A stretch of DNA of 64,000 nt, taken from contig CANRCD010000007.1 of NCBI GenBank assembly GCA_947629005.1, positions 1 to 64,000 on the forward strand, in the 5' to 3' direction. The notes under the pieces are model-generated. The model had not been told where the DNA came from and ran no database searches. It worked only from the letters and a program-made list of their open reading frames with translations. The DNA comes from an uncultured Clostridia bacterium. Lineage in GTDB: Bacteria > Bacillota > Clostridia > UMGS1883. The position numbers and the translations under genes were made by a program. Positions within the stretch are counted from its first letter, which is position 1; the number at the start of each line of letters is the position of its first letter. Below, piece by piece: positions 1-64,000 of this stretch.

Positions 1-342
1 TCCGCGATGCCCCCAAACCCCTCAACGCGTTTAAGGGGCCTGCGGGCCCCTTAAAAATCCCCACGACGGGCGGCTGTTACATGAGAGTATTTATATTTTC
101 GCGGTGCGAAGTTATATTCGTTAAGTTATATTCGTTATCTTACATAATTTGTAGGAGGCGCATTGCGCGCCCGCAAAGCGGAGGAGGCGTCAGCACACAC
201 CGCACGGGCAACATGGTTGCAAGGCTAACCCTCAGAGCGCCAAGGTCGGCGCTCCATACGGGGCGGGCGAAGGCAAGGGCGCGTGCGAAAGGCAGTGCGG
301 CAATGAAGGGCAAGGCGGCGGGCGGACGATTTTTACGGCCAA
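1..342. other. Gene-free stretch with small repeats and a hairpin
   Basis: I see no convincing coding region here. Visible structures are a perfect hairpin at 31-54 (10-bp arms TTAAGGGGCC, loop TGCG, no proper T-run after it), an exact tandem duplication of the 14-mer AAGTTATATTCGTT at 109-136, and a GC-rich block from about 165 that resembles a block near 50732. Open frames across it have no ribosome site and read like translated repeat DNA. Confidence 0.5.
171..220. repeat. Dispersed GC-rich repeat, copy 1
   Basis: A stretch beginning CCGCAAAGCGGAGGA and continuing through GTCAGC, CACCGCA and CATG resembles the intergenic stretch at 50732-50790. The match is broken by small differences but follows the same order of words, which suggests a dispersed intergenic repeat family. 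Function unknown. Confidence 0.4.
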
Positions 343-424
343 TAAAAACAGCCGCGCCCTGGCCAAGGGTGCGGCTATCTTTGCCGTTTCCGAACAGTCC
401 GCTTTGTGGGTCTGTCCTTTTCTT
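343..424 (-). ncRNA. Candidate ~82-nt small RNA
   Basis: A strong minus-strand promoter (431-459) is followed after about 50 nt by a rho-independent terminator. The terminator stem GCCGCACCCT/AGGGCGCGGC (plus-strand 351-375, one G-U pair, 5-nt loop) is followed by TGTTTTTATT. The transcript would start near 424 and end near 343, with no start codon near a ribosome site. A second pairing, CGGC-AAAGATA-GCCG, overlaps the 5' arm of the terminator, so an alternative fold is possible. I do not recognise the family. The same terminator may also end the operon coming from 518-7524. Confidence 0.55.
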
Positions 425-430
425 GATTAC

Positions 431-459
431 AGTATACCATATTTTTTATGGAATGTCAA
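431..459 (-). promoter_or_regulatory. Sigma-A promoter of the candidate sRNA
   Basis: On the minus strand TTGACA (454-459) and TATACT (431-436) are separated by exactly 17 bp. It lies downstream of the stop of the 518-937 gene and points away from it, so it can only serve the short transcript toward 343. Confidence 0.75.
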
Positions 460-517
460 TAGAAAATGAGGAAATTAATAACATTTTTTTGTGCAAAATG
501 TGCGTGCCCGAATAAAA

Positions 518-937
518 TCACTCCACCTCATAATCCCCGCGAATCATGAGAATAGCTTCGGTATCGGCCGCCACTCCGCGCCCGTCGGCGCGGGGAACCA
601 GCAACAGGTGATTGGCCGCGACGGCCTCACCCTGCCCGAGGTCGGCTCCGCCGGTCACGTCGCACAGGCCTCCCTTAGCCGAGGCCACGGCCCTGACCGT
701 GCCGCCGCGAAGGATTATCTCCGCGCCGGCCGAGGCCGTGAGCCGTTCGCCCGCGGAAAGCTCCACTATTTTAAGCCCGCCCGTGCCCGAGGCCACGGCC
801 CCGTCCACGTAGGGAAGCACTACCTCGTCAATATAGCTTTTTGAAACCAGTGGGTCGCCGGCTGTGCCCGGCGCGGCCGCCGCCGGAGCGGCCAGAAGGC
901 CCAGCGCCAGCGCCAGCGAAAGCGTTTGTTTTTTCAT
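518..937 (-). CDS. Secreted protein of unknown function
   Basis: The start at 937 (MKKQTLSLALALGLL) follows a GGAG site and gives 139 residues. A frame extended to 970 would overlap ndoA without a better ribosome site. The N-terminus is a classical signal peptide: KK, a Leu/Ala core, then APAAAA near residue 20. The mature part is small and glycine/alanine rich, with repeated short beta-like segments (IVELSAGERLTASAGAEIILRGG, cut by turns), and no catalytic motif that I recognise. It is the last gene of the PBP1A-alr-ndoA operon, only 17 nt after ndoA. An extracytoplasmic, possibly wall-associated role is inferred from the signal peptide and the neighbours. Confidence 0.7.
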   Translation of the reverse strand: MKKQTLSLALALGLLAAPAAAAPGTAGDPLVSKSYIDEVVLPYVDGAVASGTGGLKIVELSAGERLTASAGAEIILRGGTVRAVASAKGGLCDVTGGADLGQGEAVAANHLLLVPRADGRGVAADTEAILMIRGDYEVE

Positions 938-954
938 GGGTTTTTCTCCGCGCG

Positions 955-1311
955 TTATGTACGCGCCCAAGGCAGACCGAAACTGATGGAAATAGCGTCG
1001 TTCACCTTTACCATCTGAAGTTCGTCCAACCGGCCTATCTTCTCACGAAGGCGTTTTTTGTCGATGGTGCGTATCTGCTCCAGCAGGACGACGCTGTCCT
1101 TCTGAAGGCCGTAGTCCGCGGCCTCGATTTCGATGTGGGTGGGCAGCTTGGCCTTGTTAATACGGCTGGTTATGGCCGCGGCAATGACGGTGGGACTGTA
1201 ACGGTTGCCCACGTCGTTCTGCACCACCAGCACAGGACGTATGCCGCCCTGCTCCGAACCGACCACCGGACTTAAGTCCGCGTAAAAAATGTCGCCCCGT
1301 TTTACGATCAC
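955..1311 (-). CDS. ndoA: mRNA interferase toxin, MazF/NdoA type
   Basis: A 118-residue PemK/MazF-family endoribonuclease. MazF toxins cleave single-stranded mRNA at short motifs as dimers. The sequence follows Bacillus NdoA closely: [20 protein letters not shown] at the start, R25 in the GGIRPVLVV loop and T48 in the AAITS segment, both in positions used for catalysis in the family, and [10 protein letters not shown] near residue 80. Length is normal. The start codon is GTG (1309-1311), 7 nt after the antitoxin stop, with GGAGAG upstream. The alr-ndoAI-ndoA order is typical of Firmicutes. In this class the pair is often chromosomally stable rather than an addiction module. Confidence 0.95.
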
Positions 1312-1318
1312 TGCGTTT

Positions 1319-1594
1319 TCACTCTCCGATAAAATTTTCGTAGGCGCTCAGCGCAATTTCATCGGAAGGAATAAAATCGTTTGCTATCTTCAAATTGAGC
1401 TGCGCCATCTCGAGGTATCCGGCCCTCATGGCTGCCCTTACGTCCAGACGGCGCTTCTCTTTGAGGTAAGAGCGCACGATCCGGAGAATGAAGTCGTTTC
1501 TTGTGTTATGCTCAAGTCCGGCGGCAAAGTCTATTTCCGACAGCAGCGCGTCGGGCAGACTGAGCAAAATTTCTTTTTTTTGTTGCTGTGGCAT
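1319..1594 (-). CDS. ndoAI: NdoAI-type ribbon-helix-helix antitoxin
   Basis: A 91-residue CopG/RHH-type protein ([18 protein letters not shown] start). The N-terminal beta strand and helix form the DNA-binding RHH dimer (residues about 5-50). The C-terminal half, rich in Leu and acidic residues and ending ENFIGE, matches the part that blocks the NdoA active site in Bacillus. The start at 1594 is chosen because GAGAGGAG lies just upstream; a longer frame to 1657 has no site. It likely autoregulates with NdoA, although I see no separate promoter and the gene sits inside a long operon. Confidence 0.9.
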
Positions 1595-1660
1595 GGCTGA
1601 TACTCCTCTCACCCCGAATATATGAGTATTATACCGCAGATATGCCACGCAAATCAAGCC

Positions 1661-2830
1661 TCAATGTATGGGAACATTGGAAGATAATGGAGGGCAGTCC
1701 CGTCCGTCGTTTATGTAGAACCGAGGGACACGCTTGCCCACCATGCAGACGAGCTCGTAATTTATCGTACCCATCAGGGCCGCGAGCTCCTCCACGGGCA
1801 GCCTTCTTTCACCGTCGCTGCCGAACAGCACCACGCTGTCGCCTACAACCGTATTTTGAACATTTCTCATGTCAAACATACATTGATCCATGCAAATTCT
1901 TCCCAGAACAGACCTTTTTTCTCCGCCGACAAGCAGACCGGCCCTGCCGCTGAGCATGCGCGAGTAGCCGTCGGCATAACCTACGCTGGCAGTGCCCACG
2001 GGCATATCCTCGGGCGCGGCGTAGGTCCCGCCATAGCTGATGAGGCTGCCCTTCGGCACGGTTTTTATGTTCGATATTCTGGCCTTAAAGCTCATAGCGG
2101 GCTCAAGCGGCAGGCGCGACTTATCCACCTCGTCCGACGGGTACAGCCCATAGAGCACAATGCCCGGGCGCACCATGTCGAGGTGCATTTCGGGAAAGTT
2201 GATGATGGACGCGCTGTTGCAGCAATGCCTGATTTTGAAGGTTATGCCGGCGGCGGCCAGCTTCTCTATGCAGAACATGAAGCGGGAGAACTGCTCGCGG
2301 GCGTAGGTCAGGTCGGCCTCGTCGGCCTTGGAAAAATGCGTGAACACACCCTCGGCCTCAATGGCGGGCAGGGAAACTATCCCGCGCGTCTTTTCCACAA
2401 GGAGCGGGTCGCTGTAATATATGCCCACGCGGTTCATGCCGGTGTCAAGCTTGATATGAATTTTCGCCGTTTTGCCCTGACTGACCGCCGCCGCGCTCAG
2501 CGCCTTGGCCAGTGAAAGGTCAAAAACCGTGGCTATTATGTCGTTCGCCACAATCTCGGCGGCGTTATCCTCATCGGCCCCGCTCAGCATCATAATGGGA
2601 GTCTCGGGAAAGGCGCGGCGGAGAGCCGCCGCCTCGTCCACGGTGGCCACGGCAAGGCGGTCGGCGCCGTTCTCAAGCAGAACGCGGGAAACCCGCTCCG
2701 CGCCGTGGCCGTAAGCGTCGGCCTTGACGACGCCCATCACCAAAGCGTGGGGATCCGTTATTTTTCTGACGTTTATGATGTTGCGCCTGACGGCGCCAAG
2801 GTCAATCTCTGCCCAAGCCCTTCCGTGCAT
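1661..2830 (-). CDS. alr: Alanine racemase
   Basis: A 389-residue PLP-dependent racemase interconverting L- and D-alanine for peptidoglycan. The PLP lysine is K36 in VVKADAYGHG. The second catalytic base, a tyrosine, lies in LISYGGTY, and SVGYADG and GRICMDQCMFD are further family signatures. Fold: N-terminal TIM barrel and C-terminal beta domain, normal length. Its first 29 nt overlap the end of the nnr gene, suggesting translational coupling. Cytoplasmic. Confidence 0.97.
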   Translation of the reverse strand: MHGRAWAEIDLGAVRRNIINVRKITDPHALVMGVVKADAYGHGAERVSRVLLENGADRLAVATVDEAAALRRAFPETPIMMLSGADEDNAAEIVANDIIATVFDLSLAKALSAAAVSQGKTAKIHIKLDTGMNRVGIYYSDPLLVEKTRGIVSLPAIEAEGVFTHFSKADEADLTYAREQFSRFMFCIEKLAAAGITFKIRHCCNSASIINFPEMHLDMVRPGIVLYGLYPSDEVDKSRLPLEPAMSFKARISNIKTVPKGSLISYGGTYAAPEDMPVGTASVGYADGYSRMLSGRAGLLVGGEKRSVLGRICMDQCMFDMRNVQNTVVGDSVVLFGSDGERRLPVEELAALMGTINYELVCMVGKRVPRFYINDGRDCPPLSSNVPIH

Positions 2831-4319
2831 GAGCGGTCACCTCCGTAAACGCATATTTTAGTCCGTCAAGAATGTCCGCCGCAGTGGCGGAAAACTCACC
2901 GCAGAGCCGACCCGCGGCCACTCCGGCCCGAGAGTGCAGATACACCCCGAGGCAGGCGGCCTCGGCGGGGGCAAGGCCCTGCGCGAGCAAAGCGCATATC
3001 AGCCCCGCAAGCACGTCGCCGCTGCCGGCCTTGGCGAGGGCAGAGGTGGACACCAGCGAAACCCACGTTTCACCGGTGGGGGCCGCGACGACGGTACGCG
3101 CCCCCTTGAGCGCCAGCGTGACGCCGTACTCAAGCGCGAAATCCCTCGCGGCGCGGAGACGGTCGGCCTCAATCTCGGCCACAGGCCTGCCCGTCAAGCG
3201 CGAAAACTCCAGCGGATGAGGCGTAAGCACGAGTTCCCTGCCCGCGAGAAGGCCCGGCCTCCCCGCAAGGGCGTTAATGCCGTCGGCGTCAAGAACGGCG
3301 GGAGCGTCCACGCGGCTAAGCAGGCCTGTCACAAAGGCGGCGGAGGCGCTTTTGCCAAGGCCGCAGCCGACGAGCAGCGCCGTGGCGGAGGCCGCGGCCG
3401 CGCCGAGCTCCTCCGACGCGGCGGAATAGTCCGCAAGGGGAAGAACCACGGCCTCGGGAGCCATTATGTTAAGCGTATTCTCAAGCCCTTTTTTACAAAT
3501 CACGTTGACAAGCCCCGCTCCCGAGCGGAGCGCGGACTTGGCCGCGAGAGCCGCCGCCCCGAGCATACCCTCGCTGCCCACGGCCAGCAAAGCCCGCCCA
3601 AAGACGCCCTTGTGCGAGAAGCGCGGCCTTTGCGGAAGCAGACTCGCGGCCAGCTCCGCCGTAAGCGGGGACGGCGCGTCGGAGGCCGGCAAATCGTCAA
3701 GCGGAACGCCCACGCCTGCAATGACGATATCGCCGCAGTAATCGGCGCTTTCGCCGCTGATCATGCCCGCTTTCGGCGCGGTGAAGGTAACGGTTTTGTC
3801 GGCGCGGACAGCCGCGCCCAAGGCTCTGCCGCTGTCGGCGTCGAGCCCGCTGGGTATATCAACGGCGATAACATAGGCGTCGAGCCGGTTGATGAGCTCT
3901 ATGGCCTCGCGGGCGGGGCCGGTGACCTCTCCCCTTATGCCTATGCCGAAAATCGCGTCCACCACGGCGTCGCAGCGGGGCACGCGCCCTCCGGCCATGG
4001 CCTCGGCAAAGGGGACGACGGGCACGCCCTCTTCGGCGCAGCGGCGGGCGAGGAGCCTGCACTCCTCGCTGTGCGGCTCAAGCACGGGCACAACGCGAAC
4101 CTGCGCCCCGCATCGGCGCAGCAAAAGCGCCAAACGGTAGCCGTCGGCCCCGTTGTTGCCCTTGCCGCAGAAAACGCAAACAGCGCCAAAGAATTCACAT
4201 TCTTTGGCGCAGGCATTGGCGGCGCTGTCGATAAGGCGCAGCGATGAGGCGAGGTCGGTTATGACCTTTTTTTCGCATAATTTCATTTGCTGTGACGTAA
4301 GAAATTTCACGGTTTTCAC
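2802..4319 (-). CDS. nnr: Bifunctional NAD(P)HX epimerase/dehydratase
   Basis: A 505-residue fusion that repairs hydrated NADH and NADPH. The N-terminal YjeF_N epimerase domain (about 1-210) contains VFCGKGNNGADGYRLA and the IPSGLDADSG segment. The C-terminal ribokinase-like ADP-dependent dehydratase (about 225-495) contains LTPHPLEFSRLTG, LKGARTVV and KAGSGDVLAG, the anion-hole/catalytic segment. Start is GTG at 4317-4319 with GGGGAAAGG just upstream. In many Firmicutes this gene sits next to alr, as here. Confidence 0.95.
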   Translation of the reverse strand: MKTVKFLTSQQMKLCEKKVITDLASSLRLIDSAANACAKECEFFGAVCVFCGKGNNGADGYRLALLLRRCGAQVRVVPVLEPHSEECRLLARRCAEEGVPVVPFAEAMAGGRVPRCDAVVDAIFGIGIRGEVTGPAREAIELINRLDAYVIAVDIPSGLDADSGRALGAAVRADKTVTFTAPKAGMISGESADYCGDIVIAGVGVPLDDLPASDAPSPLTAELAASLLPQRPRFSHKGVFGRALLAVGSEGMLGAAALAAKSALRSGAGLVNVICKKGLENTLNIMAPEAVVLPLADYSAASEELGAAAASATALLVGCGLGKSASAAFVTGLLSRVDAPAVLDADGINALAGRPGLLAGRELVLTPHPLEFSRLTGRPVAEIEADRLRAARDFALEYGVTLALKGARTVVAAPTGETWVSLVSTSALAKAGSGDVLAGLICALLAQGLAPAEAACLGVYLHSRAGVAAGRLCGEFSATAADILDGLKYAFTEVTAHARKGLGRD

Positions 4320-4366
4320 GGCCTTTCCCCGCAGCTTGATTTTTTATCCATTATTCAATTCAGCGT

Positions 4367-4867
4367 TTAAAACACTTTGCTCCGTGCGTAATTACGCATG
4401 GCGCTGAGGATACGGTCGTCGGGCTCGAAAATGAGCAGGTTGAGGCCGCCCTCGCCGGAAAACACCGCAAAACGCGCGTTCTCGGCCTTGGGAGACGAAG
4501 CCGCGTTAATGGTTTTGGCGAACTGGCGGCGCATTTCGGGACTTTTATCCGAATCGCTGACCGATGCGCAGAGTTCCATTGCGTCGAAATCAAAGCCGCA
4601 CAGCCGCCTGCGGCGGCGGCCGCCGATAATCTCATCCACGTCCAGATGGTCGGCGGTGACGGCGTACTCGTATTCGCGCCGAAGGCCGGTTATGAGCAGG
4701 AAGGCCGGATAACAGCCGAAAACCAGCACCACAAGGCCGCTGGCAATCCCTATCCACAAGGCCACCGCGCCCGATATGAACGCCAGAGCGAGGACGACGG
4801 CGGCTATTTTAGCCGCGTCGCCCGGGCCCGACTTCTTTTTTACAAGATAATCAACGTAATTTTCCAT
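4367..4867 (-). CDS. Small membrane protein, DUF6106-like
   Basis: 166 residues. It starts MENYVDYLVKKK, followed by two closely spaced hydrophobic segments (about 19-40 and 43-62) and then a soluble, charged C-terminal half. The arrangement resembles the clostridial DUF6106 family, which has no known function. Its ATG overlaps the PBP1A stop (TAATG at 4865-4869), so it is translationally coupled to PBP1A. A role near cell-wall synthesis is only an inference from that coupling. Confidence 0.75.
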   Translation of the reverse strand: MENYVDYLVKKKSGPGDAAKIAAVVLALAFISGAVALWIGIASGLVVLVFGCYPAFLLITGLRREYEYAVTADHLDVDEIIGGRRRRRLCGFDFDAMELCASVSDSDKSPEMRRQFAKTINAASSPKAENARFAVFSGEGGLNLLIFEPDDRILSAMRNYARSKVF

Positions 4868-7524
4868 TAAAGACCACCCTCGCTGGTCTGAACGTCGGCG
4901 GAGCTGCTTTCGCCGCCCGAGGAGGACGACGAGCCGGAGCTTTCGCCGCCGGACACGCTGCCGCTGCCGCCGCCCGAGGACGATGAACCGGAGCTTTCGC
5001 TGCCGCCGCCCGAGGACGATTCATCGGACGAACCGCCCGAACTGCCCGAGGACGACGAGCCGCCGGAGCCGCTGCCGGAGGATGAACCGCCGGAGCTTTC
5101 GCTGCCGGAGCCGCTGCCGCCGGAGGACGAACTGCCGCCCCCGTCCGAGCCGCCCGAGCTTACAGAGCTGTCAGAGCCGCCGTCATCCTCATCATCGCCG
5201 CCGGAGCCCTCGCCCCCTGAGCCGGACGAACTGCTTGAGGAGCTGCTTGAGGAGCTGCTTGAAGAGCTGTCGTCGTCCATGTCACTGTTGCTGCTTTCGG
5301 TTCTCTTTTTGGACGAGGACGACGAGGAGACTCCCTTGCCCTCGGAAAGAGTGGATTTTTTGGCGCCGAGCTTAAGCGGGTGCATCTCGCAGTATTTTGT
5401 GGGAGCCTTGCCGGGGGCGTACATCTCGCCCACAACGTGCTCGCAGTCGGGATAGGCGCGCTGGCCGCTTTCACGGCATATCATGACGGAAACCTCGTCG
5501 CTGCCGGGCTTTTCAAAGTCCTTGTATTCCAAATCTTCATGAACGGGAACCATAACCTTGCGCCAAGTCAGGGCCGCAGGATTGGAGTAGAAGCCGGTAA
5601 GGTCGCGGGGCTGGTCATAGCCGAACCAAACCGCGCCCACATAATAGGGCGTCATGCCGACGAACCAGCGGTCGTTGCTGGTGCTGGTGCCGGTGGTGCC
5701 GGTTTTGCCGGCTATCTCCATGCCTCGGAAGTTGGCCATGGTGCCGCTTCCGTAGCGGACAACGTCCTTAAGGAGGGAAAGCATATTATAGGCGGTGCGC
5801 TCGCTCATGGCTATCTCATGCGTGGGCTCGCCGTCGAGTACAACCTCGCCGTTGGCGTCAAGCACCTGAGTGTAAAGCATGGGCTTGTTATAGTAGCCGT
5901 CGTTGACGAAGGTACAGTAGGCGGCGGTGAGCTCAAGCACGCTGACGCCGTCGGTCAGGCCGCCCAGGGCAAGCGGGGCGAGGTCCTTATCGGAGAAAGT
6001 ATCGCCGTTTTCGTTTTCGCGGAAGTCCACAAGCGTGGAGATGTGCATACGCTCCACAAGATACTTGAACACGTTTTCCACGCCAAAATAGCGGCAGACC
6101 TTGACGGCCGGCACGTTGCGCGAGTTGGCCAGAGCGGCGCGGACGGTGACGTTGCCCACAAAGCGGTTATCCACGTTGTTGGGCGACCAGCCGCCGTAGG
6201 TGACCTTGGCGTCCTTGATGATGGTGTTGGCGTCGATGAGGCCGTACTCCATGGACGGGCCGTAAACCGCGATGGGCTTTATGGTGGAGCCGGGCTGGCG
6301 CAGAGACTGAGTGGCGCGGTTGAGCATACGGTTGCCCTCTTTATCGCCGCGGCCGCCCACAAGGGCTTTTACCTGCCCGCTGTAAGGGTCCATTATTACC
6401 ATGGCGGATTCGGGCTGTACATCTCCCCTGCCGCGCGGGAAGGCGGAAGCGTCGCTGTAGACGGCGTCCATCTTCTGCTGAACGGTCATATCCTGCGCGA
6501 GGTATATCTTGAGGCCGCCGTTAAACAGCACGCGGCTGGCGCGCTCCCTGCTGTAGCCGTACTTCTCCATCAGGTCCTTTTGAACCTGATCGATGGCGGC
6601 GTCCACGTAATAGCTCTGGTAGGCGACCTCCACCTCGGAGCGCTGCGGCATGAAATTGAGCTTTTCGGCTATGGCGTCCTCGTACTGAGACTGGGTTATC
6701 ATGCCCAGCTCGCGCATTTTGCCGAGAACGGTTTCCTGCCTCGTTTTATGGTCCTTGGGATTGATGTAGGGATTATAGCGAGTGGGCGACTGGGTGATTC
6801 CCGCGAGGCTGGCGCACTCGGCAAGCGTCAGGTCGGAAACAGGCTTGCCAAAGTATGTAGTCGCCGCGGAGCTCACGCCGTAGCACTGCTCGCTGAGGAA
6901 AATGGTATTGAGGTAATATTCGAGTATCTCATCCTTGCTGAGCTCGTTTTCGAGCCTATAGGCGCGGTATATCTCGCGGATTTTACGCGCTACGCCGTAG
7001 TCCTTCTCGTCGGTAAGGTTTTTGATGAGCTGCTGGGTTATGGTGCTGCCGCCGAAGGTGCGCTCGGATCTTCCGGCCAGCTTATTGTAGGCGTAGGTGA
7101 AGGTCGCGCCAACGGTACGCTTGACGTCAAAGCCGTGGTGCGAACGGAAGCGCTCGTCCTCGATGGCGACAAAGGCGTTTTGGAGGTTTTCGGGGATATC
7201 GTCAATATCCACCCAAATGCGGTTTTGGTCGTCGAAAAGCTGCTGAACTTCGACGGTCTCCCCCTCGGGATTGGTCGCATAAACGAAGGACGTCAGGTTT
7301 AGGCGCATATTGTCCACGTCTATGGGCTCGACGGTTTCCATGTAGCCGAACAAAGCGCCGGCAACAATGCCCGCGCCTATGGCGGCGATGAACAGTATTA
7401 TAAGCAGCACGGTCAGGAAGAAATTCCTCACCGCAAGGGCCATGACAGCCCCCGCGCCGCGCTTTTTTTTCTTTTTCGACTGCGCTCGGTTCTCCCTGCC
7501 CGCGCCGGTTTTATTAGGTTCCAT
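4867..7524 (-). CDS. Class A penicillin-binding protein (PBP1A type)
   Basis: 885 residues from the ATG at 7524, chosen for GGAGGT upstream; a frame to 7590 lacks a site. Order: Lys-rich cytoplasmic tail, one membrane anchor (about 26-62), glycosyltransferase family 51 domain with EDERFRSHHGFD (catalytic E122), GGSTITQQ and YYLNTIFL, then a transpeptidase domain with S413-T-I-K416, S468-R-N470 and K607-T-G-T. It polymerises and cross-links peptidoglycan at the outer membrane face. The last roughly 130 residues are almost pure Ser/Gly/Glu/Asp low complexity, beginning after KGVSSSSSS and ending DVQTSEGGL. All catalytic motifs are intact. Confidence 0.96.
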   Translation of the reverse strand: MEPNKTGAGRENRAQSKKKKKRGAGAVMALAVRNFFLTVLLIILFIAAIGAGIVAGALFGYMETVEPIDVDNMRLNLTSFVYATNPEGETVEVQQLFDDQNRIWVDIDDIPENLQNAFVAIEDERFRSHHGFDVKRTVGATFTYAYNKLAGRSERTFGGSTITQQLIKNLTDEKDYGVARKIREIYRAYRLENELSKDEILEYYLNTIFLSEQCYGVSSAATTYFGKPVSDLTLAECASLAGITQSPTRYNPYINPKDHKTRQETVLGKMRELGMITQSQYEDAIAEKLNFMPQRSEVEVAYQSYYVDAAIDQVQKDLMEKYGYSRERASRVLFNGGLKIYLAQDMTVQQKMDAVYSDASAFPRGRGDVQPESAMVIMDPYSGQVKALVGGRGDKEGNRMLNRATQSLRQPGSTIKPIAVYGPSMEYGLIDANTIIKDAKVTYGGWSPNNVDNRFVGNVTVRAALANSRNVPAVKVCRYFGVENVFKYLVERMHISTLVDFRENENGDTFSDKDLAPLALGGLTDGVSVLELTAAYCTFVNDGYYNKPMLYTQVLDANGEVVLDGEPTHEIAMSERTAYNMLSLLKDVVRYGSGTMANFRGMEIAGKTGTTGTSTSNDRWFVGMTPYYVGAVWFGYDQPRDLTGFYSNPAALTWRKVMVPVHEDLEYKDFEKPGSDEVSVMICRESGQRAYPDCEHVVGEMYAPGKAPTKYCEMHPLKLGAKKSTLSEGKGVSSSSSSKKRTESSNSDMDDDSSSSSSSSSSSSSSSGSGGEGSGGDDEDDGGSDSSVSSGGSDGGGSSSSGGSGSGSESSGGSSSGSGSGGSSSSGSSGGSSDESSSGGGSESSGSSSSGGGSGSVSGGESSGSSSSSGGESSSADVQTSEGGL

Positions 7525-7581
7525 ACTGGCAGCACCTCCGCTTTTCTTTAGAAACCTACACAAGTAACTTACACGTAATTT

Positions 7582-7610
7582 ATTATACAACTAAATAATT
7601 AAAAAAGTAT
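7582..7610 (-). promoter_or_regulatory. Possible promoter of the PBP1A operon
   Basis: A consensus TATAAT (7582-7587, minus strand) sits 58 bp before the PBP1A start. The hexamer 17 bp further upstream (ATACTT, 7605-7610) is a poor -35. The surrounding DNA is very AT-rich. Plausible but weak. Confidence 0.4.
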
Positions 7611-7735
7611 TACAAAAGCCTGAATTTATTCAAAATAACAAGCTTTCGGCTTAGATTTTTTGCATTTTGGCGATTTTTTCGTCATAACGTACAAAAATTG
7701 GAGCGTAAATATATGAAAATTGAACAAGTAGCCCC

Positions 7736-7764
7736 TTGCAAAACCGTTTGAACCGCGCTATAAT
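7736..7764 (+). promoter_or_regulatory. Promoter of sRNA copy 1
   Basis: TTGCAA (7736-7741), 17-bp spacer, TATAAT (7759-7764). The box TTGAACAAGT at 7720-7729 is repeated at the same distance in copy 2 and may bind a shared regulator. Confidence 0.75.
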
Positions 7765-7770
7765 ATAGAC

Positions 7771-7848
7771 GTACTCGAAAGAGTACCGAAACTTTTTTCA
7801 TTTTCCCTCCTTTTTAGTGGCAGACAGAGACGGTCTGCCATTTTTTTT
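7771..7848 (+). ncRNA. Small RNA, tandem copy 1
   Basis: Predicted transcript of about 78 nt. It opens with a perfect 6-bp hairpin GTACTC-GAAA-GAGTAC (7771-7786), has an unstructured U-rich middle with CCCTCC (7805-7810), and ends in a terminator with 8-bp arms TGGCAGAC/GTCTGCCA (7818-7840) and eight Ts. CCCTCC is complementary to the GGAGG-type ribosome sites used throughout the window, so base pairing with mRNA leaders is the likely mode of action. No open frame with a ribosome site is present. I do not recognise a named family. Confidence 0.7.
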
Positions 7849-8029
7849 GCGCCGTGCGCGGTCGGCGCTCCCGCGAAAGCGGCAAAGCCGATTTGCGGGG
7901 AAAAGGAGGAGCGGCGGAGCGCAATGCCTTGGGTCGGGAGGGGCAGAAAAAGGACAAAGCAAGGGATATTTTTGTATTATTTGCACAAAACTATGGCAAA
8001 ATTATTGTGGAATTTGAATAAGTTACCTC

Positions 8030-8058
8030 TTGTTTTGCGGGGCAAAAACGGCTATAAT
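8030..8058 (+). promoter_or_regulatory. Promoter of sRNA copy 2
   Basis: TTGTTT (8030-8035), 17-bp spacer, TATAAT (8053-8058). The box TTGAATAAGT at 8014-8023 has the same position relative to the -35 as in copy 1. Confidence 0.75.
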
Positions 8059-8064
8059 ATAAGC

Positions 8065-8144
8065 GTACTCGATGAGAGTACGAAACTTTTTTTCATTTTC
8101 CCTCCTTTTTTAGTGGCAGACAGCGCGTCTGCCATCTTTTTTTT
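8065..8144 (+). ncRNA. Small RNA, tandem copy 2
   Basis: Paralogue of the RNA at 7771, about 80 nt. It has the 5' hairpin GTACTC-GATGA-GAGTAC (8065-8081), CCCTCC at 8100-8105 in a U-rich linker, and terminator arms TGGCAGAC/GTCTGCCA (8114-8134) followed by TC and eight Ts. Stems and the C-rich tract are conserved with copy 1, while the hairpin loop and terminator loop differ. This is the pattern expected of a functional structured RNA. Confidence 0.7.
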
Positions 8145-8315
8145 GCGCTTTTTTGCGACTTTTTACGCCGCGCGCGGTCGCGGCCCCCGCTAAAGCGGCA
8201 TTTTACGGAGAAAAGGAGGGGCGGAGGAGCGAGCCCGACTTTGATTTTGAAAAAAACAAAGCCGCGATGCGGAGCTTGCTCCGACGCCGCTCAACATCTT
8301 TTTTGCTTTCGGGGC
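8145..8315. other. Gene-free DNA downstream of the sRNA pair
   Basis: This holds the tail of the second duplicated unit (GCGCGGTCG, AAAGCGGCA, AAAAGGAGG words) and no coding region I can support. Confidence 0.5.
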
Positions 8316-8344
8316 TTGAAAAATGAGGAAATATGAGGTAAAAT
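8316..8344 (+). promoter_or_regulatory. Promoter of the DUF815-type ATPase
   Basis: TTGAAA (8316-8321), 17-bp spacer, TAAAAT (8339-8344), 33 bp before the ATG. Confidence 0.6.
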
Positions 8345-8376
8345 AAATCCATAGCCTTATTTGGGAGCGATGAGAT

Positions 8377-9564
8377 ATGAAAAAATACGAGGAACTGCAC
8401 AAAAAACTTACCTCGCTGACGGTGTTCCGCAGTCTGCTGGAACAGCCGGTAATGGCGAGGCTTACCGCGCTGCTGGGCGCGGAGGAGACGGACGGACTTA
8501 TTGAACCCTACTGCGCTCTTTTGCACGAGCTTTACAGGACAGGCGACAGTCTGGCGGATCGGATACTCTCCGCTCTGGCCGAGGACGAAAACATCTACGT
8601 AAGCTACGCGGCCGAGGGGCGCGAGGCCGGAGAGCCGATAAAATCCCGCCTTGCGGAGGAGCTGGCAATTCTGGGAGAGGCGGCCTCGCTTAGGTGCGAG
8701 GACGTTATTGCCGAGATCGGCGCCGACATACCGCTCCCCCGCTGGCGCGACGGAGCTCCGGACGTGGCGGCGTACTACAACGGGCGGCTGAACAGAATTG
8801 CGACAGAGGGATACGGCATCTTCGCGGCGTATCACGTTTTCCGCGCGGACGCCGAGGGCCGCCTCCTGCCCGTGCGCAGACCCGACCCGCAGCGGCTGAG
8901 CGAGCTTTACGGCTACGAAAATGAGCGCAGAAAGGTGCTTAAGAACACGCTGGCCCTCGTGGAGGGGCTTTCGGCCAACAACGTACTGCTTTACGGCGAC
9001 GCCGGCACGGGCAAGAGCAGCACCGTCAAGGCTGTGGTAAACGAGCTCAAGGACAGGGGGTTGCGGCTTATTGAGCTGCAAAAGAGCCAGCTTTTTCTGC
9101 TGCCGGACATAATGGACCGCCTCGAGGGCAGTCCGCTTAAATTCATCATTTTTATCGACGATCTGAGCTTTAACTCGGGCGACGGCGACTTTGCCGCGCT
9201 GAAGGCCATTCTTGAGGGAGGCGTCAGCAGCCGCGGCAGCAACGTGGCCGTCTACGCAACGAGCAACCGCCGCCATCTGGTGCGCGAGACCATGAGCGAG
9301 CGCGACGGCGACGACGTACACCTCTCCGACACGCTTCAGGAGCTTCAGAGCCTTTCGGCCCGCTTTGGACTGACGGTCACGTTCCTGCGGCCTGAAAAGG
9401 ACGTTTTTGCCGACATTGTGCTGAAGCTGGCCGAGGCGAAGGGAATTACCGCCGACAGGGACGAGCTGTGCCGCAGGGCCGAGGCATACGCCATACGCGC
9501 CGGAGGGCGGACGCCACGCGCCGCAAAGCAGTTTGTGGAGCTTGTCCGCGCGGGAGTGATGTAG
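8377..9564 (+). CDS. AAA-type ATPase, DUF815 family
   Basis: 395 residues, ATG at 8377 with GGGAG 9 nt upstream. The N-terminal about 190 residues are helical with no known motif. A P-loop ATPase core follows, with Walker A GDAGTGKS (207-214), Walker B FIIFIDDL (256-263), a sensor-like ATSNRR segment near 295 and a C-terminal lid near 345-395 (GGRTPRAAKQF). This matches the DUF815/YP-type ATPases, whose biological role is not established. It is a single-gene unit with its own promoter and a terminator at 9742. Confidence 0.85.
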   Translation: MKKYEELHKKLTSLTVFRSLLEQPVMARLTALLGAEETDGLIEPYCALLHELYRTGDSLADRILSALAEDENIYVSYAAEGREAGEPIKSRLAEELAILGEAASLRCEDVIAEIGADIPLPRWRDGAPDVAAYYNGRLNRIATEGYGIFAAYHVFRADAEGRLLPVRRPDPQRLSELYGYENERRKVLKNTLALVEGLSANNVLLYGDAGTGKSSTVKAVVNELKDRGLRLIELQKSQLFLLPDIMDRLEGSPLKFIIFIDDLSFNSGDGDFAALKAILEGGVSSRGSNVAVYATSNRRHLVRETMSERDGDDVHLSDTLQELQSLSARFGLTVTFLRPEKDVFADIVLKLAEAKGITADRDELCRRAEAYAIRAGGRTPRAAKQFVELVRAGVM

Positions 9565-9741
9565 GGGCGGACGTGCGCCCTTGCGGCGGGGGGGGGGAAC
9601 GCCCCTCATCAGGCCCTTCGGGCCACTTCCCACGAGGGAAAGGCAAAGATACGTGCGAACATAATAACGACCTGCGGGGCGCCGAGTCGGCGCTCCCTAC
9701 CGCCGAACAAGCACATTTTTACACCGAATTTACGTAACGCA
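9565..9741. repeat. Intergenic repeat-like DNA
   Basis: No gene. It contains TAGGGGCGGACGTGCGCCC, a run of ten Gs, and GGCCCTTCGGGCC hairpin DNA followed by words of the kind seen in dispersed repeats of GC-rich Clostridia (CCTCATCAGG, GAGGGAAAGGCAAAG). GCGCCGAGTCGGCGCTCC near 9680 resembles GGTCGGCGCTCC near 245. Origin and function unknown. Confidence 0.35.
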
Positions 9742-9770
9742 AAAAGGCTTCCCCTCTGGGGAAGCCTTTT
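9742..9770. terminator. Bidirectional terminator between convergent genes
   Basis: A perfect stem AAAAGGCTTCCCC/GGGGAAGCCTTTT with loop TCT. T-runs follow on both strands, serving the ATPase (plus) and the 3D-domain gene (minus), which converge here. Confidence 0.85.
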
Positions 9771-9772
9771 AC

Positions 9773-10480
9773 TTACAGCACATATACCCTGCATTTACGG
9801 CGGCCGAACTGATAGCACTCGCTCTTGGTGAGGAACAGCAGATCGACACGGTTGCCCTTAATGGCCCCGCCGGTATCTGCGGCGACGGCGTAGCCGTAAG
9901 ACCAACTCCCGTCAACGGCCTCCACATACACCCTTGAGCCGAGGGGTATAACCCTCGGGTCAACGGCGATAACGCCCTTCTGAAGCGGAACGCCCGTGGC
10001 GCTCTGGCCCGCATAGCCCCCATTCTCCTCGGGGGAAGGGTCATAGGCGGTGGCGAGGCACTCCACAACGTACTTATACTCAAAATCCTTCGTTTCGCCT
10101 CCGTCCTCGGCGGTGCCGTACTCGATTACCTTATCGCGGCTTTCGGAGACTACCTTTGAGCTGAGAGCCGTGCGGCTAACCTCAACGCCGCCGTCATAGA
10201 CGATTTTATACTCCACCTCTTTGACGCCGTCAACGCCCTCCTCGATGGTGACTGTCTCGCCCTTGGGAAGGCCGCTGTTGGCGCGGCGGATTATGCCGCG
10301 GGGGATAGTTTCTGTCTCGGTAACGGTGGAAACGTACGAAAGCTCCATAACGCTCTCGCTGACGCTGCCGAGGTCGTCCACGGCCATGGCCGCCGTCCCC
10401 GACAACACCGACGCCGCTGCCGCCGCCGATATAACGCCCCTGACAAGCAAAGCAAGCTTTGCCCTTTTGCGTAAATTCAT
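9773..10480 (-). CDS. Secreted G5 and 3D domain wall protein
   Basis: 235 residues with a signal peptide or membrane anchor (residues about 8-32). Next comes a G5-type domain (about 50-110; TETETIPRG, VTIEEGVDGVKEVEYKI), then a 3D domain (about 138-235) with ATAYDPSPEENGG, IAVDPRVIPLGSRVYVE and ADTGGAIKGNRVDLL. The three aspartates of the 3D fold are present. This architecture is shared with YabE/Rpf-like and MltA-fold proteins that remodel peptidoglycan, so lytic transglycosylase-like activity is inferred. Start is supported by AAGGAAG upstream and a consensus promoter at 10567. Confidence 0.88.
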   Translation of the reverse strand: MNLRKRAKLALLVRGVISAAAAASVLSGTAAMAVDDLGSVSESVMELSYVSTVTETETIPRGIIRRANSGLPKGETVTIEEGVDGVKEVEYKIVYDGGVEVSRTALSSKVVSESRDKVIEYGTAEDGGETKDFEYKYVVECLATAYDPSPEENGGYAGQSATGVPLQKGVIAVDPRVIPLGSRVYVEAVDGSWSYGYAVAADTGGAIKGNRVDLLFLTKSECYQFGRRKCRVYVL

Positions 10481-10566
10481 GCCTTAACTTCCTTTCGCAT
10501 TCAAAAACTTTTCCGGACCTATGTAAACTGATGCCGGCCCGATAAGTTTTCTTATTGCCGTGGACT

Positions 10567-10595
10567 ATTATATACGAATTTATTACATTTGTCAA
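10567..10595 (-). promoter_or_regulatory. Promoter of the G5/3D gene
   Basis: Minus-strand TTGACA (10590-10595), 17 bp, TATAAT (10567-10572): a perfect sigma-A promoter 86 bp before the ATG. Confidence 0.85.
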
Positions 10596-10836
10596 GGGTT
10601 TTTTGTAAATTCGTTATATTTTCGTAATATTTGTTTAATTTTTACATATTCCTCTTGTGAAAATCCGATAATTCTTTTGGATATTTTTGGCTTTTATTTG
10701 TCGTTTTTTGCCACATACTTGCGCAATTTGGCCGAATTTGGAGAGAAAATTTTGGCTATTTTTTCCTTTTGGGCCCAAAATTATTTTTAACAAATTTTAT
10801 CCAAAAAATACATTGAGACGAAATATTTTCCGCAAA
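10596..10836. other. AT-rich gene-free stretch
   Basis: Strikingly AT-rich compared with its surroundings and full of T-runs. It lies between the divergent-facing G5/3D promoter and the end of pheA. I find no gene and no clean terminator hairpin. Open frames here have no ribosome site. Confidence 0.5.
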
Positions 10837-11937
10837 TCAGCCGAGAGCCCTGTAATTGCCGAGGAAACGGTAGGTGGTGGCGTAGGCCTGCAGCTTTCCC
10901 AAGGCGTCGCTCACGTTCGTTTTGCCGACGTTGCCCTCAAGGTCTACAAAGAACAGATAGTCGCCGTGCTGCTCGGCTATGGGGCGGCTTTCGATTTTAA
11001 CCATGTTCACGCCGTTATCGCGGAAAAAGCCCAGAGCCTCGCAAAGACTGCCGCTGACGTGAGGGGCCGAAAACAGAATGGAAATTTTTGTGTTCGAGGC
11101 GTCGGCCACGGGAGAGCGGCCGATGATGATAAAGCGCGTGCGGTTATTCGGCGCAAAGTTGATGTTTGGCTTTAGTATCTTAAGGCCGTAGATATTGGCC
11201 GCGCGGGCCGAACAGATAGCGGCCTTGGTTCTATCGCCCATCTCGGAAACCATGCTGGCGGCCACGGCGGTGTTTAGGACCTTGTTCTGCACCCAGTCCT
11301 TATCGGACAGGTACTCGCGGCTCTGGTAAAAACCCTGCTCGTGCGAGTAGACCTGCGCCACGTCGTCGATTTCGGCGTCGGGCGTGCCGACAAGGCACTG
11401 GCGCACGTCCACATAAGTCTCGCCCACGATGTACACCTCGTATTTGGCGAGCAGGTCAAGCACGTCGATTATGCTGCCGGTGGAGTAGTTTTCGACGGGG
11501 AGCACACCGAAGTCCGCCTTGCCGAGCACCACCTCGACGAACACGTCCTCAAAGCTGTGGACGTTATAGATATTGTCCCCGAAAACCGCGGCGGCGGCCT
11601 CGCTGCCAAAGGAGCCGTCCACGCCCTGATAGGCCGCGCGGCCGTTTAAGCGGCTGCCGCCGTCGTAGACAAGGGCTATGCTCTTTTGCAGGCGGCGGCT
11701 CTCGGCCATTATAGTTTTGAAAATTTCCTCCACATGGCGCTGATAGCGGCGCGTCCCTGTCCGCGAAACGCGGTCCGCCAGCACAAGGCGTTCGCGCTCG
11801 GGGTCGAGTATCTTCACGCCGTTTTTCATCTTTATCGCGCCAATCTCTTCGCTGGCGGCCATGCGCCGCTCGAGCAGGGGCACGAGCTCGGCGTCCACCG
11901 CGTCGATTATACGGCGCTGGGTTTCTATCTCATTCAT
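10837..11937 (-). CDS. pheA: Chorismate mutase/prephenate dehydratase (P-protein)
   Basis: 366 residues and three parts. An AroQ-type chorismate mutase (about 1-85) has IDAVDAELVPLLERRM and KILDPERER. A prephenate dehydratase domain (about 100-280) has YQGVDGSFGSEAA, PVENYSTGSI and NNRTRFIII. A C-terminal ACT domain (about 285-366) carries ESRPIAEQHGDYLFFVD, the phenylalanine-binding region. It makes phenylpyruvate from chorismate and is probably feedback-inhibited by phenylalanine. It is the last gene of the aro operon and its start overlaps aroC by 8 nt. Confidence 0.95.
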   Translation of the reverse strand: MNEIETQRRIIDAVDAELVPLLERRMAASEEIGAIKMKNGVKILDPERERLVLADRVSRTGTRRYQRHVEEIFKTIMAESRRLQKSIALVYDGGSRLNGRAAYQGVDGSFGSEAAAAVFGDNIYNVHSFEDVFVEVVLGKADFGVLPVENYSTGSIIDVLDLLAKYEVYIVGETYVDVRQCLVGTPDAEIDDVAQVYSHEQGFYQSREYLSDKDWVQNKVLNTAVAASMVSEMGDRTKAAICSARAANIYGLKILKPNINFAPNNRTRFIIIGRSPVADASNTKISILFSAPHVSGSLCEALGFFRDNGVNMVKIESRPIAEQHGDYLFFVDLEGNVGKTNVSDALGKLQAYATTYRFLGNYRALG

Positions 11938-13024
11938 CTATCTTCATACCTCCAAGCATAAAGTCCATGGCGCATAAGGCGGCGCAGCTTTCGACGACGA
12001 CCGCCGCGCGCGGCACTATACAGGCGTCGTGGCGGCCCTTTATAACCAGCCCGGCGTCGGTGTTGGTCTTAAAATTGACGGTATTCTGCGGCCTTGATAT
12101 TGACGCCGTGGGCTTGACCGCCACGCGGAAGGCAACGGGCATACCGTTGGTTATGCCGCCGTTTATGCCGCCGTTACGGTTTGTTCTTGTGCGGACGAGG
12201 GAACCGTCCATATAAAATTCGTCGTTGGCCTCGCTGCCGCGCATGGCGGCAAGGCCGAAGCCCGCGCCGAACTCCACGCCCTTTACCGCCGGAACCGCGA
12301 ACAAAAGCTCCGCAAGGCGGCTTTCAAAGGCGCCGAAAATCGGGTCGCCGAGGCCTGCGGGCAGGCCGAGAGCCGCGCCCTCGATAACCCCGCCCACGCT
12401 GTCGAGGTCACGCTTGGCGGCCATGGCAAAGTCGTACATATCTTTGCCGCGCTCGTCGCTGAGCGTCGGGAAGGGCTTGGCCTTGAGCGCGGCTATCTCC
12501 TTCGGGCCGAGGGTCTCAAGGGAGGGGCCCTCGTCCTCCACGGAGCCTATGCTCTTTATCCGCACGGCCACATACACTCCCCTGCTTTCGAGCCAACCCT
12601 CGGCAAGGGCGCCCGCAAAAACCAGCGGGGCCGTCAGCCGCCCCGAAAAATGCCCGCCGCCGCGATAGTCGTTATATCCGCCGTAGCGCACGAAGCCGGA
12701 ATAATCGGCGTGGCCGGGGCGGGCGGTTTCGGCAAGATTGGAATAATCGGCGCTGTGCTGGTCGCTGTTATATATTATGAAGGCCAGCGGGGTGCCGGTT
12801 GTTTTGCCGTTAAAAACGCCGCTCAGTATCTCGGGCTTGTCCGGCTCCTTACGGGCGGTGGTAATACCGCTCATGCCCGTGGCGCGGCGCGCCAGCATAC
12901 GGCCTATCGCCTCCGTATCCACGGGTATGCCTGCGGGCAGGTCGTCGATGACGCCGCCTATGGCGCGGCTGTGCGACTCGCCGAATATGATTAGCTTAAG
13001 GTTTTTTCCCCAGTATGAGCTCAT
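11930..13024 (-). CDS. aroC: Chorismate synthase
   Basis: 364 residues from ATG 13024, which overlaps the aroA stop as ATGA. A longer frame to 13087 only runs into aroA. Signatures are GESHSRAIGG near the N-terminus, RRATGMSGI, HADYSGFVRYG, and RGGGHFSGRLTA with GGINGGITNGMP in the core. It needs reduced FMN and converts EPSP to chorismate, the last shikimate step. Normal length. Confidence 0.96.
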   Translation of the reverse strand: MSSYWGKNLKLIIFGESHSRAIGGVIDDLPAGIPVDTEAIGRMLARRATGMSGITTARKEPDKPEILSGVFNGKTTGTPLAFIIYNSDQHSADYSNLAETARPGHADYSGFVRYGGYNDYRGGGHFSGRLTAPLVFAGALAEGWLESRGVYVAVRIKSIGSVEDEGPSLETLGPKEIAALKAKPFPTLSDERGKDMYDFAMAAKRDLDSVGGVIEGAALGLPAGLGDPIFGAFESRLAELLFAVPAVKGVEFGAGFGLAAMRGSEANDEFYMDGSLVRTRTNRNGGINGGITNGMPVAFRVAVKPTASISRPQNTVNFKTNTDAGLVIKGRHDACIVPRAAVVVESCAALCAMDFMLGGMKIDE

Positions 13025-14193
13025 TTTATCCTTCCTCCCAAACGGACGAACCTGTCCCAGAAGTCGGGCAGGCTCTTTTTTACGCACTCGGCGCCGTCTA
13101 TCGTCAGCTCGCCCTCCACATGGGGCGAAAGCGCCGCGAGAGCCATAGCGATGCGGTGGTCGTTATGGGCGGAGCAGACGGCCCCGCGAAGCGGCCTGCC
13201 GCCCCGAATGACAAGGTAGTCGGCTCCCTCGGTCACGTCCGCGCCGAGACGGCCAAGCTCCTCCGCCACGGCGGAAAGGCGGTCGCTCTCCTTTAAGCGG
13301 AGGCGGCCGGCGTTATATATGCGGCTCTCGCCCTTCACGGTGGCCATGACGGCGGCCAGCACGGGCACAAAGTCGGGTATCTGCGAAACATCCGCCTCTA
13401 TGGGTAAGCGGGCCGTGCCGTCGCTTTTGTATCCGCCCGACACGCTATCAATTTTCATGCCCATACGGCGGTAAACGTCCACCGTGGCTCGGTCGCCCTG
13501 AATGGAGGCGTGGTTTAAGCCGAGGCAGGTCACGCTCCCCATCGCAAGGAAGAACCCCGCCTGCGAAAAGTCGCCTTCCACGGTGTAGACGGCGGGCTTA
13601 TAGCTCTGATTTCCCTTTATAAAATAGCCGTCGGCGGTTTTTTCCGCGCTGACGCCGAACTCACGGAGCACCGCGAGAGTCATGTTCACGTAGCCCTCGG
13701 ACTGGAGCGGCGTGGTAAGCGTTATGCGGCTGTCGCCCGAAAGCAGCGGCAGAGCGAAAAGCAGGCCCGTCAAAAACTGGCTGCTGACGTCGCCGCTCAG
13801 AGTATAGTCCCCGCTTTTCAGCCGGCCCTCGGCGGTGAGCGTAGCGTCGTTAAGTGCGTAGCTTATGCCCTGCTCGCCGAAGATTTTGAAATAGTCGGTC
13901 AGAGGCCTCTCCATGAGGCGCGGAGAGCCCTTTATCTCGACGCGGCCGTTCAGGGCCAGCGCAAGCGGCACCATAAAACGCAGCGTGGAGCCGGACTCGT
14001 TGGCGTCCATCGGGGCGCCTATCTTAAGGGCCTCAAGGCAGCTTTCGGTGGCGCGGCAGTCGTCGCTGTCGCCCACGTTCACCGCCCTGCCGCCGCCAAG
14101 CGCGGCGCAAATAAGCGCGCGGTGGCTGTAGCTTTTGGAGGGCGGCATAAGCATTTTCCCGCTCAAGGGGCCGGAAGCTATGGTTATTTTCAT
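13021..14193 (-). CDS. aroA: 5-enolpyruvylshikimate-3-phosphate synthase
   Basis: 390 residues. The N-terminal motif is PPSKSYSHRALI, the phosphate-binding segment is NESGSTLRF, and the C-terminal part has LRLKESDRL and AHNDHRIAMALA. These mark EPSP synthase rather than MurA. It condenses shikimate-3-phosphate with PEP. The sequence is somewhat shorter than the 420-440-residue enterobacterial form, as in many Firmicutes. It lies 3 nt after aroB and is coupled to aroC. Confidence 0.95.
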   Translation of the reverse strand: MKITIASGPLSGKMLMPPSKSYSHRALICAALGGGRAVNVGDSDDCRATESCLEALKIGAPMDANESGSTLRFMVPLALALNGRVEIKGSPRLMERPLTDYFKIFGEQGISYALNDATLTAEGRLKSGDYTLSGDVSSQFLTGLLFALPLLSGDSRITLTTPLQSEGYVNMTLAVLREFGVSAEKTADGYFIKGNQSYKPAVYTVEGDFSQAGFFLAMGSVTCLGLNHASIQGDRATVDVYRRMGMKIDSVSGGYKSDGTARLPIEADVSQIPDFVPVLAAVMATVKGESRIYNAGRLRLKESDRLSAVAEELGRLGADVTEGADYLVIRGGRPLRGAVCSAHNDHRIAMALAALSPHVEGELTIDGAECVKKSLPDFWDRFVRLGGRIK

Positions 14194-14196
14194 TAT

Positions 14197-15243
14197 TTAT
14201 TCCCCTCGTATTATGGCTTCGAGGCCTGATTTATCGGTCTTATAGCAATAGCCCTCGCCCATGCGGCGCACAAGGACTACGCTGATCTTGTCGCCGGAGC
14301 GCTTTTTATCGTGACCGGCGGCGGCAATGAGGCCCTCGCGGTCGTCAAAGGCGGTGGGCAGGCCGTATTTTTCGCAAAGACGCTTTATTACGGCCAGCGT
14401 GCCGCTGTCGGTCAGACCGGCGCGCTCGGCGTATTCGGTTATAACGCACATACCTATGGCCACGGCGGCCCCGTGACTTATTGTGCCGTAGCCGAGGCGG
14501 TTTTCCACGGCGTGGCCTATGGTGTGGCCGAAGTTCAGCAGCATACGCTCGCCCGTGTCGCGCTCGTCGGCCTCGACGATTCTGGCCTTTATGGCGCAGC
14601 AGCGGGCGATTATATCCTCGATATCATAATCGCCCGAGAGCAGTTCCTCGCCCATTTTCGCGTCGCGGATGGCGGCATACTTGATTATTTCGGCCATGCC
14701 GCAGGAGACCTCGCGCCCGGGCAGGGTTTTAAGCGTATCGGTATCTATGAGCACGGCGGAGGGCTGATAAAACGTGCCTACGAGGTTTTTGCCCTCGGGC
14801 AGATTGACTGCGGTCTTGCCGCCGACGGAGCTGTCCACCTGACTGAGCAGCGTTGTGGGGATTTGAATAAGGCGCACGCCGCGCAGCGCCGTTGACGCCG
14901 CAAAGCCCGCGAGGTCGCCCACCACGCCCCCGCCCAGCGCGACTACGCAGTCGGAGCGGGAAAAATCGTTTCGCATTATTTCGGAGCAGACGCGCCCAAA
15001 AACGTCGAGGCTTTTACTGTTTTCGCCCGCCTCCACCACCACCTTAAAGGGACGCGCTCCTGCGAGAGCGAGCTCGCGGCAGAGGGCGCCGCAGTAAAGC
15101 GGGGATACGTTGGAATCGGTTATCACGGCGGCTTTTTTGCCTGCTGTCAGGCCGCCGATGAGCTCCGCCGCGCGGCCCAGAAGGCCGCCGCCGATGTATA
15201 TATCGTACTCCCTTTCGGGAATGTTTACCCTTAATGAACGCAT
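14197..15243 (-). CDS. aroB: 3-dehydroquinate synthase
   Basis: 348 residues. NAD-binding GGGVVGDLAGF, PTTLLSQVDSSVGGKTAVN, and metal-ligand region LLNFGHTIGHAVE are all present. It cyclises DAHP to 3-dehydroquinate in the cytoplasm. It is the first gene of the aroB-aroA-aroC-pheA operon and has its own promoter at 15292-15320. No T-box or riboswitch fits into the roughly 45-nt leader. Confidence 0.96.
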   Translation of the reverse strand: MRSLRVNIPEREYDIYIGGGLLGRAAELIGGLTAGKKAAVITDSNVSPLYCGALCRELALAGARPFKVVVEAGENSKSLDVFGRVCSEIMRNDFSRSDCVVALGGGVVGDLAGFAASTALRGVRLIQIPTTLLSQVDSSVGGKTAVNLPEGKNLVGTFYQPSAVLIDTDTLKTLPGREVSCGMAEIIKYAAIRDAKMGEELLSGDYDIEDIIARCCAIKARIVEADERDTGERMLLNFGHTIGHAVENRLGYGTISHGAAVAIGMCVITEYAERAGLTDSGTLAVIKRLCEKYGLPTAFDDREGLIAAAGHDKKRSGDKISVVLVRRMGEGYCYKTDKSGLEAIIRGE

Positions 15244-15291
15244 GATGATACTTCCTTATTTACAAAATACTTAAAACAAAGCCTTGGATTT

Positions 15292-15320
15292 ATTTTACTA
15301 TAAATCGCGGAGTTTGTCAA
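15292..15320 (-). promoter_or_regulatory. Promoter of the aro operon
   Basis: Minus-strand TTGACA (15315-15320), 17 bp, TAAAAT (15292-15297), 49 bp before the aroB ATG. It is divergent from the plus-strand promoter at 15346. Confidence 0.75.
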
Positions 15321-15345
15321 TAGTTGAAAACCTCGGCATTTTGTC

Positions 15346-15374
15346 TTGACATTTACGGAAAAATGATGTACAAT
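15346..15374 (+). promoter_or_regulatory. Promoter of the 57-residue acidic protein
   Basis: TTGACA (15346-15351), 17 bp, TACAAT (15369-15374), followed by AAGGGAG and the ATG at 15400. Strong on paper. Confidence 0.8.
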
Positions 15375-15399
15375 CATTATAAAGAAGGGAGATGTAATT

Positions 15400-15573
15400 A
15401 TGGCAAAGGAACAAGGTAAACCTAACGGGGCCGAAAAGCTCCTTGGCAAAATGAACGACAGGGCCTACGAGGAGGCCTACGACATTCCCGAGAATACCGT
15501 CCGTGATGCGGATTACATTCCCGAGGAGGACGAAATCGACCACGACAAGGACAACGAAATAAAAGGCAGATAA
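15400..15573 (+). CDS. Small acidic hydrophilic protein, unknown
   Basis: 57 residues (MAKEQGKPNGAEKLLG start, NEIKGR end). No membrane segment and no cysteine. The C-terminal half is very acidic with Asp/Glu pairs (IPEEDEIDHDKDNE), and AYEEAYDIPE sits in the middle. It is supported as real by a consensus promoter, an AGAAGGGAG ribosome site 8 nt before the ATG, and a strong terminator 16 nt after the stop. It is therefore a complete single-gene unit. I recognise no family; a small stress or regulatory protein is a guess. Confidence 0.75.
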   Translation: MAKEQGKPNGAEKLLGKMNDRAYEEAYDIPENTVRDADYIPEEDEIDHDKDNEIKGR

Positions 15574-15588
15574 GGGGCCGGAAAAATA

Positions 15589-15622
15589 GTAAGGGAGCGC
15601 ATTTGCGCTCCCTTACGAATTT
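15589..15622. terminator. Strong bidirectional terminator
   Basis: Perfect 13-bp arms (GTAAGGGAGCGCA at 15589-15601 and its complement at 15604-15616) with a 2-nt TT gap. TTTTTT follows on the plus strand and TATTTTT on the minus strand. It can end both the 57-residue gene and the converging giant GH16 gene. Confidence 0.88.
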
Positions 15623-15660
15623 TTTACCATACTTGGCGCGCCGACAACGGCACAGCCCCA

Positions 15661-18600
15661 TCAATAGTACTGATAGCTCCTAATCCACTGACATTCAAGG
15701 CCGGTGTTCCACACGGTGGTGCTGTCGGGCTCGCTCTCCCACGCGCCGATACCGGTGTTTATAATAAGGAACATATCCTTCTGGTAGCTGACGTCGCTGG
15801 TGCCGCGGCGGCTGAAGTACAGATTGCCGTTGACGTACATATCAATATAATCCCAGCCCCAGTCTATGCTGAAGGTGTTCCACTGGGTGCGCATATTGCC
15901 CACCGAGCTGTGATACATCCATCCCGCGCCCTCGTTGCCGCCGCCGTGGGTGGCGGTGTACCATGTGTTGGTGCCGTGGCTGGAAAGATACTCAAACATA
16001 TCGGTCTCGGGCGGCCAGCTGCCGTCGTGGTTCAGCCAAAAGGCCGTCCAGTAGCCGCGCGGGCTGTTGGGCTGCTTGAAGCTGCCCTCGATATAGCTTC
16101 CCTTATTATAGTGCTTGCTATTAACGCTGATAACGCCGGTGGTGGCGCAGTATTTTTTCCACTTTCCGCCGTTGATACTGTCGTTATAGCCGGTCTGACC
16201 GCTGGAATTGGTTATCCAATCGTCGCCGTCAACCTTCTCGGCCTTAAGCAGCACCCTGCCGCTCCCGACAACGACGTTCTTATCGCGGTGGACGGCGCTG
16301 TGGTTATGATGATCCGACCACCACGGGTAGCCCTTGTGCCACTGGCTGCTGAGAGTGCTGCCGTTGAACGAGTCGGAGACGTAGTTCTTCGACTCGTCGC
16401 GCAGGAAAAAGCTGCACGCGAGCTTCATTCCGTCGTCCCAGTTGCCGTCTTTGCTTGTCTTGGTTTCCACATAATTGCCGTTCACGCGCAGGTAGCGCGT
16501 GGGCTCGCGGTAGAGAGCGTAGGAATAATCGCCGTTCTTGCCGACCTTAGCCGTCTTGATAAAGGTGGCGTTGGTGCGGAAAGCATCCGTGTCTTTATAC
16601 CGCTGAACGGAGACCTCATTATTGGAGTTCACATACACATAGCAGCCCGGCTGGCCGATGAGCTCAAAGGACACGCCCTCGGGATCTATAAGGCCCCTGC
16701 GCTCGACAAAGCGGGTATAGAACGGGTTGACGCCGCTGGTGACGCCGAGCTTCGAATTGACGGTATTGGCGTTCACCACAAAGTAGCTCTGGCCCTTGCC
16801 GCCGCCGTTGGTATCGTAGGCGTCCTGAAGGCGGACGATGCCGTTAACCGCCGCCACGTTGGGCTTGGCGGGGCCGAGGTCTCTAACGGTGACGTTATCC
16901 ACGTAAATATCGCCCTTGCCGCCCGCGCCGGTGTTTATGATGAGGGTGTCGATAGGGGTTTTGCTCCAGTCGGCCGTCCAGCTGTCGTCCCCCTCGGTGG
17001 GCAGCGAGGCCGCGGCGGTTGAAATGGTACTGCCGTCCGTCACGCGGACGGAAAGGCTTTGGCCGGTGGGGTTATAGGTGAGCTCAAAATGCCACAGCGC
17101 GCCGTATTTGAGGCGGTTGCCGCCGGTACCGATAAAGGCGTTGTTGTCGCCCTTGTTATACTGAATCGAGGTGTTGCGGTTGAGCTGCATACCGTCATTT
17201 TGCGGGCTGAAGCGCATTTGAAGGGCCAGCGGATTTGTCTTGTCCGCGCCGCCGCTGTTATGGCCGTGCGCCAAGGCTATGCCGCCCCATTCGTCATGCG
17301 TGGGGGCGTACATATCAAAGCTGAGCTTGGTCAGGTTCTTCTCCGAAAAGCCGCCCAGATCGACGTAGGCGAAGGCTCCGCCCGCGCCGCGCGAGGAGTT
17401 TGTAGTCCGGCCCACAACGTCGTAAAGGTGGAGGGCCTTATCGGTTATGGCGCTGCTTGCGATATCGACGTAAAGCCCGCTGCCGAGGGAGGAGGTGTAA
17501 TTCGGGAAGTTATCCTCCTTTATGGCGGCGGCGGAAAGGCCGCTGCCGTTGTCCTTTTCTATGGCCCCGCTCATATCGTTGAAATCGTAGCTCTTGAGCA
17601 CGGTCCCCTCGTCCTCCGGCAGGCCGGCAATCTTGACGGAGAAGTCGTCGATATACATTTCGCACTTGCCGCCCGCACCGGTGTTGAACATTATATAATT
17701 AACATAGCTGTTCTTCCACGTCTGGCTCATGGTGCGCTCGTCGTTATACAGGCCGTAGCGCACAAAGGCGGATTCGGTCTTATCGCCGTCGGATACGGTG
17801 ACGATGACGGAGTCGGCCGAGGAGTCAACGTCGAGCACAACGTCCCACACGCAGTTGGCCTTAAAGGCCGTGCCGCCGCCCAGCAGGGTGGTCTGGCTGC
17901 CTTCGTTATAGGTGATGGAGCGCATGAGGTTGAAGCCCATTTTATTCTTGCCAGAGGGCGCGAGCCTAAGCTGGAGCGCCGCCGGATGAGAGGTGTCGTC
18001 CCCGCCGGTCACGCGGCCCGAGCTAAGCGTTACGCCGGCCCACTGGGCATTATATGTGCTGCCGTCGATGGTATTGGGCACGTACCACTTGAACTTGACG
18101 CGGTACTTATCGCCGGGGAGGGCCAGCTTGTGCGAGGCCCCTATGCTGCCCGCGCCCGCGCCCTTATCCTCACGGTCTACGTTATCGTAGAGGTGGAGGG
18201 CCATATTGCCGTCCTCGAAGCCCACGCCCGAGGGTGTGGGGGCTATATCGGCGTAAAGGCCGGAGCCGGTCGCGGGAGTATAGTCGGTATAAGTCATCTC
18301 GGGAAGGGCGGCGCTGGCCCAGCCGGCCTCGCCGAGGCTGCCCGCGGCGTTGAAGCTCTCGTCCTCGGCCACGGTCTCGCCCACGGCGGAGCCGTACGCC
18401 TCGAAGGCGGTAAGGCTGAACCAGTTGTCGCTGGCATCGTCATAGCCGTGGTCGGTGAGCTCTTTAGCCTTCCAGCCGTAGCCGACTATCTTCACATAGC
18501 GGGCGGCAAGATCGCCGGCGGGGAAATACTCGGTATAGGGCGAGGAGCCGGAGGAATAGCGTTTATATATGGCGGTGGTATATTCCGTTCCGTCCTCGGA

Positions 18601-21600
18601 TAGCTCGACGGCAAAGCCTGTGCTGCGCGAGCTGCCGCGATAGAAGCCAAGCCCGATGTTGTGCAGCTCGTAAACCGCGCCAAGGTCAACCACGGCCTCG
18701 ACGGGCTTTTCGTCGTTTGAGCCGACGGCGCCCTTAGTCTGGCCGGACCAGCGGGTGGAGGATTCGCGGTCAAGTATATTGACGGCCTCGTTGCCCTCCT
18801 GCTGATTGGAGCAGCTTATTATGCTGCGCTCTATAGCGGGCACAACTATCATCTCCGCGCCGTCGGGCTTGGGGAAGGCGCCCTCGGGATTGCGGGAATC
18901 GACCGCGCGGACGTAGGGATTCATGCCGTTTGTCTTATTCCAGAGGAAAATCAGGGTGTACTCGCCGCTTCCGAGAGCGGTATCCTTTTCATAGGATATG
19001 CGGGTATCGGGAAGGGCGGTCACGGTCTCGTCAGTTATGCCGAGCAGTCGGCCGTCCTCGCTGAAGCGGGCGATTATGACGTCGGCGGATATCTCCTCCT
19101 CGGTGCCGTTAATCAGCAGCGCATCGGAACGAGAGTAGGCCGTGCCATTCTCGTCCATAAGATTCTCTACCGCGGACGAGGCCGTAAGCTCAGGTACGCG
19201 GGCGCAGGAAAGATAGGCGTTCATGCCGTCGGTTTCCATGGTTATGGCGTCGGTTAGCTTTGCAAGGTCGCCCGCCGCGCCGTCATACACGCCGGTCACA
19301 ACAAACTCGCCGTCGAGCACGGAGCAGTCGGCCTCGGTCAGGCTGTAGGAGCTGCCGGCCTCAAGCTGCATTTCACGGGTCTCTATCTCATCGCCGCCGT
19401 TCATATAGTGCAGCGTAAGCGTGGCTCCCCTTCCCTGCACGGCGTAAAGCCGCGCGTCGCGGAAGAAGGCCAGCGTTTCGGGGAGAGTAAGCTCGGGAGC
19501 CGCGCCCTCGCCCTCGTCCTCGGGCACGGTGAAGAACAGCTCAACGCTGTCGCCCTCATTGAAGCCCGCAAGATATTCGAGGAAGGCTGCCTCGCTCATC
19601 TCGTTCATCAGGCCGTAAGCCGGAAGCGGGGGCGCGGGCTCAAGACCGCTGTCCTCGTCTTTGAGCATAAGGCCGGTCACAAGAACGTCGGCCGCGTAGG
19701 ATGGAGTTTCCGCAAGGCCCTTGGTAAATACGAGGCGGTAAGTCGCGCCGTTCTCAAGCGCAAAGGCGTTATCGGCGGGGAGCTGGCCCTCGCCGTAACA
19801 GGCCTCGCCCACGGTTATCTTGGCCTCGGCGCGGAAAAGTTCGGTATCGTCAACGTCGCCGTAAAGAGTGAAGGAACCCTTTTTGGCGTAGGTGCAAAAG
19901 TCCGCCTCGTCCCAGCGCCACGTTACGTTCTTGATTATGGGCGCGCCATTGTCGAGGTACGCCTTGACGCTCGTCGGGAGCTGGGGCCGCACGCCCCGTA
20001 TTGTGGCCGCGCCGCCGGCGGCGGAAAGCGCAGGCTCGGCGCGAACAATATCGCGCTTTGTATAGCGGGCGTAAATGTCGTTTTTATCCTGCGCGAGGCT
20101 CTTCAGGCAGAGGTTTTCGTCCGGCTCGGGGTTGCCCTTTACGCCGGAATCGACGCCGGAAGCGGCGGGCGCGGCCCCGCCGCCGTCCTCTATGACGGGC
20201 GGGTCAATCTCGTCAGGGTGTTCGGCCAGCCAGTCGTAAACGTAGTCGTAATAATATATGCAGCCGTCCTCGCCGCGTATGGATTCGGGCACGGCTCCGT
20301 CATAGGAGAAGGGCTTGCTGAGCTTGCCGAGCATATCAACGCTTTCGGCTATCTCACCGCCGTTCTCGTCCACGTAGTGGAGAGTGACGGGCGCGTATTT
20401 GACGTACTTTGCGGTGCGCAGGGAAGGAGCGGTATCCGAGGAGCCTTCCCTGTCGGTTACGTATGCGGCGCAGGTGTCGGCCTCAACCATGAAGGAAAGG
20501 TACTCGTCGTTCCTGTGGTCGCGCACATAGCCCGTCACGTCAAGGTCAACCCAGCCCTTTGTGGCTTTCGGCAGCTTGCGCGAGCTTATCAGCTCAGCCC
20601 CGTCAACGATATTCCTGGAGTTATTCCATGTGATTTCGCCCTCATCCCACGTATCGAGCTCCGCGGGTATGCCGTAGACGCTGTACGTGGGAGATGCGTC
20701 GTTGTCGATATGGTCAAAATAAAGGCGGAGCGAGGCGTTGACGATAGAGTTTACGTCCTCGCCTTTTTCGCCGCTGTATTCGTCGTGAATAATCTCATCG
20801 CCGAAGCCGCCGCCCTCAAAGCGGAGGAAGGCCTTGCGCTCGGTCCCCGCGTCGGTATTTGTTCCCGTTTTCGTGCCGGTTATGCGGAGCGCGGTTCCCT
20901 TTTCGGGCGCTTTGTCGTCCATGGGGTGGGCGTTATGAGGCGAGGTAGGCTCGCTTTCCACGATGAAAGTGTCGGCAAGGGCGGGACGGTCCTCGATATC
21001 GCCCTCCTCGATAAGCACAAGCTGATTGACCGGCCTGTTGCCGGGGACAAGCCTGCCGCCCACGCTGAACGAGCCCGCGGAGCCGTAGGCTGAGGAATCC
21101 ACCTCATCCCAGACAACGCCCATCGTGACGGTCGAATTGTCCTCAACGTCAACCGTCAGCGCGCGGGGAAGCGCGGGATAGACCCCGAGCGTGGTGCTTA
21201 AGGCGGGCATACGCACGCCGGTTATCTCAAGCACCTTTACGGTCACCTCTACCGCGTCGGTTTCTATGCCCTGAAGCTTGCCGCTGACCTTGAACTCGCC
21301 GCCCTCGGCGTAACTGCTCTCGGCAACGGCGTCCCACTTGACGGGATACGGCTGAACCGAGCCGTCGCTGAAGCGCACGTCAACGCTTTCGGGCAGCTTG
21401 GGCGCGTGGTACTGCACGGTGGTGACGGGACTGACAGGTACCGTGCCCTCGGGCAGCTTATCGGCGTATACGAGGGTTATCTCGGTGTCGCCGCTTATGG
21501 CGACGGGCAGCGGATTTTTACGCTCGGTCGCGGCCGCGTCGTATATCATGCCGTTTATTTTTTCGGGTATGTCGGGGGTGTAACGCTCGCCTATGGGCAG

Positions 21601-22905
21601 ACGCTCCATGAGCGGGCTTTTCAGCTCCTCGCCGGACGGGCCCTCATATTTGACGGTGACGGCGGCGGTCTTGCGGCGGATATAATCCACCTTGGGCGCG
21701 AAGCTCTCGCCGGCCTCGGATGAGTAAATATGGCTGACGGCGGTATCGGCGGTCAGCGCAAAGGCGTAAACGCCGTCGTCGGACGGGTGTTGGTTTATAT
21801 AATCCGTTATGTCGAGGGTGAAGTAGTCCAGCACGGCGGAGGAGTTGTTCGGTATTATGACCTTGGCCGCCGCCGTGCCGCTCACGGCGGGCTTATTGCC
21901 CCAGTTTACGGAGGACGCGGCCCAGTTTTTGTCTATGGGCGTAAGGCTAACGGTCTGATTTGCCTCGGCTATGCTGAGGGCGCGGAAGGTGAGCGCCGCT
22001 TTGTCGTAATGCAGGTTTTCGCCCTTGGGCAGGGAAAACTTTACGAAGGCGTTGCGCGTGTAAAGTGCGCCTGTCGAGCCGCCTATGGTCTTGTTTGCGG
22101 CTATGATCATTTCGGTCTCGGCCGAAAGGTCCTTGGCGCGGTTACCTTCGCTGTCCTCGGCGTAGGTATCCTCGGTGAGGGCAACGCAGCCGTACTCCGA
22201 CGAGGCGAGGGCCGGATCGCGGGTTATCTCAAGCGCGGGGCGCAAGGCGAAGGAGCCCGACTCGGAGGAATGAACGATAACGCCCGCCGCGCCGGCCTTT
22301 ACTCGCAGGGAAAAGCGAGTTTTTTTGTTTTCGCGTATATACCGCGTGAGGTCGGCGGTTATCTCCGCGCCGAGCTTTGCGCTGCCGCTGCCAAGCGGCC
22401 TTGACACCGCCGCTAGGCTTTCCGCTTTGGCGGCGGGAGCGTTATTCCATGTGAGGGCGGAGGCGCTCCAATTATCGCCTACCTCATAAAAGGCGAGCGC
22501 GGAGGCGGTAACGCCGTGTTTTTTGAAGTTTTCTATCATGGTTGAAGCGTCCGCCACATAGAGCTTCAGTACGGCGGAGGAAACCGTGCTCGGGTCTATA
22601 TCGCCGAGGTCAAAGCGCAAAAAGGCGTCGCGGCTGCGGCCCGCATCGCCGCGGTTCTCGCCGCCGACAAAGCCCGTTTCAACGGGAAGCGGGTTTTTGC
22701 TATTATAGCCTATCTCAAGAGTGGTTTTATCAGCGTTTACAGGCGTATCGGCGCTGTTTGCGTCAATGTATGTATCCTCCGACGGCGCAAGGCTCACCGT
22801 GGCGGCGTCCTCGGCCACGGCGCTCGGACCGGCGGGCGTGAACGCAGCAACCGAGCATACCAGCGTTACCGTGAGGATAAGGGCAAGCATTTTCCGTAAT
22901 TTCAT
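15661..22905 (-). CDS. Giant secreted modular GH16 glycoside hydrolase
   Basis: 2414 residues with a signal peptide (MKLRKMLALILTVTL, cleavage near 31). From the N-terminus I read: two DNRLRE-type beta domains (about 35-235 and 240-415), a MucBP-like segment (about 418-490), Big_4 Ig-like repeats (about 500-640), a third DNRLRE domain (about 650-840), more Ig-like and linker sequence, an F5/8C discoidin-like domain (about 1355-1509), and two tandem roughly 250-residue sandwich domains (1510-1767, 1768-2015) sharing ALHLYD and NTGAGGK. An AbfB/CBM42-like trefoil (about 2016-2174) and a C-terminal GH16 domain follow. The GH16 signature ExDxxE is intact as E2300, D2302, E2305. No sortase or S-layer anchor. 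The target polysaccharide (laminarin, agar or similar) cannot be told from sequence. Confidence 0.88.
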   Translation of the reverse strand: MKLRKMLALILTVTLVCSVAAFTPAGPSAVAEDAATVSLAPSEDTYIDANSADTPVNADKTTLEIGYNSKNPLPVETGFVGGENRGDAGRSRDAFLRFDLGDIDPSTVSSAVLKLYVADASTMIENFKKHGVTASALAFYEVGDNWSASALTWNNAPAAKAESLAAVSRPLGSGSAKLGAEITADLTRYIRENKKTRFSLRVKAGAAGVIVHSSESGSFALRPALEITRDPALASSEYGCVALTEDTYAEDSEGNRAKDLSAETEMIIAANKTIGGSTGALYTRNAFVKFSLPKGENLHYDKAALTFRALSIAEANQTVSLTPIDKNWAASSVNWGNKPAVSGTAAAKVIIPNNSSAVLDYFTLDITDYINQHPSDDGVYAFALTADTAVSHIYSSEAGESFAPKVDYIRRKTAAVTVKYEGPSGEELKSPLMERLPIGERYTPDIPEKINGMIYDAAATERKNPLPVAISGDTEITLVYADKLPEGTVPVSPVTTVQYHAPKLPESVDVRFSDGSVQPYPVKWDAVAESSYAEGGEFKVSGKLQGIETDAVEVTVKVLEITGVRMPALSTTLGVYPALPRALTVDVEDNSTVTMGVVWDEVDSSAYGSAGSFSVGGRLVPGNRPVNQLVLIEEGDIEDRPALADTFIVESEPTSPHNAHPMDDKAPEKGTALRITGTKTGTNTDAGTERKAFLRFEGGGFGDEIIHDEYSGEKGEDVNSIVNASLRLYFDHIDNDASPTYSVYGIPAELDTWDEGEITWNNSRNIVDGAELISSRKLPKATKGWVDLDVTGYVRDHRNDEYLSFMVEADTCAAYVTDREGSSDTAPSLRTAKYVKYAPVTLHYVDENGGEIAESVDMLGKLSKPFSYDGAVPESIRGEDGCIYYYDYVYDWLAEHPDEIDPPVIEDGGGAAPAASGVDSGVKGNPEPDENLCLKSLAQDKNDIYARYTKRDIVRAEPALSAAGGAATIRGVRPQLPTSVKAYLDNGAPIIKNVTWRWDEADFCTYAKKGSFTLYGDVDDTELFRAEAKITVGEACYGEGQLPADNAFALENGATYRLVFTKGLAETPSYAADVLVTGLMLKDEDSGLEPAPPLPAYGLMNEMSEAAFLEYLAGFNEGDSVELFFTVPEDEGEGAAPELTLPETLAFFRDARLYAVQGRGATLTLHYMNGGDEIETREMQLEAGSSYSLTEADCSVLDGEFVVTGVYDGAAGDLAKLTDAITMETDGMNAYLSCARVPELTASSAVENLMDENGTAYSRSDALLINGTEEEISADVIIARFSEDGRLLGITDETVTALPDTRISYEKDTALGSGEYTLIFLWNKTNGMNPYVRAVDSRNPEGAFPKPDGAEMIVVPAIERSIISCSNQQEGNEAVNILDRESSTRWSGQTKGAVGSNDEKPVEAVVDLGAVYELHNIGLGFYRGSSRSTGFAVELSEDGTEYTTAIYKRYSSGSSPYTEYFPAGDLAARYVKIVGYGWKAKELTDHGYDDASDNWFSLTAFEAYGSAVGETVAEDESFNAAGSLGEAGWASAALPEMTYTDYTPATGSGLYADIAPTPSGVGFEDGNMALHLYDNVDREDKGAGAGSIGASHKLALPGDKYRVKFKWYVPNTIDGSTYNAQWAGVTLSSGRVTGGDDTSHPAALQLRLAPSGKNKMGFNLMRSITYNEGSQTTLLGGGTAFKANCVWDVVLDVDSSADSVIVTVSDGDKTESAFVRYGLYNDERTMSQTWKNSYVNYIMFNTGAGGKCEMYIDDFSVKIAGLPEDEGTVLKSYDFNDMSGAIEKDNGSGLSAAAIKEDNFPNYTSSLGSGLYVDIASSAITDKALHLYDVVGRTTNSSRGAGGAFAYVDLGGFSEKNLTKLSFDMYAPTHDEWGGIALAHGHNSGGADKTNPLALQMRFSPQNDGMQLNRNTSIQYNKGDNNAFIGTGGNRLKYGALWHFELTYNPTGQSLSVRVTDGSTISTAAASLPTEGDDSWTADWSKTPIDTLIINTGAGGKGDIYVDNVTVRDLGPAKPNVAAVNGIVRLQDAYDTNGGGKGQSYFVVNANTVNSKLGVTSGVNPFYTRFVERRGLIDPEGVSFELIGQPGCYVYVNSNNEVSVQRYKDTDAFRTNATFIKTAKVGKNGDYSYALYREPTRYLRVNGNYVETKTSKDGNWDDGMKLACSFFLRDESKNYVSDSFNGSTLSSQWHKGYPWWSDHHNHSAVHRDKNVVVGSGRVLLKAEKVDGDDWITNSSGQTGYNDSINGGKWKKYCATTGVISVNSKHYNKGSYIEGSFKQPNSPRGYWTAFWLNHDGSWPPETDMFEYLSSHGTNTWYTATHGGGNEGAGWMYHSSVGNMRTQWNTFSIDWGWDYIDMYVNGNLYFSRRGTSDVSYQKDMFLIINTGIGAWESEPDSTTVWNTGLECQWIRSYQYY

Positions 22906-22964
22906 ATTATTTCCCTCCGTTTGAGTGCGTTTTTGCCGTTTTGTACATATATTTAGATAATTGT

Positions 22965-22993
22965 ATTATATCACATTTCTTTCCGCTTGGCAA
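22965..22993 (-). promoter_or_regulatory. Promoter of the GH16 gene
   Basis: Minus-strand TTGCCA (22988-22993), 17 bp, TATAAT (22965-22970), 59 bp before the ATG. A strong GGAGGG ribosome site precedes the start. Confidence 0.75.
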
Positions 22994-23075
22994 GGACTTT
23001 GCGAAAATTTAACAAAGAGTCCTCAAAAAACGCCGGCCCGAGCGCGACGGACGGCCCAACCGCCCGAGGCGAGCC

Positions 23076-24236
23076 TCATTTTTGGGCGGACGCGTCGGGC
23101 CCCTGCCGCTGAACGCTGGGGTAATACATGAACTCCTCGCCGCCGAGGCGGCCGATGGCAAGGTTATACACATCAGTGCCCCTGCACTCGAGGCGGAAAA
23201 TCTCGTCGTCCTTAAGGCTGCCCCCTCGTGAGGCTATGGGCAGCTTAGCCGCGGCCGAGGCGGCGCGGAGTATTTCCGCTCCCCTCTCGCTGAAGGCCAG
23301 CGGGCGGATATAAGTCGGAGGGATGTATTTACCGTCGCTGCCGAGCACAAGGTTAAACAGCACGCGCCTAAGGCGGCTGTCGGCGTAGCGGCGGCTGTGG
23401 GCCGCGGCGATTATGGCCTCGAGCGAGTTGCCATGAGCGGCCTTCTTAAGCCGCGCGGCAATCTCCTCGTTGCAGCCGGCAATGGCGGTCAGCTCGTCCA
23501 TTGAGGCGATTTTGAGCCTGTAGGCGATGATCTGGTCAAAGCTCTTGCTGAACACGGGCCTGAACACCGGCGGGTAGGGCACGTAGCTGTCAATGCTTTC
23601 GCCGGTTTTAAGGCTTTCGCGCAGGGCGCGGGCGCTGGCCACGTTTTCGCCCGGCTCCATCGAATCGTGGGCGACCTCGGCGCGATGTATCGTCACGGGC
23701 GTTATGGAACTGCCGGTGCGCTTAAGCGCCTTGAGGTACTCCACGCCGAGGATATTGTTCGGCTCGGCAATGGCGGCGGCCTTTTCGCCCAAAACCGCCG
23801 TCAGCGCCCTCTGACGCGCGGCGGCGTAGCTGAGACCATCGGAAAGGGCGGCGGAGAGAGCCTCGCGGAAGGCGCCGCTCTCGTTCATGAGAGCCTCGGC
23901 CAGCTCGGCGAGGGGCGCGAGTTCGCCCGCTTCGGAGCCGAACCACAGCTCGTCTACAAGCGAAAGACCGTTCATCTCCTCCACCGCGCCCATGGCGAAG
24001 CCCTCAGCCGAGGACAGCGAGTAAAGCAGCGGCAGCTCGAGCACAAGGTCGAGCCCGCAGCTTACAGCGACCTTCGCGCGGGTGAATTTGTCGAATACGG
24101 AGCAGCCGCCCCGCTGAACGTAGTTGCCGCTCATCACGGCGACGGCCGCCGCCCCGCCCTCCTTCATTGCGTCGATAAGGCGCTTGTGCCCGTTGTGGAA
24201 AGGGTTGAACTCGGCGATGGTTGCCCTGATTGTCAT
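23076..24236 (-). CDS. tmcAL: tRNA(Met) cytidine acetate ligase TmcAL
   Basis: 386 residues of the YlbM/TmcAL family. It activates acetate with ATP and forms N4-acetylcytidine at the wobble base of elongator tRNA-Met. The N-terminal nucleotidyltransferase signature is EFNPFHNGHKRLI (HxGH type), followed by VMSGNYVQRGGCSVFDKF and ELPLLYSLSSAEGFA, all hallmarks of the family. Length is normal. It is divergent from pta-ackA, which handle the same substrate, acetate. Confidence 0.94.
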   Translation of the reverse strand: MTIRATIAEFNPFHNGHKRLIDAMKEGGAAAVAVMSGNYVQRGGCSVFDKFTRAKVAVSCGLDLVLELPLLYSLSSAEGFAMGAVEEMNGLSLVDELWFGSEAGELAPLAELAEALMNESGAFREALSAALSDGLSYAAARQRALTAVLGEKAAAIAEPNNILGVEYLKALKRTGSSITPVTIHRAEVAHDSMEPGENVASARALRESLKTGESIDSYVPYPPVFRPVFSKSFDQIIAYRLKIASMDELTAIAGCNEEIAARLKKAAHGNSLEAIIAAAHSRRYADSRLRRVLFNLVLGSDGKYIPPTYIRPLAFSERGAEILRAASAAAKLPIASRGGSLKDDEIFRLECRGTDVYNLAIGRLGGEEFMYYPSVQRQGPDASAQK

Positions 24237-24249
24237 AAATCATCCACTC

Positions 24250-24277
24250 CTTATAAATCGTTTTTTTCCATGGTCAA
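24250..24277 (-). promoter_or_regulatory. Possible tmcAL promoter
   Basis: Minus-strand TTGACC (24272-24277), 16 bp, TATAAG (24250-24255), very close to the tmcAL start. Acceptable but not strong. Confidence 0.4.
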
Positions 24278-24294
24278 AAAAATTAAAAAAGCTA

Positions 24295-24323
24295 TTGAAA
24301 ATTTTCCGGATATGTTATATAAT
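24295..24323 (+). promoter_or_regulatory. pta-ackA promoter
   Basis: TTGAAA (24295-24300), 17 bp, TATAAT (24318-24323), 37 bp before the pta ATG. Confidence 0.75.
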
Positions 24324-24360
24324 GTATAATCATATAAAAATCTATGGAGGCGTATTTAAA

Positions 24361-25365
24361 ATGAGTAAATTCCTTGAGAGCGTTATCGCTCGGGCCAAGA
24401 CCGACAAAAAAACCATCGTCCTCGCCGAGGGCAACGACATCCGCACCATTCGCGCGGCGGCGTCGGCCCTTGAACAGGAAATTGCCGACATTATTATTTT
24501 AGGCGATATTGATGAGATTTGCAAGATGGCAAATGAAGAAAATTTGAAAATTTCCGACGCAACGCTCATTGACCCGTGCAAAGACGAGCATTTTAACGAT
24601 TTCGCGTCCACATTTTACGAAATGCGCAAGGCGAAGGGTATGACTCCCGAAAAGGCCGAGGAAACGATGAAGAACACGCTTTACTTCGGCTGCATGATGG
24701 TTAAGCAGGGCTTCGCCGACGGCATGGTGGCCGGTGCGTGCAACTCCTCGGCCAATGTGCTCAGAAGCGCGCTTCAGGTTATCAAGACGGCCCCGGGAAC
24801 AAAGCTGGTTTCCGCCTTCTTTATCGAGTGCGTGCCCGATTGTGCGTACGGCGAGGACGGAGTGTTCCTGTTCGCCGACTGCGGGCTGAACGAAAATCCT
24901 GACGCCGAGGCCGTAAGCGAGATTGCGGTATCCTCGGCCAAGAGCTTTAAGACGCTTGTGGGCGCGGAGCCCAACGTGGCCATGCTGTGCTACTCCACCT
25001 ACGGAAGCGCCAAGAGCGAGCTGGTGGACAAGATGGCCCTCGCCACGAAGCTGGCCAAGGAAAAGGCCCCCGATGTGAACATAGACGGCGAAATGCAGGC
25101 CGACGCGGCCATGGTTCCCGCAGTCGCGGCGTCGAAGGCTCCGTCGAGCCCTGTCGCCGGCAAGGCCAATGTACTGGTGTTCCCCGACCTCAACGCCGGA
25201 AACATCGCTTACAAGCTGGTGGAGCGTCTCGCCAAGGCCGAGGCCTACGGCCCCATCACTCAGGGCATTGCCAAGCCCGTAAACGACCTTTCGCGCGGGT
25301 GCAAGGCCGAGGATATAGTGGGCGTTATCGCTATTACCTGCGTTCAGGCGCAGGCCCAGAACTAA
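24361..25365 (+). CDS. pta: Phosphate acetyltransferase
   Basis: 334 residues from ATG 24361 behind GGAGG. A frame opening at 24124 reads through the tmcAL start and has no support. Short Pta form without the N-terminal DRTGG/AAA part. The PTA_PTB fold shows TIVLAEGNDIRTIRAA, YFGCMMVKQGFADGMVAGA near 125, and SSPVAGKANVLVFPDLNAGN near 275. It interconverts acetyl-CoA and acetyl phosphate in the cytoplasm. ackA begins 18 nt later, so the two form the acetate/ATP pathway operon. Confidence 0.96.
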   Translation: MSKFLESVIARAKTDKKTIVLAEGNDIRTIRAAASALEQEIADIIILGDIDEICKMANEENLKISDATLIDPCKDEHFNDFASTFYEMRKAKGMTPEKAEETMKNTLYFGCMMVKQGFADGMVAGACNSSANVLRSALQVIKTAPGTKLVSAFFIECVPDCAYGEDGVFLFADCGLNENPDAEAVSEIAVSSAKSFKTLVGAEPNVAMLCYSTYGSAKSELVDKMALATKLAKEKAPDVNIDGEMQADAAMVPAVAASKAPSSPVAGKANVLVFPDLNAGNIAYKLVERLAKAEAYGPITQGIAKPVNDLSRGCKAEDIVGVIAITCVQAQAQN

Positions 25366-25383
25366 GGAAAGAGGCCGTAAATT

Positions 25384-26574
25384 ATGAAAATTCTTGTTAT
25401 TAACGCGGGCAGCTCCTCGCTGAAATACCAGCTTATTGATATGGACAAGCGGTTCGTTATGGCCAAGGGCCTGTGCGAGCGCATAGGTATCGACGGAAGC
25501 CGCCTCAAGCACACGCCCGCGGGCAGGGACAGCATCGTTATCGAAAGCCCGATGCCAACCCATGCCGACGCGATATCCCTTGTTATCTCGTCGCTTACCG
25601 ACAGTGAAAACGGCGTTATCTCCTCGATGAGCGAAATAGGCGCGGTGGGCCACAGAGTTGTCCACGGCGGCGAAAGCTTCAGCGAGAGCGTGGTTATAGA
25701 CGAAAAGGTGAAGGAGGGCATACGCGGCTGCGTTGAGCTCGCTCCGCTGCACAACCCCGCTAACCTTATCGGCATAGAGGCCTGCGAGAAGGTAATGCCA
25801 AATGTACCGCAGGTGGCCGTGTTCGACACCGCCTTCCATCAGACAATGCCGCAGAAGGCTTACCTCTACGGCCTGCCCTACGAGTATTATCAAAAGTACA
25901 AAATTCGCCGCTACGGCTTCCACGGCACCAGCCATAAATACGTCTCGGGTCGCGCGGCAGAAATGCTCAACATGCCCCTTTCCGAGCTTCGCGTCGTGAC
26001 CTGCCACCTCGGCAACGGTTCGAGCGTGGCCGCCATCGACCACGGCAGGGTTGTCGATACCTCAATGGGCCTAACGCCCCTTGCCGGCGTCATCATGGGT
26101 ACACGCTGCGGCGACATCGACCCCGCCATCGTCACCTTCCTGATGGAGAAGGAGGGCCTTGACCCGAAGGCCATGGATGCCGTGATGAACAAGCAGAGCG
26201 GCGTTCTCGGCGTTAGCGGCGTTTCCAGCGACTTCCGCGACCTCGGCAACGCCGCAGAAAACGGCGACAGCCGCGCCAAGGCCGCGCTGGATATGTTCTA
26301 CTATTCCGTCAAAAAGTTCGTCGGCGCTTACGCCGCCGTCATGGGCGGTATCGACGCTCTGGTATTCACCGCGGGCGTGGGCGAGAACAACGCCGCCTGC
26401 CGCGCCGCCGTTACCGAAGGACTGGAGTACATGGGCGTGAAAATTGACCCCGAGCTTAACAAGCAGCGCGGCGAGCTGGATATTTCCGCGCCCGACGCCG
26501 CCGTGCATACGCTCGTTATCCCCACCGACGAGGAAATGATGATAGCCCTTGACGCGCAAAGACTGACAAAGTAA
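25384..26574 (+). CDS. ackA: Acetate kinase
   Basis: 396 residues. Signatures: [17 protein letters not shown] at the N-terminus, [20 protein letters not shown] with the catalytic Asp, [12 protein letters not shown], and [10 protein letters not shown] near the C-terminus. It transfers phosphate from acetyl phosphate to ADP, the ATP-yielding step of acetate fermentation. The ATG is preceded by GGAAAGAGG. The operon ends at the hairpin at 26688. Confidence 0.97.
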
Positions 26575-26589
26575 ATTTTAAATTGGGGC

Positions 26590-26909
26590 CGTAAAAAAAT
26601 ACGCGCAGACCGTTCAAGGGCTGGGTGTATTGATATAAGGCCGCTTTGAGCATTAAATGTTTACCGAAAAGCAATTAGTTAATGTAGAAAATCCGCTCAT
26701 ATGAGCGGATTTTCGTTGTTTTAAGCCCTTGAACTACGAACGAAAATCACCACTCGGCGTACCTATGTACGCCGTCGGGAGTGCTTGCTCGGCGGCAGGC
26801 GTTCGCCTGTACGCCGCTTCGCGGCGCCGCCTGCGCGAGCTGATTTTCATACGTTCTGCACGATTTTTTCGGCCGGCCCCCGTGCCTCCACACTACAGAG
26901 TGAGTTTTT
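26590..26909 (+). repeat. Modular 3'-UTR repeat, copy A (with insert)
   Basis: It starts 15 nt after the ackA stop. The head word GTAAAAAAATACGCGCAGAC (26591-26610), the AAAATCCGCTC hairpin (26688-26713) and the tail from CGTTCTGCACGATTTT to ACTACAGAGTGAGTTT (26852-26909) all recur in order at 37429-37600. Copy A carries an extra, hairpin-rich block (about 26719-26851) with GGCGTAC/GTACGCC and bounded by GAAAATCA...TGATTTTC. The frames inside are not genes. Confidence 0.6.
26688..26713 (+). terminator. ackA terminator hairpin
   Basis: A perfect palindrome with 13-bp arms AAAATCCGCTCAT ending in TTTT, then CGTTGTTTT. It lies 114 nt after the ackA stop and is part of repeat copy A. Confidence 0.7.
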
Positions 26910-26937
26910 CGGCGGTTTTTTGCGCGGCAAAGAGTCG

Positions 26938-27261
26938 TTACATCACCCTTATCAGCAGCATATATACGGCGGTGCCGGAGATTATGCTGACGAGGGAGCT
27001 TCGCTTCCAACTCTGGAGCCCTATAACGACGGCGGCGGAAATGAGCTCCGGCAGACCGAAGGGGGCCGAGGCGAGGTCAACGCTGCGAAGGCAGTATATC
27101 ACAAGCATACCTATAATCGCGCTGGGGAGCACATCGCCCAGATAGGAAACATAGGCGGGAGTTTTGCCGCCGCGGAATATCAGAAAGGGAAGAAAGCGAA
27201 GCAGTATGGTAACTATGGACATTACCGCCACAAGGAGGGCGGCGTGTACGTTCGCGCTCAT
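26938..27261 (-). CDS. azlD: Branched-chain amino acid exporter subunit AzlD
   Basis: 107 residues, four hydrophobic segments, with the AzlD-type motif LLRFLPFLIF near 21 and LPSAIIGMLVIYCL in the middle. AzlD works with AzlC to export branched-chain amino acids across the membrane. Its ATG overlaps the azlC stop (ATGA). Confidence 0.9.
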   Translation of the reverse strand: MSANVHAALLVAVMSIVTILLRFLPFLIFRGGKTPAYVSYLGDVLPSAIIGMLVIYCLRSVDLASAPFGLPELISAAVVIGLQSWKRSSLVSIISGTAVYMLLIRVM

Positions 27262-27983
27262 GCCCCCGCCTCCTTTGCCTCAAGGCGTGGACGCAGCAGC
27301 GTCAGAACCGCCGTGATGACGAGCATGGAAGGGATGAGAAATCCCTCCGCGCCAAATATCAGCAGGCAGACAAGGCTCCCCGCGATGCCGACAACGGCGG
27401 GAGTGCGGTCGCGGGCGGTTATCCACTGCTCGGTGAACGACGCGATAAACAGCGCCGTCATGGAAAACTCAATGCCATCCGCGCCGAAGGGGAGCGCCGC
27501 GCCGAGAATACTGCCCAGAACGCAGCCCGTCACCCAGTAGCACTGGTTAAAAAGCGACACCAAAAAGCGGTAGAGGTCGGGGTCCGTCCCCTCGGGCGCG
27601 GAACCGTCGCACAGGAGGGAATATGTCTCGTCGGTCAGGGCGAAAATCAGGTAGGGCTTATACTTACCTGCGTCGCGGTAGCGGTCGATCATGGATATGC
27701 TGTAAAACAGGTGGCGCGCGTTAACCATGAAGGTCGTCAGCGCGGCCGTGATGAGCGAGGCCCCGCCGGCGAGCAGCCCTACGCCCACATACTGCATGGA
27801 GCCCGCGAAAATCAGCACGCTCATGGCCAGCGACCACAAAAGTCCGTAGCCGGCGTTCCTCAAAAGTATGCCGAAGCCGACGCCCAGAACCACATATCCG
27901 GCCAGCACAGGCGCCGACTTGATAAACGCTTTTTTGACAACGCCGCGCCCTGAAGCGCGCGGCGGAGTTTTATCCGTGTTCAT
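27258..27983 (-). CDS. azlC: Branched-chain amino acid exporter subunit AzlC
   Basis: 241 residues. An AzlC-family permease with several membrane spans. Motifs: SAPVLAGYVVLGVGFGILL, FAGSMQYVGVGLL and NARHLFYSISMIDRY. It is the larger subunit of the azaleucine-resistance exporter. It lies 33 nt after the pspC-like gene and is followed directly by azlD. Confidence 0.93.
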   Translation of the reverse strand: MNTDKTPPRASGRGVVKKAFIKSAPVLAGYVVLGVGFGILLRNAGYGLLWSLAMSVLIFAGSMQYVGVGLLAGGASLITAALTTFMVNARHLFYSISMIDRYRDAGKYKPYLIFALTDETYSLLCDGSAPEGTDPDLYRFLVSLFNQCYWVTGCVLGSILGAALPFGADGIEFSMTALFIASFTEQWITARDRTPAVVGIAGSLVCLLIFGAEGFLIPSMLVITAVLTLLRPRLEAKEAGA

Positions 27984-28016
27984 TGATATTATTCTCCTCG
28001 CATAAAAGCCGCCGGC

Positions 28017-28256
28017 TTACTGCCGGTCGTCGCTCTCCTCGGCGTCAACCTGAATCGGCTCCGTATATCCGTCGGGCGGAGAATCGGGCAAAATAAAGGC
28101 CACAATGAAGTAGGCCAATATGCCGGTTCCGAAGAAAAGCACGCAAACGGCCCAGATTATGCGAACTATTGTAGGATCGATATTGAAATATTCGGCTATG
28201 CCGCCGCAGACTCCGAAAATTTTGCGGTCGGCGCGGGATTTATACAGTCTTTTCAT
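28017..28256 (-). CDS. PspC-domain membrane protein
   Basis: 79 residues. A PspC domain (about 1-60; MKRLYKSRADRKIFGVCGGIAEYF, read in two parts) with one membrane segment (about 33-57) and an acidic tail EESDDRQ. PspC proteins sense envelope stress in proteobacteria; in Firmicutes small PspC proteins have less certain roles. It is the first gene of the azlCD operon behind a consensus promoter. Confidence 0.88.
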   Translation of the reverse strand: MKRLYKSRADRKIFGVCGGIAEYFNIDPTIVRIIWAVCVLFFGTGILAYFIVAFILPDSPPDGYTEPIQVDAEESDDRQ

Positions 28257-28370
28257 ATTGAGACGCCCTTTCGCTGAGGTTTTGTTATAATTGCGCTTCG
28301 CCTTTCCGAGCCCAAAGGGCGGGGAAAATTACGGCGGCGCGTAAAATCGGCGTATAATATAGCCATAATT

Positions 28371-28399
28371 ATTATACCACTAAGCGGGGCTTTTGTCAA
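28371..28399 (-). promoter_or_regulatory. Promoter of the pspC-azlCD operon
   Basis: Minus-strand TTGACA (28394-28399), 17 bp, TATAAT (28371-28376): perfect hexamers. The leader is about 110 nt. Confidence 0.85.
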
Positions 28400-28622
28400 A
28401 TTAATTGGCAAAATTACGCCGGCTAAGGCAAAAGATGTATAAATTCGCTCTGCGGGGGTATTCGGACTTATACATTAAGGGAGCGCAGAGCCAATGCCCC
28501 CTGCGGGCGAAAAAAGGCAATACGGGACGGAAAAGGCAAAACTGACGGCGGGAAAGACGGCGGGGCGGAAAGAGGGCGGGCCAAGCGGAGCGATTGACGG
28601 ACGGGGCTTTACCATGCCCAGC
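28400..28622. other. Gene-free stretch with an inverted repeat
   Basis: No supported gene. The octamer GCTCTGCG (28447-28454) and its complement CGCAGAGC (28484-28491) could form a hairpin with a 29-nt loop, and GCCCCCTGCGGGCG follows. The rest is purine-rich on the plus strand. No promoter or ribosome site is convincing. Confidence 0.4.
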
Positions 28623-28650
28623 AAAAAAGGCCCGCACAGCGGGCCTTTTT
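28623..28650 (-). terminator. tuf terminator
   Basis: AAAAAGGCCCGC/GCGGGCCTTTTT stem with a 3-nt loop. On the minus strand it ends in six Ts and lies 16 nt after the tuf stop. Confidence 0.88.
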
Positions 28651-28665
28651 ATTTTATGCGGGAAC

Positions 28666-29868
28666 TTAGGCGTTAATGGAAGATACAACGCCGGAGCCAA
28701 CGGTCCTGCCGCCCTCGCGGATAGCGAAGCGGAGACCTTCCTCGATGGCGATGGGGGTGATAAGCTCAACGTCCATCTTTACGTTGTCGCCGGGCATGCA
28801 CATCTCGGTGCCGGCGGGCAGGGAGATAACGCCGGTAACGTCGGTGGTTCTGAAATAGAACTGAGGACGATAGTTGTTGAAGAAGGGGGTATGACGGCCA
28901 CCCTCCTCCTTGGTCAGCACGTAAACCTGACCGGAGAACTTGGTGTGGGGATGAATGGAGCCGGGCTTGGCAAGAACCTGACCGCGCTCAATCTCGTTCC
29001 TCTGAACGCCGCGAAGCAGGGCGCCTATGTTATCGCCGGCCTCGGCGCTGTCGAGGAGCTTGCGGAACATCTCGATACCGGTAACTACAACCTTGCGGGC
29101 CTCGTCGGTAAGACCAACGATTTCAACCTCCTCGCTCATCTTGAGGGTGCCGCGCTCTACACGACCGGTGGCAACGGTGCCGCGGCCAGTGATGGAGAAT
29201 ACGTCCTCAACAGGCATAAGGAAGGGCGCGTCGGTGGGACGCTGAGGAGTGGGGATATAGCTGTCAACGGCGTCCATAAGGTCCAGAATGGGCTTATAAA
29301 CGGGGTCGTTGATGTCGGTAGAGGTGCTCTCGAGAACCTCAAGGGCGGAGCCTACAATGATGGGAATATCATCGCCGGGGAACTCGTACTCGGTGAGAAG
29401 GTCGCGAACCTCCATCTCAACGAGCTCGAGCAGCTCATCGTCGTCAACCTGATCTCTCTTGTTCAGGAAAACAACGATGTAGGGAACGCCAACCTGACGG
29501 GCAAGCAGGATGTGCTCGCGGGTCTGGGGCATAACGCCGTCGGCGGCGGAAACAACAAGGATAGCGCCGTCCATCTGCGCAGCGCCGGTGATCATGTTCT
29601 TAACGTAGTCGGCGTGGCCGGGGCAGTCAACGTGAGCGTAGTGACGGTTATCGGTCTCGTACTCAACGTGGGCGGTGGAGATTGTGATTCCGCGGGCCTT
29701 CTCCTCGGGAGCCTTGTCGATCTGGTCGTAGGCGGTGTAGTTGGCCTGACCCTTCATACCAAGAACCTTGGTGATGGCCGCGGTAAGAGAGGTCTTGCCA
29801 TGGTCAACGTGACCGATGGTGCCGATGTTTACATGGGGCTTACTTCTTTCAAATTTTTCCTTTGCCAT
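28666..29868 (-). CDS. tuf: Elongation factor Tu
   Basis: 400 residues. GTPase motifs GHVDHGKT (G1), DCPGHADY (G3) and NKRDQVDD (G4) are intact, and domains 2 and 3 follow ([21 protein letters not shown]). It delivers aminoacyl-tRNA to the ribosome. It closes the str operon after fusA but also has its own promoter (29915-29943) and a strong GGAGG site. Confidence 0.98.
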
Positions 29869-29914
29869 TGTAAATTTGCCTCCTTTAGACTATTTTGATT
29901 TTTTTGTTAATTAC

Positions 29915-29943
29915 ATTATAAATGAAAACGAAATAAAAATCAA
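29915..29943 (-). promoter_or_regulatory. Internal tuf promoter
   Basis: Minus-strand TTGATT (29938-29943), 17 bp, TATAAT (29915-29920) in the AT-rich fusA-tuf gap. It allows extra tuf expression. Confidence 0.7.
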
Positions 29944-29980
29944 TACTTTTTTTATAAATATTGAAATTTATGGAGAGTCA

Positions 29981-32062
29981 TCAGTCCTTCTTGGCGCGGG
30001 CGCTGATGATATCGTCCATGATGTTCTTGGGAACGGCCTCGTAGTGGTCGGGCGTCATGGTATAGGCGCCGCGGCCCTGAGTTTTGCTGCGCAGGTCCGT
30101 GGCGTAGCCAAACATCTCGCTGAGGGGAACAAAGCTTGAAATCTGCTTGGTTCCGGCGATGTCGTCCATGCCGAGGATACGGCCGCGGCGGGACGAAAGG
30201 TCGCCTATAACGTCGCCCATGTATTCCTCGGGCACGGTAACGTCAACCTTCATGATGGGCTCCTTAAGGATGGGGTCCGCCTTGCGGCAGCCTTCCTTGA
30301 AGGCCATGGAACCGGCTATCTTGAACGCCATTTCGGAGGAGTCAACCTCGTGATAGGAGCCGTCGAACAGCGTTACGCGGACGTCCACCACATTGTAGCC
30401 GGCAAGCACGCCGGACTGCATTGCGCCTTGGATACCGGCGTCAACCGCGGGAATATACTCCTTGGGTATAGCGCCGCCGACAATCTTGTTGACGAACTCG
30501 TAGCCCTGTCCGGGCTCGAGGGGCTCAAGCTCAATAAATACGTGGCCGTACTGGCCCTTACCGCCGCTCTGACGGGCATACTTATGCTCGATCTTGACGG
30601 ACTTCTGAATGGTCTCGCGGTAGGAAACCTGCGGCTTGCCGACGTTTGCCTCGACCTTGAACTCACGCAGAAGCCTATCGACGATTATCTCAAGGTGAAG
30701 CTCGCCCATGCCGGCGATGATGGTCTGGCCGGTTTCCTCGTCGGTATAGGTCTTAAAAGTGGGATCCTCCTCGGCGAGCTTGGAGAGGGCTATGCCCATT
30801 TTCTCCTGACCGGCCTTGGTCTTGGGCTCGATAGCTACGCGGATAACGGGCTCGGGGAACTCCATCTGCTCAAGAATGATGGGGTGTTTCTCGTCGCAGA
30901 GAGTGTCGCCGGTGGTGGTATTCTTAAGGCCGACGGCCGCAGCTATATCGCCGCTGTAAACCTTTTCAAGATCCTCGCGCTTGTCGGCGTGCATCTGAAG
31001 AATACGGCCCAGACGCTCCTTATCGCCCTTGGAACTGTTCAAAACGTAGGAGCCGGTCTCGACGGTGCCGGAATATACCCTGAAGAACGCCAGCTTGCCG
31101 ACAAAGGGGTCGGTCATTATCTTGAAGGCGAGGGCGCTGAAGGGCTCCTCGTCGCTGGAGTGGCGAACCTCCTCCTCCTCGGTGTCGGGGTTCACGCCGG
31201 TGATGGCGGGAACGTCGAGCGGGGAGGGCATATAGTCGATTATCGCGTCGAGCAGCTTCTGAACGCCCTTATTGCGGTAGGACGTTCCGCACACAACGGG
31301 CACCATTTCATTGGCGATGGTGCTCTTGCGTATGCAGGACTTAATCTCGTCAATGGTGAGCTCCTCGCCCTCGAGGTACTTCATCATAAGCTCCTCGTCC
31401 ATTTCGGCTACGTGCTCCACCATGTCAGAGTGGTACTGCTCCGCCTTCTCGCGCATATCCTCGGGAATCTCCTCCTGACGGATATCCTTGCCGAGGTCGT
31501 CATAGTATACGTATGCCTTCATCTCAACAAGGTCAATTATGCCCTTGAAGGTGTCCTCCGCACCGATGGGAAGCTGAATGGGCACCGCGTTGCACTTGAG
31601 GCGGTCCTTCATCATCTGAACGACATTATAGAAATTGGCGCCCATGATGTCCATTTTATTGACATAAGCCATGCGGGGTACGTGGTACTTGTCCGCCTGA
31701 CGCCACACGGTTTCGGACTGGGGCTCAACGCCGCCCTTCGCGCAGAATACCGTAACGCTGCCGTCGAGCACACGCAGCGAACGCTGAACCTCAACCGTGA
31801 AGTCAACGTGGCCGGGGGTGTCAATGATGTTTATTCTGTGGTTCTTCCAGAAGGCGGTGGTGGCCGCGGAGGTGATGGTTATGCCTCTCTCCTGCTCCTG
31901 CTCCATCCAGTCCATGGTAGCGGCGCCCTCGTGAACCTCGCCGATTTTATGCGTCTTTCCCGTGTAGAAAAGTATTCTTTCGGTCGTTGTCGTTTTACCG
32001 GCGTCAATGTGCGCCATGATGCCGATATTACGAGTTTTTTCCAAGCTGTAAGCTCTTGGCAT
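29981..32062 (-). CDS. fusA: Elongation factor G
   Basis: 693 residues. GTPase motifs [18 protein letters not shown] and NKMDIMGAN. Domains II-V follow, including [13 protein letters not shown]-type domain IV sequence ([11 protein letters not shown]) and the C-terminal [10 protein letters not shown]. It drives ribosomal translocation. The length is standard. Confidence 0.98.
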
Positions 32063-32107
32063 TAATATCCTCCTTTCCCTGATAATGGGGAACTTGGTTT
32101 ATAAGGA

Positions 32108-32578
32108 CTACCAGCGGTAGTGGGCGAAGGCCTTGTTGGCCTCGGCCATCTTGTGGGTATCCTCACGCTTTTTGACGGCGCCGCCCATATTGTTGACGGC
32201 GTCGAGTATTTCGCCGGCCAGACGCTCGCGCATGGTTCTTTCGCTGCGGGCGCGGCTGTATGTTGTGAGCCAGCGAAGGCCGAGGGTTTGACGGCGGGCG
32301 GGTCGAACCTCCATGGGAACCTGATAGGTTGCGCCGCCGACACGTCTTGCCTTGACCTCAAGCACGGGCATAATGTTGTCCATGGCGGCGCGGAACACCT
32401 CAAGGGGATCCTTGCCGGACTTTTCGCGGACAATGTCAAACGCACCGTACACAATCTTCTGCGCGACACCCTTCTTGCCGTCGAGCATAATGCTGTTTAC
32501 AAGACGGGTAACGACCTTGTCGTTATACACGGGATCGGGCAGAACGTCACGCTTGGGAACAAAACCTCTTCTTGGCAC
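32108..32578 (-). CDS. rpsG: 30S ribosomal protein S7
   Basis: 156 residues, the normal S7 length, when started at GTG 32576-32578 ([15 protein letters not shown]) behind GGAGGG. The frame opening at 32596 would run through the ribosome site itself. Conserved core: [21 protein letters not shown] (shown by parts), [14 protein letters not shown] and [10 protein letters not shown]. It organises the 3' major domain of 16S rRNA. Confidence 0.97.
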
Positions 32579-32703
32579 TTGTCTTCCCTCCTTCATTAAA
32601 AATTGATGAATTCACAGGTACTCTGCCCCATAAGGGGCCGTCAGTGCAACGACAAATATATATAATCCGCAGTCGCACTATTTTCCGCTTCCTGCGGGGA
32701 AAA
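32579..32703 (-). promoter_or_regulatory. Structured rpsL-rpsG intercistronic leader
   Basis: The 125-nt gap is long for this operon. It contains a hairpin GCCCC-ATAA-GGGGC (32625-32638) and a longer inverted repeat with AGTGC/GCACT and GAC/GTC arms (32643-32679). In E. coli S7 represses translation by binding between these genes; a similar role here is an inference, and I cannot align the structures. Confidence 0.35.
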
Positions 32704-33117
32704 TTACTTTTTGGGCTTCTTGGCGCCGTACTTGCTGCGGGCCTGCATTCTCTTCGCAACGCCGGCTGCGTCAAGGGTGCCGCGGATAATGTGATACCTT
32801 ACGCCGGGCAGATCCTTAACTCTTCCCCCGCGGATGAGAACAACGCTGTGCTCCTGAAGGTTATGGCCTTCGCCGGGGATGTAGCTCGTCACCTCAATGC
32901 CGTTGGAAAGGCGCACTCTGGCAATCTTGCGAAGCGCGGAATTCGGCTTCTTGGGGGTCTGGGTCTTAACATTCGTGCAGACGCCTCTCTTTTGAGGAGA
33001 GCTTTGGTCCGTAGGCGCCTTCTTGAGGGAGTTGAGTCCCTTCTGAAGCGCGGGGGCGTTTGATTTTACAACGCCGGTTTCCCTTCCCTTTCTGACAAGC
33101 TGGTTAAATGTGGGCAT
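32704..33117 (-). CDS. rpsL: 30S ribosomal protein S12
   Basis: 137 residues. [12 protein letters not shown] start, [17 protein letters not shown] and [20 protein letters not shown] (in parts) are the usual decoding-site segments. The lysine of TPKKPNS is the wild-type, streptomycin-sensitive residue. First gene of the str operon. The RimO enzyme that modifies S12 is encoded at 51361. Confidence 0.98.
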
Positions 33118-33170
33118 GATTTCACCTCCGATTATAACGTATGCGGCCTCGCGGCCTACACCAATTCCGT

Positions 33171-33199
33171 ATTATATCAACATTTTCAAATTATGTCAA
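33171..33199 (-). promoter_or_regulatory. str operon promoter
   Basis: Minus-strand TTGACA (33194-33199), 17 bp, TATAAT (33171-33176): perfect hexamers, 53 bp before rpsL. GGAGGTG precedes the ATG. Confidence 0.88.
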
Positions 33200-33322
33200 G
33201 ACTTTTTGGAAAAAAACATTAAAAATTTTTAGTGAATATTACCGATTTTTTTGTGTATTCTGCAAAGGAAATGAGGAACGCGGAATGCAAGATTTTCACC
33301 ATTCTTCGTTCCGCGGTTTCCC

Positions 33323-33586
33323 CTACTTAGACGCGGTCATGGCGTCGTTATTACGGCCGCAGCTCGGGCAGCGGGGAAAATCGCAGTCGTAGACGGCTCC
33401 GCACTCGCACTTCACCTTGGATATGCCTGAGGTCTCGGCGGCAAAAAACTCGAGCTTGCCGCACTTGGGGCAGGAATAGACCTCAACCTCGACCGCAGGC
33501 TCGGACGCGGGCCTGCCGAATCGGAAACCTTCAGAGCCGAGAAAGTTAAGCCTTTCGCTGCATCTTGGACAATGGATCTTCTTCAT
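33323..33586 (-). CDS. Zinc-ribbon protein, unknown function
   Basis: 87 residues with four CxxC-type pairs: CPRC at 6-9, CPKC near 39-42, the CECG region near 60, and CPSC near 72-75. This suggests two treble-clef or zinc-ribbon units. No other domain. Its start overlaps the upstream membrane-protein gene (ATGA), so it is the last gene of the yfcE-coaX-malic enzyme operon. Similar small zinc ribbons are widespread in Clostridia; function unknown. Confidence 0.75.
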   Translation of the reverse strand: MKKIHCPRCSERLNFLGSEGFRFGRPASEPAVEVEVYSCPKCGKLEFFAAETSGISKVKCECGAVYDCDFPRCPSCGRNNDAMTASK

Positions 33587-34008
33587 TGTAATTTCTCCTC
33601 CTGTTTATTCATTAGCTGTTTCAGTCTGTTATCGGGGTAAAAATCGTAGGCGCGGCCATCGAAGAAAAGCTTGTTCCCTCTGACCTGTGCCTTTGAAATA
33701 TCTATCCACGCGGTCTCCCACGAAAGGAGGCCGTAGCGCGTAACATAAACCAGTATTCCTCCGTCGGTCAGGACGTATTCCACCTTAAACACGCCCTTTT
33801 TCAGCACGCGGTTAAGCGCGGCGGCCGTAAGCGCAACGGCGGCTATCTGGAAAAACGCCGCGTATGGCAGCGGCGAAAGCAGACGCAGCGCCAGCGCGCA
33901 GAGAGCGGCGAGCAAAAGCACGGCGGCAAAGCTTGCCATGGGTTTGGCCGGAAGCAGGGCCGCGCCCCTGTAGACCGAGGTTTTATCCTTTAAAAAATCG
34001 TCCCTCAC
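33583..34008 (-). CDS. Small membrane protein, unknown
   Basis: 141 residues, GTG start (34006-34008) 1 nt after the malic-enzyme stop. Two hydrophobic segments (about 22-45 and 50-67) are followed by a PH-like beta-rich tail (YVLTDGGILVYVTRYGLLSWE), reminiscent of YcxB/bPH membrane proteins. The family is uncertain. Confidence 0.65.
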   Translation of the reverse strand: MRDDFLKDKTSVYRGAALLPAKPMASFAAVLLLAALCALALRLLSPLPYAAFFQIAAVALTAAALNRVLKKGVFKVEYVLTDGGILVYVTRYGLLSWETAWIDISKAQVRGNKLFFDGRAYDFYPDNRLKQLMNKQEEKLQ

Positions 34009-34009
34009 G

Positions 34010-35185
34010 TCACTTCTCCGAGGCGGCCCCCGTGGCGAAGGCGGTCTCCTTCACCGCGGCGGCAACGGCGGCGGCCACGCGGGCGTCCAGCGCGGCGGGC
34101 AAGATATAATCGGCACACAGCTCGGCTTCGGGCACAAGACCCGCGATGGCCTTAGCGGCGGCGATTTTCATTTCGTCGTTTATCTCGCGGGCGCGGGCGT
34201 CGAGAGCTCCGCGGAACACGCCCGGGAAGGCGAGGACATTGTTTATCTGATTGGGAAAGTCGCTGCGGCCGGTGCCTACGACGAAGGCCCCCGCCTCCTT
34301 CGCGGCGTCGGGCATTATCTCGGGCTCGGGATTGGCCATGGCGAAAATTATCGGCTTATCCGCCATGGAGCGCACCATTTCGGGCTTAAGCACGCCCTTC
34401 GCGCTGACGCCCACAAACAGGTCGGCCCCCTTAACGGCATCGGCAAGCGTTCCCTTGAGGTTTTCGGGGTTAGTATCCTCGGCAAGGGACGCGAGGGCCG
34501 AATCCATGCCCGAACGGCCTCGGTAAACAATGCCGTCGATATCGGTCATTATCACGTTTTTGAGGCCGCTCTTCATCAGCAGCCGACAGATAGCCGCGCC
34601 AGCGGCCCCTGCCCCGCTGAACACGGCCTTTATCTCCCCTATCCGCTTGCCGACAAGCTTGAGCGCGTTCATCACGGCGGCGAGCACGATTATCGCCGTG
34701 CCGTGCTGGTCGTCATGGAAAACGGGGATGGACAGCTCCTCCTTTAGCCGACGCTCTATCTCGAAGCAGCGCGGGGCGGATATGTCCTCGAGGTTTATGC
34801 CGCCGAACACGGGTTCGAGGTATTTGACGGTACGGACTATCTCGTCCGCGTCCTTCGTGGCAAGGCATATCGGGAAGGCGTCTACGCCGCCGAATTCCTT
34901 GAACAGTATGCACTTGCCCTCCATGACGGGTATGGCGGCGTGAGGGCCTATGTCGCCGAGGCCAAGCACCGCCGTGCCGTCGCTGATAACGGCCACAAGG
35001 TTATGCTTGCGGGTGTAGTCGTAGACGGAGGCGGGGTTTTTATATATCTCCCGACAGGGCTCCGCTACGCCCGGGGTGTAGGCCGTGGAAAGGTCGTCCC
35101 GCGTTTTGAGGGGGACGGCGCTTATTACCTCAATTTTGCCCCCGTGCTCCTTGTGGAGCCTGAGAGCGGCTTCTCCATAGTTCAT
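34010..35185 (-). CDS. NAD(P)-dependent malic enzyme
   Basis: 391 residues, the short MaeB/YtsJ-like form without a phosphotransacetylase tail. TPGVAEPCREI and NLVAVISDGTAVLGLGDIG lie near the N-terminus, FHDDQHGTAI is the divalent-metal segment, FSGAGAAGAAICRLL the Rossmann nucleotide-binding loop, and FAMANPEPE a further signature. It decarboxylates malate to pyruvate. Cofactor choice cannot be read safely. Start overlaps coaX (ATGA). Confidence 0.93.
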   Translation of the reverse strand: MNYGEAALRLHKEHGGKIEVISAVPLKTRDDLSTAYTPGVAEPCREIYKNPASVYDYTRKHNLVAVISDGTAVLGLGDIGPHAAIPVMEGKCILFKEFGGVDAFPICLATKDADEIVRTVKYLEPVFGGINLEDISAPRCFEIERRLKEELSIPVFHDDQHGTAIIVLAAVMNALKLVGKRIGEIKAVFSGAGAAGAAICRLLMKSGLKNVIMTDIDGIVYRGRSGMDSALASLAEDTNPENLKGTLADAVKGADLFVGVSAKGVLKPEMVRSMADKPIIFAMANPEPEIMPDAAKEAGAFVVGTGRSDFPNQINNVLAFPGVFRGALDARAREINDEMKIAAAKAIAGLVPEAELCADYILPAALDARVAAAVAAAVKETAFATGAASEK

Positions 35186-35961
35186 TGCGATTTTCCTTTC
35201 TGCATCTTATATATCTCGTAAAGACCGTCCAGCGTGAGCATACCGTCAATCACGTCAATGCTTTTCGCCTCGCGGCTTATCATGGCCGCAAGGCCGCCGG
35301 TGGCTATGACCTTCGCCTGCGGACAGTTCATCTCCGCCTTCATAAGCGAAACGATATAATCAACCTGACCGGCGTAGCCGTGGAGCACGCCGGCCTGCAT
35401 ACTCTCAACTGTGGTGCGGCCGATGATACGGTCGGTGGGAGCGAGCTCTATCCTCGGGAGCTTGGCGGTCCGCGAGAAAAGCGCCTCCACGCTTATTTTT
35501 ATGCCGGGACTTATCGCGCCGCCGAGATAGCGGCCCTTTTCATCAATGGCGCAGAAGGTGGTGGCGGTGCCAAAGTCCACGACTATGGCGGGAGGGGCGT
35601 ACTTCCTGAGCACGGCCACGGCGTTGACAAGCCTGTCCGCCCCGAGCTCGCGCGGGTTCTCGTAAAGTATCTCCATGCCGAGGTCCATCTCGTTGGTGAC
35701 GACGATGGGCGTGCGGCCAAGATAGTCCTTGACGGCCCTCTCCAAAGAATACATGACGGGCGGAACGACGGAGCTGATGATGACGTCGTCCACGTCCTCC
35801 TTTTTTATGCCGCGGTGATTCAAAAGCTGAATGAACAGCAGGCCGTATTCGTCGCGGCTCTTTTCGGCCGAGGTCGTTATGCGGAAGTGAAAAAGGCGCC
35901 TTCCGCCGTCGTACACGCCCATGACTATGTTGGTGTTGCCGACGTCTATCGCTACTAACAT
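35182..35961 (-). CDS. coaX: Type III pantothenate kinase
   Basis: 259 residues of the ASKHA fold. Motifs: AIDVGNTNIVMGVYDG (phosphate 1), GADRLVNAVA, VVDFGTATTFCAID (phosphate 2) and GGAISPGI. It phosphorylates pantothenate, the first step to coenzyme A, is not feedback-inhibited by CoA and typically needs a monovalent cation. Located between the phosphodiesterase and the malic enzyme gene, 20 nt after the former. Confidence 0.95.
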   Translation of the reverse strand: MLVAIDVGNTNIVMGVYDGGRRLFHFRITTSAEKSRDEYGLLFIQLLNHRGIKKEDVDDVIISSVVPPVMYSLERAVKDYLGRTPIVVTNEMDLGMEILYENPRELGADRLVNAVAVLRKYAPPAIVVDFGTATTFCAIDEKGRYLGGAISPGIKISVEALFSRTAKLPRIELAPTDRIIGRTTVESMQAGVLHGYAGQVDYIVSLMKAEMNCPQAKVIATGGLAAMISREAKSIDVIDGMLTLDGLYEIYKMQKGKSQ

Positions 35962-35980
35962 TACATTTCTCCTTTATCCG

Positions 35981-36457
35981 CTATATTATCCAATCCACGA
36001 CAACTGAGCCGCAGCTTCCGTCCTCGATTTCAAGCACCCCGAACGTCGGCGCGCCCATGCGCGGGCGGGAGCAGCTCCCGGGGTTAAAGACGAGTATGCC
36101 TTTTTCACGCCTGTCGTCGGGGCGGTGAGTATGGCCGTAAAGCGCGGCTTGGCAGCCCCGACTCTCGGCGGCCAAAACAAGGCCCTCCGTACCGCGGCTG
36201 ACGCCCCGCGTGTGGCCATGGCAGATGAAAATGCGCGCGCCGCCGAGCTCGATAACGCTCTCCGTCGGGCGCGGAGCTCCGAAATCGTTATTGCCAAGCA
36301 CGGCGTACACCGGCAGGCCGCAGGTTTTCTCAAGATAACGGACGTCGCGCTCAATATCGCCGAGGTGAATTACGGCCTCGGCCCCGCCGACGGCGGCCAG
36401 CGCCTTATCCATTGGGCGGACGTCGCCGTGGCTGTCGGAAAAAACTATTACGCGCAT
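35981..36457 (-). CDS. YfcE/MJ0936-type metallophosphoesterase
   Basis: 158 residues from ATG 36457 behind GGAGGTG. A longer frame to 36799 has no site and runs over the divergent gene. Metal-binding motifs are in order: DSHGD (8-12), GDIE near 33, GNND near 55, CHGHTRG near 79 and YGHTHRP near 107, then NPGS. The family hydrolyses phosphodiesters and may act on small nucleotides; the physiological substrate is unknown. Confidence 0.93.
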   Translation of the reverse strand: MRVIVFSDSHGDVRPMDKALAAVGGAEAVIHLGDIERDVRYLEKTCGLPVYAVLGNNDFGAPRPTESVIELGGARIFICHGHTRGVSRGTEGLVLAAESRGCQAALYGHTHRPDDRREKGILVFNPGSCSRPRMGAPTFGVLEIEDGSCGSVVVDWII

Positions 36458-36500
36458 AGGCACCTCCGTTCGGGCCGAAATTTTGCATTTTGTATTCTTC

Positions 36501-36529
36501 ATTATATCACAAATTTTCCCTTGTGTCAA
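36501..36529 (-). promoter_or_regulatory. Promoter of the yfcE-coaX operon
   Basis: Minus-strand TTGACA (36524-36529), 17 bp, TATAAT (36501-36506). Its -35 overlaps the -35 of the divergent promoter by three bases. Confidence 0.85.
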
Positions 36530-36549
36530 TATTTTCCGCGCGGCATAAT
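36521..36549 (+). promoter_or_regulatory. Promoter of the small-protein trio
   Basis: TTGTGT (36521-36526), 17 bp, CATAAT (36544-36549). Weaker than the divergent promoter with which it shares bases, so the two probably compete for RNA polymerase. Confidence 0.6.
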
Positions 36550-36587
36550 ATGTGTTAAGACTATTTGGAAACGGAAGGTAGACAGTT

Positions 36588-36830
36588 ATGCAGCAAAATA
36601 TAGTTTCAATGCTTAAAAATATGAGCCCAAAGGAGCTTAACGAGGCCGTGGCCAAGGCCAAAGCCTTCGCCGCCACCGCGGAAGGAAAGGAAATGGTTAA
36701 AAGGCTCCAAAGCGGAAAGCCCATCGAAGGGCTTCCCGTAACCACAGACGAGCAAAACAAAATTATCGCAGAGTTGACGAAAAATCCCCAAATCGCCAAG
36801 CAGCTTGCCGCTATAATAGGAAAGAAGTGA
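36588..36830 (+). CDS. Small soluble protein, unknown (trio gene 1)
   Basis: 80 residues, charged and helical: MSPKELNEAVAKAKAFAATAEG, then GLPVTTDEQNKIIAEL (each given in part). No membrane segment. The ATG follows GGAAGG. It is followed after 7 nt by another small gene, and all three end at one terminator. I recognise no domain. Confidence 0.75.
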   Translation: MQQNIVSMLKNMSPKELNEAVAKAKAFAATAEGKEMVKRLQSGKPIEGLPVTTDEQNKIIAELTKNPQIAKQLAAIIGKK

Positions 36831-36837
36831 TTTCGCT

Positions 36838-37200
36838 ATGAATCTGGAGGAGCAGATTTCCTCGGTACTGAGCGACCCCGAGGCAATGAGCAAAATATCC
36901 TCGATAGTAAGCGCTCTTGGAGGGGGCGGGGCCTCCCCCGCTCCCCAGAGCGCCCCGCAGGCCCAGCAGCAACCGCAGCAACCGCAGCCCCCAAGCCCGA
37001 CCCCTCAGCCGCAGCCGACCCTTCCCGCCGGACTGCAAAATCTGAACCTGCCCGACCTCGGCAATGACAACCGTACCCGCCTTTTGATGGCGGTGAAGCC
37101 CTTTCTCAGCGAAAAGCGAGCCCCCTACGTGGACGGCGCGGTGGCCCTGCTGCGCATGATGCAGCTCGGCAAGCTGGGCAAGGACATGAAGCTGTTTTAA
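36838..37200 (+). CDS. Pro/Gln-linker protein, unknown (trio gene 2)
   Basis: 120 residues. A short helical N-terminus with an LEEQISSVLSDPEAMSKI segment and GALGGGG-type turn, a Pro/Gln-rich linker (about 32-62), then a helical C-terminal part (LLMAVKPFLSEKR, VALLRMMQLGKLGK). It looks like two small helical modules joined by a flexible linker. The N-terminal module loosely resembles that of its neighbour at 36588. Function unknown. Confidence 0.75.
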   Translation: MNLEEQISSVLSDPEAMSKISSIVSALGGGGASPAPQSAPQAQQQPQQPQPPSPTPQPQPTLPAGLQNLNLPDLGNDNRTRLLMAVKPFLSEKRAPYVDGAVALLRMMQLGKLGKDMKLF

Positions 37201-37209
37201 AGGCGCGCC

Positions 37210-37425
37210 ATGCGGAGCAGAAGCATGACGCCCTTCCTGCCATCAACGGGGCGCGGCGCGGCGGGCGGGGCCGCGCAGGAGCCGACGTCCCTGATAAAAA
37301 AGATAAGCGAGCTCAAAACCGACGATTACATCCTGCTGGGGATAATAGCCGTGCTGTTTTTTGAGGGCAGCGACGACTATATCATGATGGCGGCGCTGGG
37401 GTATTTGTTTTTAATGGGACTGTAG
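37210..37425 (+). CDS. Small membrane protein, unknown (trio gene 3)
   Basis: 71 residues. A soluble N-terminal third is followed by KTDDYILLGIIAVLFFEG and DDYIMMAALGYLFLMGL, two hydrophobic halves each opening with DDYI, apparently an internal repeat. The AAAGG site and ATG lie 9 nt after the previous stop. Likely membrane-associated; it could anchor the other two proteins of the trio, which is only an inference from the operon. Confidence 0.7.
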   Translation: MRSRSMTPFLPSTGRGAAGGAAQEPTSLIKKISELKTDDYILLGIIAVLFFEGSDDYIMMAALGYLFLMGL

Positions 37426-37428
37426 GAA

Positions 37429-37600
37429 CGTAAAAAAACACGCGCAGACCGTTAAAGAGATGAAGCCCTCGTTTCAAGGCAATTTCGGGTATTATAAACG
37501 GGAATGATATTGAAAATCCGCTCGGCCGAGCGGATTTTTGCCCGTTCTGACGCGATTTTCTCTGCCGGCCACTGCGCCTCCGCGCTACAGGGCGAGTTTT
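37429..37600 (+). repeat. Modular 3'-UTR repeat, copy B
   Basis: It begins 4 nt after the trio's last stop. Head CGTAAAAAAACACGCGCAGA, the AAAATCCGCTC hairpin and tail CGTTCTGACGCGATTTTC through CTACAGGGCGAGTTTT match copy A (26590-26909). Copy B lacks the hairpin-rich insert of copy A. It sits directly upstream of the phage-like cluster. Confidence 0.6.
37513..37539 (+). terminator. Terminator of the small-protein trio
   Basis: Perfect palindrome with 13-bp arms AAAATCCGCTCGG, ending in five Ts. It insulates the SOS-controlled promoter that follows. Confidence 0.8.
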
Positions 37601-37660
37601 ATTACAGCTTCATTAATTCTTTTTCCCGCAATAATTTTTTGCTCTTTACGCAAAAAATTA

Positions 37661-37689
37661 TTGACACGGGACTTTTGGGGTGGTATATT
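37661..37689 (+). promoter_or_regulatory. Promoter of the phage-particle cluster
   Basis: TTGACA (37661-37666), 17 bp, TATATT (37684-37689). The predicted start is near 37696, just before the LexA-type box. Confidence 0.8.
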
Positions 37690-37701
37690 ATACCCATAAA
37701 G

Positions 37702-37715
37702 CGAACAAATGTTCG
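37702..37715 (+). promoter_or_regulatory. LexA (SOS) operator
   Basis: CGAACAAATGTTCG fits the Gram-positive SOS box GAACNNNNGTTC and 13 of 14 positions of the Bacillus consensus CGAACRNRYGTTYC. It lies about 6-20 nt after the predicted transcription start, a position where bound LexA would block the promoter. It implies induction by DNA damage. Confidence 0.8.
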
Positions 37716-37769
37716 TATTTCGAGGCTCGGTACACATTTACGAAGGACAAGCACGCGGGAGGCATGAAA

Positions 37770-38063
37770 GTGACAAAAAGGAAAAACGAAGGAGCGGTAA
37801 AATTCTGCATAGTGTGCGGGAAAAAGATACCCGAGAGCAGCAACCGTCACAAAATATGCGGGGAACGCTGCCGTCTTAAGCGGCGATACCTTGCGCGGCG
37901 CGGTCAGGCCGCGCCATACGAGTACGCGACGGAGCCGCCGATAGCGGCATACTCGCTGGGAGAGCTTCAGCGTCGGGCGCGCGAGGCCGGACTAAGCTAC
38001 GGGCAGTACATGAGCAAGCTGCACGCCGGAGGGCTCAGCCTGCACGGGAGGAGCGCGACTTGA
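37770..38063 (+). CDS. Zinc-finger-like phage protein
   Basis: 97 residues from GTG 37770, chosen because GGGAGG lies 7 nt upstream; the ATG at 37764 is only 1 nt from it. The N-terminal part has CIVCGKK...KICGERC, four cysteines likely binding zinc, then a basic stretch. The C-terminal SLGELQRRAREAGLSYGQYM is a motif often seen in small phage and ICE proteins. It is the first gene of the SOS-controlled operon, so it could be a regulator or DNA-binding packaging helper; that is inference. Its stop overlaps the terminase start (TTGA). Confidence 0.65.
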   Translation: MTKRKNEGAVKFCIVCGKKIPESSNRHKICGERCRLKRRYLARRGQAAPYEYATEPPIAAYSLGELQRRAREAGLSYGQYMSKLHAGGLSLHGRSAT

Positions 38064-39655
38064 AAAAGCAGGGGCAGCGCAAGCTGAAAGAGCTTATCGA
38101 GGGCTATTTTGCCTACTGCGCCGGAGAGCCGCGGCTGGACGCGGACGGCAATCCGCTGCTTGACAAGAGCGGGGCCGAGATAAGGACGAACGTGCGCCCT
38201 CCCACCGTGAGCGGGCTGGCGCTGGCGTTGGGTTTCGACAGCCGCCGCGAACTGACGCGTTTCTGCGGAAACGCGGCCGAAAATGCCCTTATCGAAAACG
38301 CGCTGCTCAGGATAGCCAACTACAACGAGGAAAAGCTCTTTGACAAGGACTGCGCCCGCAGCGCGATATTCAACCTGTCGAACGGCTGCGGCGAAGATGA
38401 AATGGAGAACGCCGCCGAGCTGCGTATTCCAGCCGAACTGCTGTGCGCGGGCTTCATAGACCTTTACCGCGACATCCGCGCCGGTAAGCACGCCGAGTAC
38501 GTGCTAAAGGGCGGGAGAGGAAGCACAAAGTCGTCCTTCGCGGCGTTGGTGACGGTGGAGCGGCTTTTCAGCCATCCGGACGAGCACGCGCTTGCCATGC
38601 GGCAGGTCGGCGCGACGCTGAAAGACAGCGTGTACTCCCAGCTTTGCTGGGCGGCGGCGGCCCTCGGGGTGGAGGACGAGTTCGAGCGAAAGCAAAGCCC
38701 GCTCGAACTTATACGCAAGGCCACGGGCCAGCGGATTTACTTTCGCGGGGCGGACGACCCCTCGAAGCTGAAATCGCTGGCCCCGCCCTTCGGACACATC
38801 GGCACGCTGTGGCTGGAGGAGCTTGACCAGTTCGGCTCCGAGGCGGCGGTGCGCTCGCTGGAGCAGAGCGTGCTGCGCGGCGGCGACGGAATTGCGATAA
38901 AGACCTTCAACCCGCCCCGCTCGCCAGCCGCTTGGGTGAACCGCAGCATGGCCGCGCCCAAGGCCGGCCGCCTTGTGCATCACAGCACTTACCTTGACGT
39001 GCCGCCCGAATGGCTGGGCGGGCGGTTCATCGACGAGGCCGAACACCTTAAGACCGCCGACCCGAAGTCCTACGCCCACGAATATTTGGGCGAGTGCAAC
39101 GGCGACGGCGGGCCGGTGTTTGAAAACCTGACGCTGCGCGAGATTACGGACGACGAAATATCGCGCTTCGACAGAACGCTCTGCGGCATAGACTGGGGTT
39201 GGTATCCCGACCCCTTCCGCTTTTGCAGGGTGAGCTACGTGGCGGCGGAAAGGCGGCTGTTCATCTATGACGAGATAAGCGGAAACAAGCTGAGCAACGC
39301 GAAAATAGCCAAGCTGCTGCGGGAAAAAGGCGTCGGCTACGGCGACAGGATAACCGCCGACAGCGGCGGCGAGGGGCCGAAAAGCATAGCCGACCTAAAG
39401 ACGGCGGGCTTCCTTATAAGAGGGGCCGCGAAGGGGCCGGGCAGCGTGGAATATTCGATGAAGTGGCTGTGCGCGCTGAGCGAGATAGTCATTGACCCAA
39501 CGCGCTGCCCCTGCGCCGCAAAGGAGTTCCTTGAATACGAATACGAAAAGGGGCGCGGCGGCGAAGTGATAGGCGGCTACCCTGACCGTGACAACCACTC
39601 CATCGACGCGGCGCGGTACGCTACGGAGGAAATCTGGCGAAAGAGAGGGGTTTAA
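38060..39655 (+). CDS. Fused small/large terminase (TerS-TerL)
   Basis: 531 residues, TTG start with GGAGGAG 6 nt upstream. Residues 1-118 resemble a free TerS: RPPTVSGLALALGFDSRREL (helix-turn-helix region) and SAIFNLSNGCG, where TerS proteins normally end. From about 122 a PBSX-family TerL follows: LYRDIRAGKHAEY, Walker A KGGRGSTKSS (150-159), Walker B LWLEELDQ (250-257), and nuclease residues D378 (CGIDWGW), D434 (TADSGG) and NHSIDAARY near the C-terminus. Both ATPase and nuclease look intact. In relatives these are two genes; here there is no stop or restart between them. Confidence 0.88.
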   Translation: MKKQGQRKLKELIEGYFAYCAGEPRLDADGNPLLDKSGAEIRTNVRPPTVSGLALALGFDSRRELTRFCGNAAENALIENALLRIANYNEEKLFDKDCARSAIFNLSNGCGEDEMENAAELRIPAELLCAGFIDLYRDIRAGKHAEYVLKGGRGSTKSSFAALVTVERLFSHPDEHALAMRQVGATLKDSVYSQLCWAAAALGVEDEFERKQSPLELIRKATGQRIYFRGADDPSKLKSLAPPFGHIGTLWLEELDQFGSEAAVRSLEQSVLRGGDGIAIKTFNPPRSPAAWVNRSMAAPKAGRLVHHSTYLDVPPEWLGGRFIDEAEHLKTADPKSYAHEYLGECNGDGGPVFENLTLREITDDEISRFDRTLCGIDWGWYPDPFRFCRVSYVAAERRLFIYDEISGNKLSNAKIAKLLREKGVGYGDRITADSGGEGPKSIADLKTAGFLIRGAAKGPGSVEYSMKWLCALSEIVIDPTRCPCAAKEFLEYEYEKGRGGEVIGGYPDRDNHSIDAARYATEEIWRKRGV

Positions 39656-39665
39656 CATTAAAGCT

Positions 39666-40988
39666 ATGTTTTGGAAAGGAAGGTTGAGGAAGATGTTTAC
39701 GCCCATATCGAGAGAGGAGGAGATCAGGCGGGCATTCGGCGTCAAAACCGGTGAAAACCGCATGGACGCCGCCCGCAGACGCTGGCGCGGCCTTTACGAG
39801 GGAGGCGGACTGCGACTTGCGGCGGCGGTGGCGGGCGAGCTGGCGCGGCTGACGGTGATGGAGCTGAAATTTAAGGTGGAAGGCGGCGCGAGGGCCGCGT
39901 TCCTCAACGGCTGCCTTGACAGGCTCCGCGCGGGGCTGAGGCAGGACATGGAAAACGCCGCCGCCGACGGCTGCATAGTCTTTCGCCCTTACCCGAACGG
40001 GGATACGTTAAGAGTCGAGGCTGTGCGCTCGGACTGCTTTATTCCTATATCATGGGAAAACGGCGTCTGCACGGAAGCGGTGTTCGTGCAGGAGCTGAAA
40101 AAGGAGGACGAGCTGTTTACGCGGCTGGAGCATCACTCGCTTGAAAACGGCCGCTACAGGATAGAAAACGCGGCTTACCGCAGCAAAGGCGGCGGCCTCG
40201 GCGCTCGCTGCTCCCTTGCCGACGCGGACGAGTGGAAGGATTTGGCGGAGAGCGTAGTTATCGAAAACGTCAAAAGGCCGCTGTTCGGCCTGTTCAAAAC
40301 GCCAATCGCCAACACAATCGACCCCGATTCGCCGCTCGGAGTTTCGGTGTTCGCGCGGGCCGAGGAGCAGATAGCGCAGGCGGACGAGCTTTACGAAAAT
40401 CTGCTGTGGGAATTCAGAAGCGGCAAACGCCGCCTTTACGTGGACGTGACGGCCTTCGAGCGAGGGGCCGACGGAAAGCCCCGCCTGCCCGACACGGAGC
40501 TTTACCGCGCGATAGACCTCGGCGACGGCGGACTGTTCAACGAGTGGTCGCCCGAATTCCGTCACGAGGCGCTGCTCTCCGGACTGAACGAGGTGTTAAG
40601 GCGCATTGAGTTCAACTGCTCGCTGGCATACGGAACCCTTTCGGAGCCGAGCTACGTGGAAAAGACCGCCGAGGAGGTGCGCGCCGGCAGACAGCGCAGC
40701 TACTGCTTCGTCAGCGAGCTGCAAAGTCAGCTACGCACGGCGCTGACCGACCTCGTTTACGCAATGGACGTGTGGTGCGACGTATGCTCGCTTGCGCCGG
40801 CAGGCAAGTACGAATGCTCGTTCGAGTTCGACGACTCGATTGCCGCTGACCGCAGAGCCGAATACGAGGAAAAGCTGCGGCTGACGGAGCTGGGCGTAAT
40901 GCTGCCGTGGGAGCTGAGGGCGTGGTATCTGGGCGAGAGCGAGGAAACTGCCAAGGCGGCGCTGAGCCGCGCGGAGGCCGGAGCATGA
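39666..40988 (+). CDS. Phage portal protein, SPP1/A118 type
   Basis: 440 residues from ATG 39666 (MFWKGRLRKMF). A second ATG at 39693 has the better ribosome site (GGAAGG and GAGG), so the true start is open between the two. The N-terminal EEEIRRAFGVK, central NTIDPDSPLGVSVFARAEEQI (in parts) and C-terminal EYEEKLRLTELGVMLPWELRAWYLG match dodecameric portals. It forms the DNA channel at the capsid vertex. Normal length for the family. Coupled to the next gene (ATGA). Confidence 0.88.
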   Translation: MFWKGRLRKMFTPISREEEIRRAFGVKTGENRMDAARRRWRGLYEGGGLRLAAAVAGELARLTVMELKFKVEGGARAAFLNGCLDRLRAGLRQDMENAAADGCIVFRPYPNGDTLRVEAVRSDCFIPISWENGVCTEAVFVQELKKEDELFTRLEHHSLENGRYRIENAAYRSKGGGLGARCSLADADEWKDLAESVVIENVKRPLFGLFKTPIANTIDPDSPLGVSVFARAEEQIAQADELYENLLWEFRSGKRRLYVDVTAFERGADGKPRLPDTELYRAIDLGDGGLFNEWSPEFRHEALLSGLNEVLRRIEFNCSLAYGTLSEPSYVEKTAEEVRAGRQRSYCFVSELQSQLRTALTDLVYAMDVWCDVCSLAPAGKYECSFEFDDSIAADRRAEYEEKLRLTELGVMLPWELRAWYLGESEETAKAALSRAEAGA

Positions 40989-41299
40989 AACTGAGGCACA
41001 TAAGGGTGTTCAGCCTTAACAAAGAGGCCGGAGGGTACGCATATAACGACTACCGCGGTACGGCGGAACTGGAGGACGGCGACGAGACCGACAAATCGGG
41101 CCGCCGCAGACGCTGCTTAGGCAGCGTGAGGCTGATGACGCGCGAGGACATACGCGCTGTGCCAGGGGATTACGTGAGCCTCGGCTTGGCGGAGGAGCCC
41201 GACAAGGGGCGCGACTTTTACATAACCGCCGTGAAGGACAACCGCAGGGGCAACCTCCCCCACTGGAGGCTTTTGGTCGGAAGGAGGGGACTGGGCTGA
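40985..41299 (+). CDS. Putative head-closure protein
   Basis: 104 residues starting MKLRHIRVFSLNKEAGGY. It is beta-rich with no membrane segment, and ends GRDFYITAVKDNRRGNLPHWRLLVGRRGLG (in parts). Size and form are like the stopper or head-closure proteins of SPP1/A118-type phages, but these normally follow the capsid gene. Assignment rests on context and is tentative. Confidence 0.5.
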   Translation: MKLRHIRVFSLNKEAGGYAYNDYRGTAELEDGDETDKSGRRRRCLGSVRLMTREDIRAVPGDYVSLGLAEEPDKGRDFYITAVKDNRRGNLPHWRLLVGRRGLG

Positions 41300-41634
41300 A
41301 GCTGACGCTGAAAAACGCGGACGAAATACTACGCGAGCACGGCCTTGAAAACGGCGGCGCGGTGCAGCGTACTGTTGACGAGGCCGTTATAAGCCTGTGC
41401 GAGCCGTACGTGCCGGTGGACACGGGAGCCCTCAAGGCCAGCCCATACACATACTCGCCGCCAGGCGAGGGAAGGGTGGTTTACGGAGTGGCTTACGCAA
41501 GGGAGCAGTACCTTAACAACAAGGGCGACGGCGGACTGCGCGGCGCAAGGTGGTTCGACCGCATGAAAGCCGACCGCCTTGGCGACATTGTGGAGCGGGC
41601 GGCCTCTGCCGCAGGCGGAAAAGCGGAATATTAA
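41296..41634 (+). CDS. HK97 gp10-like head-tail protein
   Basis: About 112 residues if started at CTG 41296, which has GGAGGGG 6 nt upstream and overlaps the previous stop. The first standard start, GTG 41362, would drop 22 residues (KLTLKNADEILREHGLENGG) of the kind that homologues have. The core has CEPYVPVDTGALKAS and VVYGVAYAREQYL, typical of gp10-like minor capsid/head-tail joining proteins. Expected to act at the neck of the particle. Confidence 0.7.
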   Translation: MKLTLKNADEILREHGLENGGAVQRTVDEAVISLCEPYVPVDTGALKASPYTYSPPGEGRVVYGVAYAREQYLNNKGDGGLRGARWFDRMKADRLGDIVERAASAAGGKAEY

Positions 41635-41649
41635 AGAAAGGAAAATGAA

Positions 41650-41967
41650 ATGAAGTTCGTTTTTGAGGATTTTTCCCGCGAGGTGGACAACACCGAGGTA
41701 TCGGTGGCAAAAAAGTACGAAAAATGCCTTGAGGACTTTTACGTCCGAGTGGCGAAAATCGACATGAAGGGTACGGCCAGCGGCATATACGGCGAGATAG
41801 TGGACGCGGGCATGGCCATGATGGAGGACTTCTTCGGCAAGGGCAGCGCGGAGGAGATGTTTAAGGAGAGCCGCAGCGTGAGAAAGGTCATGACGGCGGT
41901 ATGCGGCCTCAACAAATACATGAACGACATAGGCTCCGTCATTGAGGAAATGAAGGGCCTGTCGTGA
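41650..41967 (+). CDS. Tail-assembly chaperone-like protein
   Basis: 105 residues, helical and acidic: MKFVFEDFSREVDNTEVS, then MMEDFFGKGSAEEMFKESRS. It resembles small proteins (DUF6673 type) that precede Gp15 in A118-like phages. Overlaps the next gene by GTGA, and there is no slippery frameshift site of the G/GT type at the junction. Confidence 0.6.
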   Translation: MKFVFEDFSREVDNTEVSVAKKYEKCLEDFYVRVAKIDMKGTASGIYGEIVDAGMAMMEDFFGKGSAEEMFKESRSVRKVMTAVCGLNKYMNDIGSVIEEMKGLS

Positions 41968-42500
41968 GCATAATTACGGGTGCGCTCCCCGACAGCGTTG
42001 AGTTTGAAGGCAAAAGCTACGCGGTCCACACGGATTTCCGCCGCTGGATAGCCTTCTTCGAGGCCGCCGGAGAGAGGGATTTGGTGGGTATGCTGAAGGT
42101 TTACCGCGAACTGCCGCCCTCGGCGGATACGGCCGTCGCGCTGGCGTTAGGCTTCGGAAACGGAGCGGCTCTGCCTTACGGGGGCGGAGGGAAAAGAGCC
42201 GTGCTGGACTTTGAGACCGACGCCGCGCTGATTTACGCCGGATTCATGGGGGAATACGGGATAGACCTATGCGAGGCCAGTCTGCACTGGTACAAGTTCT
42301 GCGCGCTGCTTGCGGGACTGGGACAGGACAGACGTATCTCGCAAATCATGGAGCTTCGCGCCGAGGACGCGGGGCTTGTGCAGGACAAGGCCCGTAGGCG
42401 CAGACTGCGGGAGCTTCAGCGAAACTACGCCATACCTGACAGAAGGTCGGCGCAGGAAAAGGACGGCGGACTCGTTCGCTGTCTGGGCGAATTTTATTGA
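41964..42500 (+). CDS. Bacteriophage Gp15-family protein
   Basis: 178 residues, GTG start within the previous stop. The Gp15 pattern is clear: EFEGKSYAVHTDFRRWIAFFE at the start, then DFETDAALIYAGFMGEYGIDL, LHWYKFCALLAGL and the C-terminal RRLRELQRNYAIPD. In A118-type phages the gene lies between the tail tube and tape measure and probably encodes a tail chaperone; here it precedes the scaffold gene. Confidence 0.8.
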   Translation: MSIITGALPDSVEFEGKSYAVHTDFRRWIAFFEAAGERDLVGMLKVYRELPPSADTAVALALGFGNGAALPYGGGGKRAVLDFETDAALIYAGFMGEYGIDLCEASLHWYKFCALLAGLGQDRRISQIMELRAEDAGLVQDKARRRRLRELQRNYAIPDRRSAQEKDGGLVRCLGEFY

Positions 42501-42515
42501 GAAAGGGGAAGGGAA

Positions 42516-42890
42516 ATGACGACGGAGATTTCCGAGGAGGAAAAGACGCTCGGGGCCGAGGAAGAGCTTGAGGCTCTCAGGGCGGAAAACGAGGCCCTGC
42601 GCGCCCGCGTGGCGGAGCTTGAGGCCGAGCTCGACGCGGCGAGGCTCGATTTCGCGGTGGAAAACGAGCTGCGCGGCTTTGGGGCAAAGAGCTCCAAGGC
42701 GGTGCGCGCGCTGCTCGACATGGGCGCAGTGGAGCTCGCCGACGGCGAGGCCAAAGGCCTTAAGGAGCAGCTTGAAAAGCTGCGCGAGGAGCACGGCTAC
42801 CTATTCGCGGGCAAAACGCCCGCGGTGGCGGCTCCCACAGGAAAAAGCCGCGGAGGCGGCTTCGGCTTCAAATTTACGGGCGTCAGATAG
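42516..42890 (+). CDS. Capsid scaffold protein, GP20 type
   Basis: 124 residues. A strong heptad coiled coil (about 15-60; LEALRAENEALRARVAELE) is followed by a FGAKSSKAVRALLDM segment and a Gly-rich tail with FGFKFTG. This is the Phage_GP20 scaffold pattern. It lies directly upstream of the capsid gene, as usual, and AAGGGGAAGGG precedes the ATG. Shorter than the typical 180-200 residues. Confidence 0.8.
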   Translation: MTTEISEEEKTLGAEEELEALRAENEALRARVAELEAELDAARLDFAVENELRGFGAKSSKAVRALLDMGAVELADGEAKGLKEQLEKLREEHGYLFAGKTPAVAAPTGKSRGGGFGFKFTGVR

Positions 42891-42918
42891 ACGCATACAA
42901 AAGGAAGGAGAATGACTA

Positions 42919-43797
42919 ATGGCAACCTTGAATTACGCGACTGAATACGCGGGCGGCCTCGCGCAGGCCTATCCTTACGTGCTGAACTTCGGCGCGCTTT
43001 ACGCCTGCGAAAACGACAGCCGCTACCGCTGGGTGAACGCTAAAACCATCGAGATACCCAGCATTACCACCACCGGCCGCGTGGACGGCGACCGCGATAC
43101 CGTGGAGCAGGCCAAGCGCAACTACGACAACGCTTGGGAAATGAAAACTCTCTCCCATCACCGCAAATGGAGCACGCTCGTGCACCCTATGGACATCGAC
43201 GAAACCAACATGGCGGCCTCGATAGGCAATATCACGCAGGTATACAACGAGGAGCAGAAGTTCCCCGAAATGGACGCCTACACCGTATCTGAGATATACA
43301 GCCAGTGGACGACCGCGGGGCAGAGCCCCGACACCACCGTGCTGACCGCCGATAACGTGCTTTCGGTATTCGACGCCATGATGGAGGCTATGGACGAGGC
43401 ACGCGTACCCGCAAAGGGCAGAATACTTTACGTGACGCCCGCCGTTAAGACGCTCATCAAGAACGCCACGGCCCGCACCGTGAACAACGGCGAAAGCGGA
43501 ATAGAACGCTCGGTGGCCGACATTGACAGCGTGGAGATCATCGCGGTGCCGAAGGACCTGATGAAAACCAAGTACGACTTTGACGAGGGCTGGGAGGTAA
43601 ACGAGGCCGCAAAGCAGATAAATATGCTGCTCATCCACCCCAGCGCCGTCATTACGCCCGAAAAGTACACCTTTGCCCGTCTTGACGAGCCCAGCGCCGG
43701 CAGCGAAGGCAAGTATGTGTACTACGAGGAGAGCTACGACGGCGTGTTCATCCTGAACAAGCGCGTGGGCGGTATAGCCGTAAACGCGGAGGCTTAG
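42919..43797 (+). CDS. Major capsid protein
   Basis: 292 residues, ATG behind AAGGAG. An A118/SPP1-type capsid: ATLNYATEYAGGLAQAYPYV start, RWVNAKTIEIPSITTTGRVD, and C-terminal EGKYVYYEESYDGVFILNKRVGGI (in parts). No protease or signal domain. Intact length. Presence of a capsid argues against a headless tailocin. Confidence 0.88.
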   Translation: MATLNYATEYAGGLAQAYPYVLNFGALYACENDSRYRWVNAKTIEIPSITTTGRVDGDRDTVEQAKRNYDNAWEMKTLSHHRKWSTLVHPMDIDETNMAASIGNITQVYNEEQKFPEMDAYTVSEIYSQWTTAGQSPDTTVLTADNVLSVFDAMMEAMDEARVPAKGRILYVTPAVKTLIKNATARTVNNGESGIERSVADIDSVEIIAVPKDLMKTKYDFDEGWEVNEAAKQINMLLIHPSAVITPEKYTFARLDEPSAGSEGKYVYYEESYDGVFILNKRVGGIAVNAEA

Positions 43798-43799
43798 GC

Positions 43800-44135
43800 A
43801 TGAGCTACGAGGAATACCTGTCCGTCTGCTCCGGCCAAGAGCCCATTCCGGAGGACGAGTTCGCCTTTTACGACAAAAAGGCCGGAGCCCTTTTGAGCCT
43901 CTTTACCTTCGGCAGAAGCGACGACTCGGACGACGAGGCCGTGAAATACGCCCGAGCGGAAATTGCCGGATATATCTTTGAAAACGGCGGCCGGAGGGGT
44001 ATTGTCAGCGAAAGCAACGACGGCCTCAGCGTCAGCTACGACGGCAGCGATGACGCCGGAGCTTACGCCATCGCAAAGCAGTGGCTGGGCGGCGGAGGTA
44101 TGATGTACCAAGGAGTTGAGCGCTGTGATAATTGA
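43800..44135 (+). CDS. Head-tail connector protein
   Basis: 111 residues, directly after the capsid gene, with GGAGG in its last codons. Helical N-terminus (SYEEYLSVCSGQEP) and later VSESNDGLSVSYDG and AKQWLGG, similar to gp15/gp6-like adaptor proteins of siphoviruses. Assignment from position and pattern. Confidence 0.65.
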   Translation: MSYEEYLSVCSGQEPIPEDEFAFYDKKAGALLSLFTFGRSDDSDDEAVKYARAEIAGYIFENGGRRGIVSESNDGLSVSYDGSDDAGAYAIAKQWLGGGGMMYQGVERCDN

Positions 44136-44535
44136 CGGCGTTAAGCGGTTTTTCGAGGGCTGCCCCCTGCTCGGGGGAGCGGAGGTAAACGTGAATTACC
44201 TCGGCAGGGACGGCGGCGAGTACAGCATTGACAGCCTCCCCTCCTCCCCGCTGGTGAAGCGGTACGTGGACGGCGGAGAGGTGCGCCGCTTCGACTTTAC
44301 CTTCGCGGCAAGGGAGTTCCACGACGCCGACTGCCGCCAGAACACCGATTCGGCCTTGGCGTGCGAAAGGCTTATCGAATGGATAGAGGCCGAGGCCGAG
44401 GCGGGCAGGCTGCCGGAGCTTGACGGCGGGCTGGAGGCGCTGGGCCTTGAGGCGTTGAGCGGCGGATACGTCAGTTCCTCGAACGACGCTACGGCGAGAT
44501 TTCAAATTCAATGCAGACTTACATACAGAAAGTGA
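44125..44535 (+). CDS. Putative tail terminator or minor capsid protein
   Basis: 136 residues from GTG 44125, with AGGAG 9 nt upstream; a TTG at 44116 would sit on that site. Beta strands around SPLVKRYVDGGEVRRFDFTFA, NTDSALACERLIEWIEAE and a C-terminal ARFQIQCRLTYRK strand fit the tail-terminator/minor capsid fold. Overlaps the connector gene by 11 nt. Confidence 0.6.
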   Translation: MIIDGVKRFFEGCPLLGGAEVNVNYLGRDGGEYSIDSLPSSPLVKRYVDGGEVRRFDFTFAAREFHDADCRQNTDSALACERLIEWIEAEAEAGRLPELDGGLEALGLEALSGGYVSSSNDATARFQIQCRLTYRK

Positions 44536-44543
44536 GGAGAAAA

Positions 44544-45005
44544 ATGGCTACTTCCAAAAGATGCGACAAGGTGGCCTTTATGGGCGTGAGCGGCAAGTTC
44601 CACAGAATGACGAATTTCACGGAGATAACCACAAACAAAAATCCCCGCGAGTACAACCGTCAGTACGTGGACGAGGAGTTTGAACGGGCCGACGTGGTGG
44701 GCTACAACCCCTCCGTCAGCTATGCCTTCGACTACGACAAGGAAAACCCCGTGCACGGCCTGATAAAGGACATCGTTGACAAGGAGCTCGTCGGCGACGA
44801 GGCCGTGGTGGAGATAATAATGGTGGACATCGACGCCCCAGACGGGGAAAACAACGGCATAAGCCGCCGCTGGAGCGTCATTCCCGACGCCGAGGGCGCA
44901 AGCCTTGACGCCTACACCTACAGCGGAAGCTTCAGGGCCAACGGTGAAAAGACCGCCGTTAAGGTGACTTCCACCGACGGCTGGCAAACCGTTACCAAGG
45001 GCTGA
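44544..45005 (+). CDS. Major tail tube protein
   Basis: 153 residues from ATG 44544 behind GAGGAG. Starts MATSKRCDKVAFMGV, with ITTNKNPREYNRQYVDEEFE and VVGYNPSVSYAFDYD in the middle and VKVTSTDGWQTV at the end, a pattern of Firmicute phage tube proteins. It would polymerise around the tape measure. Confidence 0.78.
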   Translation: MATSKRCDKVAFMGVSGKFHRMTNFTEITTNKNPREYNRQYVDEEFERADVVGYNPSVSYAFDYDKENPVHGLIKDIVDKELVGDEAVVEIIMVDIDAPDGENNGISRRWSVIPDAEGASLDAYTYSGSFRANGEKTAVKVTSTDGWQTVTKG

Positions 45006-45025
45006 GAGACCGAGGAGGTGGAAGC

Positions 45026-46771
45026 GTGGCGGCCGACGGAAGCATAGTTATTGAAACCCGCCTCGACACCGACGGCGTTGAACGGGGTCTGAGCGAGATA
45101 GAAAAGGCCGTGGAGAGCAGGCTGGAGGCCGTGGAGGACGGCGCTAAAGGCCTGATGGACGCCGTCAGAAACGCTATCGGCTCGGCTGATTTGTCAGAGA
45201 GCGCCGCGGCGCTTATCGCCTCCGCCGCAGACGCAATAACGGGCGGAGCGGGGAGCTTATTCTCCGCAGCCCTCGGGGCCGCCGCCGAGGCGGCTTCGGG
45301 TCTGCTTGGCGGAGCGGGACAGTTCAGCTCGGGCGGGGCCGCGCTCTCCTCTGCGGCGGCCTCGGGCATAAACGGAGCGGCGGGGGCGGTGGCCTCCGCC
45401 GCCAGAAGCTCGGCCGCGGGCGGGGCCACGGCGGCGGCCTCAGTTTCGGGGCAGTTCTCGTCGGTGGGCGCAAACCTGATGAGCGCACTCCGCAGCGGTA
45501 TCGCGGCGGGCGCTTCGGCGCTGTACGCCAAGGCCGCGGCCATTGCCGCCGGAGTGGTGGCGAGGATAAAAGGCGTTTTCGGTATTCACTCGCCATCAAA
45601 GGTATTCCGCGACGAAATCGGCAAAATGCTGATGATGGGCCTTTCCGAAGGTATATTGCAGAATAAGGAGGCCGTGCTCGCGGCCTGCGAGGATCTGAGC
45701 GCGGATATGCTCGACTCCGAGAAAAAGTACCTTGCCGAGCGGGAACGCGTCGAGGCCGAGCAGGACGAGGCCGACGAAGCCCGCCGCGTGCGGGAATACG
45801 AAAAACGGCTGGCCTCGGCCAAGGACGAGACGGAGATGGAAGAAATAATCGCCGAAGAGCGGCTGAGGCTCAAAAAAAGGGCCGACGACGCTTATCTCGC
45901 CCAGCTCAAGGAAAGCTCCGAGCGGGAGCGCGAAATCGTGGATCAATTAAAGGACGACATCACCGCCGTATACAAGGACATTGCCGAGTACGCGGAAAAC
46001 GGCCTTGAGCCTATAGTAAAGAGCCGCGACAAGCTGAGCGAACGGCTGAAAAAATACGCCGCCGAAAGCTTTGGCTACGAGGAGCGCGAGTACAGCATAA
46101 GCCTTCGCGAGGAGACGTCAATCGGGGCGGTGAGACGCCGCGATGCGACAATGCCGGTTTATCTGCTCTCCGACCAGAGGGGAACCATCGAAACGCTTCG
46201 CGGCTACAGCGAGGCCCTAAGCTCGCTTTCAAAAAGGCTGAAGGAGAGCTTTTCGCCGGAAACGGCTCGCGACTTTATGCACGCGCTGGCCGAACTGGAC
46301 GTGGAGGAAGCCTCGACCTTCGCACAGACGCTGCTGACCGCCGACGACCGTATGTTCGGCGATTATGTGGAGCGCTGGACCGAAAAGAACGAGCTGGCCG
46401 AGGCCATTGCCAGCCAGCTTTACAGCGATGAATTCACCGAGGCGGTTGACGACTGCACCGATTATATGAAATCGGCGCTGGAGGCAGTGGGGCTTGAGGC
46501 TCCGGAGGGCTTTTTTGCAAGCGGAGCGGCCAGCGCGCGGGAATTTGGCAGGGGCTTTAGCGAAGGGCTGAACAAGGCGCTGGAGGACGCGCGCGGACTT
46601 ATCGAAAGCTTCGGCGGCTTCGGCGCGGCTTCGGCGGGCTCGGGCGGCGTGGTGAACAACACAAATTACTACAACAGCTACTCCATAAGCGGCACAAAGA
46701 GCACCGCTGCGGAAAGCATCCGCGCCGTTGAGGCCGCGGCTACAATGAACAGGTACAGGGGGCTTGGCTGA
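45026..46771 (+). CDS. Tail tape-measure protein
   Basis: 581 residues, GTG start behind GAGGAGGTG. A long Ala/Gly-rich helical region (about 60-185), then FGIHSPSKVFRDEIGKMLMMG, a typical tape-measure motif, a coiled coil (about 230-330), and a C-terminal GGVVNNTNYYNSYSISG segment. Short for the family; at about 1.5 angstrom per residue the tail would be roughly 85-90 nm, an estimate only. Stop and next ATG overlap (TGATG). Confidence 0.85.
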   Translation: MAADGSIVIETRLDTDGVERGLSEIEKAVESRLEAVEDGAKGLMDAVRNAIGSADLSESAAALIASAADAITGGAGSLFSAALGAAAEAASGLLGGAGQFSSGGAALSSAAASGINGAAGAVASAARSSAAGGATAAASVSGQFSSVGANLMSALRSGIAAGASALYAKAAAIAAGVVARIKGVFGIHSPSKVFRDEIGKMLMMGLSEGILQNKEAVLAACEDLSADMLDSEKKYLAERERVEAEQDEADEARRVREYEKRLASAKDETEMEEIIAEERLRLKKRADDAYLAQLKESSEREREIVDQLKDDITAVYKDIAEYAENGLEPIVKSRDKLSERLKKYAAESFGYEEREYSISLREETSIGAVRRRDATMPVYLLSDQRGTIETLRGYSEALSSLSKRLKESFSPETARDFMHALAELDVEEASTFAQTLLTADDRMFGDYVERWTEKNELAEAIASQLYSDEFTEAVDDCTDYMKSALEAVGLEAPEGFFASGAASAREFGRGFSEGLNKALEDARGLIESFGGFGAASAGSGGVVNNTNYYNSYSISGTKSTAAESIRAVEAAATMNRYRGLG

Positions 46772-47610
46772 TGGAAATGATTTTTGAAAACGCCGCCGGC
46801 AGCGTGCGGCTGGACGGCGGCAGGGGCGGCGCTCCCTTCCGCATACGCGCGGCGGAGGGGCTGGGCTACATGAGCATGACGGCCGCCACCGCCGAATATC
46901 CCCGCAGAGCGGGCCAGAAAACCATAACACGCACCGCCGGCGCGAGAATCATCACGCTGAGCTTTGACGACGCGGCCGCCGGCGCCAACACCGAGGGCGT
47001 TCTGGCAAGAATATTCCACGGAGAGGGGCGGCTGACCGTCGTCAGCGGAGCAAAGCGCGTACACGCCGACTGCTACGCCAGCGCAATGAGCGCGCAGCAG
47101 CGCTTCGGCACGGACTTCGGACGCTATACGGTGCAGCTCACCTGCGATTATCCCTACTTCAAGGGCGAGACGCGGCTCGCGCCGCTGTTTGGGCGCGAAA
47201 AGCTGATAAAGGCGGGCTTCTCGCTGCCGTCAATACTGTCGCGCCGCACGGAGGGGAACAAAGTATCCGTTGGCGGCGACGCGGACATATACCCGCGGCT
47301 GCTTCTGGGAAATCTGTCCTCGGCGGAGGAATTTACCCTCGAGGCGCTGAACGAAACCACCGGCGCGGCGCTCCGTCTCAATCTGCCCGCCGGAAGCTAC
47401 CCGTCGATTGAGGCGGACCTTGCCGAGGGCAGCATAAGCTGCGGCGGAAAGGATTTGACGCGCTATCTTGACGAGGATATCTACATGAGCGATTTCCTGC
47501 TCAGCCGAGGCGAAAACTCCCTGAAAATCAAGGCCGAAGGGCTTACAGGCGAGGCTTGGGCAACGGTGGAATTTGAGGAGGAGTACGTTTCGGCATTGGA
47601 GGAAGCATGA
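46771..47610 (+). CDS. Distal tail protein (Dit-like)
   Basis: 279 residues. The N-terminal region (EFNNAAG-like FENAAGSVRLDG, VEYPRRAGQK-like segment AEYPRRAGQKT, then FHGEGRLTVVSG and TVQLTCDYPYFKG) matches the siphovirus tail family hub. It links the tube to the tail tip. Coupled to the next gene by ATGA. Confidence 0.78.
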   Translation: MEMIFENAAGSVRLDGGRGGAPFRIRAAEGLGYMSMTAATAEYPRRAGQKTITRTAGARIITLSFDDAAAGANTEGVLARIFHGEGRLTVVSGAKRVHADCYASAMSAQQRFGTDFGRYTVQLTCDYPYFKGETRLAPLFGREKLIKAGFSLPSILSRRTEGNKVSVGGDADIYPRLLLGNLSSAEEFTLEALNETTGAALRLNLPAGSYPSIEADLAEGSISCGGKDLTRYLDEDIYMSDFLLSRGENSLKIKAEGLTGEAWATVEFEEEYVSALEEA

Positions 47611-48569
47611 GAGAGGAAATCGTTTTTTATGACTACGAGTTCAACCCGCTGGGCCGCACAGTGAACATTACGGACATATACCACAAGGAGCTTTACAACG
47701 GTATCGGCTCCTTCGAGGCGGGACTCACCGCCGATGACCCAGCGGCAAGGCTGCTGCTGGAACGCGACTTCACCGTGGCCGTGTGGGAGAACCGTCAGGC
47801 GATAATCACCTCCACCCAGACGGACAACAGCACGGGGGCGTTCCGCGTTTACGGGCGCACGCCCAACTGGCTGCTCTCGAAGCGGGCCTGCCCCAACTTC
47901 GGCCACAGAAAAGGCACGCCCTTTGAGCTGGCCCACGCGTTGGTGGAAGAGGTTTGGGGGGACGCTATTGCGGTGGGCCCCGGCAGGGACATAACCGCCG
48001 CGACAACCACCTTCTGGCGAAACGTCTACAACCCGCTGAGCGAGGTGGTGGCCGACTGCCTTGACCGAGCCGGAGGCGGCCACCGCGTGGTTTTTGACAC
48101 AAAAAAGAAGGAGTGGCGTTTTGAGACTTGGCTCGGCGGCGAAAGCCCCTGCCTTTTCAGCGAGGACAGGCGCAGCATAAGCACCCAAAGCCTGCGCCGA
48201 AGCGTGCTGGACTACTTCAACGGCGGCTTCTACTGCAAGGACGACGAGGACGGCACTTGGGTGGAAATACCCTCGGATAAAGAGGGAATATACCGATGGA
48301 CTACCCGATTGGACGGCTCGGGCGAGGACGCGGCCAGAAGCGACCTTATGCGGCGGCGCATTGAGGACGAGGGCGATTTTGACGTCCTCGGAGAACCGGA
48401 CGGAACCTACGCGCTGGGCGATACGGTGAAGGCGCAGCTCTGCTGCGGAAGCTTCAGGAAAACGCGTGAAATGCGCGTCGCAGCCATCGAGCGTTGGTCC
48501 GAACGCGGGAGCAGCGGCGAAAGACCGCTGCTGAAATCTATATACGATAACGAGGGGGCCAAAGAATGA
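47607..48569 (+). CDS. Tail tip protein, Gp37-like
   Basis: 320 residues with the ReqiPepy6 Gp37-like pattern: YDYEFNPLGRTVNITDIYHKE, FEAGLTADDPAARLL, VYGRTPNWLLSKRACPNF and YALGDTVKAQL. These are baseplate-hub or tail-associated proteins of Gram-positive siphoviruses. There is no peptidase or lysozyme domain at the C-terminus. Confidence 0.78.
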   Translation: MREEIVFYDYEFNPLGRTVNITDIYHKELYNGIGSFEAGLTADDPAARLLLERDFTVAVWENRQAIITSTQTDNSTGAFRVYGRTPNWLLSKRACPNFGHRKGTPFELAHALVEEVWGDAIAVGPGRDITAATTTFWRNVYNPLSEVVADCLDRAGGGHRVVFDTKKKEWRFETWLGGESPCLFSEDRRSISTQSLRRSVLDYFNGGFYCKDDEDGTWVEIPSDKEGIYRWTTRLDGSGEDAARSDLMRRRIEDEGDFDVLGEPDGTYALGDTVKAQLCCGSFRKTREMRVAAIERWSERGSSGERPLLKSIYDNEGAKE

Positions 48570-49414
48570 AATACTATTTCAGCGATAACCGCAGCTACGG
48601 CGCGGACGACCTAAAGGCCGCGCTGGGCGTGCTGGTGGCCGCCGGAGGCATAACCGTAAATCTGAGCGACTCAGAGAGCTACGACCCGTCGAAGCTGAAC
48701 GGCCTTATCGGCAGCGCGGTTGCGGCGGGAGTGGTGCCGGAAAACAACGCCAGTTTAAAGCTTATTAAGAGCGGCGACGGCTACAGCGTAATGCCGGGCA
48801 GAGCCGTGTTCTCGGACGGCGGGATAGCCGTGTTGGACGCGAGCGCGCCCGTTGACGCAAAACCCGGACAGTATGTGTATCTGGCATACAGCGCGGCGTT
48901 GGACGACGTTTACTTTATTGCGGAGGACACGGAGCAGACCGAACACGGCGGAGTGCTGCTGGTGCCGCTGGGCCGCGTGAAACCCGACGGCAGTGTGGAA
49001 AACCGCCGCGTTTACGCCCGCGGAAGGGTGCCGGCGCTGGCCTCGGCCAACTGGACGAACCTCCGAACGGTGGAGCTTTCGGTGGACGTGTCATCGCTGG
49101 GTGCAAACGGGGGATATGTCGAGGCGACGCACGAGATTGACGGCGACATGAATTTCATGCTGGTGGACGACCACACGCTGATAAGCGTAATGCACACCGG
49201 CGCGGAAACGGCCTATCACACGGTAATGCGCTCGACCTCACGCGATACCAGCAACAACAGAGACTATCTGGGCATAACGCAGACCGTCAACGGCACTGTT
49301 CGCGCCACGCTTATCAGCCACGGCAACGGCTATATACGGATGAGGTACTATGTGCCCGGGCCGGTGAAAACCAAGACGCTGACCTATACCGCTCTGATAG
49401 GCATAACCGCATGA
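48566..49414 (+). CDS. Putative tail fibre or receptor-binding protein
   Basis: 282 residues. The N-terminal half (SDNRSYGADDLKAALGVLVA, PGQYVYLAYSAALDDVYFI) looks like a baseplate-attachment domain; the beta-rich C-terminal half with ISHGNGYIRMRYYV has no named domain. It is the last gene of the cluster, and its size and place suggest target-cell binding. If this locus makes particles, this gene sets which cells are reached. Confidence 0.6.
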   Translation: MKYYFSDNRSYGADDLKAALGVLVAAGGITVNLSDSESYDPSKLNGLIGSAVAAGVVPENNASLKLIKSGDGYSVMPGRAVFSDGGIAVLDASAPVDAKPGQYVYLAYSAALDDVYFIAEDTEQTEHGGVLLVPLGRVKPDGSVENRRVYARGRVPALASANWTNLRTVELSVDVSSLGANGGYVEATHEIDGDMNFMLVDDHTLISVMHTGAETAYHTVMRSTSRDTSNNRDYLGITQTVNGTVRATLISHGNGYIRMRYYVPGPVKTKTLTYTALIGITA

Positions 49415-49462
49415 GTGCAGCCTTGAGCATAGCCTTGGTTTAAGGGGGCCGAATCAATGAGT

Positions 49463-49490
49463 AAAACCCGCTCTGCCGAGCGGGTTTTTT
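49463..49490 (+). terminator. Terminator of the phage-particle cluster
   Basis: Stem AAAACCCGCTC/GAGCGGGTTTT with loop TGCC and six Ts, 49 nt after the last stop. It leaves no room for lysis genes in the same operon. Confidence 0.88.
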
Positions 49491-49531
49491 CTGTGTCAAC
49501 AAACCTTTGCCGCACTTTCGGGCGCCTTCAA

Positions 49532-50296
49532 TCACCTTGGCGTCAACAGCCCTTCCGTAAAGGCCGTCTCCACGGAAGGGAACGGCGTCTTGTTTATATC
49601 CGTGCCGGAATAACCAAGCCCCGCTCTGGCGACGGCCGCGCCGTACACGCTGCCGCAGCCCATGCGGCGCAGCAGAGTGCAGCACCATTTCATGGTAGCG
49701 CCGGTAGTGATAACGTCGTCCACCACGAGCCATGTCCCGCTCAGCCTTTTCTTAGCGGCGGGATGGTAAAGCCTTCGGGCATTAGTAAGGCGGCGACTGC
49801 GGCTTAGGCCCACCTGATCCTCGCCGCCCTCTATACGCCTGAGAACTCTTCTCACGGGCACGTCAAGCAAGCGGCCAAGCTCGCAGGCGATTAGCCTCGC
49901 ATGATTGTAGCCGCGCTCGCGGCCCGCCTTTCGGCTCTGCGGCACGTATGTAATGCAGTCGGGCCGAAAGCCGCCCATCTCGTCCGCTATGGCGCGGGCG
50001 AAGCAGCGGAAGGCCGCGGGGCGGGAGTAAAACTTCATATTTAAGATTGCGCGGCGGACGCCGTCGCGATAAGAGAAGGGCACAAAGCACTTTTCATACG
50101 GTACGCCGCCGCGGCAGTCGGCACAGTTTGGCATGGCAAACTCGCCGCCCATGGGCGCGGCGCAGATAGAACATCTTGGGCCGGTGATTTTTGGGAGCCC
50201 GTCCTCACAGACAGGACAAAAACCATCCGCGCTCTCCGCCAAGGCGCCACATATAGGGCACTTGGGCGGAAACAGCAGCGAAAGCAGCCCCTTCAT
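49532..50296 (-). CDS. comFC: ComF-family protein
   Basis: 254 residues. N-terminal zinc finger with CPICG, CPVC, CSIC and CADC, then a phosphoribosyltransferase-like domain with the PRPP-loop VVDDVITTGATMK near 200. ComFC is needed for DNA uptake in naturally competent bacteria and acts in the cytoplasm with ComFA and DprA. Its ATG overlaps the XRE gene stop (ATGA). The gene converges with the phage-particle cluster. Confidence 0.92.
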   Translation of the reverse strand: MKGLLSLLFPPKCPICGALAESADGFCPVCEDGLPKITGPRCSICAAPMGGEFAMPNCADCRGGVPYEKCFVPFSYRDGVRRAILNMKFYSRPAAFRCFARAIADEMGGFRPDCITYVPQSRKAGRERGYNHARLIACELGRLLDVPVRRVLRRIEGGEDQVGLSRSRRLTNARRLYHPAAKKRLSGTWLVVDDVITTGATMKWCCTLLRRMGCGSVYGAAVARAGLGYSGTDINKTPFPSVETAFTEGLLTPR

Positions 50297-50553
50297 CCCT
50301 GAGCCGTCCTGCCCGAGCGCTTCTTAGCGCGGGCGGGGGACTGGCCGGCGTCTCCCTCGCGGACTATGATATCGCTTAGCTCACAGCCCAGCGCCTCGCA
50401 AATTTTGTCCAGATGGTCGAGGTTCACCCTCTCGCACATTTCATGATACATATCGTTTATTGTATTCGCCCTTATGCCGGTCTTGCGGGCCAAGTCGGCC
50501 TGCGTCCAGCGCTTTTCTCCAAGCCTTGTGGAAAGCATTATCCTTATCGACAT
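50293..50553 (-). CDS. XRE-family regulator
   Basis: 86 residues. A Cro/C1-type helix-turn-helix fills residues about 12-65 (WTQADLARKTGIRANTINDMY is the recognition part, HLDKICEALGCELSDI follows). A basic tail KKRSGRTAQG ends the protein. It is coupled to comFC. A 23-bp palindrome just upstream of its promoter suggests autoregulation, and thereby control of comFC. Confidence 0.88.
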   Translation of the reverse strand: MSIRIMLSTRLGEKRWTQADLARKTGIRANTINDMYHEMCERVNLDHLDKICEALGCELSDIIVREGDAGQSPARAKKRSGRTAQG

Positions 50554-50584
50554 AAGATTCTCCCCTTTTTGCTAATTTAGATAT

Positions 50585-50613
50585 ATTATAACAAAAAGCG
50601 GAGTTTATTTCAT
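50585..50613 (-). promoter_or_regulatory. Promoter of xre-comFC
   Basis: Minus-strand TATAAT (50585-50590) with a weak ATGAAA (50608-50613) 17 bp upstream. A weak -35 would leave room for control through the adjacent palindrome. Confidence 0.55.
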
Positions 50614-50614
50614 A

Positions 50615-50637
50615 TTTTTGATAAATTTTATCAAAAA
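50615..50637. promoter_or_regulatory. Probable XRE operator palindrome
   Basis: A perfect inverted repeat with 11-bp arms TTTTTGATAAA around one central base, directly next to the -35 of xre-comFC. Confidence 0.65.
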
Positions 50638-50731
50638 GTGATATTATTTGTCGAAAAATGAGCAATCGTGCGCACCGCATTTAATCAGCGGCGACCCAAC
50701 GGCGCGGCAACCCCACCGGGGAAGGCGGCGC

Positions 50732-50790
50732 GTCCGCAAAGCGGAGGACGTGTCAGCGCAGACCGCATAGGCGGCATGATTACACAGCGG
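50732..50790. repeat. Dispersed GC-rich repeat, copy 2
   Basis: TCCGCAAAGCGGAGGACGTG and the following GTCAGCGCAGACCGCAT and GGCATGATTACA resemble the stretch at 171-220. It lies in the xre-pgsA gap, where I see no gene. Confidence 0.4.
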
Positions 50791-50848
50791 AAACCCGCGG
50801 AGCGGCGCGGCGGGGCCTACTCGCGGAAGCGTATTGCCCAGCCGAGGC

Positions 50849-51364
50849 TCAATCCTTGAAAACGTCGATGTTTTCATATATATAGGCCACCCAGCTCAGC
50901 AGAGTGAAGCCTGCGGCTATCCACAGCGCGGCGGCGGCCCAAGCGGGGCGGTACTGCTCGATAAACACCGAGAACAGCACGGCGAATATCTGCACGTTGG
51001 TCTTGATTTTGCCCCACCACGAGGCCGCTATGACCTTGCCCTTATCCACGGCCACAACGCGCATACAGGTGACGAACAGCTCTCGCGCGATGATTATGGC
51101 CGCGGGCCAGACGTTCACCGTGCCGTTTTGCACAAAGCAAAGCAGCGCACCGAAAACGAGAATTTTATCGGCGAGAGGATCCATTATCTTGCCAAAGGAG
51201 GTGACGAGGTTATACTTCCTCGCTATGTAGCCGTCAAAAAAGTCGGTTATGCTCGCCAGAGCGAACACTATGCCCGCCGCGACCGCGTGGCCCGACAGCA
51301 TTAACGCCATCGTCACCGGCACAAGAACCAGCCTTATCATTGTTAGCTTGTTTGGTAAATTCAT
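50849..51364 (-). CDS. pgsA: CDP-diacylglycerol-glycerol-3-phosphate phosphatidyltransferase
   Basis: 171 residues, four to five hydrophobic segments. The CDP-alcohol phosphotransferase motif D-G-x2-A-R-x8-G-x3-D-x3-D is intact in DFFDGYIARKY and FGKIMDPLADK. It makes phosphatidylglycerol phosphate, the first committed step to PG and cardiolipin. Start overlaps the rimO stop (ATGA). Confidence 0.94.
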   Translation of the reverse strand: MNLPNKLTMIRLVLVPVTMALMLSGHAVAAGIVFALASITDFFDGYIARKYNLVTSFGKIMDPLADKILVFGALLCFVQNGTVNVWPAAIIIARELFVTCMRVVAVDKGKVIAASWWGKIKTNVQIFAVLFSVFIEQYRPAWAAAALWIAAGFTLLSWVAYIYENIDVFKD

Positions 51365-52695
51365 TTTTCTTCCTCCTTAAATAGTCCTACCTGCTCTCCG
51401 TAGAGGTCATAATCGTCGCTGTCCACGATTTTGACCCACACAAGGCTGCCGGGAAGTATTTCCTCCCCCGCGCCGAAGTAAATCACAGGGTCCACGTCGG
51501 GGCTTTCGCCGCCGCTGCGGCCCTGCCACAGGTTCCCGTCAAAGGTTTCGGCCATGACGAGGAGCTTTTTGCCTATCATACTTTTCCCGCGCTCGCGCGA
51601 GAGCTCACGCGCAAGGGCCATCGCCTCGCCTCGGCGGCGCTCCTTTTCCTCCTCGGGAAGCTGGCCGCCGAGCTTGGCCGCCGGAGTGCCCTCCTCCTGC
51701 GAATAGGCGAAAACGCCCACCCTGTCGAAGCGCGCCTCTCTTATGAGCGACAGCAGATTCGCGAACTCCTCCTCCGTTTCGCCGGGGAAGCCCGCGATGA
51801 GGCTCGTGCGCACGGTAACGCCGGATATCTCCCGCCGCAGGCGCTCCACCAGCGCCAGCGACTGCGCCCGCGTGGTATGCCGCCCCATGCGGCGGAGCAC
51901 GTTGTCGTCGCCGTGCTGGATTGGTATATCAAAATATTTGACGATTTTTTCTTCGTTTTTAACGGTTTCTATCAGTTCGTCGGTAACAGCCTCGGGATAG
52001 CAGTAGTGCAGCCTTATCCACTCCACCCCGCCGACGCGGCAAAGGCGGCGCAGCAGTTCGGGAAGGGCCCGCTCTCCCCTATCATCCCCGTATCGTGTGA
52101 CGTCCTGCGCGACTAAGATAAGCTCCTTCACTCCGTCGGCGGCCAGAGCGGCGGCCTCGTCAAGAATGGCTTCCATGCTTCGGCTGCGGTAACGCCCGCG
52201 AATCATGGGAATGGCGCAGTAGGTGCAGCGGTTATCACAGCCCTCGGCGATTTTGAGGTACGCCGTGTGCGGCTGCGTGGTGACTATTCTCGGCAGTCCC
52301 TCGGGAGCCGAAGCGTCGGCGGGCCTTAGAATGGTCTCCCGCTCGCCCTTGAGGCCCCTCTCCACCGCGTCGGCGATTTCGTCAAAGGCGGTGGCTCCAA
52401 TGATAAGGTCTACCTCGGGCAGCTCGCGGCGGATATCCTCGGCGTAGCGCTGGGCAAGACAGCCCGCCGCGGCAAGCAGCCGGCAGCGGCCTTTTTTGTA
52501 TTCGGCCATTTCAAGCAGGGCGTTGATAGACTCCTGCTTGGCGCTGTCGATAAAGGCGCAGGTATTGACGACTATGGCGTCGGCGAGGGCGGGGTCGTTC
52601 ACAAGCTCGAAGCCGCGCTCGGCCAGAAGTCCCAGCATATTCTCGCTGTCGCAGAGATTTTTGTCGCAGCCCAGCGACACAAAGCCTATCGTCAT
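51361..52695 (-). CDS. rimO: Ribosomal protein S12 methylthiotransferase RimO
   Basis: 444 residues from ATG 52695 with GGAGG upstream. The N-terminal MTTase domain has cysteines in SLGCDKNLCDSE, NTCAF and AAGCLAQ. The radical SAM domain has CDNRCTYCAIP, and a C-terminal TRAM domain follows (about 380-444). The DxxNLCDSE and IPMIRGRYRSR pattern indicates RimO rather than MiaB. It adds methylthio to the S12 Asp near TPKKPNS. It lies 2 nt after recX. Confidence 0.94.
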   Translation of the reverse strand: MTIGFVSLGCDKNLCDSENMLGLLAERGFELVNDPALADAIVVNTCAFIDSAKQESINALLEMAEYKKGRCRLLAAAGCLAQRYAEDIRRELPEVDLIIGATAFDEIADAVERGLKGERETILRPADASAPEGLPRIVTTQPHTAYLKIAEGCDNRCTYCAIPMIRGRYRSRSMEAILDEAAALAADGVKELILVAQDVTRYGDDRGERALPELLRRLCRVGGVEWIRLHYCYPEAVTDELIETVKNEEKIVKYFDIPIQHGDDNVLRRMGRHTTRAQSLALVERLRREISGVTVRTSLIAGFPGETEEEFANLLSLIREARFDRVGVFAYSQEEGTPAAKLGGQLPEEEKERRRGEAMALARELSRERGKSMIGKKLLVMAETFDGNLWQGRSGGESPDVDPVIYFGAGEEILPGSLVWVKIVDSDDYDLYGEQVGLFKEEEK

Positions 52696-52697
52696 GG

Positions 52698-53174
52698 TCA
52701 GTCCTCCCATTCAATATCCTGAAAGGCGCTGCGGGCGTTCATCGCGCCCCTTATGTCGGAGTAAGAAAAGCCGCGCCGCGCAAAGTACGCCACGATGCGC
52801 GAACGCTCCTTCGGGTTGCTTAAATCAGCGCCTTGAAAACGGCGGTCCATTATTTCGGCCACGCGCTCCGCCCCGTCGGCGGCGAGCCCCTGAGCCAAAG
52901 CCTCGTCCACAATGCTCCGGCTGACGCCGCGGCGCAGCAGTTCGCTGCGTATGCGTGCCTCGCCATGGCCGCGCAGCTTGACGCCGTCGGAAACGTACTT
53001 CTCGGCGTAGGCGCGGTCGTCTATGTAGCCGAAGCCCTTCATGGCCTCCACGGCGTCGTCGGCCTCGTCCGCTCCGTAGCCCTTTTCAAGCAGCTTGTCC
53101 CGCAGTTCCTTTTCGGTGCGGTCCTTTACGGCGAGTATTTTAACCGCGCTGTCGCGGCAGCTCGGCTTTGGCAT
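52698..53174 (-). CDS. recX: Regulatory protein RecX
   Basis: 158 residues of three-helix repeats: RTEKELRDKLLEKGY, GYIDDRAYAEKYVSDGVKLRG (in parts), and RRGFSYSDIRGAM. RecX binds RecA filaments and limits their activity, which links it to SOS control. It is within a lepA-hemW-recX-rimO-pgsA operon, not next to recA. Confidence 0.9.
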   Translation of the reverse strand: MPKPSCRDSAVKILAVKDRTEKELRDKLLEKGYGADEADDAVEAMKGFGYIDDRAYAEKYVSDGVKLRGHGEARIRSELLRRGVSRSIVDEALAQGLAADGAERVAEIMDRRFQGADLSNPKERSRIVAYFARRGFSYSDIRGAMNARSAFQDIEWED

Positions 53175-53185
53175 GGTATCACTCC

Positions 53186-54223
53186 CTAAACAAATTCGGC
53201 AAATACGATATTCGCAAGGTCAAGCCCGCGCCGCGTGAGGCGCAGGCGGTTTCCTCTTATTTCCAAAAGCCCTTGAGCGGCGAGACGCTCCACCTCGTCG
53301 GGGAACTCGCCGAAATATTCCACGCCGCCCGTCTTGCGCAGGCCCAGCCAGAATTTCTCCCGCAAGAGCTCGTCCTCGTCCACGGCCTCGCGCTCAATTT
53401 TCCGCCCGCCGCCCGCAAGGTAAAGGTCGAGGTCGGGGGCGTTCTTGTACCTTTCGCCGCCGCAGAACGAAGCGGCAGCCGCTCCGATACCCACGTATTC
53501 GCCCCCGCTCCAATATTTGAGATTGTGGCGGCACTCGCAGCCCGAACGGGCAAAGTTAGATATCTCGTACTGTCCGAGGCCCATGGCCTCGAAGGCTTCT
53601 CGGGCCTGATGGTAAAGATCCCGTTCCTCATCCTCGTCGGGGAGGTCGGGGGTGTTTTCGTAAAACGGCGTGCCTTCCTCAATTATCAGTGAATACGCGC
53701 TGACGTGTTCGGGCGAAAGGGCGCGGATACGCGCGAGGCTGCGGCCAAGGCTTTCGGCCGTCTGCCCCGGGACGGCGAGCATGAGGTCTATATTTATGTT
53801 ATCGAAGCCCGCCTCGCGGGCCATGAAGAAGGCCTCCTCGGCCTGCGCCGCCGAGTGTATGCGCCCGAGGGCGGCAAGCTCGCTGTCAACAAAGCTCTGC
53901 ACGCCAAGGCTCAGGCGGTTGACGCCTGCTGCGCGCAAGTCGCGCAGCAGCTCGGGCGTAAGAGTCCCGGGGTTGGCCTCCACGGTGAACTCCTCAGCCT
54001 TCGGCAGCGAGCGGCAGAGCAGCGCGAGCTCCTCCCCCATCGCTGTGGGGGTGCCGCCGCCGACGAACACGGTGTCGAACCGGCAGGAATATTCCGCGAG
54101 CTCCTCAAGCAGAGCCGCGCGGTACTTTGAGGCGCGGCCGCGCTCGGTGACGGAGTAGAAGTCGCAGTAGGAGCATTTTCTAAGGCAGAAGGGGATGTGG
54201 ACGTAAAGACCGACGCTACTCAT
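53186..54223 (-). CDS. hemW: Heme chaperone HemW (radical SAM)
   Basis: 345 residues from ATG 54223; a TTG directly upstream in the lepA end is not needed. The cluster motif is [34 protein letters not shown] and LSLGVQSF follow, and a C-terminal HemN_C domain is present. This is the HemW subgroup, which inserts heme into proteins rather than oxidising coproporphyrinogen. Overlaps lepA by 8 nt, the usual lepA-hemW order. Confidence 0.93.
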
Positions 54224-56015
54224 CAAGCTTCAGCACCGCCATGAAAGCCTCCTGCGGCAACTCCACGCTGCCCACCTGCCTCATGCGTTTTTTGCCTTCC
54301 TTCTGCTTTTCGAGCAGCTTTTTCTTACGGGTTATGTCGCCGCCGTAGCACTTGGCAAGCACGTCCTTGCGCAGGGCCTTGACGGTCTCGCGGGCGATGA
54401 TCTTCCCGCCCACGGCGGCTTGGATGGGTATTTCGAAAAGCTGGCGCGGAATGGACTCCTTGAGCTTTTCGGCGATTCTGCGGCCTCGGGCATAACTTTT
54501 GGACGAATGGACGATAAAGCTGAGCGCGTCCACCATTTCGCCGTTAAGCAGGATGTCGAGCTTGACAAGGTCGCTTTTCACGTATCCCATGAACTCGTAG
54601 TCAAACGAGGCGTAGCCGCGGCTGCGGCTCTTTAAGGCGTCAAAAAAGTCGTAAATTATTTCGTTGAGCGGCAGCTCGTAGTGCAGGTCCGCGCGGTCGG
54701 CGTCAATATAGGTCATGCCCTTATACACGCCGCGCCGCTCCTGACACAGCTCCATTATCGAGCCCACATAGTCCTTGGGCGAAAAGATATGCGCCGTCAC
54801 CACGGGCTCCTCCATATAGTTTACTTCGGCGGGAGAGGGCATATTTGTCGGGTTCGAGATAAACACGTCCTCGCCGCTTGTTTTTATCACATGATAGACC
54901 ACGCTCGGCGCGGTCGTAACAAGGTCAAGATTAAACTCGCGCTCGAGCCTCTCCTGAATTATTTCCAAATGCAAAAGTCCCAAGAAGCCGCAGCGGAAAC
55001 CAAAGCCCAGCGCCGCCGAGGTCTCGGCCTCGAAGGAAAGGGAAGCATCGTTGAGCTGGAGCTTTTCAAGCGCGTCGCGCAGGTCGTTATACTTAGCGCC
55101 GTCGGCGGGGTAAATCCCGCAGAAAACCATAGGGTTCACCTTGCGGTAGCCCTCCAGCGGCTCGGCGGCGGGGTTGTTCGCGTCGGTAACGGTATCGCCC
55201 ACCTGCGTGTCGCGCACGGTTTTAATGCTGGCCGCAATGTAACCGACCTCGCCCGCGCTGAGTTCCTTGGCGCTCTGCATTCCGTTGGGCAGAAGATAGC
55301 CCGTCTCCACCACGTCAAACTCGCCGCCGGTAGCCATAAACCGTATTCTCATGCCGGGGCGGAGCGTCCCCTCCATCACGCGGACGTAAACGATTACGCC
55401 GCGGTAGGAGTCGTAGTACGAATCAAAAATCAGCGCGCGCGGCGGGGCCGATGGGTCGCCCGTTGGAGCGGGAATGTTTTTGACTATATATTCGGGCACC
55501 TCCTCTATGTTAATGCCCTGCTTGGCGCTTATTCTGGGGGCGTCCATGGCGGGAATCCCGATGACGTCCTCAATCTCGCGGGCAACAACATCGGGGCGGG
55601 CGCTGGGGAGGTCGATTTTGTTTATGACCGGCAGGATCTCCAGATTGTGGTCAAGCGCGAGATAGGTGTTCGCAAGGGTCTGGGCCTCCACGCCCTGAGC
55701 CGCGTCCACAACCAGAACCGCTCCCTCGCAGGCCGCGAGAGACCGCGATACCTCGTAATTGAAGTCCACATGGCCCGGGGTGTCGATAAGGTTTAAGATA
55801 TATGTCTCGCCGTCCTTCGCCTTGTAGCTCATGCGCACGGCGCGGGCCTTTATGGTTATGCCGCGCTCCCTTTCAAGCTCCATGTTGTCGAGGAGCTGCT
55901 CCTCCATATCGCGGCTCTCCACAACGCCCGTCAGCTCAAGCAGGCGGTCGGCAAGGGTGCTTTTGCCGTGGTCTATGTGGGCTATTATACTGAAATTGCG
56001 AATTTTGTCCTGCAT
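54216..56015 (-). CDS. lepA: Elongation factor 4 (LepA)
   Basis: 599 residues from ATG 56015 ([19 protein letters not shown]), with GGAG 9 nt upstream; the ATG at 56021 is too close to it and the frame to 56081 is unsupported. GTPase motifs [16 protein letters not shown] and NKIDLPSA, then LepA-specific C-terminal [20 protein letters not shown]. It acts on stalled ribosomes or in initiation. Standard length. Confidence 0.96.
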
Positions 56016-56130
56016 TGCCATCTTCTCCGTTTTTTCATATAAAATTATTGTACCACAACCGCCGCCAAAATGCAAGCCCATTTTCTGTTGATGAGCTCGG
56101 CGGGCAAAATAAAAAATTTTAAAAAAGGGG

Positions 56131-56159
56131 TTGACAAGCTCTCGTTATTATGCTATAAT
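56131..56159 (+). promoter_or_regulatory. tRNA-Ala promoter
   Basis: TTGACA (56131-56136), 17 bp, TATAAT (56154-56159), 20 bp before the tRNA. Confidence 0.88.
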
Positions 56160-56179
56160 AACCCTCGGTTGACAAACAC

Positions 56180-56255
<76 letters not shown>

Positions 56256-56259
56256 ACGG

Positions 56260-56294
56260 AAAACGGCTTGAAGTTTAAGCTTCAAGCCGTTTTT
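56260..56294 (+). terminator. tRNA-Ala terminator
   Basis: 14-bp arms AAAACGGCTTGAAG (56260-56273) and complement (56280-56293), loop TTTAAG, then Ts. It starts 5 nt after the CCA end. Confidence 0.85.
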
Positions 56295-56416
56295 GCTTTT
56301 ACTCTGTAAATTTATTTTACATGACCTGTGTATTGCCGGCCTCGGCGTGGACGCTCCGACGGCACGTAGTCGGCGGTCAAGGGCTTTCCGCGGCCCTCAC
56401 GAGGATAAAGAGCCTT

Positions 56417-56926
56417 TCAATATTCAATGCCCAAGCGGGCCTTTACTCCTTTTTTAAACGGGTGCCTCACAGCATTAATTTCGCTTATATAGTCCGCTGC
56501 GTCGAGGAACTTTTGCACTGGGCGGCGGCCCGTGAGCACAAGCTCGATTTTGCCGGCGTTTTCCAGCACAATCCCGTCAGCGGTATCGCGGTCGAGAAGG
56601 CCGTGGCGGTAGGCGGAATTGAACTCGTCTAAAATCAGCATATCAAGCGCGGGCAAAAGCCCCGCAGCCCCGCAAAGGAGGGCGTTATGCCGGTCGGTTA
56701 TCTCCGCCCTGACGGCCGCCGTCATAGCCGCCGGAAAGCCGTAGTCACGTTCGAGACGGCTGAGGGTTATTTCCGGAATTTTGGCCAGAGCCGCCAGCTC
56801 CGACGTGGGCCTCCCCTTCATTAGCTGGACAATGTGCACTCTCATGCCCGCGCCTGCGGCCCGCAGGGCCAGCCCGAGGGCGGCGGTGGTTTTGCCCTTA
56901 CCGTCGCCGCAATATATTTGCAGCAT
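56417..56926 (-). CDS. cobO: Cob(I)yrinic acid a,c-diamide adenosyltransferase
   Basis: 169 residues, CobA/CobO/BtuR type: P-loop GDGKGKTTAALG (7-18), LDMLILDEFNSA near 95 and ELVLTGRRP near 130. It adds the adenosyl group to cobalt. Last gene of the cobalamin operon, coupled to cbiP by a 1-nt overlap. Slightly short at the C-terminus but with the family's ending region. Confidence 0.93.
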   Translation of the reverse strand: MLQIYCGDGKGKTTAALGLALRAAGAGMRVHIVQLMKGRPTSELAALAKIPEITLSRLERDYGFPAAMTAAVRAEITDRHNALLCGAAGLLPALDMLILDEFNSAYRHGLLDRDTADGIVLENAGKIELVLTGRRPVQKFLDAADYISEINAVRHPFKKGVKARLGIEY

Positions 56927-58386
56927 TAAATCCCCTCCTCGATTATCCTGTAAATCAAATCCATGCCGAGGCTTTGGCGAACGGCCTCGGCCAGCTTATT
57001 ATATTGTAACTCCTTATAGGCCGCCTTGTCAAGAGGAGGGGAATTGTATTCAAGTCCTTTTTTCGCGAACAGCGCCTTAACAATGGGAACGGCCGCCGCG
57101 TCAAAAACGCCGTGGAGGTAACAGCCGCAGACATTCCCCCGCACAGAACCCTCGCCGTTCGCGAAGAGCGGGGCTTCCTCCGACGCGGTCTCGCCCGTAT
57201 GAATCTCATAGCCCTCGGCCTCAAGACCGTTAAGGCAGGAAAAAAAGCCTCTTACGCCGGCAATGGCCGCCCTCTTTTGCGCAAGCGTCTTTTCGCTTTT
57301 AAACACCGTTTCCATATTCAACAGGCCCAGCCCCTCGATCTCGCCGCCTCCCTCCGAGTTCAATGGGTCGGATATTTTTTTGCCCAAAAGCTGATACCCG
57401 CCGCACACTCCGAAAATGGGCGCGCCGGTCGAGGCAAGACTTTTTATCGCGGGCTCAAGTCCGCTTTCCCGCAGCCAACGCATATCGGCGATAGAGCTCT
57501 TTGTGCCGGGCAAGATGAGCAAGTCCGGCCTGCCCAGCTCATTTTCGCGGCTTACATATCGCACCGGTATTCCGCAGCGGGCAAAGGCGTCAAAGTCGGT
57601 AAAGTTGGATATTTTCGGCAGCCTGACAACGGCTATATCCGCCGCCGAGGCATTTTTGTTCTCCAACCGTTCTGAAAGGCTGTCCTCCTCGTCAAGGTCA
57701 ACGTCTATCCACGGGACAACTCCCGCAACGGGCTTGCCGCTCCTCTCCTCAAGGATTTTCACACCTTCATCAAACAAGCGCAGGTCTCCGCGGAACTTGT
57801 TCACGACAAGCCCCTTTACCATGGCGTTTTCCTCGGGCTCAAGCAGCATAAGCGTTCCCAGCAGTTGGGCGAACACCCCGCCCCGATCAATATCGCCCGC
57901 CAGCAACACGGGCGAGGCGGTCAGCCGCGCAAGGCCCATATTAACTATGTCGTCCTTTTTGAGATTGAGCTCCACGGGGCTGCCCGCGCCCTCAATAACG
58001 ATTATATCAAAGCGGCGGGAAAGCTCTCTGTACGCCTCCATCACCTCGGGCACAAGAGATTTTTTATATCTGAAATAGTCCGCGGCTTTCATTTCGCCCC
58101 GAACACGGCCGTTTACAATGACCTGTGAGCCTCGGTCTGTGGTGGGCTTAAGGAGAATAGGATTCATAAGAAAGCTTGGTTCGACTCCGGCGGCTTCGGC
58201 CTGCATGGCCTGCGCCCTGCCCATTTCGCGGCCCTCGCGGGTGACATAGGAGTTGAGAGCCATATTTTGCGACTTAAACGGCGCGGCGCTGTATCCGTCC
58301 TGCCTGAAGATACGGCAGAGTGCCGCCGTCAGCAGGCTTTTGCCCGCATTGGACATCGTACCCTGTATCATTATTGATTTGGCCAT
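56926..58386 (-). CDS. cbiP: Cobyric acid synthase
   Basis: 486 residues. N-terminal dethiobiotin-synthetase-like ATPase (IQGTMSNAGKSLLTA, EGAGSPVELNL, DIDRGGVFAQL). C-terminal class I glutamine amidotransferase with the nucleophile Cys in FGVCGGYQLLG and His in CYLHGVFD. It amidates four side chains of adenosylcobyrinic a,c-diamide. Normal length. Confidence 0.95.
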   Translation of the reverse strand: MAKSIMIQGTMSNAGKSLLTAALCRIFRQDGYSAAPFKSQNMALNSYVTREGREMGRAQAMQAEAAGVEPSFLMNPILLKPTTDRGSQVIVNGRVRGEMKAADYFRYKKSLVPEVMEAYRELSRRFDIIVIEGAGSPVELNLKKDDIVNMGLARLTASPVLLAGDIDRGGVFAQLLGTLMLLEPEENAMVKGLVVNKFRGDLRLFDEGVKILEERSGKPVAGVVPWIDVDLDEEDSLSERLENKNASAADIAVVRLPKISNFTDFDAFARCGIPVRYVSRENELGRPDLLILPGTKSSIADMRWLRESGLEPAIKSLASTGAPIFGVCGGYQLLGKKISDPLNSEGGGEIEGLGLLNMETVFKSEKTLAQKRAAIAGVRGFFSCLNGLEAEGYEIHTGETASEEAPLFANGEGSVRGNVCGCYLHGVFDAAAVPIVKALFAKKGLEYNSPPLDKAAYKELQYNKLAEAVRQSLGMDLIYRIIEEGI

Positions 58387-59400
58387 CTATTTTTCCTCCG
58401 AAAGGATTTCTTTTATTGCGCCGACGAGCGTTTCGTTTTCCGCCCTCAGCCGAACGGCGGCGCGGTAAAACTGCGGCCCGAGGCCGTAGTAGTCGGAGCA
58501 GCAGCGTATGGATATCCTTCGGCGGAGCAGCGCGGCTCTTAACCCCTCGGGGCCTTTGAAAAGCAGATAATTCGCCTCGGACGGGAACGTCTTTAACCCA
58601 AGTCCGGCCAAAGAAGCGGAAAGGAATTCCCTCTCCCGCCTTACAAACCGCCGCGTTCTCGGGATAAAGGTCTTTTCCTTTAACGCCGCCAATCCGGCGA
58701 GCTGCGCCGGAGCAGACACGCTCCAGCAGGGGCCGTAAGCGGCGATTTTTTCCGCCAGAGAGGCGTCCTCGCAGATCAGATAGCCCAGCCGAAGTCCGGC
58801 CATGGCGTAAATTTTGGTAAATGCCTTGAGCGCAAACGGCGGCCGCGGAATGTCCGCCCGCGCCCGCGCAAAATCCGCAAAGCATTGGTCGAGTATGAGG
58901 GCCGCCCCTTTCTCTCTGCATTTTGCGATTACTTTTCCCAGAAGCGCTCCGTCTATAAGTCCGCCGTCGGGGTTGTTCGGGCTGGCAAGTATCACCGCGC
59001 CGCGAGCGGGTATGCGCTCCGTAATGCCTTCGTCAAGCCGGAAATCGTTTTCCGCCGAAAGATAAAACCGCTCCACCTTAGAACCCGCCTCGAGCATGGC
59101 TTTTTCGTATTCGGAAAAAGCCGGCGCCGTAACAAGGGCCTTTTGGGGTGAAAGGACGTGGGCCAGTCTGTATATCAGGTCGGAGGCCCCGTTCCCGCAG
59201 ACAATGTTTTCGGGAGCCACACCCTCCCTTTCGGCCAAGGCGCGGCGCAGAGCGCGGCACTTCGGGTCGGGATATCTTTCGAAGCTCCGCGCGCCCGCCC
59301 TGAGAGCGGACCGAACGCTCGCAGGCATACCGAGAGGGTTTATATTTGCGGAAAAATCCAGCTCAACATCCACGGAATAAACGTCCCCGCCGTGAGTCAC
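58387..59400 (-). CDS. cobD: Threonine-phosphate decarboxylase
   Basis: 337 residues from GTG 59400 behind GGAGGTG, overlapping the cbiB stop (GTGA). Frames that reach further run back through cbiB. PLP aminotransferase fold I: DFSANINPLGMP, GNGASDLIYRLA, ASPNNPDGG, and PLP-lysine region LKAFTKIYAMAGLRLGY. It yields (R)-1-amino-2-propanol phosphate, the aminopropanol linker of B12. Salmonella nomenclature is used for the symbol. Confidence 0.93.
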   Translation of the reverse strand: MTHGGDVYSVDVELDFSANINPLGMPASVRSALRAGARSFERYPDPKCRALRRALAEREGVAPENIVCGNGASDLIYRLAHVLSPQKALVTAPAFSEYEKAMLEAGSKVERFYLSAENDFRLDEGITERIPARGAVILASPNNPDGGLIDGALLGKVIAKCREKGAALILDQCFADFARARADIPRPPFALKAFTKIYAMAGLRLGYLICEDASLAEKIAAYGPCWSVSAPAQLAGLAALKEKTFIPRTRRFVRREREFLSASLAGLGLKTFPSEANYLLFKGPEGLRAALLRRRISIRCCSDYYGLGPQFYRAAVRLRAENETLVGAIKEILSEEK

Positions 59401-60350
59401 AGTATCACCTCCGCCAAAAGTCTTAACAATAACGCAAAAATCAAGGTCAAAAACGAGGTCAGGTACATCAGCCTGTTCGCCCGTCGGATATCCTCCGGCT
59501 CTGTGGGGCGCAGAGGGTCGCCGATGACAGGCTTTTTGTGAACCACGCCGAAATAGCTTGCGTCTCCGGCCAACTCCACGCCAAGCGCGCCCGCCATTAC
59601 CGACTCGGTCTGGGCGGAGTTGGGGCTGGGGTGCCCGAGCCTGTCCCGCCGCCATATTTTGTAAGCGTTTTTGCCGTCAAGGCCGGACAGCCTTGCCGCG
59701 AAAATCATTATCAGCGCCGTCAGCCGAGAGGGGATAAAGTTCAGCGCGTCGTCCAGCCGAGCGGCAAAGCGGCCGAGGTCTATGTATTTTTCATTTTTAT
59801 ATCCCACCATGGAGTCCATTGTGTTGGCCGCTTTGTAGAAAAAACCGAGCGGCGCTCCTCCAAGGGCGATAAAAAGCATGGGCGCGGTCACGCCGTCGGA
59901 GGTGTTTTCGGCCACGGTCTCAATGGCGGCGCGGGTTATTCCTGCTGCGTCCAGCCCCTCGACGTCCCGCCCGACTATCATCGAAACGGCTCCTCGGGCG
60001 GCTTCGGTATCGCCGCGCTCAAGGGCGCGGCAGACCTTCATGCTTTCCCGCTCGAGGCAGCGGGCGGCCAGCAGATAATAGCACATCACGCTCTCTGCGG
60101 CCAAACCGAGGATGGTATTCATGCGGTAAAGCAAAATTAAAATTCCCGTCGGCACGGCGGCGCTCACGAGCAAAACCGTCAGCGCCATAAGCGTTCCCGC
60201 CAGTCTTTCCCTGCCGGAAAGCAGACGGCGCAGCGTTTTTTCCAGCCATGATATCATTGAGCCGATGAGCCGCACCGGATGAGGCAGGGAGTGCGGGTCG
60301 CCGAGAAAAAAGTCGATAACAAAGCCTATCGGCAGCGCAAGTATCCTCAT
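59397..60350 (-). CDS. cbiB: Adenosylcobinamide-phosphate synthase
   Basis: 317 residues, a polytopic membrane protein with about four to five spans. Family signatures FFLGDPHSLPHPVRLIG, AENTSDGVTAPMLF and FYKAANTMDSMVGYKN are present. It joins cobyric acid with the aminopropanol phosphate made by CobD, next to which it is encoded. Confidence 0.94.
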   Translation of the reverse strand: MRILALPIGFVIDFFLGDPHSLPHPVRLIGSMISWLEKTLRRLLSGRERLAGTLMALTVLLVSAAVPTGILILLYRMNTILGLAAESVMCYYLLAARCLERESMKVCRALERGDTEAARGAVSMIVGRDVEGLDAAGITRAAIETVAENTSDGVTAPMLFIALGGAPLGFFYKAANTMDSMVGYKNEKYIDLGRFAARLDDALNFIPSRLTALIMIFAARLSGLDGKNAYKIWRRDRLGHPSPNSAQTESVMAGALGVELAGDASYFGVVHKKPVIGDPLRPTEPEDIRRANRLMYLTSFLTLIFALLLRLLAEVIL

Positions 60351-60904
60351 CCCAGCCTCCCGATAACGCTCATGACCCCGCCGTCAAAATCCACAATAAA
60401 GCCGCCGCCGTTTTCCGTGCGGTAATCGTAAAATTCCCTTTGCGGCAGAGCGTAGCGTTCAAGGAGGGCCATTATCGTTCCGCCGTGAACCACAAAGGCG
60501 GTTTTATCGGCGAGGCTTGGGACAAGCTCCTCAAAGGCGGAGGCAGTGCGGGCGCAAAAGCCCGCCATATCTTCCCCGCCCGGGAAGGCCATTTTGCCGC
60601 CGCTGTCTATCCACTGCTGATAAACGGGCGCGCCGTTGAGGTCGTCGTAGTTTTTGCCCTCGAACGCGCCGAAATCACATTCCCTGAGCCCGCGGCACAG
60701 GAGGGGCGTTTTGTCGGGATAGATGATGCTTGCCGTTTCAAGGCAGCGGCGCAGAGGACTTGCGACAACCGCCCGAGCCGCGGGATAGCGGCGCGTTTCC
60801 AGCTCTAAGCGGCCCGCCCCGCAAAGCGGCTCGTCCGTCACGCCGATATAGCGTTTTTCAAGGTTGCCGGCGGTTTTGCCGTGGCGGATAAAATAAAGTT
60901 CCAT
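60347..60904 (-). CDS. cobC: Alpha-ribazole phosphatase
   Basis: 185 residues of the histidine phosphatase superfamily: FIRHGKTAGN with the catalytic His, ASPLRRCLETA, and a second His in FVVHGGTIMALL. Genomic context assigns the alpha-ribazole phosphate substrate over a general phosphoglycerate mutase activity. Overlaps cbiB by ATGA. Confidence 0.9.
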   Translation of the reverse strand: MELYFIRHGKTAGNLEKRYIGVTDEPLCGAGRLELETRRYPAARAVVASPLRRCLETASIIYPDKTPLLCRGLRECDFGAFEGKNYDDLNGAPVYQQWIDSGGKMAFPGGEDMAGFCARTASAFEELVPSLADKTAFVVHGGTIMALLERYALPQREFYDYRTENGGGFIVDFDGGVMSVIGRLG

Positions 60905-60908
60905 AATA

Positions 60909-61232
60909 TCATCCCTTAATTTTTATCGGTATACCGCAGACAACGCGTTCCACGGTCTCGGCCCTTTCCGCCAGCAGACAGCCCACGCGGCCCACGGCCT
61001 CCCGCCAAAGTCGGTCGGGCTTTTCCAGCGGGATTATGCCGCAGCCTATTTCGTCCATGACTATGACGGCGTCGGGATTTTCCGCGAGAAAATTTTCGGT
61101 CTCGGCCAAAGGGTCGAGGCCGGCTTCGAGCCACCGACGTACTTTCAGCTCGTAGCCGTCCGTGTGGCAGCCGTATTTTTCGCCCGCATAGAGGGCCTTG
61201 CCCTGATGGGCTCCGCCGATGATTAACCTCAT
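60909..61232 (-). CDS. Short CobU-like paralogue
   Basis: 107 residues from ATG 61232 with GGAG upstream; the full CobU next door has 174. The P-loop is altered (GGAHQGKALYAG, not GGSKCGKS). The VTNEVG-like segment is kept as IVMDEIGCGIIPLE, and the C-terminus VERVVCGIPIKIKG parallels VIEAVCGIPLILKG of CobU. The middle guanylyl-transfer region, including the CobU EDVGNLL segment, is missing. It could be a partner or regulatory protein, or a remnant; the intact reading frame and good coupling favour a functional protein. Confidence 0.7.
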   Translation of the reverse strand: MRLIIGGAHQGKALYAGEKYGCHTDGYELKVRRWLEAGLDPLAETENFLAENPDAVIVMDEIGCGIIPLEKPDRLWREAVGRVGCLLAERAETVERVVCGIPIKIKG

Positions 61233-62002
61233 AAAACCGCGCTCCTTATCATTGCGGCAAAGACTGCGGCCCCCACGGCCGCAAGCTCGCATATTTGCAG
61301 GAAATATCCCGCCAAATCGCCCGTCACGCCGCCGAATTTTTTGTACGACATCCCGCGGTAATAAACGAAGCCGAGGACCTCCGCGGCAAATGCGCAGCAG
61401 CCGCAGAGCGGGTCGATAAAAAACGCGGGGGCCAGCGTAAGCGCCAAAGCCGCGAGCTCGCTTGCGATAACCGCCCGCTTATCCGCCGGACGGCGGAAGC
61501 TTTGGAGGGCGCCGTCGGCCTTTGCGCTCTTGAAAACAGCCGCTCCGAGGCCGCTCAGCGCCCGCGACTGCACAAAGGCGAGGGCGCAGACCGCCATCGG
61601 CCGCCATGCTTTTATCTGTGCGAACAGCCCCGCCTGAACAAGCAAATACAGCGCGGCCTTTACGGCGGCGAAGGAGCCTATGTGCGGGTCGTCCATAATC
61701 TCCAGCATTTTTTCCCTTGCGCCCCAGCTCGCAAGCGCGTCGCAAACGTCGCAGAAGCCGTCTATATGTATGCCGCCGGTTATGACGACGGGCAGAGCCG
61801 CCGCACCGGCCCCAAACAGAAACGAGCTAAATCCGAGGGCGCGGTACAGCCAGAACCACAGCAGCTCGGCCCCGCCCACCGCCGCGCCCACCAGCGGGAA
61901 AAAGCACAGAGAATAGCGGCGGTTTTCATCCTTCCATTCCACCTGCGGCACAGGTATGCGGGAGTACATCAGAAAGGCCGAAAGCATTGATTTTATAAGC
62001 AT
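61229..62002 (-). CDS. cobS: Adenosylcobinamide-GDP ribazoletransferase
   Basis: 257 residues from ATG 62002, overlapping the cobU end by 10 nt. Membrane protein with about six spans: FLMYSRIPVP, GGIHIDGFCDVCDAL with its acidic pair, and DDPHIGSFAAVKAALYLL. It joins GDP-cobinamide and alpha-ribazole to form cobalamin. Longer frames toward 62524 are readings of cobU in another phase. Confidence 0.93.
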   Translation of the reverse strand: MLIKSMLSAFLMYSRIPVPQVEWKDENRRYSLCFFPLVGAAVGGAELLWFWLYRALGFSSFLFGAGAAALPVVITGGIHIDGFCDVCDALASWGAREKMLEIMDDPHIGSFAAVKAALYLLVQAGLFAQIKAWRPMAVCALAFVQSRALSGLGAAVFKSAKADGALQSFRRPADKRAVIASELAALALTLAPAFFIDPLCGCCAFAAEVLGFVYYRGMSYKKFGGVTGDLAGYFLQICELAAVGAAVFAAMIRSAVL

Positions 62003-62517
62003 TTGGGCCGCTCTCCTTTCAATATAAGAGGTATGCCGCAAACCGCCTCTATCACAGTGTCCGCCGCCTCGGCCAAGCGGCGGTTTATTTCGCCGATGAG
62101 CCTTATGTACTCCTCGGTTTCGGGCGGATAGGCAAAACCGTCGCAGCCCACCTCGTTTGTCACAACGATGAGATTGGCGGCCCGTTTGCTCAGTCCGACA
62201 ACGCCGGCTGTGATATTTTCCGCCGGACGGGGAGCCTTGGCCGTGAACATCTCGTTGGCAAGGAGGTTGCCCACGTCCTCCAACAGGGCGCAGCAGCCCG
62301 CAGGCAAAGCGGCGCGGCCGATATCGGCGTATTTTTCGACGGTGACAAAGCCCTTGCCCTCCCGCTGTCGGCGGTGACGCTCTATCAGGGCCTCCGCTTC
62401 GGCGCCGAAGGGCCGCATTGTGGCGATATAATAAAGGGGCGGACCGCAAGAAACGGCCAGAGCCTCGGCCATGCGGGACTTGCCGCACTTGCTTCCGCCG
62501 GTAATAAGGGTCAGCAT
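61993..62517 (-). CDS. cobU: Adenosylcobinamide kinase/guanylyltransferase
   Basis: 174 residues. P-loop GGSKCGKSRMAEALA (8-22), IERHRRQREGKGF with the GMP-acceptor His region, EDVGNLLANEM, VTNEVGCDGFAYPPE. It phosphorylates and then guanylylates adenosylcobinamide. Full length, unlike the paralogue at 60909. Overlaps cobT by 7 nt. Confidence 0.94.
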   Translation of the reverse strand: MLTLITGGSKCGKSRMAEALAVSCGPPLYYIATMRPFGAEAEALIERHRRQREGKGFVTVEKYADIGRAALPAGCCALLEDVGNLLANEMFTAKAPRPAENITAGVVGLSKRAANLIVVTNEVGCDGFAYPPETEEYIRLIGEINRRLAEAADTVIEAVCGIPLILKGERPKCL

Positions 62518-63554
62518 AGATCAACGTACCTTTCCATGGGGAGAGAATCGAAGCGGTGAGCGCCGTTATATACCGCCAGAGCTCCGTCGAGAAGCGGCAG
62601 CAGCATCAGCGCGCCGCTCCCTTCGCCCAAGGCAAGGCCGGCGGATATGACGGGGCTCAGGCCGAGACTCTCAACGAGGGCCTTTGCCGCCGGTTCCCTT
62701 GAGGCGTGGGAGGCCAGCATGAACTCCTTTGACAGCGGCGCGATTCTTACGGCCAGCGCTGCCGCAGTCAGCGAGATAAGGCCGTCGATAATAACCGGCG
62801 TGCGGCGGACGGCCCCGCCTAAGAACAGCCCCGTCATTCCGGCAATGTCAAAGCCGCCCAGCCCCGCGAGAACTCCTATCGGGTCGCCCGCGTCGGGGCG
62901 GTTTGCCTCCAGCGCGCGGCGGACGGCGGATATCTTTCGCCCGAGCCCCTCTCTGCTCAAGCCGGCTCCCCGTCCCACGGTCTTTTCGGGCGGCAGGCCC
63001 AGCAGCGCCGAGGTCACCGCCGCAGCCGAGGTAGTGTTGCCTATGCCCATTTCTCCGGCGATTATGACGTCCGCTCCGCCGCCGCACAAATCGCGCGCTA
63101 TGTCCATGCCGGCGGCGATGGCGATTTCCGCTTCGCCGCGGCTCATGGCGGGGCCGCGGGCGATATTGCCCGTGCCGGCGGCAACGCGGCGGTCAAGCAC
63201 GCCGTCCACAGGGGCGTTCATACCCATATCTACGGCCAAGACTTCGGCCCCGTAGGCGGCGGCAAGGCAGTTTACGCATGAGCGGCCGTCGGCTATTTCC
63301 GCCGCCACGAGGGCGGTCACCTCGCTGCCTGTCTGCGTAACGCCTTCAGCCACAACGCCGTTGTCGGCGCACATCACCACGGCGGCGCGATTTTTCAGCT
63401 CAAAGTCCTCGCTGCCCTTTATGCCGGCGATTTTTACCACAGCGTCCTCCAAAAGGCCGAGACTGTGCAGAGGCTTAGCCACGGAGCTCCAACGCTCACG
63501 CGCCCGCTCCATGGCGGCCTCGTCCAAGGGATGTATATTTTCAAGTCCGCGCAT
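62511..63554 (-). CDS. cobT: Nicotinate-nucleotide-DMB phosphoribosyltransferase
   Basis: 347 residues. KPLHSLGLLEDAVVKIAG, VMCADNGVVAEGVTQTG, EMGIGNTTSAAAV and the C-terminal LGEGSGALMLLPLLDGAL with the catalytic Glu mark CobT. It activates the lower ligand base as alpha-ribazole phosphate. Overlaps cbiA by 14 nt. Confidence 0.95.
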   Translation of the reverse strand: MRGLENIHPLDEAAMERARERWSSVAKPLHSLGLLEDAVVKIAGIKGSEDFELKNRAAVVMCADNGVVAEGVTQTGSEVTALVAAEIADGRSCVNCLAAAYGAEVLAVDMGMNAPVDGVLDRRVAAGTGNIARGPAMSRGEAEIAIAAGMDIARDLCGGGADVIIAGEMGIGNTTSAAAVTSALLGLPPEKTVGRGAGLSREGLGRKISAVRRALEANRPDAGDPIGVLAGLGGFDIAGMTGLFLGGAVRRTPVIIDGLISLTAAALAVRIAPLSKEFMLASHASREPAAKALVESLGLSPVISAGLALGEGSGALMLLPLLDGALAVYNGAHRFDSLPMERYVDLC

Positions 63555-64000
63555 TTTCGTACTCCTGACATTTGCTTATAAAGCCTGCCGCCGCCTCGGG
63601 ATGGGAATACAGGTACAGGTGCGGGAAGCCCGCGTACAGCGACGGGCCGGCATAGGCGCAGCGGTACCGCGCTCCGCCGCGCGCCCGAACGGCCTCGCAG
63701 TCGTCCCCGAGAGCGGTGACGTCCCAATAGTGGAACTCGTGCGCCGGCAGGCACAGCTCGCCGAAAAGGCTGTCCTTCGGGGTGCGCAGGGAAATATATC
63801 CGAAGCGGCGCAGACCGCCTGCGCAGTACGCGGCGGCGTCGATAACTCCGACGGCATTGTGTTTGCCGATGGATTTACAGAGATACATAAAGCCCCCGCA
63901 CTCGGCGACGGCGGGAAGGCCGCCGCCAATTTTACGGCGGATATCCGCAAGCATGGAGGCGTTCGCCGCGAGCTCCTCCGCGTAAAGCTCGGGATAGCCG
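63541..64000 (-). CDS. cbiA: Cobyrinate a,c-diamide synthase, C-terminal part
   Basis: Partial: the 5' end lies beyond the window, and the frame is open to base 64000. The visible roughly 152 residues are the C-terminal glutamine amidotransferase domain: GGYPELYAEELAANASM at the edge, then the nucleophile Cys in VAECGGFMYLCKS and the late His in LYLYSHPEAAAGF. The full enzyme uses glutamine and ATP to amidate cobyrinate. Confidence 0.9.
   Translation of the reverse strand, partial: GYPELYAEELAANASMLADIRRKIGGGLPAVAECGGFMYLCKSIGKHNAVGVIDAAAYCAGGLRRFGYISLRTPKDSLFGELCLPAHEFHYWDVTALGDDCEAVRARGGARYRCAYAGPSLYAGFPHLYLYSHPEAAAGFISKCQEYENART

Follow-up and report, generated by a model that had tools for sequence, protein, structure and literature searches.

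The 64,000-nucleotide stretch of Clostridia DNA analysed here (the window) carries two stand-alone tandem units on the plus strand, at 7771-7848 and 8065-8142, which are almost certainly genuine small RNA (sRNA) genes, judging from their sequence. They occupy an intergenic site between a divergent penicillin-binding-protein gene (4867-7590, minus strand) and an AAA-ATPase-like gene (8377-9564, plus strand); gene names, in the window and in its relatives, were read from translations. The two copies lie 294-295 bp from each other and share about 87% identity across the transcribed part. Each unit has the same layout: a sigma-A-type promoter (TTGNNN-17-TATAAT), a 6-bp 5' hairpin, an unpaired pyrimidine-rich CCCTCC stretch and a strong terminator. 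The elements are distributed as follows (SD, Shine-Dalgarno).

7676..7696, no strand: copy 1 upstream palindromic operator-like element TTTTCGTCATAACGTACAAAA, left half degenerate, 13/18 match to TTTTGTGCA-N3-TGCACAAAA
7720-7729: copy 1 local box TTGAACAAGT, read in the sequence
7736..7764, plus strand: copy 1 promoter TTGCAA - 17 - TATAAT, -35 at 7736-7741 and -10 at 7759-7764
7771..7786, plus strand: copy 1 5' hairpin GTACTC-GAAA-GAGTAC, from the fold, stem retained family-wide
7789..7815, plus strand: copy 1 single-stranded conserved core AAACTTTTTTCATTTTCCCTCCTTTTT, antisense to SD-AUG-Lys-Lys, from alignments and pairing tests
7805-7810, plus strand: copy 1 CCCTCC tract, within the core
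7816..7848, plus strand: copy 1 intrinsic terminator AGTGGCAGAC...GTCTGCCATT (7816-7842) plus T run
7970..7990, no strand: copy 2 upstream palindromic element TTTTGTATTATTTGCACAAAA, 15/18 match
8014-8023: copy 2 local box TTGAATAAGT, read in the sequence
8030..8058, plus strand: copy 2 promoter TTGTTT - 17 - TATAAT, -35 at 8030-8035 and -10 at 8053-8058
8065..8081, plus strand: copy 2 5' hairpin GTACTC-GATGA-GAGTAC, from the fold, stem retained family-wide
8083..8111, plus strand: copy 2 conserved core AAACTTTTTTTCATTTTCCCTCCTTTTTT, from alignments of 22 and 49 copies
8100-8105, plus strand: copy 2 CCCTCC tract, within the core
8112..8142, plus strand: copy 2 intrinsic terminator, stem 8113-8135 plus T run, from the fold

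The folding energies of copies 1 and 2 beat those of all 200 dinucleotide shuffles (z -3.8 and -3.1), and CCCTCC is unpaired in the predicted fold. The first-pass annotation had described tandem paralogous sRNA genes with a 17-bp-spaced promoter, a GTACTC/GAGTAC hairpin, an unpaired CCCTCC and a terminator. All these elements are present in both copies, and the description is borne out by the recurrence of the family in related genomes (below). Both genes are presumably transcribed. The penicillin-binding protein encoded next to them has a very long Ser/Gly-rich low-complexity C-terminal tail.

We refer to the taxonomic family of the window as f1, to a sister family in the same order as f3 and to two Clostridia families outside the order as f18 and f62. 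A BLAST search with copy 2 found matches in 18 of the 21 f1 genomes, representing four of five genera, and a covariance model built from 22 distinct copies added the genome G016, bringing the count to 19 of 21. Over 391 Clostridia genomes the matches of this model were confined to f1 and two genomes of a same-order sister family. A pattern consisting of the core alone was present in 19 of 391 Clostridia genomes, including four from f3, three from f18 and one from f62. Follow-up searches recovered it in 4/16 genomes of f18 and 13/20 of f62; in the latter family the context is sRNA-like in 12 of the 13 (G438 excepted) and one genome, G269, has a second sRNA copy. A phylum-wide scan of 398 genomes for the core with at most one mismatch, in a sample with few or no members of the positive families, returned the window's own genome only, and the viral contigs searched gave no match. 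The named f1 contigs with matches belong to MAGs of gut origin, and the hosts include rabbit, sheep, goat, roe deer and water buffalo.

Tandem pairs are found in most members of the genus and in G008. The duplication had been taken as a hint of dosage or separate regulation; it is indeed frequent within the genus, but in other genera one copy is the rule and dosage is no general feature of the family. The gene order penicillin-binding protein, sRNA or sRNAs, ATPase is constant within the genus. Outside it no conserved neighbour was found, and the gene that follows often has the opposite orientation; therefore, we regard the unit as a stand-alone gene and not a leader. At the sequence level, the core has its own promoter and terminator in all clades.

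Within f1, where copies were gathered by whole-gene BLAST and the covariance model, the 22-copy alignment contains a nearly invariant 26-27-nt core, AAACTTTTTTCATTTTCCCTCCTTTT, set among variable loops and flanks. In the stems 95.2% of cells pair, a level that none of 500 shuffles reached, and compensatory changes preserve the 5' stem both family-wide and in L052, a divergent copy, as anticipated by the early remark that stems are kept while loops differ. The divergent copy of G016 has rebuilt the 5' stem as GTCTC/GAGAC and shortened CCCTCC to CCCC, with CTTTTTTCATTTT kept. In f3, f18 and f62 the hairpins and the terminator are unrelated to those of f1, and the 5' part is either a different hairpin or an unstructured ACCAAACACAACAAAC-type leader, while the core CTTTTTTCATTTTCCCTCCTTT and the promoter layout recur. 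The core alignment extended beyond f1 comprises 49 copies from four families, and the conservation that it displays outside f1 is inflated, as an exact or one-mismatch core was the search query; the recurrence of a promoter, a terminator and, in f18 and f62, an operator around the core was not produced by this bait. The 22-nt core contains a single purine.

The operator is a palindrome, TTTTGTGCA-N3-TGCACAAAA. When a single scoring rule was used to call the promoters, 41 of the 45 in f1, f18 and f62 combined had the centre of this palindrome 79+/-1 bp upstream of the -10 end. In the window the distance is 79 bp for both copies. At f3 promoters called by the same rule the palindrome match is not convincing. 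A fixed spacing this far upstream suggests an activator near -86, and the palindrome is thus a candidate site for a putative dedicated activator. The first-pass annotation did not include this element and had instead pointed to a regulator-like box, TTGAAYAAGT. The box is present in the window, but it is a weak genus-level feature that varies in sister species (counterparts TTAAACAAA, TGTAATAAA and CTGACAAAA); the widely conserved upstream element is the palindrome. Two genomes, G004 and G007, have a third, non-tandem copy (L062, G004:C4:152421-152527; L064, G007:C104:6987-7094) with an extra GGCGCTGTTTTGAATGGCGC-like hairpin before the terminator, in which the best palindrome match is 33 bp nearer the promoter (46 vs 79). 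Palindromes also occur elsewhere. The form TTTTGTGCCCTTTGCATAAAA is present in three genus members (L119, L124 and G007:C15:7704-7724), at L119 and L124 just upstream of a gene reading as RNase Y; perfect or near-perfect palindromes (L123:1501-1521, L135:217-237) lie ahead of strong promoters, one belonging to a tRNA gene and the other to what looks like a further RNA gene, and other sites stand before exported-protein genes. The element may serve a wider regulator. No common theme emerged among these other sites to identify that regulator, and a literature search gave no name.

When all 4227 families of Rfam 15 were compared with the window, only the tRNA at 56180 reached the gathering threshold. 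The best sub-threshold sRNA scores for the two copies (E<=10) were 20 bits (E 1.7) for NmsRb (RF02877) against a gathering value of 52 and 18.2 for RsaOG against 50. The RsaE/RoxS model matched neither copy even at E<=10, and LhrC had no entry among the Rfam matches up to E 10. The initial statement that the RNA could be assigned to no known family, for which this search had been named in advance as the test, therefore stands. A literature search of open-access papers, with incomplete coverage, found no description of this sRNA. By model score it is a member of none of RsaE/RoxS, LhrC and NmsR, and it appears to constitute a new family within the C-rich anti-SD kind.

What might the core recognize? 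Its reverse complement, AAAAGGAGGGAAAATGAAAAAAG, reads as an SD (GGAGG), a short spacer, AUG and two Lys codons. The gap between GGAGG and ATG is 6-9 nt in real genes of this genome versus 4 nt in the core complement, and in the predicted duplexes about 4 nt of the mRNA spacer are bulged out with pairing on both sides. An ungapped search of the own genome for the 21-nt complement with up to 3 mismatches returned only the sRNA genes themselves; therefore, the core suits a class of starts rather than one mRNA. Pairing was computed for 687 genes called from ~0.85 Mb of the own genome, using gene calls made in-house and a simple duplex model that ignores accessibility, which limits the ranking of targets. 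The mean duplex energy of the core is -12.6 kcal/mol with the 687 start regions and -8.1 inside genes. When the 5' half (AAACUUUUUUCAUUUU) was shuffled and CCCUCC kept, 1/150 shuffles achieved as good a mean pairing and 2/150 as good a top-20 pairing, and changing or removing CAT weakens pairing with start regions. A core variant with a 3-nt longer spacer pairs better, so the actual core is good and not optimal. On these predictions, pairing of the sRNA with start regions is likely. The pairing of CCCTCC with GGAGG ribosome sites proposed at the outset is sound in that the tract can form it, but too narrow, as the antisense stretch spans ~22-26 nt and includes AUG and Lys-Lys. A general tuning of AAAC to a fourth Val codon was discarded: among the alternatives, AAAC came second in G012 and was one of the lowest-ranked in both the own genome and G004.

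The predicted targets have a secretome theme, with exported proteins called by a crude signal-peptide rule. In the own genome 11 of the 20 top targets have signal peptides versus a background of 17% (OR 6.5, p 9e-5); an SD-only probe gives a weaker result than the full core (6/20, p 0.13). Enrichment is also seen among the best targets of G012 (11/17; OR 12, p 3e-6), several of which have MKKVLS starts in proteins of 636 to 1679 residues, and in f62 (p 0.04); in G004 it is not significant (p 0.13). Top-ranked start regions include that of a 1368-aa protein beginning MKKFLSLVV (L175:3765), that at L195:14352 and, in G012, that of a protein beginning MKKVLSLVL (L245). It arises partly because MKK starts are typical of exported proteins: 40 of the 49 ATG-start MKK genes in the own sample have a signal peptide. 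Some strong predicted targets are not exported, among them apparent guanylate kinase, rpsG and ispE genes. The theme seems real in sequence space, and it is plausible, at a little under an even chance, that exported proteins would be the main targets. Within the window, the minus-strand gene at 15661-22905 specifies an exported protein of 2414 residues (MKLRKMLALILTV...); its start region, GGAGGGAAATAATATGAAA, ranks 56th of the 687 and is thus predicted to be a moderate target.

Based on these observations, we propose that the RNA is a trans-acting anti-SD/anti-AUG repressor of ~75-80 nt under a candidate dedicated activator, a reading that we consider fairly probable. Gene anatomy, conservation, fixed operator spacing, the antisense relation and orientation-dependent pairing were computed here; repression and activation are what we infer. 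An activator bound at the palindrome near -86 would switch on transcription of the sRNA. The 5' hairpin and the terminator would guard the RNA and leave the core between them exposed, so that 5'-CUUUUUUCAUUUUCCCUCCUUUU-3' could pair with AAAAGGAGG-(looped spacer)-AAAAUGAAAAAAG in the mRNA. With the SD, the start codon and the first Lys codons covered, binding of the 30S subunit would be stopped on many mRNAs, best pairing being expected on those of exported proteins starting Met-Lys-Lys, and the paired mRNA would probably be degraded. Hfq might help where present: its gene was found in the own genome and in the majority of the f1 relatives but not in f3, and therefore Hfq may assist but would not be essential everywhere. 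In its boldest form, which we put forward tentatively and on balance would not bet on, the model describes an sRNA family with a dedicated activator at a fixed -86 site and a near-universal secretome-start antisense that throttles exported proteins as a class.

An alternative explanation is a plain C-rich anti-SD sRNA with few specific metabolic targets, like RsaE and NmsR, in which CAT and U6 would only stabilise pairing unspecifically and the secretome theme would fall away. In its favour are the weak signal-peptide enrichment already given by the SD-only probe and the presence of non-exported genes among the strong predicted targets; however, CAT and the U run show the same invariance as CCCTCC, and G016, with its CCCUCC shortened to CCCC, yet keeps CUUUUUUCAUUUU. 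We consider this explanation unlikely, if a genuine contender. The invariance of a tract with a single purine among 22 nt could also be that of a protein site, for Hfq, which is present in f1, or for a cold-shock or other RNA-binding protein, with the RNA acting as a sponge or scaffold. The core nevertheless persists in f3, where Hfq was not found, its order fits the start region better than 148-149 of 150 5'-half shuffles, and part of the tract is hairpinned in f18 and f62, all of which make a protein site improbable.

Two readings that dispense with a trans-acting RNA have very little to recommend them. The first, a conserved leader peptide (GGAGG...ATGAAAAAA) read from the minus strand, with incidental plus-strand features, is prompted by the SD and Met-Lys-Lys of the complement; we rejected it, as the minus-strand frames, of 4 to 101 codons, are unrelated in sequence, the frame shifts with the length of the T run (6 or 7), the SD-AUG gap of the complement (4 nt) is below the usual 6-9, and promoter, operator and terminator consistently lie on the plus strand. 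A cis-acting leader or attenuator of the downstream gene, to which we likewise attach almost no probability, would agree with the next gene being on the same strand in some clades. It is contradicted by the neighbour analysis: different clades have unrelated genes downstream, in many cases in reverse orientation (L065, L142 and L144), and the gene that follows in the window is preceded by a promoter-like site of its own (8316-8344).

How does the proposed anti-SD/anti-AUG repressor compare with known systems? The anti-SD at the 3' end of 16S rRNA is ...CCUCCUUU...; the CCUCCUUU of the core equals it and can therefore compete for the same mRNA site, while the sRNA adds anti-AUG and anti-Lys-codon sequence beyond it. 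Most known C-rich sRNAs of Firmicutes have short anti-SD patches and a handful of target genes. In Listeria, the multicopy LhrC1-5 sRNAs (111-114 nt) use redundant short CU-rich UCCC motifs that bind SD regions, are activated by LisR under envelope stress via an element upstream of -53, and target the cell-surface protein and adhesin LapB (PMC4132741). The family described here resembles LhrC in its multiple copies, its predicted UCCC-type anti-SD pairing and its candidate upstream activator element, but in place of redundant motifs it has one ~22-nt core of different sequence running through the SD, AUG and codons 2-3. RsaE/RoxS of Staphylococcus and Bacillus also pairs C-rich regions with SD sequences and has a conserved ResD box near -65 of its promoter (PMC4409812). 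The unpaired C-rich region complementary to the SD and the conserved box upstream of the promoter are shared features; RsaE/RoxS, however, has several C-rich regions and another fold, whereas here one CCCTCC is joined to CAT and U6 and the upstream element is a palindrome near -86. The Neisseria siblings NmsRA/NmsRB (RcoF, RF02877) are likewise a tandem pair with UC-rich single-stranded anti-SD regions; they differ in being proteobacterial and in having three stem-loops, and the available part of their description mentions no antisense start codon (PMC5362039).

What appears to be new is a long contiguous start-region antisense that is fixed across four Clostridia families while its surroundings change. 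If confirmed, it would be a recognisable post-transcriptional regulator in uncultured gut Clostridia and would suggest that targets can be chosen by protein class, here exported proteins, through their common start codons. The core motif and the operator, the latter conserved at fixed spacing in three families, would offer handles for finding the regulator. Were the exported-protein reading true, the sRNA would play in a Gram-positive setting the part that envelope-stress sRNAs have in Gram-negative bacteria, where they shut down outer-membrane proteins. At the f18 and f62 loci (L139-L141, L211-L219) the core is followed by AAAGGAA, which can pair with its UCCUUU; in the predicted structure the anti-SD half sits in a small hairpin and much of CUUUUUUCAUUUU is open, a possible gate.
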